Below are positions 1 to 35,837 of a DNA stretch of 35,837 nt, piece after piece. Positions within the stretch are counted from its first letter, which is position 1. The number at the start of each line of letters is the position of its first letter. The notes beneath the pieces were generated by a model that saw only the letters and a program-made list of their open reading frames with translations, did no database searches and was not told the DNA's origin. The stretch comes from Candidatus Pacearchaeota archaeon. Lineage in GTDB: Archaea; Nanobdellota; Nanobdellia; Pacearchaeales; GW2011-AR1. The position numbers and the translations under genes were made by a program. The stretch is from contig JAGVWM010000001.1 of NCBI GenBank assembly GCA_018304325.1, forward strand, positions 1 to 35,837. Direction: 5' to 3'.

Positions 1-126
1 CTCAATAATTATTTTATCTCCATTTCTTATTATTAGAAGTTTATCTCCTTCATTAAATCCATTTCTTAATTCAGAAGGTATAACTACCTGTCCTTTAGAA
101 CTAAGCTTTACTATTTCAAATTCCAT
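1..126 (-). CDS. AbrB/MazE/SpoVT-like DNA-binding protein, partial (C-terminus beyond window edge)
   Basis: Minus-strand translation MEFEIVKLSSKGQVVIPSELRNGFNEGDKLLIIRNGDKIIIE matches the swapped-hairpin AbrB pattern (SSKGQVVIPxELR..GxxxGDKL). Confidence 0.85.
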   Translation of the reverse strand, partial: MEFEIVKLSSKGQVVIPSELRNGFNEGDKLLIIRNGDKIIIE

Positions 127-211
127 AGTAAGACGTGCCTTACCAGATATATAAATCTTCTGCAAGTTAAAAAATAAAAGAATAAAGAAAAAAAGAGAAA
201 TAAACAATAAA

Positions 212-862
212 TTAAGCACACCTACAAACCAAACCTAAAGTTGAATTTGTTCTAGATGTAAAGTATTGGCTACATTGTTGTGGTGAGTAAATCCTTAAAT
301 TAGCATTCCTTTCAGCAACTTCATCATAAGCACTTAAAGTTCCAGCAGTTACACAAACCTTTCCATATCTACTACACTCTTGATTACAACTACTATTTGT
401 ATTAAGAGGAATACCTGCTACAACTAAAGAAGCTTTGTTCAATCTATCAATAGTTTTTTCTGCAACGACATTTTCACACAAACTTGCAGTCAATGTTACT
501 CTTAGCCTTCTCAAAGACTCATCGCTGCTTTTTATGTAAATACTCACACCAAGTATTTCTTTACTTGATCCCTCTCTTATTTCTATACTATCAGACCAGC
601 CACTAATATTTGTGACTTTTATTGTAGCAAAATTATCATTAGCAGCTACAAGACTGATATTGTATATACTATCTAAAAGAGTTACATCTAAAGAAGGTTT
701 ATCTAAAGAGTTTAAATTAACTTGCTTCCTTTCACATCCAGGAGTTGAAGAGGTGCTACCAAAGACGGCATTGCCAGTTATATTACTTCCAACAATTCCT
801 GCTAATAAGCCAATAATTAATGCTACACCAATAACAATCCATAAAGAATTATTTTTATTCAT
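212..862 (-). CDS. Membrane-anchored/secreted hypothetical protein with N-terminal TM helix and Cys-containing ectodomain
   Basis: ORF of 216 aa; N-terminal hydrophobic helix followed by NITGNAVF; strong SD (AAAGGAGGTG) upstream of the ATG on the minus strand. Confidence 0.7.
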   Translation of the reverse strand: MNKNNSLWIVIGVALIIGLLAGIVGSNITGNAVFGSTSSTPGCERKQVNLNSLDKPSLDVTLLDSIYNISLVAANDNFATIKVTNISGWSDSIEIREGSSKEILGVSIYIKSSDESLRRLRVTLTASLCENVVAEKTIDRLNKASLVVAGIPLNTNSSCNQECSRYGKVCVTAGTLSAYDEVAERNANLRIYSPQQCSQYFTSRTNSTLGLVCRCA

Positions 863-950
863 ATATATTTATCCACACCTCCTTTCAAATCTTTAAAAAT
901 TTATTTAAATTTAAAATGTTAAAGAAAAGATATATATATATTTCGATTTT

Positions 951-1244
951 ATGATTCACATGAAACTAGAGCTTTATTCTCGTCCAAATTGTAAAGAAGC
1001 TGAGAAAATAAAATATTTTCTTAATAAAAATAATCTGCCATTCAAAGAAATTATTACAGAAACTCCTATAAAAGATTCAAAAATACCAAAAAATCCGTTC
1101 TTTCAAGAAAAAGAATGTAGTCTTTTAAAAATAATAAGAAGCCATGGAATAAGCATTGTCTCGTATTATGATGAATTTCGTTTAAATCAAGAAATTATAG
1201 AGCATATTAAAAAATACAATGCTTATGTTGAAACCCCAAAATAA
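951..1244 (+). CDS. Glutaredoxin/thioredoxin-fold-like small protein
   Basis: N-terminus MKLELYSRPNCKEAEKIKYFLNKNNLPFKEI resembles glutaredoxin beta-alpha-beta start with one Cys. Confidence 0.45.
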   Translation: MIHMKLELYSRPNCKEAEKIKYFLNKNNLPFKEIITETPIKDSKIPKNPFFQEKECSLLKIIRSHGISIVSYYDEFRLNQEIIEHIKKYNAYVETPK

Positions 1245-1250
1245 TTTATT

Positions 1251-1325
1251 ATGAAAATGAAATTAAAAAAACCTCAAATAATTCAGCAAGGAGCAGAAGC
1301 AAAATTTATAAACATTAAAAACTAA
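1251..1325 (+). pseudogene. Truncated 5' stub of the bud32 gene (24 codons then stop)
   Basis: MKMKLKKPQIIQQGAEAKFINIKN*; 35/36 nt identity (1267-1302 vs 1780-1815) with the start of the intact Bud32 ORF. Confidence 0.7.
1267..1302 (+). repeat. Direct repeat copy 1 flanking the HicBA cassette
   Basis: aaaaacctcaaataattcagcaaggAgcagaagcaa; partner at 1780-1815 differs at one base. Confidence 0.9.
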
Positions 1326-1333
1326 GAAGAAAA

Positions 1334-1540
1334 ATGGAAATTAAAATTATATTAGAAGAACAAGAAGATGGAGGGTATACAGTATATGTTCCTTCGCTTC
1401 CTGGATGCATTTCTCAGGGAGAAACAATAGATGAAGCTGTAGCTAACATAAAAGAAGCAATAGAATTGTATTTAGAAGCAGATGAAAATGAAATAGTTAT
1501 CTATAAAGATAACATAAAGGAAAAAGTCATTCAAATATGA
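1334..1540 (+). CDS. hicB: HicB family antitoxin
   Basis: MEIKIILEEQEDGGYTVYVPSLPGCISQGETIDEAVANIKEAIELYLEA is a canonical HicB fold motif. Confidence 0.9.
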   Translation: MEIKIILEEQEDGGYTVYVPSLPGCISQGETIDEAVANIKEAIELYLEADENEIVIYKDNIKEKVIQI

Positions 1541-1755
1541 AATTACCTCAAATTTCTGGTAAAGAATTGATTAAAAAACTTAGGAAATTTGGTTTTGTTG
1601 TTACAAGACAAAAAGGTTCTCATATAAGATTAGAAAAAAATTTCGAACATAAAACAATAAAAATAACAGTTCCAAACCATCCAATCCTTAAATTAGGAAC
1701 TTTACACCAAATAATTAAATCAGCAGAGTTAACTCCCGAAGAGCTTTTTTCTTAA
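1537..1755 (+). CDS. hicA: HicA family mRNA interferase toxin
   Basis: KLPQISGKELIKKLRKFGFVVTRQKGSHIRL...VPNHPILKLGTLHQIIKSAELT; catalytic-type GSH motif; ATGA overlap with hicB. Confidence 0.9.
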   Translation: MKLPQISGKELIKKLRKFGFVVTRQKGSHIRLEKNFEHKTIKITVPNHPILKLGTLHQIIKSAELTPEELFS

Positions 1756-1769
1756 CTAATATTTCTAAA

Positions 1770-2402
1770 ATGGTTACTCAAAAACCTCAAATAATTCAGC
1801 AAGGTGCAGAAGCAATTATAATTAAAGAAGGAAATTATGTAATAAAAGATAGAATAAAAAAATCTTACAGGATTCAAGAAATAGATGAAAAGCTTAGAAA
1901 AACAAGAACTAAAAGAGAAATAAATTTATTAGAAAAAGCATCTAAAATAATAAACTCTCCAAAACCATTACCTGATAAAAATAAATTTGAGATAAAAATG
2001 CCTTATATTAAAGGAAAAAAACTTTCAGAACATTTAGATAAACTACCAAAAGAATTAGCAAAAGAAACATGTAAAAAAATTGGACAAAGCATAGCAAAAC
2101 TTCATGATAACAATATAATTCATGGAGATTTAACAACTTCAAATATTATTTTAACTGTAGAAAATAAAAAATCAGAAGTCTGGTTTATTGACTTTGGCTT
2201 GGGATTTAATTCTATGAGAGAAGAGGACAAAGCAGTTGATTTACATTTAATAAAACAAGCTTTGGAAGCAAAACATTTTTCTAATTGGGAAAATTACTGG
2301 AAGTTTATAGAGTCAGGATATAAATTTTATAAAAATTCGGACAAAGTTCTGGATAAACTTAAAAAAGTAGAATCCAGGGGGAGATATAAAGAAAAATACT
2401 AA
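1770..2402 (+). CDS. bud32: Bud32/Kae1-associated protein kinase (KEOPS complex)
   Basis: QQGAEAIIIKEGNYVIKDRIKKSYRIQEIDEKLRKTRTKREINLLEKA..., HGDLTTSNII, VWFIDFGLG motifs typical of Bud32. Confidence 0.93.
   Translation: MVTQKPQIIQQGAEAIIIKEGNYVIKDRIKKSYRIQEIDEKLRKTRTKREINLLEKASKIINSPKPLPDKNKFEIKMPYIKGKKLSEHLDKLPKELAKETCKKIGQSIAKLHDNNIIHGDLTTSNIILTVENKKSEVWFIDFGLGFNSMREEDKAVDLHLIKQALEAKHFSNWENYWKFIESGYKFYKNSDKVLDKLKKVESRGRYKEKY
1780..1815 (+). repeat. Direct repeat copy 2 flanking the HicBA cassette (inside intact bud32)
   Basis: 35/36 nt match to 1267-1302. Confidence 0.9.
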
Positions 2403-2607
2403 TTTAACTCTATATCTTCTTCAGTGTCTAAATTAGAACAATTAATAATATAAAAATAAATTTATAATAATATAATTAATCATTCTTAAATTAGGAAAAG
2501 TTATTGAAATATTACTTATTATTAATTACTATATTACCAATTAACATAATTCTCACACAATGAAAAAGAAAAAGGGAAAATCAAGAAAATAAGTAAAGCT
2601 CCAAATT

Positions 2608-2639
2608 ACAGCAAGCTGTGGGATTTCTTTTTAATTAAA
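2608..2639. repeat. Hairpin repeat family 1, copy A
   Basis: acagcaagctgtgggatttctttttaattaaa, identical over 32 nt to 4784-4815; core is an inverted repeat ACAGC-AA-GCTGT. Confidence 0.85.
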
Positions 2640-2680
2640 TAATAAATGGTATTTAAAAGTTATTGAATAAATGAGTTTTA

Positions 2681-2753
2681 TAGCCCTGCCAGGATTCGAA
2701 CCTGGGTCACAAGCTCCAAAGGCTCGTAGACTTGACCGCTATCCTACAGGGCT
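2681..2753 (-). tRNA. tRNA-Gln (anticodon UUG)
   Basis: Minus strand AGCCCTG-TA-GGAT-AGCGGTCAA-GTCT-A-CGAGC-CTTTGGA-GCTTG-TGAC-CCAGG-TTCGAAT-CCTGG-CAGGGCT-A folds into a 73-nt cloverleaf; CCA not encoded. Confidence 0.95.
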
Positions 2754-2875
2754 ATATTAAAACCTAAATTTAGAGCATTAAAAAATCTTACTATTATGCA
2801 AATTACTCAAAAATTCCAAGAAATAAACCAAAACCAAATCTTTAAAAACCAAGAAAAAGAAAGAAGAATGTAAAA

Positions 2876-3241
2876 ATGGTAAAAAAAGCTTCAACTAAAG
2901 TAAACAAAGAAAAAACAACTGAAAGAGCTAAATTAGAAGACATTGAAAAAATAATTGTAGATCTTGGTAAAAAGGGGTTGACTCCGTCTAAAATAGGAAT
3001 TGAATTGAAAAAAAATTACGGAGTAGATAAAATTAAAACTCTTGGGGCAAGTATAACTAAAATCCTTGAAAAAAATAAAGTTAATCATGATAATGATTTA
3101 AAAACAGTAGGTAAAAAAATATCAAAATTAGAAGGGCATATAAGCAAAAACAAACAAGACAAAAGAGCTAAAAGAGAGCTTGTCAAATTTGTTGGATTAA
3201 GAAGAAAGCTTGAAATCTACGAATCAAAAAAGAATAAATAA
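2876..3241 (+). CDS. rps15: 30S ribosomal protein uS15
   Basis: Archaeal S15 pattern (GLTPSKIGIELKKNYGV..., RAKRELVKFVGLRRKLEIYE). Confidence 0.92.
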   Translation: MVKKASTKVNKEKTTERAKLEDIEKIIVDLGKKGLTPSKIGIELKKNYGVDKIKTLGASITKILEKNKVNHDNDLKTVGKKISKLEGHISKNKQDKRAKRELVKFVGLRRKLEIYESKKNK

Positions 3242-3255
3242 ACTAAACAAAGAGG

Positions 3256-4572
3256 ATGATAAAAGCAATAAAAGAATTTGCTTATCAATTCCTTAAGGAA
3301 ACTAAAAACACACCAATAAAGGTCATAAGTCACCATGACACTGATGGGATAACCTCAGCATCAATAATTACAAAAACTTTGCAAAGACTTGACCTTGAAT
3401 TTTCCTTGACAATTGTTAAGCAATTAGAAGAATCAGTAATAAAGGAGCTTCCTGAAGGGCATGTAATACTTTTTGTAGACCTTGCATCAAATAGCTTTAA
3501 TTACATAAAAGAAATAAAAAATAAAGTCTTTATTTTAGACCATCATGAGATAAATTCTGAAATACCTGAAAATGTTTCTATAATAAACCCGCATCTATTT
3601 AATGAAGAAGAAATAAGTGGGGCTGGACTTGCATACTTATTTGCAAAGGAAATGAGTGAAGAAAATACAGATTTGGCATATTTAGCTATTATAGGGATGG
3701 TCGGAGATCAGATGGATAAAAATATTGGTAAAATATATAATCAAATTTTAAAAGATGCAAGTATAGAAGTAAAAAAGGGGGTTACACTATATCCTGCCAC
3801 AAGACCATTAAATAAAATACTAGAATATAGTTCAGACATATTTATCCCAGAAGTAACAGGTTCTTCAGAAGGTTCTGCAAACTTTCTAAGAGACATTGGT
3901 ATAGGGACAATAAATGGCCAATATAAAAGTATAATTGATTTAAATGAAGAAGAGACGTCTAAACTAATAACAGCCATAACAGTTCACAAGACAGATAATG
4001 GATCTACCGAAGATCTAATAGGAAATATATTTTTAATAAATTTTTTTAATCGTTTAGAAGATGCAAGGCAAATAAGTGCAATGGTTAATGCTTGCAGTAG
4101 GTTAGGAGAAAGTGCAGTAGCTATTTCATTTTGTTTACAAAAAAGAAGCTCCAAAGAAAAAGCCGATAGTATTTATACAAAACACAAACAAAACATAGTA
4201 AAAGCTCTAAATTCATTGCCAATATTAAAAAAAATAGAAAATGATAATTATGTAATAATAAACGCAGAAGATAAAATAAAAGATACTTTGATAGGGACAA
4301 TAGCAAGTATTATCTCAAATTCAAAAGAATACACTCAAGGAAAAGCTATAATTGCTATGGCTTATAATGAAGATAAAATAAAAGTATCTGCAAGAATGGT
4401 TGGCAAATCAGGAAGAAATGTTCGTGAGTTGTTAAATTCAGTAATAGACATAGTAGGTGGAGAAGTAGGCGGACACCATGCTGCTGCAGGAGCTTTACTT
4501 CAAAAAGACAAAGAAAATGAATTCATTGAAGAACTAAAAAAGAAACTGGAAATTAAGCTTGTTAAAGTTTAA
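3256..4572 (+). CDS. RecJ-like DHH family phosphoesterase/exonuclease
   Basis: SHHDTDGITSASI, ILDHHEI motifs, C-terminal GGEVGGHHAAAGA DHHA1 motif; directly follows rps15, a common archaeal arrangement. Confidence 0.92.
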   Translation: MIKAIKEFAYQFLKETKNTPIKVISHHDTDGITSASIITKTLQRLDLEFSLTIVKQLEESVIKELPEGHVILFVDLASNSFNYIKEIKNKVFILDHHEINSEIPENVSIINPHLFNEEEISGAGLAYLFAKEMSEENTDLAYLAIIGMVGDQMDKNIGKIYNQILKDASIEVKKGVTLYPATRPLNKILEYSSDIFIPEVTGSSEGSANFLRDIGIGTINGQYKSIIDLNEEETSKLITAITVHKTDNGSTEDLIGNIFLINFFNRLEDARQISAMVNACSRLGESAVAISFCLQKRSSKEKADSIYTKHKQNIVKALNSLPILKKIENDNYVIINAEDKIKDTLIGTIASIISNSKEYTQGKAIIAMAYNEDKIKVSARMVGKSGRNVRELLNSVIDIVGGEVGGHHAAAGALLQKDKENEFIEELKKKLEIKLVKV

Positions 4573-4578
4573 TCAAGT

Positions 4579-4611
4579 GAAGCTCCCAATCACAGCAAGC
4601 TGTGAGGCTTC
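4579..4611. repeat. Hairpin repeat family 1, copy B
   Basis: gaagctcccaatcacagcaagctgtgaggcttc; inner CACAGC-AA-GCTGTG and outer GAAGC...GCTTC pairings. Confidence 0.8.
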
Positions 4612-4622
4612 CAAACGACGAA

Positions 4623-4778
4623 CTAAAAATCACTTAATTTTAACTGCTCTGTGTTTCTTCCTTGTTTTCTAATATAATTTCTGATTATATCTGAATTTAT
4701 TGCATATACTTTATGACAAGAATGTTGTAAATGTTCATACATATCAAAAAGAGATGGTATCAGTTTATAGTTTTTACC
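4623..4778 (-). pseudogene. Degenerate ORF fragment between repeat copies B and C; possibly an IS200/IS605-like transposase C-terminal remnant
   Basis: Minus-strand open frame GKNYKLIPSLFDMYEHLQHSCHKVYAINSDIIRNYIRKQGRNTEQLKLSDF* with no start codon at its 5' end; IIRNYIRKQ resembles the tail helix of Y1 transposases, weakly. Confidence 0.3.
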
Positions 4779-4783
4779 CAGCC

Positions 4784-4815
4784 ACAGCAAGCTGTGGGAT
4801 TTCTTTTTAATTAAA
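4784..4815. repeat. Hairpin repeat family 1, copy C
   Basis: 32-nt exact match to 2608-2639. Confidence 0.85.
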
Positions 4816-4848
4816 AAGACTTTTAAAGACCCATTTTATCCTATAATA

Positions 4849-5556
4849 ATGGTAAATGAAATAAATTATCAAGAAGGAGACATAATACTTTGTAGAGTAA
4901 TTGACATAGTTAAAACAAATGTTTTTGTAGAAACTCTAGATGGTTTAAAGGGAAGTATAGTAATGAGTGAGATAGCTCCTGGTAGAATAAGAAATATAAG
5001 AGATTATGTTGTTCCAAATAAAATTATTGCATGTAAAGTAATGAGTATAAGAGATAACCATCTTTTTTTGAGTTTAAGAAGAGTAAAATTAAGTGAGCAA
5101 AAAGAAGTTTTAGAGTATTATAAAAAAGAAAAAAGTTATGAAGGAATAATCAAAACAATTTCAAAAAACTCTGAAGGAATAATCAAAAAAATAAATAAAA
5201 AATACTCATTAAGGGAATTTTTAGACGACTCAAAAGAAAATCCAAAAATACTGTTAGAATTTTTTACAGAAGAAGAAGCTGAAAAATTAGGGAAAATAAT
5301 CTCATCTAAAAAAGGTAAAGATAAAGAAATAAAAAAAGAGTTCTCAATGACATGTGTTTCTCCTAATGGGCTAGAAATAATAAAAAATATACTTGGAAAA
5401 TATGAAGGGATAAAATATCTTGGAAATTCAAATTATGTTATAACAAAAAAATCTCCAGATTTGAAAAAGGCTGATCAAGAAATAAGAGAAATTACTAAAA
5501 TAATAGAAGAAAGTGCTGAGAAATCAAAATGTACTTTTGTTCTGAAAAATAAGTAA
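4849..5556 (+). CDS. Translation initiation factor aIF2 subunit alpha
   Basis: S1 domain start EGDIILCRVIDIVKTNVFVETLDGLKGSIVMSEIAPGRIRNIRDYV... typical of aIF2-alpha. Confidence 0.92.
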   Translation: MVNEINYQEGDIILCRVIDIVKTNVFVETLDGLKGSIVMSEIAPGRIRNIRDYVVPNKIIACKVMSIRDNHLFLSLRRVKLSEQKEVLEYYKKEKSYEGIIKTISKNSEGIIKKINKKYSLREFLDDSKENPKILLEFFTEEEAEKLGKIISSKKGKDKEIKKEFSMTCVSPNGLEIIKNILGKYEGIKYLGNSNYVITKKSPDLKKADQEIREITKIIEESAEKSKCTFVLKNK

Positions 5557-5562
5557 GATAAA

Positions 5563-5688
5563 ATGTTATTAAAAAAATGCAAAAAAAAATCATGCAATAA
5601 TTACACCTTCAAAGACAAATGCCCAAAATGCAATTCAGACACAAAAGATGCTCATTATAAATTTAGAGAAAGATTTGTGAGAAAATAA
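5563..5688 (+). CDS. nop10: H/ACA RNP protein Nop10
   Basis: MLLKKCKKKSCNNYTFKDKCPKCNSDTKDAHYKFRERFVRK*; two CxxxC/CxxC zinc ligand pairs; follows aIF2-alpha as in many archaea. Absent from the ORF track. Confidence 0.9.
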   Translation: MLLKKCKKKSCNNYTFKDKCPKCNSDTKDAHYKFRERFVRK

Positions 5689-5725
5689 AAGGAGGTGTCA
5701 TAAGAAGAACCTTGGTTCTTTTTAT
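5688..5725. repeat. Hairpin repeat family 2, solo copy; likely terminator of the aIF2alpha-nop10 transcript
   Basis: aaaggaggtgtcataagaagaaccttggttctttttat; 37/38 identical to 24455-24492; AAGAACC-TT-GGTTCTT stem then T-tract on + strand. Confidence 0.8.
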
Positions 5726-6948
5726 CAAAATAACTTCTTCTGTTCTTCTAATAAAGCAACTCCATACTCTCCATCATATCCTGGTTTAATTTTTATTTTA
5801 TCTTCTCTGTTTCTCATAATTAAATCGATAAGTTTTGGTTTAATTTCTTTTTCAACTAATTCTTCCTTGCTAACTTTTAACAAAATATTAAACTCATTTT
5901 CAAACTTTTCAATTAAACTATTATAAATCTCCCAGTTACCCTTACTATTTATTCCTGTATTATTATAAAGAACAATAAGCTCATGTAAAGGTAATAATTT
6001 ATGAAATTCTGCAGCATTTTTAGGTTTGAAGCCTTTAGGTTTTTTAGCTAATTCTTCAACCCTATATTCAACACCAATAATTAAATTACCTCCACATTTT
6101 GGGCATTTTCCATTTAATTTTTTTGTTTCTTCAGAACCGCATGAAAAATTACAATTCCTATGCCCATCCCAATGATATCTTCCATATTCTGGTGGAGTTT
6201 CAATAGTTCCTTTCAAACCTTCACCAGTACGAATTGCTTTTATAATATTATCATAACTTAATTCAGGAATATCAAATATAGTTGCCTCTCTTCCTATACG
6301 CCATGGCCAAAAACTATGTGCATCTGAAAAACTAACAACTCTTGCTTTTCCACTAGCTATTTCTTCAAACCTCCACAACATTGAAGGATCTGCGCTCATC
6401 CCTGATTCAATTGCATAAATATGTTTCATTTGATCTCCAAAACACTCTTTTAAAGAATCAAATCCACTTTTAGATCCAAATAAACCAAACCATGGAGTAC
6501 ATACATGAGCTGGAATAATTTCAATTTTATCATCTATATCTTTAAGATCTCTAACTAAATCTTTGCATTGTATTCCAAAAATAGGTCTCCCATCATAATC
6601 CAATCTTCCTTTACTTCCTAAATAAGAAATTATTTTATCTGCAATAATTCCATTAGGAGCAAATATAAGTAAATGAACAGCTCTTCTTTTTCCATCCTCA
6701 GAATACATTAAAGAAACTTCTGTCTGCCATAAAAATGGAAATCCTGTTTTAGTCCGTAATATCCCTTTATCATCTTCTTTTAATTTCCTAGAAATTTCTT
6801 TTCTATGTTCAGGATGTTGAAAGTCTCCAACTCCAAATAAATTCACTCCTTTTATTCTTCCAAATTTTTCCAAATTTTCAAAACTCAGATCTTTAGAAGT
6901 AGCTCTAGCATGCTTAGAATGTATTTGTAAGTCTGCAATTATCTCCAT
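5725..6948 (-). CDS. EndoQ-like PHP-domain nuclease
   Basis: MEIIADLQIHSKHARATSKDLSFENLEKFGRIKGVNLFGVGDFQHP, zinc-binding CNFSCGSEE...CPKCGG, long PHP protein as in archaeal EndoQ; SD AAGAGGTGA upstream. Confidence 0.85.
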   Translation of the reverse strand: MEIIADLQIHSKHARATSKDLSFENLEKFGRIKGVNLFGVGDFQHPEHRKEISRKLKEDDKGILRTKTGFPFLWQTEVSLMYSEDGKRRAVHLLIFAPNGIIADKIISYLGSKGRLDYDGRPIFGIQCKDLVRDLKDIDDKIEIIPAHVCTPWFGLFGSKSGFDSLKECFGDQMKHIYAIESGMSADPSMLWRFEEIASGKARVVSFSDAHSFWPWRIGREATIFDIPELSYDNIIKAIRTGEGLKGTIETPPEYGRYHWDGHRNCNFSCGSEETKKLNGKCPKCGGNLIIGVEYRVEELAKKPKGFKPKNAAEFHKLLPLHELIVLYNNTGINSKGNWEIYNSLIEKFENEFNILLKVSKEELVEKEIKPKLIDLIMRNREDKIKIKPGYDGEYGVALLEEQKKLF

Positions 6949-6999
6949 AATTCACCTCTTAACGAAAATTCTAAAAAACAATAATATAAAAAGATTTAG

Positions 7000-8001
7000 C
7001 TAATCCTCACTTTTCAAAATAACATCTTTCAAACCATCTTGAGTTACCTGGAAAACAGTTTCATTATCAGGTAAATTAGGACTGTCTATCAACTTAGCAA
7101 CTCTTGTATCTTTTTTACTTCTCCTTAAATACATTCTATATGTAGAAGCATGTCCAACAATATTTCCACCAATAGCAGTTGTTGGATCTCCAAACATCAT
7201 TGCAGGATTTGACATTACTTGATTTGTAACAAAAACAGCTAAATTTCTCTGCTCTGCTAATTTCATTAAATCATGTAAATACTTATTCAATCTTTGCTGT
7301 CTATCTGCTAACATTCCTCTTCCTGCAAATTCAGCTCTGAAATGGGCTGTTAAAGAATCAATTATAACTAATTTTATTGGTTCTCCATTTTTAATCATCT
7401 CACTTATCTTTTCCACAAGTAAAATCTGATGGTCACTGTTAAAAGCTCTTGCAACAAAAATATTTTTTAATACTTTTTCAGGGTTAGCCCCTATACCTGC
7501 AGCAAACTGTTTAATTCTTTCAGGCCTAAAAGTTCCTTCTGTATCAATATAAACAGCTTTTCCATTAGGTCCTCCTTTTTCTTTAGGTAACTGCACATGT
7601 ACAGCCAAAGATAAAGCTAATTGTGTTTTTCCAGACCCAAAAGCTCCAAAAACTTCAGTAATAGATTTACTTTCAACTCCTTTTCCCCCTAAGAGATTAT
7701 CTATGTTTTTACTACCAGTAGGAATATAAATAATATCTTCTCTTTTCTTTTCATATTCAGACCCATCCATAAAACCAAGATCTAACATCTTTCTAGCTGC
7801 CTGAATAGCTTTTCGGCAAACAGCTTCTCCAATACCTGTTACTTCGGACAAAACAGGAGGTGACATTGTAGCTACTCCCATAATATCAAAAACACCTGCA
7901 GCTTCAAGCTTCGCAACTGCTGCTGGCCCAATTCCAGGAAGATCAGCTAGTTTAGTCTCTTCCACAGCTTCCTTAACTTTTTTTACCTCTTCTTTATCCA
8001 T
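7000..8001 (-). CDS. radA: DNA repair and recombination protein RadA
   Basis: HhH domain LADLPGIGPAAVAKLEAAG, Walker A EVFGAFGSGKTQL, KLVIIDSLTAHFRAEFAGRG. Start moved to the internal Met (MDKEEVKK) because the longer ORF (8037) overlaps the upstream gene. Confidence 0.96.
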   Translation of the reverse strand: MDKEEVKKVKEAVEETKLADLPGIGPAAVAKLEAAGVFDIMGVATMSPPVLSEVTGIGEAVCRKAIQAARKMLDLGFMDGSEYEKKREDIIYIPTGSKNIDNLLGGKGVESKSITEVFGAFGSGKTQLALSLAVHVQLPKEKGGPNGKAVYIDTEGTFRPERIKQFAAGIGANPEKVLKNIFVARAFNSDHQILLVEKISEMIKNGEPIKLVIIDSLTAHFRAEFAGRGMLADRQQRLNKYLHDLMKLAEQRNLAVFVTNQVMSNPAMMFGDPTTAIGGNIVGHASTYRMYLRRSKKDTRVAKLIDSPNLPDNETVFQVTQDGLKDVILKSED

Positions 8002-8003
8002 AT

Positions 8004-8375
8004 TTAATTTTTTACTCCTTTCATAAAACTTCGCCAAGCAAATAACATATTGAAAAAAATTTTAGGTTCCCGATAAATAAAAAATGTATGCCCGATATGT
8101 TCTTCTATAACAATATGTCCGTTATTTGAACATCTTACCCCAAATTCATCTAAATGCATCCTGTCATCCTGATAACCTACAATCCTTACTTTATTTCCAT
8201 CAAACCTCTCTGATAATCTACCACAATATCTCTCAAAAAGCATGTCTTCTCCAACTTCTTCATACCCTTCAAAATTAATTAACTGCCCTTCTTTAAGGCA
8301 AAAAAGATCCTCATACATTTTTATATCTAAAACACTCTCACAACATAAGCCATCCATATTAACTAAAAAAATCAT
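8004..8375 (-). CDS. Hypothetical protein, 123 aa
   Basis: ORF immediately upstream of radA on the same strand; no family recognised. Confidence 0.6.
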   Translation of the reverse strand: MIFLVNMDGLCCESVLDIKMYEDLFCLKEGQLINFEGYEEVGEDMLFERYCGRLSERFDGNKVRIVGYQDDRMHLDEFGVRCSNNGHIVIEEHIGHTFFIYREPKIFFNMLFAWRSFMKGVKN

Positions 8376-8415
8376 GTATATATAAAGATTGTTTCAATCC
8401 TAAATCTATTTAATA

Positions 8416-9348
8416 CTATACTCTTAAACTTTCAATCAAAGAATCTACTTCAATTTTATTCACTTTATTAACTATAAGTTCAGTTGTATTAAAAACACTA
8501 TTGCTTCTCATACTTCCTTCAAAAATAAACTCTTCTCCAAGTAACTCATTTTTCTTCTTCTCAAATAACTCTTTATTTTCAAGTTCATTATCCTCAATAC
8601 CTAAAGCCTTTATACCTTCACTAAAAACCACTCCCCTTATATTTTCACTTCCATCATCTAAAACTAAAGTTATTAAAGCTCTTTTAACAGGAACAATTGT
8701 GCCATGTTCTCCACACTCGTTATTAACTGCCTTTTTATTGCATTTTGGGCATACTTCAAAAAATCTAGGTTCAAAAATTTGTACTATAAACGCCCTATTT
8801 TTAATATTTTGTCCAGGTTTAACAGAGTCTAAACTTCTTTCGGGAGTAAAGCTCTCTGTCTTAACATTGGTTATCTGTTCTTTACTTATTTTTATATCAG
8901 AAAAGCTACCTAAATGTAATTCGTCGTTTCTTATACTTCCATTACTTACCTCAATCACATCTCCTTCTTTTATCTTACTTGTTTCAAATAAAGATATATG
9001 ATTAGTATCCCATAAAACTGTTCTAACATTTCCTGTTTCATCAGCAAGTGCCATTGCCATAACCTTACTTTCAACTCCATTCTTTGTAGTAAAATTTCTT
9101 ATTGGTGCAGTACTTAGTATCTTACCAATAAGATTAACCTTTTTCATACCAGACATTAATTCATTTATTTTTAGCTTCTCTTTATCAAAACTAATCCCCA
9201 ATTCAGATGCCACAATCTGTGCGCTACCTTCTTTACTTATCAATCCAGATAATTTAGCACATTTAGCTTCAACTCTCCTATTAATATCTTCTACAGAAAG
9301 TCCAGAAGACTTAGCAATTTTTTCTACAAGTTGATTATAATTTGTCAT
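8416..9348 (-). CDS. rpa: Replication protein A (OB-fold ssDNA-binding protein)
   Basis: VNLIGKILSTAPIRNFTTKNGVESKVMAMALADETGNVRTVLWDT OB fold plus zinc-finger-like CPKCNKKAVNNECGEHG. Confidence 0.88.
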   Translation of the reverse strand: MTNYNQLVEKIAKSSGLSVEDINRRVEAKCAKLSGLISKEGSAQIVASELGISFDKEKLKINELMSGMKKVNLIGKILSTAPIRNFTTKNGVESKVMAMALADETGNVRTVLWDTNHISLFETSKIKEGDVIEVSNGSIRNDELHLGSFSDIKISKEQITNVKTESFTPERSLDSVKPGQNIKNRAFIVQIFEPRFFEVCPKCNKKAVNNECGEHGTIVPVKRALITLVLDDGSENIRGVVFSEGIKALGIEDNELENKELFEKKKNELLGEEFIFEGSMRSNSVFNTTELIVNKVNKIEVDSLIESLRV

Positions 9349-9350
9349 TT

Positions 9351-9390
9351 TACCTCTTTACCTCTTTACCTCTTTACCTCTTTACCTCTT
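9351..9390 (-). promoter_or_regulatory. Five tandem 8-nt units carrying Shine-Dalgarno-like AGAGGT immediately upstream of rpa
   Basis: Plus strand (tacctctt)x5; minus strand (AAGAGGTA)x5 ending 2 nt before ATG (9348). AGAGGTGA is also seen upstream of the EndoQ-like and ATPase genes here. Confidence 0.85.
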
Positions 9391-9520
9391 ATTTTTATTG
9401 ACATAAATAAAGAGTGGACTTTTTAAGCATTACCATAAATTAATACCATATATGCTGACCAAAATAAGACCTTAAGTGGTAAAAGTTAATATATATAAAC
9501 AGCAAAGGTTTAGTAATATA

Positions 9521-9631
9521 ATGAAAAAAAAGACACTTAAAATACTCCAAATAATTGCTTGGATACTTGGTTTTATCGCATTGGGATTACTGTTGTATGG
9601 AATAATTATAAAACTTTTTAATTTCAGTTAG
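9521..9631 (+). CDS. Small single-TM protein, 36 aa
   Basis: MKKKTLKILQIIAWILGFIALGLLLYGIIIKLFNFS*; followed 1 nt later by another small membrane ORF. Confidence 0.5.
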   Translation: MKKKTLKILQIIAWILGFIALGLLLYGIIIKLFNFS

Positions 9632-9632
9632 T

Positions 9633-9815
9633 ATGAAAGTTTCTAATCCACTAACAATTCTTTCATATATTATCAATTTCGGAATATTAATTTATATTTT
9701 AGTAAACACTGTGAATACTTCATGTTTTAAAACATCAGATTTAATTATAAGTTTTATAGGATTATTTATTTCCCTTTTTGTAAATATAGTTTCTGTATTA
9801 GAATCAAGAAGCTGA
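9633..9815 (+). CDS. Small membrane protein, 60 aa
   Basis: Two hydrophobic segments; adjacent to 9521-9631. Confidence 0.5.
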   Translation: MKVSNPLTILSYIINFGILIYILVNTVNTSCFKTSDLIISFIGLFISLFVNIVSVLESRS

Positions 9816-9898
9816 TTTAAATTCTAGTTTAAACTAAGAAATTTCATCAATAAAAGAAAAACAGCAACTTTTAAAAACGCTAGTTCACAAACAAACCC

Positions 9899-10171
9899 AT
9901 GAGTTTAGCAGCTGTAAAAATTAGAATAATGCCTGATGCTCCAGATGTAGATTTAGGAGAAATAGAGACAAAGGCAAAAAAAATAATAACTAATAAAGAG
10001 GGCAAAGTAGCTTCTATAGAACAAGAACCAGTAGCTTTTGGTCTTAAAGCAATAATAATAACTCTAAGTATAGATGAAAACTTTGAACAAGATCCTTTAC
10101 TTGATGCTATTAGAAAAATAGGCAAAGTAAGCTCTGCTGAAATAATAGACTTCAGAAGAATAGGATTCTAA
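9899..10171 (+). CDS. Elongation factor 1-beta (aEF1B)
   Basis: VKIRIMPDAPDVDLGEIETKAKKII...EPVAFGLKAIIITLSIDE pattern. Confidence 0.93.
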   Translation: MSLAAVKIRIMPDAPDVDLGEIETKAKKIITNKEGKVASIEQEPVAFGLKAIIITLSIDENFEQDPLLDAIRKIGKVSSAEIIDFRRIGF

Positions 10172-10242
10172 AATCAAGAAATGTGGTTTTAGATTTATGG
10201 ACATAAGGAAAGCATTTTAAATATTGTATTCTATGTTAAACT

Positions 10243-10836
10243 ATGAAAAAAAGCAGTTTACTCACACTAACTATAATTTTAGTATTATTTTTCTTCCCAC
10301 TAGTATCTGCTCAATTGAATGCTAGCGAAGACCTAACAAATGGATTAAATATGGTTAATGAAAAATTAAATTCAAATATTCTTGAACAAATACCTGATCC
10401 AATAGATAAACTTGCCGAAATGTTTTTAAAAATCAATACAGAAACAAGTATATCTGAAGGCATAGTAACTTTAATTCTTTTTGTATCATTTATATTTATA
10501 ATATACAAAGTTTTGGTATTTTTTCCTATAATAAAATGGCCTGCAAAAGTAGTCATGGCAATAGTTATATCATTAATAATAGGGTTATCAAGTGTTTTTG
10601 TAAGTGTAGCTAGTTTATTTTTAAGTATCGCAGATGTATTTGGGGTAAAAGAAAGTAATCCTATTATAGCTTTAATAATTACTTTAATAGTAATTGTAAT
10701 AATTATATGGGGAACAACTTTAGTAGTGAAAGTATTATCAGAAAATTATATTAAAGAAGAAACAAAGAAAAAAGGTAGAAGTCTTGCAAAATTAATAAAA
10801 ATAGCTGAAGAAACAGATAAATATGAAGATATATAA
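10243..10836 (+). CDS. Polytopic membrane protein with signal peptide
   Basis: N-terminal signal ending VSAQ, several TM segments, charged C-terminus; similar layout to the following membrane proteins. Confidence 0.65.
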   Translation: MKKSSLLTLTIILVLFFFPLVSAQLNASEDLTNGLNMVNEKLNSNILEQIPDPIDKLAEMFLKINTETSISEGIVTLILFVSFIFIIYKVLVFFPIIKWPAKVVMAIVISLIIGLSSVFVSVASLFLSIADVFGVKESNPIIALIITLIVIVIIIWGTTLVVKVLSENYIKEETKKKGRSLAKLIKIAEETDKYEDI

Positions 10837-10844
10837 AATAAAAA

Positions 10845-11540
10845 CTAAATACCTAAGCCAGTATCTTTATCTATAAAAATTCTCATAAAATTATCATACT
10901 TTTTTTCAAATTCCCTTTGTTTATATGCTTTTCTTGAAAGTTTAATGTACTGGACCCATGATTTTTCAAAATAATAAATAACAAAAAGAATAGCTACAAT
11001 AATAATCCATAAAATTAATCTAGCCATCCAATAATCTAAAGTACTTGTTATTTTTACTAGTAAAATATAAATTAAGGTGATAAAGTACACATGAGCTAAA
11101 ATTATGCTAACAATAATAGAAGCAAGAATACTCCATCCTATTTTAATATGTCCGTATAACCTTATAAAATCAAATGAAATACTTGCTATAACAAACCAAA
11201 TAATTATAGCTATCCACATCTTAAACGAAATAAGGCTATATTCCTCATTGAATAAAACTTTAAACAAAAAACTTATTTTACTAAAAAAACCATCAACTCC
11301 CGATACAAGTTGATTTTTAAAAATTATTTTTTTCCATTCCTCTTTTAAGTACTGCCACTTAGCTTCTGAACTCGACTGAATATTATTTGGAGAAATTTCA
11401 TTAGGATCAACACCTATAACTCCTTTAATAACATTATCTGGAGATAAAGGATTACTGTCAACAGCACTCACAAAATTAGAATAATACAAGCCAAATAAAA
11501 ACACGTATAAAATAAACAAAATTAAAATGCTCTTTTTCAT
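10845..11540 (-). CDS. Polytopic membrane protein with signal peptide
   Basis: Signal peptide FVSAVD, then amphipathic segment, multiple TMs and charged tail. Confidence 0.65.
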   Translation of the reverse strand: MKKSILILFILYVFLFGLYYSNFVSAVDSNPLSPDNVIKGVIGVDPNEISPNNIQSSSEAKWQYLKEEWKKIIFKNQLVSGVDGFFSKISFLFKVLFNEEYSLISFKMWIAIIIWFVIASISFDFIRLYGHIKIGWSILASIIVSIILAHVYFITLIYILLVKITSTLDYWMARLILWIIIVAILFVIYYFEKSWVQYIKLSRKAYKQREFEKKYDNFMRIFIDKDTGLGI

Positions 11541-11581
11541 AAATACTTTAAGAAAGTTAATATTTTAAACTTATTTAGGAG

Positions 11582-12379
11582 TTATGGAGTATATCCCCCT
11601 CCAGTAAAGTCTTCAAACTCTTCCCTTTCCTTTTTATTTTTTGCTCTTTTCCATTTGCTTAACTGCTCATATCTAAGCTTAGCCATTTTAACATCTTCTT
11701 CAAACCAGTTTTTGATAAGAGTGTCTTGTAAAAAGAAAATATAAAGTATTGATAAAATTATCATTAAAAGATAACCTACAAACAAAGTTGTACTAATGTT
11801 TCCTTGTAACCAGAATAAAATTAATTTATATATCAAAAAAAAGATAAATGCAACCCATACAATTTTCAAAAATACCTTTGCACCGCCACCATGCTCTTTA
11901 GCTAAGGTTATTGAAAAAAATACTAGTATAACAAATGGAATTAATGCTGCAAGAACAAATCCTAAAGAGGTATAAGAAAGTATAATGGCATAAATTTCTT
12001 GGGGAGTTAAATAAGCTGTTGCAAAAAATGCAACTATGGCTGTAACAATAACTTTTACAGCAACATTTCTATTTTTGCCTAAAAAGGGAATAGTTTCTAC
12101 AACTGAATAGATAACTAATGAAAGAAGGATAAGAAATAAAACTTTCGCAAGACCAGTGTTAATATCCCCACTTTGCCAAGTTGCAAAAAAATCAGTAACT
12201 GGTTTAATCCCACTTTGAAAATTCTGCCCAATATCTCCAAAATAATTAAAAGACCCTCCACCTGTATTAATATTAACACCACCATTTTGAGCACTAACCA
12301 ATGCAAGACTAAAAGTAAATGATAACATCAGTAATAATAAAATAGAACTATAAAAAATCCCTTTTCTCTTTTTATCCAT
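11582..12379 (-). CDS. Polytopic membrane protein, paralogue of 12474-13256 and 13290-14102
   Basis: KVLFLILLSLVIYSVVETIPFLGKNRNVAVKVIVTAIVAFFATAYLT aligns with the shared motif. Confidence 0.7.
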   Translation of the reverse strand: MDKKRKGIFYSSILLLLMLSFTFSLALVSAQNGGVNINTGGGSFNYFGDIGQNFQSGIKPVTDFFATWQSGDINTGLAKVLFLILLSLVIYSVVETIPFLGKNRNVAVKVIVTAIVAFFATAYLTPQEIYAIILSYTSLGFVLAALIPFVILVFFSITLAKEHGGGAKVFLKIVWVAFIFFLIYKLILFWLQGNISTTLFVGYLLMIILSILYIFFLQDTLIKNWFEEDVKMAKLRYEQLSKWKRAKNKKEREEFEDFTGGGYTP

Positions 12380-12473
12380 ATCTAGAATACCTAAATGTTA
12401 TTTATAAAGATTTCTCTATTATATAATGATAAATGAAAGAAATGTTTAAAAACATTGTATTACTAATTATGAA

Positions 12474-13256
12474 ATGAAAAAGAGTGTGTTGTTTTTTAGT
12501 GTTACAATTTTGTTATTAATTTTCATGTCAATGATGTCATTTGTATCTGCTGCATTATCAGATAGCATAACAGGTGGGCTAGATTCAGTAACAAATACAT
12601 TTGAGCCAGTTCTAAAATATATATTAGGAAGTACTCCAGATGGGGAATTCCTTTTAGTTAAATTATTATTTTTAATACTTCTTTTAGGAGTAATATATCA
12701 AGCAGTTAGACATGTTCCCACAATTGGAGAAAATAAATCACTATCATGGCTTATAGCAATTATAGCATCAATACTAGCAGTTAGATATTTGACAAGTGAA
12801 GCAATTGTTACTTTCATTTGGCTTCCAACAGGAGTTTTAGGAGTAGCTTTAGCAAGTATTCTTCCATTTATAATTTACTTCTTTTTCATCCAAGGTTTTG
12901 ACCAAGGAATGATAAGAAAGGTAGGCTGGATTACTTTTGGGGTTATATACTTAGGCCTAGCAATAGTTAGATGGCCAGATTTAGCAATTGACCAAGGATA
13001 TAATTTAGGCTGGTTATACATATTAATATTTGTATTATCAATACTAGCTTTCTTATTTGATGATAGAATAAAGAAAATGGTAACTGCAAATAGAATTATG
13101 CAAAAAATAAGTGAAGAAAGTTTGTCAGATATACTAACTATAAAAAGGCAAATAAAAGAGAAGAGAAGTTTACTTAGTGAAGCTAGTGGTGATGAAGCTG
13201 ATAAGTTAAAAAGGGAAATAAAAAGGCTAGAAGACAGAATAAAAGACCTAGCATAA
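12474..13256 (+). CDS. Polytopic membrane protein with C-terminal coiled coil
   Basis: VKLLFLILLLGVIYQAVRHVPTIGENKSLSWLIAIIASILAVRYLT; charged heptad-like C-terminus. Confidence 0.75.
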   Translation: MKKSVLFFSVTILLLIFMSMMSFVSAALSDSITGGLDSVTNTFEPVLKYILGSTPDGEFLLVKLLFLILLLGVIYQAVRHVPTIGENKSLSWLIAIIASILAVRYLTSEAIVTFIWLPTGVLGVALASILPFIIYFFFIQGFDQGMIRKVGWITFGVIYLGLAIVRWPDLAIDQGYNLGWLYILIFVLSILAFLFDDRIKKMVTANRIMQKISEESLSDILTIKRQIKEKRSLLSEASGDEADKLKREIKRLEDRIKDLA

Positions 13257-13289
13257 ATCTTTATAAAGTTTCTTAACAATTTATAAATA

Positions 13290-14102
13290 ATGAAAAAAAG
13301 AGTTTTGTTTGGAATACTAGGATCGTTAACCGTTTTCTTGATTATTCTTTTAACAAAATTAATTAGTGCCCAACCATTTGGATTTCCAAGTTCATTTGAT
13401 TATATGGTAGAGGGTGTGTGGCAAAATATCCAAATAATTCTCATGTTTATCCTTGGTGGAAATGATATATATTCTGGAGAATTATTATTTATCAAATTTT
13501 TAATATTCCTACTAACACTTGTTATACTAATTACTGCATTAAAAAGAGTTCCAACAATTGGAGAAAATGAAAGAGTTAATAGAGTAATTGCTTTGATAAT
13601 TGCTCTACTTGCATCAAGATATCTAACAACAGATGCTTTAGTAAATCTAGTTTGGCTTCCTTATGGAACATTAGGTGTTTTACTTACTTCACTTTTACCA
13701 TTAATCATATTTTTCTTTTTAATAGAAAGCTTTGGGGCTGATTTCTTAAGAAAAGTAGGATGGGTAGCATTTACATTCATATATTTTGGACTTGCATACT
13801 CTAGATGGTCTGATTTTGCTATAGGTGGTGAATGGTGGCAAAATCTTGCAATGATGTACGTTGGAATAGCAGTAGTTTCAATAATAATATTAATATTTGA
13901 AAGAAAAATACACAGGGCACTAATAGTGTCAGCAATAAAAAAAGGAGATGACACTCAAAGAATTTTATTAAAAAGTGATTTACAAAAAGAATTAACTGCA
14001 ATAGATAGAGCTTTAGCAAATCCTGGACTAAGCTCGCCAGATGCAAATAAATTAAGGGAAGAAAAAGGTAGAATTCAAAAAGCAATATCTAGATTAGATT
14101 AA
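13290..14102 (+). CDS. Polytopic membrane protein, tandem paralogue of the preceding gene
   Basis: IKFLIFLLTLVILITALKRVPTIGENERVNRVIALIIALLASRYLT, VWLP.G.LGV, coiled-coil C-terminus. Confidence 0.75.
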   Translation: MKKRVLFGILGSLTVFLIILLTKLISAQPFGFPSSFDYMVEGVWQNIQIILMFILGGNDIYSGELLFIKFLIFLLTLVILITALKRVPTIGENERVNRVIALIIALLASRYLTTDALVNLVWLPYGTLGVLLTSLLPLIIFFFLIESFGADFLRKVGWVAFTFIYFGLAYSRWSDFAIGGEWWQNLAMMYVGIAVVSIIILIFERKIHRALIVSAIKKGDDTQRILLKSDLQKELTAIDRALANPGLSSPDANKLREEKGRIQKAISRLD

Positions 14103-14121
14103 ATTTTTAGATTAAATTTAA

Positions 14122-14376
14122 TTAACCTCTTCTATAACCAACTACATTTTTTCCTTGATAAATTGGAACTTCAGGTGCTTGTTTACCTGAATTAGAAGAT
14201 CTCAAAAGAAATACTCCTACTGCAAGTACTACAGCTCCAATAACTATGATAATTATATAGTTAATTGAACCTAATAATGGTATTAAAGAAGCAAAATAAG
14301 TATTAGTGGGTTTAACTCCAGCTAATAAAATAACTATTCCAATAACTATCAAAATATAACTTGGTATTTTTTGCAT
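14122..14376 (-). CDS. Small membrane protein, two TM helices
   Basis: 84 aa ORF with two hydrophobic helices and polar C-terminal tail. Confidence 0.5.
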   Translation of the reverse strand: MQKIPSYILIVIGIVILLAGVKPTNTYFASLIPLLGSINYIIIIVIGAVVLAVGVFLLRSSNSGKQAPEVPIYQGKNVVGYRRG

Positions 14377-14438
14377 TTCGTTCCTCTTTTCTTATATGAT
14401 TTCTTTACAAAGAAATTAAAATATATAAAGCTTATGTC

Positions 14439-14648
14439 TTAATCAAGCTTAACATTATTTTTTATTAGTTTCATTTTTTCTCTGCCTTCCGGAGTTTCAG
14501 CAAGTTTATTGTAAAATCTTCTGGCCATAATTATCTGACCGTCAATAAATGGTTTTAATTTAGCTTTCCACTCTTTGGGATTATCTCTAACATAATTTGC
14601 CCACCTTTCAATTTGCTCATGATGCTCTTTCCTAATAGAATATTTCAT
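14439..14648 (-). CDS. Small helical protein paired with the upstream nucleotidyltransferase
   Basis: 69 aa; ATGA-type 4-nt overlap with 14645-15205. Confidence 0.5.
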   Translation of the reverse strand: MKYSIRKEHHEQIERWANYVRDNPKEWKAKLKPFIDGQIIMARRFYNKLAETPEGREKMKLIKNNVKLD

Positions 14649-15205
14649 TTTTTTCTGACTTTTTTTATCATTTTTTTTATTTCATTTATTTCGTTTTCAT
14701 TAATTTTACCTTTATAAACAATTCTAAGATGTCTTGCATCTTCAAGATCTTTATCAGACCTTAAATATTCTTCCTTAAATGCAATATTCATTTCAATTGA
14801 AGAAAAATAGACATCAAGCCCTGTAAGTGGCAGTTTTTTCCTAGTCTTCAGCTGGAAATCATCAATTTCATCTTTTGCAAATTTAATCTCCATTTCTGGC
14901 AAAAATTCCTCTTTATATGTATATCTAACACTAGTTTTATTAATTAAGTACTCATAAACAACATCAGAATCTTCTGACTGCATGCACTCAAAACCATTTT
15001 TTACTAGATCATTATGCAATTTAGCAAATTTATCTCTTGAAAGTCTCTCAATTATCATGTCTATATCTTCTGTACCCCTGCTCCTGCCATGAGCAATAGC
15101 TACAAATCCAGAAACAATAATATATTTACAATGTTTCTCTACAATTTTAACAAAATTAAGTGCAAACCTGTCCAAAATAGTTTTATTATCAATTCCACGT
15201 TCCAT
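14645..15205 (-). CDS. Nucleotidyltransferase-fold protein (MNT/AbiEii-like)
   Basis: VSGFVAIAHGRSRGTEDIDMII matches the pol-beta-like NTase active-site pattern. Confidence 0.75.
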   Translation of the reverse strand: MERGIDNKTILDRFALNFVKIVEKHCKYIIVSGFVAIAHGRSRGTEDIDMIIERLSRDKFAKLHNDLVKNGFECMQSEDSDVVYEYLINKTSVRYTYKEEFLPEMEIKFAKDEIDDFQLKTRKKLPLTGLDVYFSSIEMNIAFKEEYLRSDKDLEDARHLRIVYKGKINENEINEIKKMIKKVRKK

Positions 15206-15295
15206 TTGAAGAATAAAATGTTATAATTATTTAATTCTTTACAACCACTTTTTAATAACACAAAATATTAAAAACAACATAATCTAAAAATTGTA

Positions 15296-15943
15296 ATGCT
15301 ATCAAAATCCCAAATTAAGGAAGTAAAAGCGCAGTTACTAAAACAAATAGAGTCCTGGCCAGAATCACAAAGAGAAAATGCTAAAGAACAGATTAATTCA
15401 TTAAATGATGAAGAATTAGTAGGGTTCTTACAAAAAAATAATCTTATAAAAACCTCGGAAAGTATGGGGGATTCAAAAGAATTTGAAACTCAGAGTCCTT
15501 TTCGTCTTATAGTAAGTGGCAAAATACCTTCATTTAAAGTGGGAGAAAACAAAGAAGCAATTGCAGTACTAGAAATAAACCCTATATCTAAAGCCCATAC
15601 AATAATTATACCAATAAGAGCATTAAAATCAGGAGATATGCCTAATGAAATACTTAATCTTGCAAATGAAATATCAGACAAGATAAAAAGTATTTTTAAT
15701 CCAAATACTGTAAGTATAGCTTCGACAGAAATTTTAGGAGAGAAAGTAATACAAATACTCCCAGTTTATACAAATGAAACTCTTAATTCAAGTAGAAGAA
15801 AAGCAGATGAAAAGGAGCTAAAGGAAATTCAGAACAAAATGAGCAATTATGTAGAAAAAATTGAAAAGCCCATTACAAAGGAAGAAATTAAAAAGGAAGT
15901 CAAATTAAAAAAATTGCCAAAGGCCCCAATCAGACGCCCATAG
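15296..15943 (+). CDS. HIT-like fold protein with N-terminal UBA/NAC-like helical segment
   Basis: IAVLEINPISKAHTIIIPIRAL resembles the HIT core (LDINPxxxGHxLVIP) but no HxHxH motif is visible. Confidence 0.5.
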   Translation: MLSKSQIKEVKAQLLKQIESWPESQRENAKEQINSLNDEELVGFLQKNNLIKTSESMGDSKEFETQSPFRLIVSGKIPSFKVGENKEAIAVLEINPISKAHTIIIPIRALKSGDMPNEILNLANEISDKIKSIFNPNTVSIASTEILGEKVIQILPVYTNETLNSSRRKADEKELKEIQNKMSNYVEKIEKPITKEEIKKEVKLKKLPKAPIRRP

Positions 15944-16783
15944 GTATTTTAATAATACCAGAACAATAAAAGCTATTAAAAATGCAGGTGAAAAAGGAAT
16001 ACCTTGCTTAATAAGCACATTTTTCTTATAATGTTTTTTAATTAATACAATCTCACTCTCACTTAAACCATCCCAACTAGGCAAAATAGTTTTGCCCTTA
16101 ATCTTAATTTCTTTAGCTAACCAATCCCCTACTGTAATTTCATTTGGAGAAGTATATTTCACAAGACAGGATTGCTCAACAGATTTAGTATAATAATAAA
16201 CAAATGGTAAAGCAAAAATAATTGCTCCAACTAAAAATAACATATTTTCTCCTGTAAAAAAACCAAAGATTAAGAATAAACCAAATATTAAAAAGTCTAA
16301 TAAAATATACAGCTTATTTTTGTTTATTCTTTTTTTGAAATCATTTGAAAAGCCAGTCATATTTCCAAAAGCAAGGCCAACACTGTAAAATGTGCTATAT
16401 ATAGCTCCAAAAGATAACAAACAAATTACAAATAAAATCCCAATTAATAAATTATCAAACCAAGAATTAGTAAATGGAATTACTGCCCCAATAGCCATCA
16501 TTAGCTTAGCATCTCCTCCTGCAAACAATCTTCCATAATAAAAAATATTAGCAATAACAAAAAAAACTCCAAATCCAATTAATCCCCATAATATATAATT
16601 ATAATCATTTGAAAAAATACTATAAAACAACCTAAATGCCAGTGCAAAAATCAATAAGCTAAAGTTAAGCCAATTAGGTATCTCTCTTTTTTTAAAATCT
16701 TTATACATAGCTATTAAAATCCAAACTAGAGTTAATACAATAAGAAAATCTGCAACCTCTAATTTCATAACAATAAAATGCAT
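15905..16783 (-). CDS. Type IV prepilin peptidase (A24 family, PibD/FlaK-like)
   Basis: YKDFKKREIPNWLNF with first catalytic Asp, and FAGGDAKLMMAIGA GxGD-type motif; multiple TM helices. Confidence 0.88.
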   Translation of the reverse strand: MHFIVMKLEVADFLIVLTLVWILIAMYKDFKKREIPNWLNFSLLIFALAFRLFYSIFSNDYNYILWGLIGFGVFFVIANIFYYGRLFAGGDAKLMMAIGAVIPFTNSWFDNLLIGILFVICLLSFGAIYSTFYSVGLAFGNMTGFSNDFKKRINKNKLYILLDFLIFGLFLIFGFFTGENMLFLVGAIIFALPFVYYYTKSVEQSCLVKYTSPNEITVGDWLAKEIKIKGKTILPSWDGLSESEIVLIKKHYKKNVLIKQGIPFSPAFLIAFIVLVLLKYLWASDWGLWQFF

Positions 16784-16824
16784 AAAAAGCTTTATTAATC
16801 TTTTTAACTAACTATTATGATAAA

Positions 16825-16920
16825 ATGATAGTTGCTGGATTCATAAAACCTAGAGAACATACTTGTTCTTTGGTACAGAGATTCATTGAATCTCTAGTAA
16901 ACCGCAGGAAGTTTTTATAA
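16825..16920 (+). CDS. Candidate 31-aa sORF overlapping the AI-2E transporter start
   Basis: MIVAGFIKPREHTCSLVQRFIESLVNRRKFL*; TAATG stop/start overlap with the next gene. Confidence 0.35.
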   Translation: MIVAGFIKPREHTCSLVQRFIESLVNRRKFL

Positions 16921-17903
16921 TGGAAAAAGATGATGTGAAGAAGTATTTATTTTGGGGAATACTTGCTGTTATAATACTTGTTTCATATTTTCTACTTAAA
17001 GATTTTATAACTGCAATACTATCTGCGTTTGTTTTAGCTTATTTAATAAAACCAATATATGACAGGCTAAGTAAAAAAATTCCAAAGAAACTTGCATCAT
17101 TTATTACAGTTCTTATCTCAATTATAATAATAGTGACTATTCTTGCAATAGTTATAACTTCTCTAACAGGTCAATTAGTTAAAGTAGCTAACGAAGACAC
17201 AACATCTCAAATAGTAAGTTATTTCTCACATACAAAGTATAGTAACATAATAACACAAAATATAAATTTAATAACTGAAAAATTAGGAGGTTATTTATTA
17301 AATTTAGTTTCATCAACAGCCTGGTACATACCTGGATTAGTTCTTAACATATTTATTGTATTTTTTACAACATTTTATCTTTTAATTGAATGGGAAAGCT
17401 TAAGAGAAAAAATAATAAAAATAATACCTTTTGAAAACAAAAAATTAATAGTAGAAAAAATTGAAAAAACTGCTAGGGAAATATTACTAGCTACACTAAT
17501 AGTTGCAGTTTTAGAGGCAATAATAGCAATGATAGGATTTTGGATATTAGGAATAAAATTGTACTTAATACTTGGATTAATAATTGGTATACTTGCACTA
17601 ATTCCTGCACTAGGACCAGCTCTTATATGGATACCTATGGCAATTATCTTCTTCATAGGTGGAAAATATATATTATTTACAGGAATAATTATCTTAGGAT
17701 TAATACTAAGTCTTGGGATTGATTATCTGTTAAGAATAAGAATACTAGGTAGGAAAACAAAAATGCATCCAGTAATACTGTTATTTGGTTTACTTGGAGG
17801 AATTAAACTTTTTGGAATAATGGGATTTGTAATTGGTCCTTTAATACTAAGCATACTAATAACAATAATAGAAAACATTCCAACTAAAACAACTAAAAAA
17901 TAA
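16920..17903 (+). CDS. AI-2E family transporter (PerM-like permease)
   Basis: Multi-TM ORF with LAYLIKPIYDRLSKKIPKKLASFITVL and ALIPALGPALIWIPMAI, typical of AI-2E/UPF0118 proteins. Confidence 0.88.
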   Translation: MEKDDVKKYLFWGILAVIILVSYFLLKDFITAILSAFVLAYLIKPIYDRLSKKIPKKLASFITVLISIIIIVTILAIVITSLTGQLVKVANEDTTSQIVSYFSHTKYSNIITQNINLITEKLGGYLLNLVSSTAWYIPGLVLNIFIVFFTTFYLLIEWESLREKIIKIIPFENKKLIVEKIEKTAREILLATLIVAVLEAIIAMIGFWILGIKLYLILGLIIGILALIPALGPALIWIPMAIIFFIGGKYILFTGIIILGLILSLGIDYLLRIRILGRKTKMHPVILLFGLLGGIKLFGIMGFVIGPLILSILITIIENIPTKTTKK

Positions 17904-17905
17904 TT

Positions 17906-18028
17906 TTACTTTTTAGTTTTTACTTTAGTCCTATTACTTCCGCCTTTTTTATAAGTATTATACCTTCCTTTAGCTCTTTTATCATTTTTACTCTTTCTCT
18001 TTCCTCCAAAGGCATAATCATCACCCAT
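17906..18028 (-). CDS. Small basic protein, 40 aa
   Basis: MGDDYAFGGKRKSKNDKRAKGRYNTYKKGGSNRTKVKTKK*; very K/R-rich, convergent with the transporter. Confidence 0.45.
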   Translation of the reverse strand: MGDDYAFGGKRKSKNDKRAKGRYNTYKKGGSNRTKVKTKK

Positions 18029-18067
18029 AATAACAAGAAGAACTAAGCATTTTTAAATTTTAAGATT

Positions 18068-18874
18068 TTATTCAAACTGGCCACTTATATCAAATTGAGT
18101 ATCTATTTTAGCATCAATTGTTTGTGGTGGACCTGAATTTGAACCTAAATCCTGTGTCCATGTTTTATCAGCTTGATTCCAATTCCAGTTAATACCATCA
18201 GATCCTGCCATTTTACCATTAGTAATATCAATAGTATAAGTAAATCCTAAAAGAGTAACTATTTTTGTTGTTGAACCATTACTATTTATGTCTTCAGCAG
18301 GAGCTGGATACCAGTCAGGATAAGTGGTTATCTTACACTCTTTATCAAATATAAATCCATTTACCCATAATCCTATAAATCCATTTACCCATAATCCATC
18401 TTTAAAGTTATTAGCTCTAGCTTTTTCAGTTGTACAAAATTTAGTCGCAAAAGCTAATTCATCTCCATCTTTAGCATTAGTAATTAAGTCAGTTGCACAG
18501 AAATTGTTTATTAATTTAACAGCAGCAGTTAAGTCAGCTGCACCAATAGCCCCATTTTGAAGCATAATTTCAACAGCAGGTCTATACTGACAGCTTATAA
18601 AATTATTACTTCCAAATAATAAAGAACCACCAATAGGATCAAATTTCTGACAAAAGCTTACTTTTGCCTCAAAGCTTCCTTCTTTATATGCAGGATTACA
18701 TCCAAAACTTAGCTTAGTATCTAAATCTTCTCTGTTAATTTCTGCTAAAACTTTTCCTCCAGAACTTGAAACATACAAAACTCCTCCAAGAATAATTAAT
18801 AAGAAAACTCCACCAATAACCCAATTTATTACCCACTCCCTTTCTTGTCCTCTTTTTCCTTTAATAATCACCAT
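18068..18874 (-). CDS. Pilin-like/membrane-anchored secreted protein
   Basis: N-terminus KGKRGQEREWVINWVIGGVFLLIILGGVLY; Cys-containing ectodomain. Confidence 0.6.
   Translation of the reverse strand: MVIIKGKRGQEREWVINWVIGGVFLLIILGGVLYVSSSGGKVLAEINREDLDTKLSFGCNPAYKEGSFEAKVSFCQKFDPIGGSLLFGSNNFISCQYRPAVEIMLQNGAIGAADLTAAVKLINNFCATDLITNAKDGDELAFATKFCTTEKARANNFKDGLWVNGFIGLWVNGFIFDKECKITTYPDWYPAPAEDINSNGSTTKIVTLLGFTYTIDITNGKMAGSDGINWNWNQADKTWTQDLGSNSGPPQTIDAKIDTQFDISGQFE
18351..18398. repeat. 24-bp in-frame tandem duplication
   Basis: ataaatccatttacccataatcc(t/a) twice; encodes GLWVNGFI-GLWVNGFI in 18068-18874. Confidence 0.9.
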
Positions 18875-18935
18875 TATATTATAAACATAAAACCTCTTTA
18901 TAAAGTTTTCTTCACTTTTTGAATTTATTAAAAAC

Positions 18936-19349
18936 CTATTCTCCTAAGGAATTTATTTCAGTAGTACTAGCAGTAAAAGCATTAGCACTTTCTATTTTTC
19001 CATTATTTTCGACAAGTTCAATATCTTCTTCTTTAAGATTTTCGATACTTCTCAAAACAATTGCAACATTTTCATCATTTTTTTCATACTTTAAAGCAAT
19101 TGAATTAATGTTATTAATTAAATCCTGTTTATCTTTAATACTAACGGCAGAATGGTCCAAAATATCTTGCAAATAAAAATTAATAATTCCTTCTCTAGAA
19201 TAAACAGAATCTAAAGCATAGGGGGAGTTAAAATTCTTCCCATAGTTATTCTCTTTAATCGAAATATAAAATAAACTTGTTGTAACTATAACTAAAGTTA
19301 GAAAAACTAATAAAAAATTTGCTAATGACTGTGATTTATTACTTCTCAT
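18936..19349 (-). CDS. Pilin-like protein
   Basis: MRSNKSQSLANFLLVFLTLVIVTTSLFYI N-terminus; overlaps the upstream operon gene by 11 nt. Confidence 0.55.
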   Translation of the reverse strand: MRSNKSQSLANFLLVFLTLVIVTTSLFYISIKENNYGKNFNSPYALDSVYSREGIINFYLQDILDHSAVSIKDKQDLINNINSIALKYEKNDENVAIVLRSIENLKEEDIELVENNGKIESANAFTASTTEINSLGE

Positions 19350-19956
19350 AGTATTTTACTCCTACAACATTTCCATTTTTAGATAAAATAAAAAACTCTG
19401 CCTTTAGATTTTCCCTATCAGCAGGAAAAAATATCTCGTTATCTTCCATAAGTTTTTGGGGATTTGAAATATAATTACCATAATCATAACTTGTCAAAAG
19501 TCTTTTTTTATCTGAATCTTTACCAGTATAAATGTAAACTTGGGCATTAGCAATATTTAATTTCTTGAAATAAGCATCATAAAATCCATTTAAAACATCT
19601 TTTTCCTGAATAAGTTTATCAATTTGCTCTTGAGTTATAGGATAATCTCCTAAAAGCTGATTTTCTCTACTAACTCTATCTAAATCAAATCCAGTCAAAA
19701 AATTAGGATCATCAGCCCAGTCTGAAAAAGATTTGTAATGAGTTTGATAAAAATTAATTAAACTAATTGTTTTTTCATAGTCTAAATTATTATTTATCTC
19801 GCTAATTTTTATATCTTCTTTATTAATTTGAAAATTTAATAAAAGAATTAACGCTCCAAATAGAAACATAATAAAAAATATAATTATAGTTACAGAAACC
19901 CAACCTAAAAAATCTCCGAACTGGGCCTTTTTATTTAATTTATTAAAATTAGGCAT
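19339..19956 (-). CDS. Pilin-like protein
   Basis: NKKAQFGDFLGWVSVTIIIFFIMFLFGALILLL N-terminus in the pilin-like operon. Confidence 0.6.
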   Translation of the reverse strand: MPNFNKLNKKAQFGDFLGWVSVTIIIFFIMFLFGALILLLNFQINKEDIKISEINNNLDYEKTISLINFYQTHYKSFSDWADDPNFLTGFDLDRVSRENQLLGDYPITQEQIDKLIQEKDVLNGFYDAYFKKLNIANAQVYIYTGKDSDKKRLLTSYDYGNYISNPQKLMEDNEIFFPADRENLKAEFFILSKNGNVVGVKYYEK

Positions 19957-20463
19957 CTAATTTTTTCCTCCTTTATAATTAGAGGCAGCTAAAACATTTA
20001 CAAGATATTTCTTATTATCTTTATATATTACATAAACACTTTTACTAGAACATTCAGGATATTTAACTGCAGTTATTTTAGATTTTATATCGCAGTTTTT
20101 TTCAAAGGCATTATTTCCAAAACTATGCCCAATTACACTTTCCCCTGTGAAAAAATCTGAAACACTTATTTTAATAAAAAATTTGCCATTATCAAAAACA
20201 CTCTGAGATAAGCTACACTCACTAAAAATATCAAAATTACTTTCTAATATTGTAGGATTTATTCCATCTGAACTAGAAATACACTTTACAACCTTGCTTG
20301 AAAGAGCATCTGCTTCCAAAGAGCGTATATCTAAATTTGAAGAATAAAATAAACTAACTCCTGCAACAATACCAAGACCAATTATTATTATAATTATAAA
20401 CCACCAAATAGAAAAAAGTTTCTCTCCTTTTTTATCCATTTTTTTAAGCACCATTATTTTCAC
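19957..20463 (-). CDS. Pilin-like protein with Cys-containing ectodomain
   Basis: MDKKGEKLFSIWWFIIIIIIGLGIVAGVSLFY N-terminus; true start probably at an internal Met, given the overlap with 20444-20848. Confidence 0.6.
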   Translation of the reverse strand: MKIMVLKKMDKKGEKLFSIWWFIIIIIIGLGIVAGVSLFYSSNLDIRSLEADALSSKVVKCISSSDGINPTILESNFDIFSECSLSQSVFDNGKFFIKISVSDFFTGESVIGHSFGNNAFEKNCDIKSKITAVKYPECSSKSVYVIYKDNKKYLVNVLAASNYKGGKN

Positions 20464-20848
20464 TAACTCTTATATTAAGTACTGCTTTACCCTCTTCAGG
20501 AAAGCTTACAGCAGAATCTATATTATAATCTGTAAAATAATAATAAGAATACCCCTCTCCTTGAGAGACTTTAACACTAACTAAATTATCTTTAAAATAA
20601 AAAGCATTATTTATATCAAAGTTATTTTTACTTGCAACTTTATACAAGTCACTTATATCAATATTTATCTGTGTTCCAGGTTTGGCACTATCAATACTTA
20701 GTGCGATTTCTTTTGCATAAAGCCTTTCAGTTAAAAAAATGCTATGGCTCGTATTATAAACAAAAAAAAATAACATTGAAAAAAATACTAAGTTTACTAA
20801 AACAAAAATGACCTCTTCTAATGGAACATTACCTCTTTTATTCATCAT
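20444..20848 (-). CDS. Pilin-like protein
   Basis: NKRG|NVPLEEVIFVLVNLVFFSMLFFFV: G(-1), E(+5) class III signal pattern. Confidence 0.7.
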   Translation of the reverse strand: MMNKRGNVPLEEVIFVLVNLVFFSMLFFFVYNTSHSIFLTERLYAKEIALSIDSAKPGTQINIDISDLYKVASKNNFDINNAFYFKDNLVSVKVSQGEGYSYYYFTDYNIDSAVSFPEEGKAVLNIRVSENNGA

Positions 20849-20849
20849 T

Positions 20850-21956
20850 TTAAGGAAGTCCTTCTATAACCCGACAATATTCTGCAATAGACTCTAAATC
20901 ATAATTTATAGTTCTCACAGCTGAACATCCGCTTCTTGCATCACTTGAAATCTCAATATCTCCGCAAAAACCTGCGCTAACACCTCTGCTCAATGTAACA
21001 CTTCCCTGTTGGTAAATTCCCAAAATTGCTGCAATTACCAAACCATGTACTGAAAAAATACCTTGTATGGCTTTTCCACCAACAGCTAAAAATGCTGGTC
21101 CAAATGCAAAATATCCTGCAGTTCCAATTCCTGCAACTGCTCCTGCAGAATTAGCAATAACTCCTCCATGGCTAGGAGAAGTTATCTGCATAAAAACAAT
21201 TGCAGTTTCTTTCAAATTATCATCTCTAGTATTACTTATTGTAGAAGAGTCGACAAATTCAACCGAAGTATCCTGATCTTTTTTAATTAAATCAACATCA
21301 TTTCCAGCATCATCTTTTGTTGAATTAAAATCTGGTAAATTAAGCAAATTATTATCTATAGTATAACTTGCTGCATAATCCTCTCCAAGCATATAGTCAA
21401 AATAAGTTTTCTCAGTTTTTGGAACTAAATGACTTTTCATATATTCATTTATATTCATATTTTCAAACTCCACACCATCTAAAGAATTCTTATCTATTGC
21501 AATTCTTGAGCAGACAACACAGCTAGGATAGACTAAACCAACACCAAAATTTTCAGCTGCTCCCTGAGAAAATAAACTTACTTTACCCTCACCCATAAGC
21601 TCCCAACATTCTAACATTGACTGGGCATATATCTTCTGGACTTGTTCTAAACCTTGTACAGCACTATTAGAAACTCTAATTTTAGTAACTCCTTTTTCTC
21701 CTTTAAATTCATCGCACTCTCCTCCAAAAAGCTCTCCAGTAATGCAAATCTTTTCAGTTTTACATCTTAAAGGCACATAACCTTTTGCTAATGAAGGAGT
21801 GCTGCCTCGAGAAATAACAGAAAAATGACATGTATTTTTATCAACATCATTCTGAGTAAATAAATTAGTTACTGCAAAAATAAGTATTCCAAGACCTACT
21901 AAAATTAATATTATTGATACAACCCATTCAACAGCTAAAAATCCTCCTTTTTCCAT
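20850..21956 (-). CDS. Large pilin-like protein with Cys-rich ectodomain and Gly/Ala-rich hydrophobic segment
   Basis: MEKGG|FLAVEWVVSIILILVGLGILIF (E+5); SCVVCS; GGVIANSAGAVAGIGTAGYFAFGPAFLAVGG. Confidence 0.7.
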   Translation of the reverse strand: MEKGGFLAVEWVVSIILILVGLGILIFAVTNLFTQNDVDKNTCHFSVISRGSTPSLAKGYVPLRCKTEKICITGELFGGECDEFKGEKGVTKIRVSNSAVQGLEQVQKIYAQSMLECWELMGEGKVSLFSQGAAENFGVGLVYPSCVVCSRIAIDKNSLDGVEFENMNINEYMKSHLVPKTEKTYFDYMLGEDYAASYTIDNNLLNLPDFNSTKDDAGNDVDLIKKDQDTSVEFVDSSTISNTRDDNLKETAIVFMQITSPSHGGVIANSAGAVAGIGTAGYFAFGPAFLAVGGKAIQGIFSVHGLVIAAILGIYQQGSVTLSRGVSAGFCGDIEISSDARSGCSAVRTINYDLESIAEYCRVIEGLP

Positions 21957-22048
21957 AACACAAAAATAAAGAATTGTGAGTTTTTATATGTTAAGATATA
22001 TTTCAAAAACTATACTCTTAGGTGTATAAATAAGTATCTTAATCATGA

Positions 22049-22076
22049 TCAAGAATCTTTATTGTATTATTCTTGA
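22049..22076. terminator. Inverted repeat, candidate transcript end/regulatory hairpin between pilin-like genes
   Basis: tcaagaat-ctttattgtatt-attcttga (8-bp stem, 12-nt loop). Confidence 0.4.
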
Positions 22077-22078
22077 CA

Positions 22079-22204
22079 TTATACGCCTGAAAAAACAAAT
22101 TTATTAAAAAAATAATAAACTCCATAAACAAGTATACCAAATATCACTAACAAAAGTATTATTTTTGCAATTTCTTCCAACTCAAGTTTTGCTTTCTTAT
22201 TCAT
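22079..22204 (-). CDS. Micro-pilin (Flp-like), 41 aa
   Basis: MNKKA|KLELEEIAKIILLLVIFGILVYGVYYFFNKFVFSGV*; A(-1), E(+5); absent from the ORF track. Confidence 0.6.
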   Translation of the reverse strand: MNKKAKLELEEIAKIILLLVIFGILVYGVYYFFNKFVFSGV

Positions 22205-22205
22205 T

Positions 22206-23033
22206 TTAACCCTTATTTTTAGATCTAAAATTAATCTGATAAACATGTCCATCATTACCTGTAATTAACAAGCGTGAAGCAGGGGTATTTTCAAAAGAAA
22301 CATCTGTATTATACAAAAAAATCTGTTTAGCTGTAAGTTCTTCAATATTTGTTAAAAATATTTTTGTTGATAAATCATCAATTGAAAACAAAAAGTCTAA
22401 ATTCTGGTTATCAGCAAATAATACTATAGATTCCTTTAAATCATTTTCAATATTTTTTCCTCCTTGGTTAATCAAATTAATAGCTAAATCTTTCACAGAA
22501 AGAGAATTTTCATTTTTTTTAAAAAATAATAATTTATTAAAAATTTCCTTATCTTGCAAATAAATATCATAATTATAATCTTTATTAGTTAACATAATAA
22601 CTCCCTCTCTTTTTGCCATATAGATTATAGAGGGAAAACCAATACCTCCAATCAAATCTCCTGCATCTAAAATATCTTCATCCTTTAATTTAAAACAAAC
22701 TGCAGAAGAAGAGGCATAAATACATATACAATTATTAAAACTAAGACACTCTCTTGGTCTTGAATTAACTGAATCAGGTGGACCATTTTTATAAAAGGGT
22801 ATTAAAAGTCCATTTTTTGGAGAACTAACTAAATAACTCTGAGAATCTCCATCTTTTAACTCTTTAATTATATTTTCAATGTTATCTAAATGTACTCTTG
22901 CCTGCTCTAATTGTGATTTTTGAGTAATTGACTCATAAAGTGTAAATGCTAAATATCCTAAAAGAAAAAGAAGAATTATTGCAACTATAACTTTAGCAAC
23001 CTCTTCAACAAACCAATCACCTTTTTTGTTCAT
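22206..23033 (-). CDS. Pilin-like protein
   Basis: MNKKG|DWFVEEVAKVIVAIILLFLLGYLAF: G(-1), E(+5). Confidence 0.72.
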   Translation of the reverse strand: MNKKGDWFVEEVAKVIVAIILLFLLGYLAFTLYESITQKSQLEQARVHLDNIENIIKELKDGDSQSYLVSSPKNGLLIPFYKNGPPDSVNSRPRECLSFNNCICIYASSSAVCFKLKDEDILDAGDLIGGIGFPSIIYMAKREGVIMLTNKDYNYDIYLQDKEIFNKLLFFKKNENSLSVKDLAINLINQGGKNIENDLKESIVLFADNQNLDFLFSIDDLSTKIFLTNIEELTAKQIFLYNTDVSFENTPASRLLITGNDGHVYQINFRSKNKG

Positions 23034-23034
23034 T

Positions 23035-24156
23035 TTAATTTACGTTTTCAAATAACTCTGAAACTTTTGACTCACTAATAAAAATATTAGTTTTGTAAAA
23101 ATACCTTAGAGTGTAAGAATTTGATTCAATTCTAGGATAATTTAATGAAAGTTGATTAACAATGGAATCTCTTCCTATACTTGCATAAGGATCAAATAAA
23201 TTGCTGTCTACATCACTAAAAATTTGTGGGTTAATCAAAACACTTCCATCTCTTAAAATAATTCCTACAGGTTTATCATCTCCAAAAATATCAACTCCAA
23301 ACCAACCTAATTTTTTACTATAAATAGTCAAGTAATATCCTTGAAAAGAAATTTTATTATCATTAAAATCTAATATTCCTTGGTCATTCTGTAAATAAAA
23401 GTATTCAAAACCTTCTTTTTTTACATCAAAATAAGGACTTAAATCAATTACATACTTTCCTTTAGCATTTTTTTCACCACTACTTATAAAAATAACATCT
23501 TGTCCAGGCCACAAATCATTGTAAATAGGTATTCTCCAATTGTCTGGATGACAGATATAATTTCCAGAATAAATAATAGACTTATCTAAACTTGTTAACC
23601 TTGCTAAAAATTCTATTCTAGATGATCTAGGTTTATTTGAAAGAAAATAAAACCATATCATATATCTTTCTTTAGATGTAGAATCAAATATCTCAGGTCT
23701 TAATAAAACAGCTCCATTAACAACATCAGCAATAGCAATATCCCGTACTTCTTTAAAATAAATAGTTCCTTCTTCAGAGCTTCCTTTCAAATAAAGACTT
23801 GTCCCTATACTGTGTTCTTTAGTATTAGAATTCCAAAATGAGACATACTGTGTCGGACTTGCAAAAGGATTTATCTTACTATTTGAAATATCTCCAATTT
23901 TTCCAGGGCAATACCTTACCTGTCCATCAGGAAGTTTATAATCAGGAGAAATATCTCCAATATAAGTATCATTCTGATTATAACTATAATCTGGGAAAAA
24001 ACTAATCCATTTTGAAAATGGAATGCTTATTAAAAAACCAAGCAGAACAAAAAGTAAAACTGCTGCGATTATCCAATTAAGGTGTTCCTCTATAATAATA
24101 TCTCCTCTTTTATCCATGTTGTGGTTTGTTAAACTTTTCAAAAGTTTATTTTTCAT
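23035..24156 (-). CDS. Large pilin-like protein
   Basis: MDKRG|DIIIEEHLNWIIAAVLLFVLLGFL: G(-1), E(+5); start at 24156 or internal Met at 24117. Confidence 0.72.
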   Translation of the reverse strand: MKNKLLKSLTNHNMDKRGDIIIEEHLNWIIAAVLLFVLLGFLISIPFSKWISFFPDYSYNQNDTYIGDISPDYKLPDGQVRYCPGKIGDISNSKINPFASPTQYVSFWNSNTKEHSIGTSLYLKGSSEEGTIYFKEVRDIAIADVVNGAVLLRPEIFDSTSKERYMIWFYFLSNKPRSSRIEFLARLTSLDKSIIYSGNYICHPDNWRIPIYNDLWPGQDVIFISSGEKNAKGKYVIDLSPYFDVKKEGFEYFYLQNDQGILDFNDNKISFQGYYLTIYSKKLGWFGVDIFGDDKPVGIILRDGSVLINPQIFSDVDSNLFDPYASIGRDSIVNQLSLNYPRIESNSYTLRYFYKTNIFISESKVSELFENVN

Positions 24157-24311
24157 CTTCCAAATCTTAAAAAATCTTTAGCTGTTTGTAAATACCCTGT
24201 TAATCTGTCACCTAATAAAAAATAAGAAATTAATACAATTCCCATAAGCACTAAAAGAACAATAATTCCAACAAGTAGTTCCTGTCTTGTAATACCTTTT
24301 TTATTTAACAT
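24153..24311 (-). CDS. Micro-pilin (Flp-like), 52 aa
   Basis: MLNKKG|ITRQELLVGIIVLLVLMGIVLISYFLLGDRLTGYLQTAKDFLRFGR*; G(-1), E(+5); ATGA overlap with the next gene; absent from the ORF track. Confidence 0.65.
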   Translation of the reverse strand: MLNKKGITRQELLVGIIVLLVLMGIVLISYFLLGDRLTGYLQTAKDFLRFGR

Positions 24312-24356
24312 CCTAAACAAAACAGAAGAATATAATTAATAAAGATATTGTTTTAA

Positions 24357-24493
24357 TAAAAGAAAGTTCATAAGGAAACCATTGGCTTTCAAAAGGAAGA
24401 TTGTAAATAAGCTTGGCTATTAAAAGGAAAACTCATAAAGAAAACCTTGCATTTAAAGGAGATGTCATAAGAAGAACCTTGGTTCTTTTTATT
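24357..24493. repeat. Four degenerate tandem units (31-39 nt) of hairpin repeat family 2
   Basis: Units near 24357, 24391, 24422 and 24455 share AAAAGGAAnnnTCATAAnGAAAACCTTGGnT; the last matches 5688-5725 at 37/38. Confidence 0.65.
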
Positions 24494-26693
24494 AGGCAAG
24501 TCCTCCGAGAGAAAATCCTGCAAGTACAGAAAGGATTATTATTGAAATAAATGAAACAGCAGTATAAACAATAATTCCTATTTTCAAATACTTGCCAATA
24601 TCAGCAGTTCTTTTTAATTTATCAGATCCAGAATCAATTGTAACTAAAACATTAGTTAAAATAAATATAATTTGTATAAGGTAAAGACCAACAGCTACCT
24701 GAATATAATATGGAGGTATAATTTGTTCAATTCTAAAAATATTTAAAAAAGTTCCTAGATCAAAACCAACATTTTGTGTTCCACTTGCCTGAACATCTGT
24801 AAAAATACTTGACAATTTATTAAGTATAAAGGCAATCATACCAGCCAAACCTACAACAATTCCTGCTAATAGGGGAGCAAGGAAGGTCATATTACTTTTC
24901 ATATCACTAATAACTTCAGCTAATAAATCTCTAAGCCTAGATTCTACTTTATGAATATTTTTTATATACTCTGAAATACTCATTAAACTCTCAGCAGCAA
25001 CTTTAAGACCTTTTTTACTAGATTCTAAAAGAATCCTCATACTTGTACTAATTAAATTAGAAGGATAATCTATTATTGCTCCTCTTTTAGGATTAAATAT
25101 TGCTTCATCCAGAGACATTCCTGCTTGATGTAAATTAAGATTTACTTTTCTGAAAAAATCCTCTGTTCTTTGTCCCCTAGTAGACTCAGCAACTCTTGCA
25201 AAGGCAATTTCAGCAGGAATTCCATCACCTAATCTATTCCCTAGTTGAAATAATGAATTTGTAAATTCCATCTCAAGTTCTTTTGTGTTATTTCTATCTT
25301 TTATCAATTCTTTAGTTTTCATTTTAAATGCAATTGCAAAAAACATTGCTATAGATAACGGCAAAAACAATCCTAAAAGTAATGCCCCAATACCAAAAGG
25401 ACCAACAACTCCAGATTTTAAACCACTGATACTAGTAACTGCAGCTCCTGTAGACGCATCCTTAAAATCAAAAAGTCTTACATCTTGTAAAAAGCTAAGG
25501 CCAAAAGCTCCTAGATTAATATCAGGACTTATTCCAAATGATTCAAGAAAAAATGGCCATTGAAATAAAAATGGAACTAAACTTAATAAAAAGAAAGGAA
25601 AGCAAATAGCTGCTGCAATAAAATAAGGTTTTTTAGAAATATATTTAGGGTATTTAGGATTTAATTCTAAAATATTATTTTCGCCATAACCACCTGGACG
25701 TTTCATCATAATATTATTTGTCATATAAAACACAAGAAATGGAACAATAATATTAAACAAGATAAAAACATGGTACCACTTTATTAATCCTCCAAGAAGA
25801 GCAGAAGCTAAAGGTAATAATGCTAACCCTAAGGTAGGTAATACAACTCCAAGCATGTAAACATTAGTTAAAGGACTCCTAACATCTCTAGAATAAGCAA
25901 GCATTTTTTCATAAACTCCTTCCAAAATAACCTGTAAAGATTTCTCAAGGGTCTGAATTCTTCTATTATTAGATGGTTCATATAAACTTGATTCAATTAA
26001 GTGAAATGCTTCTACAAATTCTATAGCATCTTTTTCCCATGTTTTAAGATAGTTATCTAAACTCTCTTTAATAGTACTATATTTCCCAGTTTCTACATCC
26101 CAGAATATTTTTTTCAAATCTAAAGAAAGAGGCGCCTGCAAATGTTGCGAAGCAAAAGCAATGGCTCTCTCCAAGTTAGAAGTATGTTTCATATAAACAA
26201 CGACGTAAAGCACACAAGGAACCATCTGGCTACTAGCTTTAAGTCTAAGATTATTTGCAAGTCTAGAAGGACTAGTATAAGAATAATAAAAAACAAAGAA
26301 ACTTGCAATTAAAACTAAAAATAAAAATAATAATCCTTTTGAAAAATCAAAACTTGCTCCTTGCCAAAAATAAGCTAATAAAAAAACAAGAAGTCCTAAG
26401 AAAAAAACAAAGAACATTGATACAAAAGAAAAAACAGCTACCTGGCTAGGAGTTATATCTAAATGAGCCATATCAAGTTTTTTCTGAACTTTCAAACTGT
26501 CTTTTTCAGAAATCCTAACCTTCATAAAAGAACCAAATGCTTTAGCAAGCTTTTCATATCTAGAAAGCTGAGGCATCATTTCTTTTTTAAAAGTTAAGTA
26601 CTCCTTACTTATATCTCCAGGAGTATAATTAGTATCAATTTCTTTTGATAATTTTCCAGAATATTTTTTCAAAAGATCATCTATATTTCCCAT
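24492..26693 (-). CDS. Archaeal TadC/FlaJ-like pilus platform membrane protein (two T2SF-like modules)
   Basis: 733 aa; LRLKASSQMVPCVLYVVVYMKHTSNLERAIAFASQHL and FTNSLFQLGNRLGDGIPAEIAFARVAES are two copies of the T2SF pattern. Confidence 0.85.
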   Translation of the reverse strand: MGNIDDLLKKYSGKLSKEIDTNYTPGDISKEYLTFKKEMMPQLSRYEKLAKAFGSFMKVRISEKDSLKVQKKLDMAHLDITPSQVAVFSFVSMFFVFFLGLLVFLLAYFWQGASFDFSKGLLFLFLVLIASFFVFYYSYTSPSRLANNLRLKASSQMVPCVLYVVVYMKHTSNLERAIAFASQHLQAPLSLDLKKIFWDVETGKYSTIKESLDNYLKTWEKDAIEFVEAFHLIESSLYEPSNNRRIQTLEKSLQVILEGVYEKMLAYSRDVRSPLTNVYMLGVVLPTLGLALLPLASALLGGLIKWYHVFILFNIIVPFLVFYMTNNIMMKRPGGYGENNILELNPKYPKYISKKPYFIAAAICFPFFLLSLVPFLFQWPFFLESFGISPDINLGAFGLSFLQDVRLFDFKDASTGAAVTSISGLKSGVVGPFGIGALLLGLFLPLSIAMFFAIAFKMKTKELIKDRNNTKELEMEFTNSLFQLGNRLGDGIPAEIAFARVAESTRGQRTEDFFRKVNLNLHQAGMSLDEAIFNPKRGAIIDYPSNLISTSMRILLESSKKGLKVAAESLMSISEYIKNIHKVESRLRDLLAEVISDMKSNMTFLAPLLAGIVVGLAGMIAFILNKLSSIFTDVQASGTQNVGFDLGTFLNIFRIEQIIPPYYIQVAVGLYLIQIIFILTNVLVTIDSGSDKLKRTADIGKYLKIGIIVYTAVSFISIIILSVLAGFSLGGLA

Positions 26694-26932
26694 ATTTCAC
26701 TTCCTTTTTATACCCAAAAGAAATAAAAGAGAATTAATAAAGGTTATTGGAAAGAAAAATTATCAGCTTAAATTAAGTTTTAATAAATCAAACTAAAAAA
26801 ACGTTAATAAATGGGTAAAATAAAGCAAAGAAGAATTAATATTCCAAATTAATCTTATTTAATATAAAAATCAGGAAAAGATATTACCTTTTCAAAATAA
26901 ACCCTAAAACAACCGAAATATTTATATAGTAT

Positions 26933-26956
26933 ATAATTATATAATTATATAATTAT
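26933..26956 (+). promoter_or_regulatory. Three 8-nt units (ataattat) between a TATA-like box and the vapB start codon
   Basis: tttatata (26921-26928) then (ataattat)x3 immediately before ATG 26957. Confidence 0.6.
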
Positions 26957-27172
26957 ATGCCGACAACAATACAAATAAATGAATCAACATTAGAATTATT
27001 AAAAAAGATAAAGAAAGAATTAGAAGCTTCTTCCTATGATGAAGCAATTACAAAAATGGTTATTAATGAATCTCAAAAAGAATCTTTGGCTGGATTTTTA
27101 GGAAAATATATTGGGAAAAAATCACGCAAGGAAATTCTTCATGATTTAAGAGATAAAAATGACAGACTCTAA
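26957..27172 (+). CDS. VapB-like antitoxin
   Basis: Small protein TTIQINESTLELLKKIKKELEASSYDEAITKMV with an RHH-like start, overlapping a PIN gene. Confidence 0.8.
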   Translation: MPTTIQINESTLELLKKIKKELEASSYDEAITKMVINESQKESLAGFLGKYIGKKSRKEILHDLRDKNDRL

Positions 27173-27527
27173 ACTATTAGATTCTTCTATATGGTTGTCA
27201 TACTTAATTAATGGAAATCATATAAATATAATAGAAACAAATGAGATTTTTCTTTTGTCAGTTTTATCTTTATTTGAAATAAAAAGAAAAATTTTAAAGT
27301 ATAAAATTGAAAAAAACAAAATAATTAAAATGATCGAATTTGTTAAAAAAAGAAGTTTAATTATTCCTATAAACGATAAAATATCTGAGAAAGCAGCTGA
27401 AATTTCAGTCGAGAAAAATCTTCCTGCAATTGATTCTCTAATTTATTCAAGTGCTATATTAAACAAATCTAAATTAATAACTTTAGATAATGATTTCAGG
27501 GGCTTAAAAGAAGTTACTTTGTTATGA
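27159..27527 (+). CDS. VapC-like PIN-domain toxin
   Basis: KLLDSSIWLSYL, LFEIKRK, PAIDSLIYSSA, TLDNDF acidic PIN motifs. Confidence 0.88.
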   Translation: MTDSKLLDSSIWLSYLINGNHINIIETNEIFLLSVLSLFEIKRKILKYKIEKNKIIKMIEFVKKRSLIIPINDKISEKAAEISVEKNLPAIDSLIYSSAILNKSKLITLDNDFRGLKEVTLL

Positions 27528-27563
27528 AATCATATTTGGCAAAAATAACTGCAATTAATAAAC

Positions 27564-29816
27564 CTAACCTTGGAACTTTTTTATTTCTTCATCCATTTTC
27601 TTAACCCATTTAGGGAATACCTTTTCACTTTGTGGAATACCAACTTCTTGAGTTACTTCATCAGAAATCTTATGAAAATGAGAGCTAGCTAAACTAACAA
27701 ACTTTGCTTCTAATAACTCTGATCTTTTATGTTTCTCAGCAAGTTTAACAATTTCTTCTTTTACCATTCCTCTGAGCAAAATATTATCATAAACAGCGTC
27801 CCAATTTCCAGCCCAGCCTTTCACTCCAGAAGCAATATCTTTTATAATTTCAGAGTTTCCATTTATTAATTCATCGCTTGGCTCTAATTCATCTTTCTCA
27901 ACATTATATTTTAATAAATCAACAAAACCCTTTTCCTCTAAAGGATCTTTTGTCCAGTGCTTTCTTACTTCAGTTAATTGTACAACTCTTCTGTTACTAT
28001 GTAAACCATCAGGCGTTTTAACAGGATTTGCAACAACAACTATGTCTGTCGCCTTAAAACTAGTTACAGGCACTTGCAAATCATTTACAATTCTATCAAA
28101 AACTGCGTAAGGACTTGCTCCATGAACAGTTCCTGCAACAACATTTGCTAAAGCTCCAACTCTCATCGCTTCATATAACGCTTTAGCCTCATTACTTCTA
28201 ATTTCACCAATGATTAAACTAGAATCTCCAAGTCTTAAACTTGTTCTTATTCCATCTTCTGCAGAAACTTCATTGCTTTTTTCTAAAAGAGATGAACGTA
28301 CTTTCATGCTTAAAATATCATATCCTAACTTTCTAAAATAATCGGCAGGAAGTTCCAAAGTATCTTCAATTAAAATAACCCTATATAATGGTTTAATCTC
28401 TAACATTAAACTTCCAAGTAAAGAGGTTTTTCCACTGCTTCTAGTTCCTGCAACCAACATAGTTCTAGAACCGTCTATTAAAAAACTCATTAAACCTGCA
28501 GAAAAAGAATTCAACATTCTATTTTTAATAAATAATGGAAGTGTCCAAGGATAGTCTCTATGCCTCCTTATAGCATAAGATAAACCATTAGGTGAAAGTG
28601 GTCTTTGAACAACAGCAATTCTTGCTCTAATATTTTCAAGAGATAAATCAGTATCTAAAATAGGATTTGCTTCATCTAAAGGCCTACCACTTATCATACG
28701 AAACTTAGCTGCCCAAGACTCCCCATCTTCAGGACTAAGAACAATATTTGTAAAACACTCATCATACTTACTATGCCTTAAAAAAATAGGATTTTGGCTA
28801 ACAGGAGCATTAAGTACTATATCTTGGATATTTTCATCCTGTAGTAAAACTTCCATTAAACCGAAACCAATTGTATGTCTAACTAAAATTCTTGCTAATT
28901 TATTCAAATCTTGATAAGATACTTTTATCTGTTTAGTCTCAGCAAGATCATTTAATAAATCTCTAGCTACATTAAAAAAAACCTGCCTTGTTCTTTGAGG
29001 ATCTATAAATTCCTCAGCCTTAGGTTGATGTTCAATTAAAACATTTCTTGCTAAATTTAACAAAATTTGAAAATCTTCATTTAAAAAATATTCAGGCGGC
29101 ATTAAATGATAAAAATACTTTAGTTCATCTGACTTTTTTAAAACAGTCACAGTACTTTTATCTAAATCTTCTCCAATTTCATACTGATCAACTATAGTTG
29201 AATCACTTGGAATATGTGCTACAAGTCTTGCAAATGCAAAATTCGGAACAATATCTGGAAGAAAAAGTCTAGAATAGGCATCTCTTCCGAGAGTATAATC
29301 TTGCTGAAGATCCCTTATTACTTTAGTATTTTCCAATAAACCAACAATTTTAGTTAAAACTCTTTGATAAATCAAATCATGTTCATTTTCACTTTTTGAT
29401 TTTTCTTCAAAAAGAGCGGTCTTAATTTTATTATATGATTGTAATGGATCTCGTTTTAATAAGTTAAGAAAATACTGCATGAATTCATATTTCCTTGAAG
29501 CAATCTCAGGTCTGGAAGAAATTTTATCAGGTGATAGAACTCTTTCCTGTCTAACTAAAAAAACATAAAGATTTGCAATTTCAGCTAAAGCCATAATCTT
29601 ATCAGAAGAGTAATTATAATTCCTTTGTTGAACTAAAACTATCCTTGAAACATTAGAAGATTCTATTAAAAGGTCAATAACTCTAGCCATAACAAGTGGT
29701 GAATATGCTATATTAGGAATTTCATTAGAACCAAGGTAATTAACATACGCAACATTTTCGCCACCCTCTCTTCTAACTTCATAAGAGTAAAGTTTAGTAT
29801 TCTTTTCGAAGATCAT
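27564..29816 (-). CDS. Type II/IV secretion ATPase (PulE/TadA/ArlI family)
   Basis: Walker A AGTRSSGKTSLLGS, Walker B SLIIGEIRS, VAGTVHGASPYAVFDRIV; long N-terminal domain. Confidence 0.93.
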   Translation of the reverse strand: MIFEKNTKLYSYEVRREGGENVAYVNYLGSNEIPNIAYSPLVMARVIDLLIESSNVSRIVLVQQRNYNYSSDKIMALAEIANLYVFLVRQERVLSPDKISSRPEIASRKYEFMQYFLNLLKRDPLQSYNKIKTALFEEKSKSENEHDLIYQRVLTKIVGLLENTKVIRDLQQDYTLGRDAYSRLFLPDIVPNFAFARLVAHIPSDSTIVDQYEIGEDLDKSTVTVLKKSDELKYFYHLMPPEYFLNEDFQILLNLARNVLIEHQPKAEEFIDPQRTRQVFFNVARDLLNDLAETKQIKVSYQDLNKLARILVRHTIGFGLMEVLLQDENIQDIVLNAPVSQNPIFLRHSKYDECFTNIVLSPEDGESWAAKFRMISGRPLDEANPILDTDLSLENIRARIAVVQRPLSPNGLSYAIRRHRDYPWTLPLFIKNRMLNSFSAGLMSFLIDGSRTMLVAGTRSSGKTSLLGSLMLEIKPLYRVILIEDTLELPADYFRKLGYDILSMKVRSSLLEKSNEVSAEDGIRTSLRLGDSSLIIGEIRSNEAKALYEAMRVGALANVVAGTVHGASPYAVFDRIVNDLQVPVTSFKATDIVVVANPVKTPDGLHSNRRVVQLTEVRKHWTKDPLEEKGFVDLLKYNVEKDELEPSDELINGNSEIIKDIASGVKGWAGNWDAVYDNILLRGMVKEEIVKLAEKHKRSELLEAKFVSLASSHFHKISDEVTQEVGIPQSEKVFPKWVKKMDEEIKKFQG

Positions 29817-29955
29817 AAGTCACCTCTTTTAATATCATGAGAAAAAAAGTAAAAAATGATTAAAATAGTTTTCTATGTTAGTTAGATAAGTTTTATTTTA
29901 AAGAAAACAATTTTAAACCCAATTCGCTTCAATAAATAATAAAAAAGAGAGTAAT

Positions 29956-30372
29956 ATGGCCCAACAACAACCTAATGAAGATATTTCATATGAATTAGCC
30001 CTTAAATTAAGAGACTTAGAAGAAAATAATAGGCTTATGAAAGAAAGAATTCTACTTATTGGGCAAAATCTTATAGAATTTCAAGAACATAATAGGAAAG
30101 AAATTCTTGATATCAAAAAAACACTATATATACTTGAATCAGATGCTAAAAGAATAAAATCAGTTATTGAGTCACTATCAGAAGAAATATCAAAATCTGC
30201 AAGAAAAGAAGAATTAGCTATCTTAAATAGACAGTATAAAATGTTTGAGCCATTAGAATATATAAGAATTCAAGATTTAGATAAGTTATTAGATGAAAAA
30301 ATTAAAAATCATCGTCATAAAGAATCTGAAGAAGCAAAAAATGAAAAGCACTTCTGGGTAGGTAAAACTTAA
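29956..30372 (+). CDS. Coiled-coil cytoplasmic protein, divergent from the ATPase
   Basis: 138 aa, heptad-rich, ending EELAILNRQYKMFEPLEYIRIQDLDKLLDEKI. Confidence 0.65.
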   Translation: MAQQQPNEDISYELALKLRDLEENNRLMKERILLIGQNLIEFQEHNRKEILDIKKTLYILESDAKRIKSVIESLSEEISKSARKEELAILNRQYKMFEPLEYIRIQDLDKLLDEKIKNHRHKESEEAKNEKHFWVGKT

Positions 30373-30373
30373 A

Positions 30374-31156
30374 ATGTCAACTATAGATCAAGTTCGTCAG
30401 CTTAGAATGTCAGGGAAAACAGATGGGGAAATAATTGCTGATTTACAAGAACAAGGATTAAATCCTAGAGAAATAAATGATGTTTTATCAAGGTCAAAAG
30501 TGAAAGATGCTGTTTTTAATGGTCAACAACAAACTGAAGAATTTTCTGAGGATTTTGGAGCAGGAATGCAATCATCAATAATGAATCCGAATTCACAGGT
30601 CCAACAAAATCAATACCAAGAACAATATCCTGGCTATGAAAACCAAAATTCTCAAAGGAGCTATAAAAAACAAACTCAAGAAATGCCTGGGGAAGCAAGT
30701 AGTATAGATTCTGGGCAAACAATACCTGAAGCATATTCAAATTATCAGGATTATGAAAATCAAGGGCAGGGTTATCAAAATCAGGGACAAGAATATCAAC
30801 AATATAATGCTGTAAATACAGAAACAATGACTGAAATTGCCTCTCAATTAATGGATGAAAAAATAATGAAAATTACAAGTGCTTTAAAAGACCTAACAGA
30901 TATGAAATCAATTTTAGATGTCCAAGTTAGAAAAATGGATGAAAGATTAACAAGAATTGAATCAATTATAGATTCTTTGCAAACCTCATTAATAAGAAAA
31001 ACCTCGGAACAAGAACAAAATATTTCTGATATAAAAACAGAACTGCATGGCATGCAGACAGGATTTAGTAAAATGATAAATCCAATGGTTGACAGAACAA
31101 GAGAACATCATGTCCACAATAAAGTAGCTTCTAAAAAGAAGTCAAAGAAAAAGTAA
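30374..31156 (+). CDS. Coiled-coil protein with N-terminal helical domain and Q/N/Y-rich linker
   Basis: VRQLRMSGKTDGEIIADLQEQGLNPREINDVL, then YENQGQGYQNQGQEYQQY, then coiled coil and KKKSKKK tail. Confidence 0.7.
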   Translation: MSTIDQVRQLRMSGKTDGEIIADLQEQGLNPREINDVLSRSKVKDAVFNGQQQTEEFSEDFGAGMQSSIMNPNSQVQQNQYQEQYPGYENQNSQRSYKKQTQEMPGEASSIDSGQTIPEAYSNYQDYENQGQGYQNQGQEYQQYNAVNTETMTEIASQLMDEKIMKITSALKDLTDMKSILDVQVRKMDERLTRIESIIDSLQTSLIRKTSEQEQNISDIKTELHGMQTGFSKMINPMVDRTREHHVHNKVASKKKSKKK

Positions 31157-31675
31157 TTATTTACTCTTCTTAGTTAAAACCCATGAAGTAACTGCAGCAA
31201 TAACTAAAAGAAATATTCCTCCAAAAAACTTTTCAGAAATGACAAACTTCCTAAAGTTTTCAAAAACCTGGTCCTGACTGCTTCCAGTCAAATCTGCAAT
31301 CCCTTTTACAAAAACAGGATTAAATACATATATGGCTGATATTAAAAATACTAAAGCTAAAAATCCTATGAAAACCCATGCAATCCATGGCTTCATAAAC
31401 TTATCAATATCTTTCTGAGAAAAACCAACTATAACTAGAAAGAAAAATAAACAAATTATAAGTATTACAAACCAAGGAATAATTGTCTGGACATAATTTA
31501 CAGCTGGTAAAAAAGTAACAAAAATAATAGCAAAAACAAAACTAATTATAGAGTTAACAAAACCACTCTCTCCTAAAACTTTAGTTTTAGAAAGAACAGC
31601 ATACATTACAACAAAAACAAATAAAAAACCAAATATTGGTACATAATAACCTAACCAGGAAAAATCAATTGCCAT
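31157..31675 (-). CDS. Polytopic membrane protein (LGE/N-IIAL family)
   Basis: GFLFVFVVMYAVLSKTKVLGESGFVNSIISFVFAIIFVTFLPA. Confidence 0.7.
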   Translation of the reverse strand: MAIDFSWLGYYVPIFGFLFVFVVMYAVLSKTKVLGESGFVNSIISFVFAIIFVTFLPAVNYVQTIIPWFVILIICLFFFLVIVGFSQKDIDKFMKPWIAWVFIGFLALVFLISAIYVFNPVFVKGIADLTGSSQDQVFENFRKFVISEKFFGGIFLLVIAAVTSWVLTKKSK

Positions 31676-31683
31676 TTAGACCC

Positions 31684-32181
31684 TTAGTGCCCGCCGCCTC
31701 CTAGCAACTTGACACCTTCTGCATCCCAATATCTCTGCGGATATGGTGGATGAGCTGGATTATGGTGTCCAGATGTAACAACTAAAAATACAAATGCAAC
31801 AACAACTCCTGCAGCAATTAGCGCTGATAGGTTCTCCTGCCACCATCCTCCCTGCCACCAAGAATAATCCTGAAAACTATAAAGCACAAGTATTATAAAA
31901 GCAATTGCTCCAAGGCCAAAAAATATTAATGCTGGTCCGCCTGGCCTGTTAAGATCAACAAACAATCCAACCAGAATTAAAGCAGCTAATAATATTGAAA
32001 GTGCAATTCCTAATTTAGGAAATATAACTGAAAAAAATATTGGTACCTGATCAAATTGTATAGCAAGTAATCCCACAGCTAAAGCAATAACAGCGTTAAC
32101 ATTTCTATTATCACTCGTACCGTCAGCTTTCTTAGCTCCGCTAACTGTTGTAATACTGCCCCAAGTGGCTGTGCCATACAT
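31684..32181 (-). CDS. Polytopic membrane protein, N-terminally short family member with His/Pro-rich tail
   Basis: SDNRNVNAVIALAVGLLAIQF; C-terminus GHHNPAHPPYPQRYWDAEGVKLLGGGGH. Confidence 0.65.
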   Translation of the reverse strand: MYGTATWGSITTVSGAKKADGTSDNRNVNAVIALAVGLLAIQFDQVPIFFSVIFPKLGIALSILLAALILVGLFVDLNRPGGPALIFFGLGAIAFIILVLYSFQDYSWWQGGWWQENLSALIAAGVVVAFVFLVVTSGHHNPAHPPYPQRYWDAEGVKLLGGGGH

Positions 32182-32300
32182 GTAAAAGATAAATATTATT
32201 TAAATACCTTTCTAATAATCTCTATTTAATAATCTATTTTATTAAGAAACAAAAAATTACTCTCCAGACTTTTTACCTCTTCCAGAAGTCCAAACAAGAA

Positions 32301-32771
32301 CTAAAGCTCCAATAACAATTGCAAATAATAAAATATTTCCCCATATTGGGGACCAGAACCATAATCCACAAACATCCAATTATAAACTCTATCCCACTGA
32401 CCTGTTGCTACAATTAAAGCAATAATAACAACAATGCCGGCAAGAACACCTAAAGCTACCTGGAGATTTTTATCTAATTGTAATCCATCTTTATTTGTAC
32501 TTGCAACAAAACCATACAATATAAGGAAAACCAATAAAACAACAGCACTAATAGCTAAAAATGGCATTAAATTTATTATAATATTTGTAGCCCATGAAAA
32601 TGCAATAGTTATCAAACCAATAACTAAAGCGATAATAGAATTAATCTGATGTTTTTCTTCTCCAAGAATCTTACTCTTCTCAAGAATAGCAAACACTAAA
32701 ACAAAGATAAGTAAAAAAGGATAAACTATTCTAATTGCTAGTTCACTAGATAAAATAGTCTCTAAAACCAT
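32301..32771 (-). CDS. Polytopic membrane protein (LGE/N-IIAL family)
   Basis: YPFLLIFVLVFAILEKSKILGEEKHQINSIIALVIGLITIAFSW. Confidence 0.7.
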   Translation of the reverse strand: MVLETILSSELAIRIVYPFLLIFVLVFAILEKSKILGEEKHQINSIIALVIGLITIAFSWATNIIINLMPFLAISAVVLLVFLILYGFVASTNKDGLQLDKNLQVALGVLAGIVVIIALIVATGQWDRVYNWMFVDYGSGPQYGEIFYYLQLLLEL

Positions 32772-32791
32772 TCAAATTAATATATGGGGAT

Positions 32792-33064
32792 TTATTCTAA
32801 AATCTCCGACACTCCTTCTTCCTGGTCTGGCATACCCACCTGACTGATAACAAAAACATCTCCGACAGATCTTACATAATTGTGGGGAATTATAACTCCT
32901 CTAGCTCCATTAAAGTTTCTAGCAGTTGTAGAAGAAAGTCTTATTCTCCAACTGTCTATCTTGTTGTTAAGTAAGTTAACTTCTTCAATTTCACCGAAAT
33001 AATTTCCTTCATCTGTGTAAACTTTCTTTCCCATTACATCACTTATCTTTTTTATCTTTAACAT
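32792..33064 (-). CDS. PRC-barrel domain protein
   Basis: ISDVMGKKVYTDEGNYFGEIEEVNLLNNKIDSWRIRL...IIPHNYVRSVGDVFVIS. Confidence 0.82.
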   Translation of the reverse strand: MLKIKKISDVMGKKVYTDEGNYFGEIEEVNLLNNKIDSWRIRLSSTTARNFNGARGVIIPHNYVRSVGDVFVISQVGMPDQEEGVSEILE

Positions 33065-33203
33065 ACTAATTATGGAAATTTTTTCTTTATATACTTTTCT
33101 ATAGCAGAAAAACTCTTTTGAAAATCTATAGATTATACTACCTTAATTAAAAATTAAAAAAATAAAACAAAGAATTTATAAGAACAGCCCACCATTATTA
33201 TTT

Positions 33204-33842
33204 ATGAAAGCTCAAGAAATATCACACATTCTACTTGTATTAATAGTATTAATTTTTGCAGTTATTCTTAAACCATTTATAATAAAAGAAAATTACAACA
33301 TAATGTTAATTGCTGCATTATCAATAATCTTAGTCGTTTTAATTAATATATTTACTAAAAAGTTAGTTGCATACTACTTTGAAACAAGTATTGAACATAA
33401 AATATGGCTAATAGACAGATACTGGATAAGAAGAAAAGATACATTCAAAAACAAAATTCCTTTCGGAATCATTATACCATTTCTTGCAGCACTTGCTTCA
33501 TTAGGGAACTTTTTATTCTTAGCAGCTTTGGAATTTGATGTAAAAACTTTATCAACAAGAGTCAGTAAAAGGCACGAATGGTATAAATTCACAGACATAA
33601 CTGATTTTCATTTAGGAATTATTGCAGCTTCTGGAGTTATATTAAATTTAATATTTGCAGTTATAGGTTACTTATTAGGATTTAGTTTATTCGCAAAATT
33701 AAATATATACTATGCATTTTATTGCATGCTTCCATTATGGAACCTAGATGGAACAAAAATATTTTTTGCGAACAAGAATATCTGGGCAGTTTTAGGAGCA
33801 ATAGTAATGATTTTTGTCTTATATGCTTTATTCCTCCCTTAA
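33204..33842 (+). CDS. Site-2-protease-like (M50-type) membrane protein, possibly catalytically altered
   Basis: Membrane protein with QEISH near the N-terminus (HExxH position) and CMLPLWNLDGTKIFF (LDG motif). Confidence 0.55.
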   Translation: MKAQEISHILLVLIVLIFAVILKPFIIKENYNIMLIAALSIILVVLINIFTKKLVAYYFETSIEHKIWLIDRYWIRRKDTFKNKIPFGIIIPFLAALASLGNFLFLAALEFDVKTLSTRVSKRHEWYKFTDITDFHLGIIAASGVILNLIFAVIGYLLGFSLFAKLNIYYAFYCMLPLWNLDGTKIFFANKNIWAVLGAIVMIFVLYALFLP

Positions 33843-33878
33843 ATAAAAACTTATATACTTATTATATTTTGAGTTTTT

Positions 33879-35837
33879 ATGTACGAAAAATTTCTAATCG
33901 GCATTTCTCCAAGAGAATATCAAAAAAAAATACTTGAAAAATGTAAGGATAAAAATTGTCTTGTAGTCCTTCCTACAGGGATTGGTAAAACACTCATAGC
34001 ATTAATGTTGGCCATAGAAAGAATGCATAAATATCCTATGGAAAAGATTCTTTTTTTAGCTCCAACAAGACCTTTAGCCGAACAACACTTCAATTATTTC
34101 AAAAAACATCTTCCAGAATTATTTGGACAGATGGATTTATTTACAGGAAAAATACCTGCTGAAACACGAAAAAAAACATGGGAAAGATCAGACATAGTAT
34201 TTTCAACACCTCAATGTATAGGAAATGATGTAAAAAATAAACTGTATAATTTAGAAAATGTATCATTATTAGTAGAAGATGAAGCCCATAGATGTGTTAA
34301 GAATTATTCATATACATATGTTGCAAAAAAATATACAGAACAGGCAAACAACATAAGAATTCTTGGGGTGACTGCTTCTCCAGGAACAGATAAAGCGACA
34401 ATAAAAAAAATATGTGAAAACTTACTAATAGAAGAAGTTGAATTGCGTACAAGAGAAAGTGAAGATGTTAAACCATATTTAAAAGATTTGGAAATAAAAG
34501 TAATAAAAATTCCTTTTCCAGATAGATTCAATGAAATTAGGGAACTTATGAATAAAATTTATACTAAAAGTGCACAAGACTTAAAAGGTCGAAATTTAAT
34601 TTTTGGTCCAATAAACAAAATAACACTCATAGAATGCCAGAAAAAAATAATGAAGTCTCTAGCTACAGGAGGTAAAAACCCAAATCTCTTCCATGGAGCT
34701 TCATCATGCGCTCAAGCATTAAAAATGCAGCACGCGGTAGAATTATTGGAAACACAAACATTACAATCTTGTAATAATTACCTAAATGATATGAAGGATC
34801 AAGCTGAAAAAAACAAAAGCAAAGCAGTTAAGAAAATAGTATCAAGTATAGAGTTTACTCAGGCATATAATCTCTTAAACCAACTTGTAAAAGAAAATTT
34901 AGAGCATCCTAAATTGCTAGAACTAAAAACGATAATAGAAGATAAATTAAAAGTAAATAAAAAAAACAAAACAATTGTTTTCTGCCAGTATAGGGACAGC
35001 ATAGTAAAAATATCTAAAGAACTTAATTCAATAAACAATGTGTCAGCAAAAGTATTTGTTGGTCAAACAAAAAAATCCAGGGGCAATGAAAATGCTAGTG
35101 GTTTAAGCCAAAAAGAACAACAAGAAGTAATTAGGGATTTTTCAGAAGGTAAATTTAATGTTTTATGCGCAACATCAATTGGAGAAGAAGGTCTTGATAT
35201 ACCTGAAGTTAATACAGTTATATTTTATGAGCCTGTCCCAAGTGCAATAAGAAGAATTCAAAGAGCAGGCCGTACTGCCAGAATGATGCCTGGAGAGATA
35301 ATTATGCTAGTAACACAAAATACAAGAGATGAAATATTTTACTGGGCTTCAATAAGAAAAGAGAAAAAGATGCATAAAGCAATAGATGAAATAAAAAACG
35401 ATTTAAACACTGGTAAATTTAACACAAATATAAATGAAGAAAATAAACAAAAAAAACTAGAATCAGACAAACTCAAAGTTACTATTAACGGTATGCATGC
35501 CAAATCACTTTTAGTTAAAGGAAAAATAACTAAAAATTTTTATATGGTAATAATTCCATGTAATGAAAAAATAGATAGAAAGGAATTAAAAGATAAAATT
35601 ATGGAAGAAATAACATTTGCAAGTGCAGAAGACTTGGAAAATTTACTAAAAATAAAACCAGGATCTGTATCACCATTTGCAATAATAAGAGATAAAGAAT
35701 CTAAAATAACCTTAGTTTTTAGTAAGAAGGTATTGGGATCAGAAATTCTTAATTTTCATCCAAACATAAACACAGAAACAATTGAATTAAAAAATTCGGA
35801 ATTTAGAAAATATGTCAATTCATTAAAAAATAAAATA
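33879..35837 (+). CDS. Hef-like SF2 helicase fused in frame to a ProX/YbaK-like editing domain, partial at window end
   Basis: VVLPTGIGKTLIALMLA, LAPTRPLAEQH, VEDEAHR, GVTASPG, RRIQRAGRTAR; then MHAKSLLVKG...FASAEDLENLLKIKPGSVSPFAIIRDKESKITLVFSKKVL...NFHPNINTETIEL. Open frame of 653 codons to the edge. Confidence 0.85.
   Translation, partial: MYEKFLIGISPREYQKKILEKCKDKNCLVVLPTGIGKTLIALMLAIERMHKYPMEKILFLAPTRPLAEQHFNYFKKHLPELFGQMDLFTGKIPAETRKKTWERSDIVFSTPQCIGNDVKNKLYNLENVSLLVEDEAHRCVKNYSYTYVAKKYTEQANNIRILGVTASPGTDKATIKKICENLLIEEVELRTRESEDVKPYLKDLEIKVIKIPFPDRFNEIRELMNKIYTKSAQDLKGRNLIFGPINKITLIECQKKIMKSLATGGKNPNLFHGASSCAQALKMQHAVELLETQTLQSCNNYLNDMKDQAEKNKSKAVKKIVSSIEFTQAYNLLNQLVKENLEHPKLLELKTIIEDKLKVNKKNKTIVFCQYRDSIVKISKELNSINNVSAKVFVGQTKKSRGNENASGLSQKEQQEVIRDFSEGKFNVLCATSIGEEGLDIPEVNTVIFYEPVPSAIRRIQRAGRTARMMPGEIIMLVTQNTRDEIFYWASIRKEKKMHKAIDEIKNDLNTGKFNTNINEENKQKKLESDKLKVTINGMHAKSLLVKGKITKNFYMVIIPCNEKIDRKELKDKIMEEITFASAEDLENLLKIKPGSVSPFAIIRDKESKITLVFSKKVLGSEILNFHPNINTETIELKNSEFRKYVNSLKNKI

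Follow-up and report, generated by a model that had tools for sequence, protein, structure and literature searches.

A Hef-type helicase joined in frame to a truncated ProX domain at a contig end, probably by a single-genome deletion or a local assembly error

At the end of the window, which is the entire 35,837-bp contig C31 of genome G000 (G000:C31:1–35837; a 663-kb, 39-contig, 75%-complete assembly), a complete Hef-type helicase is continued in frame by a ProX/ProXp-ala (tRNA_edit) domain lacking its N-terminus. The gene order of relatives indicates that this is probably either a deletion fusion in a single genome or a local assembly error, without a new function. We see little functional significance in the fusion, which serves as an example of how a domain fusion confined to one draft archaeal genome is explained by the gene order of relatives. 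By-products of the analysis are the finding, from domain content, of a split Hef in this DPANN order, with the nuclease usually adjacent and the helicase now ending in a putative PIP-like tail, and that of a ProX gene sometimes standing between the split Hef genes.

The fused frame and its junction

The frame lies on the plus strand at positions 33879–35837 and comprises 653 codons from ATG 33879 without a stop, just as the earlier note had read it; since the window is the whole contig, the frame is truncated by the contig end (position 35837). It consists of a complete Hef-type helicase (residues 1–527; 33879–35459) and a ProX domain (residues 528–653; 35460–35837) that is without ProX residues 1 to about 26 and the last ~3.

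The assignment of the first part to the Hef/FANCM-type SF2 helicases, already made in that note, was confirmed by the match of residues 9–533 to positions 15–532 of the 781 of the NCBIfam Hef model (3e-173) and by that of the helicase part to the solved helicase 1wp9 (3.6e-121); the motifs PTGIGKT, DEAH and QRAGRTAR are all there. The fused protein gave no match to the nuclease part of the Hef model, past position 532, and because this third is absent, its score of 578 stays under the whole-protein cut-off of 610 bits. The likeness to archaeal Hef, a FANCM/XPF-like helicase-nuclease, consists in a full-length alignment of the helicase part, whereas the XPF/ERCC4 nuclease is not in the fused protein and the ProX fragment comes there instead. 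The ortholog in the closest relative, G004, is 81% identical to the helicase part, which lacks only the last codon and the stop relative to it. From its family, the helicase would be expected to act at stalled forks.

Comparison with the G004 helicase and ProX places the junction at 35457–35462 (plus strand). G000 reads ...NKQKKL|ESDKLKVTINGMHAK across it and the G004 ProX reads ...CEESEKLKVTIQGMHAK at the corresponding place; the join falls after the penultimate codon of the helicase and at about codon 27 of ProX (35457–35460; residues 527/528). The earlier note had recognized the second part correctly as ProX but had it begin near 35493, about 30 nt too far downstream. Just before the junction stands a run of eight A (35449–35456, plus strand), on whose length the fused reading hangs: seven A would give TAG at codon 527, that is, the normal helicase length, and nine A a stop at codon 537. 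The fused protein therefore depends on the length of the A run, whereas the deletion does not.

Split Hef genes and the place of ProX in relatives

The missing nuclease domain is not peculiar to the fusion, because Hef is split across the order. Of the 55 genomes in the set, 54 gave a helicase gene, in most cases a frame ~505–577 aa long, and 52 gave a separate nuclease gene of ~210–280 aa with an 80-aa query that is 96% identical to the G004 protein. The G004 nuclease contains ERCC4 and helix-hairpin-helix domains and matches positions 562–780 of the Hef model, the part that the helicase gene lacks. As a rule, the nuclease gene stands directly 3' of the helicase gene, overlapping it or within tens of bases of it; exceptions include G030 and G002, where intervening genes take up 2.4–3.5 kb, and G003, where the genes are on opposite strands. 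As judged from these domain assignments, the helicase and the ERCC4-type nuclease of Hef are encoded by two different genes in this DPANN order. The suggestion that ProX had replaced or displaced the nuclease is thus not upheld, and ProX as a nuclease substitute was ruled out by the order-wide separate nuclease gene.

The G000 assembly itself gave no match for the nuclease gene, which weighs little at 75% completeness and would follow from a position of the gene just past the contig end. Since the contig stops about 3 codons before the expected ProX stop, the nuclease gene probably follows directly. A literature search, whose limited coverage makes absence weak evidence, found neither a split Hef in DPANN nor a Hef–ProX fusion. 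Separately, an intein (Intein_splicing, LAGLIDADG_3) was observed near residue 118 of the Hef helicase of G002:C23 (L030:3832–7023), and the helicases of G016, G025 and G029 have long frames with a similar gap near residue 118, as seen from frame length and a split match.

ProX is patchily distributed: a search with the G004 ProX found relatives in 40 of 181 family genomes, and the Pfam model found them in 50 of 200 order genomes. The order ProX frames are stand-alone (64–217 aa), except those of G000 and of a threonyl-tRNA synthetase in G007. The latter, the only tRNA_edit frame in the order of comparably great length besides that of G000, was set aside as not being a Hef fusion; this 748-aa protein (G007:C6; L181:2314–4557, minus strand) has archaeal Thr editing and YbaK/tRNA_edit domains before the catalytic core, a double-editing architecture worth a look. 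Among the loci, we also noted, in an Acidobacteria MAG, a 429-aa frame whose C-terminal end is a ProX domain (L146:3170–4456).

In three relatives, G001, G004 and G073, the nuclease gene is immediately preceded by a complete ProX gene. The order in G001 is helicase, two small genes, ProX (161 aa) and nuclease, and that in G073, from another genus, is helicase, a 166-aa gene (by eye, GNAT acetyltransferase-like), ProX and nuclease. In G004, a nucleotidyltransferase gene comes after the helicase and the contig then ends in repeats, and another contig begins with (AT)n, followed by ProX and a nuclease starting 5 bp after the ProX stop; the two contigs probably adjoin, which would place a complete ProX between helicase and nuclease. 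The locus helicase–proX–nuclease of G001, G073 and presumably G004 thus has the same genes, order and strand as G000 up to its contig end, but there, unlike in G000, ProX is a complete gene of its own, separate from the helicase. Every relative examined has two separate genes, an observation that the earlier note had named as one that would refute its reading. Among 80 GTDB ProX loci, Hef genes are adjacent only in L106, on the same contig as that of G073.

A second Hef–ProX fusion was found neither in the 181 family genomes nor in the 200 order genomes nor in the 80 GTDB loci, and a recurrent fusion was rejected, G000 being the sole case. The interval between helicase and nuclease is variable (L030/G002, L024/G001, L023/G004, L180/G073 and L183/G030) and holds nucleotidyltransferase, acetyltransferase-like, HTH-like and other small genes besides ProX, as might be seen at a site prone to insertions.

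The ProX fragment and the origin of the fusion

The ProX/YbaK-type identity of the second part is borne out by Pfam tRNA_edit, which matches residues 539–644 (8.9e-18; 65 bits against a cut-off of 25.5), and by the fold. The match begins at position 20 of 123 in the model, showing that the ProX N-terminus is missing, as the earlier note had supposed; about 26 residues are absent. Residues 528–653 are 75% identical to residues 27–152 of the G004 ProX, to which they are joined with full support in a tree. The C-terminal part has sequence matches to 1vki, to 5vxb, the ProXp-ala of Caulobacter crescentus, and to 8huz, a ProX structure. When modelled with AlphaFold2, residues 505–653 (pLDDT 84, pTM 0.78) retrieved 8huz and 1vjf in Foldseek (TM 0.78, E 3e-11 to 6e-11). 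Thus, the anticipated YbaK fold was obtained, but without its first three structural elements: in the model of the intact G073 ProX, used as control (mean pLDDT 91), helix 4–10, strand 16–19 and helix 26–33 are formed, whereas in the fusion model the helicase tail (pLDDT 45–66) occupies the place of this helix, strand and helix.

With the ProX/ProXp-ala trans-editing deacylases (INS superfamily; 5vxb, 8huz and 1vjf), the ProX part shares the fold, the equivalents of Lys45 and Lys50, and the HPN motif. Lys542 (35502–35504, plus strand) aligns with Lys45 of C. crescentus ProXp-ala, which is strictly conserved and essential (PMC10164551). Lys547 (the K50 equivalent), GSV and the conserved FHPNINT motif (35754–35774, plus strand) are also retained, and Arg80 of the C. 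crescentus protein is replaced by Glu in the fusion as it is in G004. The part differs from these deacylases by the attached helicase and by the loss of the first ~26 residues, including an invariant His: His19, present in 29 of 29 homologs compared, is absent, as are the H-P-x-V-x-T stretch of the ProX N-terminus and the well conserved Y6, I12, V22 and T24. The fused ProX part is predicted to have little or no editing activity.

The fragment is undecayed, a state equally compatible with a recent event, an artefact and a retained function. Compared pairwise with G004, ProX has a dN/dS of 0.11 and the helicase one of 0.07, values that are rough because dS is near saturation, as in neighbouring genes; the lineage-specific changes are balanced (3 versus 4). 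Foreign DNA at the contig end was rejected, because the ProX part is an ortholog of the G004 ProX with ordinary divergence. A search for a repeat or second copy of the contig end within G000 gave only a weak match (72% over 100 nt).

The earlier note had allowed for a deletion fusion or an assembly chimera, and the gene order of relatives supports this alternative. Because the fusion partner is a same-strand near neighbour of the helicase in G001 and G073, a random chimera of distant pieces is unlikely; a local deletion, whether real or made by the assembly, is likely. We lean towards a recent local deletion in one genome that joined helicase and proX in frame. The ancestral genes would have stood on one strand in the order helicase (hef), variable cargo, proX and ERCC4-type nuclease; the deletion would have extended from the last codon and stop of the helicase to about codon 26 of proX, the frame being kept by chance. 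The product would be a helicase with all its own parts carrying a beheaded ProX domain as a passenger, presumably inactive or nearly so, and the nuclease would stay a separate gene, probably starting just past the contig end. The G004 helicase and ProX stop at contig ends as expected if they adjoin, and the nuclease-less helicase with its separate nuclease across the order, the orthology of the ProX part with that of G004 and the uniqueness of the fusion among the genomes and loci searched all agree with a deletion. Moreover, the contig spans the junction and breaks only 380 bp later, and neither side has a second copy in G000; on this reading, the organism itself, and not the assembly alone, would have the deletion. 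Against it stand the position of the junction, no more than 380 bp from a contig end, a zone of frequent assembly errors, and the dependence of the frame on the adjoining A8 run. The break of the G004 assembly in the same helicase–ProX gap also counts against it, as it marks the region as hard to assemble.

The main rival is an assembly error, in which the segment between helicase and proX was skipped, because of chimeric reads, a mixture of strains or A/T-rich DNA of low complexity, and the organism has no fused gene. We regard such an error as rather unlikely, although the contig end within 380 bp of the junction, the repeats interrupting the same interval in the closest relative, the restriction of the fusion to G000 and the undecayed ProX part all speak for it; G000 shows no repeat or second copy common to both sides, and a de Bruijn assembly would usually be expected to break at a chimeric junction, not later. 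An improbable variant is a real deletion without a fused protein, in which the A run has seven or nine residues, the helicase ends at its usual length and ProX is left as a pseudogene without its 5' part, possibly with an internal start at ATG 35493. With seven A, the TAG would fall exactly at the normal helicase end, but the assembled sequence reads eight A, and short-read sequencing generally gets runs of this length right. We give very little credence to a selected bifunctional protein, in which the ProX-derived module would bind tRNA or nucleic-acid 3' ends and add a function to the fork helicase. The retained essential Lys, GSV and FHPNINT, the lack of any sign of decay and the occurrence of proX next to the split Hef genes of two or more further lineages of genus level are in its favour, but the invariant His, two helices and one strand are lost, no other genome has the fusion, and the low dN/dS mostly reflects the history before it. 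Just as little credence goes to the idea that a tRNA- or CCA-end-binding ProX module on a fork helicase links fork repair to the status of tRNA charging or of mistranslation; the G000 fusion yields no evidence of the link between fork repair and editing that had been proposed. Among these readings, we keep to the local deletion.

The C-terminal tail of the split helicases

Before the junction stands QKKL (35448–35459, plus strand), a remnant of a C-terminal QxxLF tail seen in relatives. Their helicases end exactly in QxxLF in 10 of 23 cases and have QxxL within the last 12 residues in 22 of 23; G004 ends ...EQKRLF-stop and G073 ...EKQKKLF-stop. The fusion retains QKKL, drops the terminal F and the stop, and turns the tail internal. 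The typical form of the PIP motif is QXXhXXaa (PMC4929162). In Euryarchaeota, PCNA is bound by Hef, and a PIP box is present in the protein of Haloferax volcanii (review PMC7776575); in Thermococcus kodakarensis, a disordered, partner-binding region links the helicase and nuclease domains (PMC5717133). The QxxLF tail of the split Hef helicases may be read as PIP-like, and the recruitment of split Hef to forks is a testable question.

The same motif as in the relatives' Hef helicases occurs elsewhere in the window, where a PHP-type protein (5725–6948, minus strand) with a weak match to TIGR00375 ends in EEQKKLF; this protein may resemble archaeal EndoQ.
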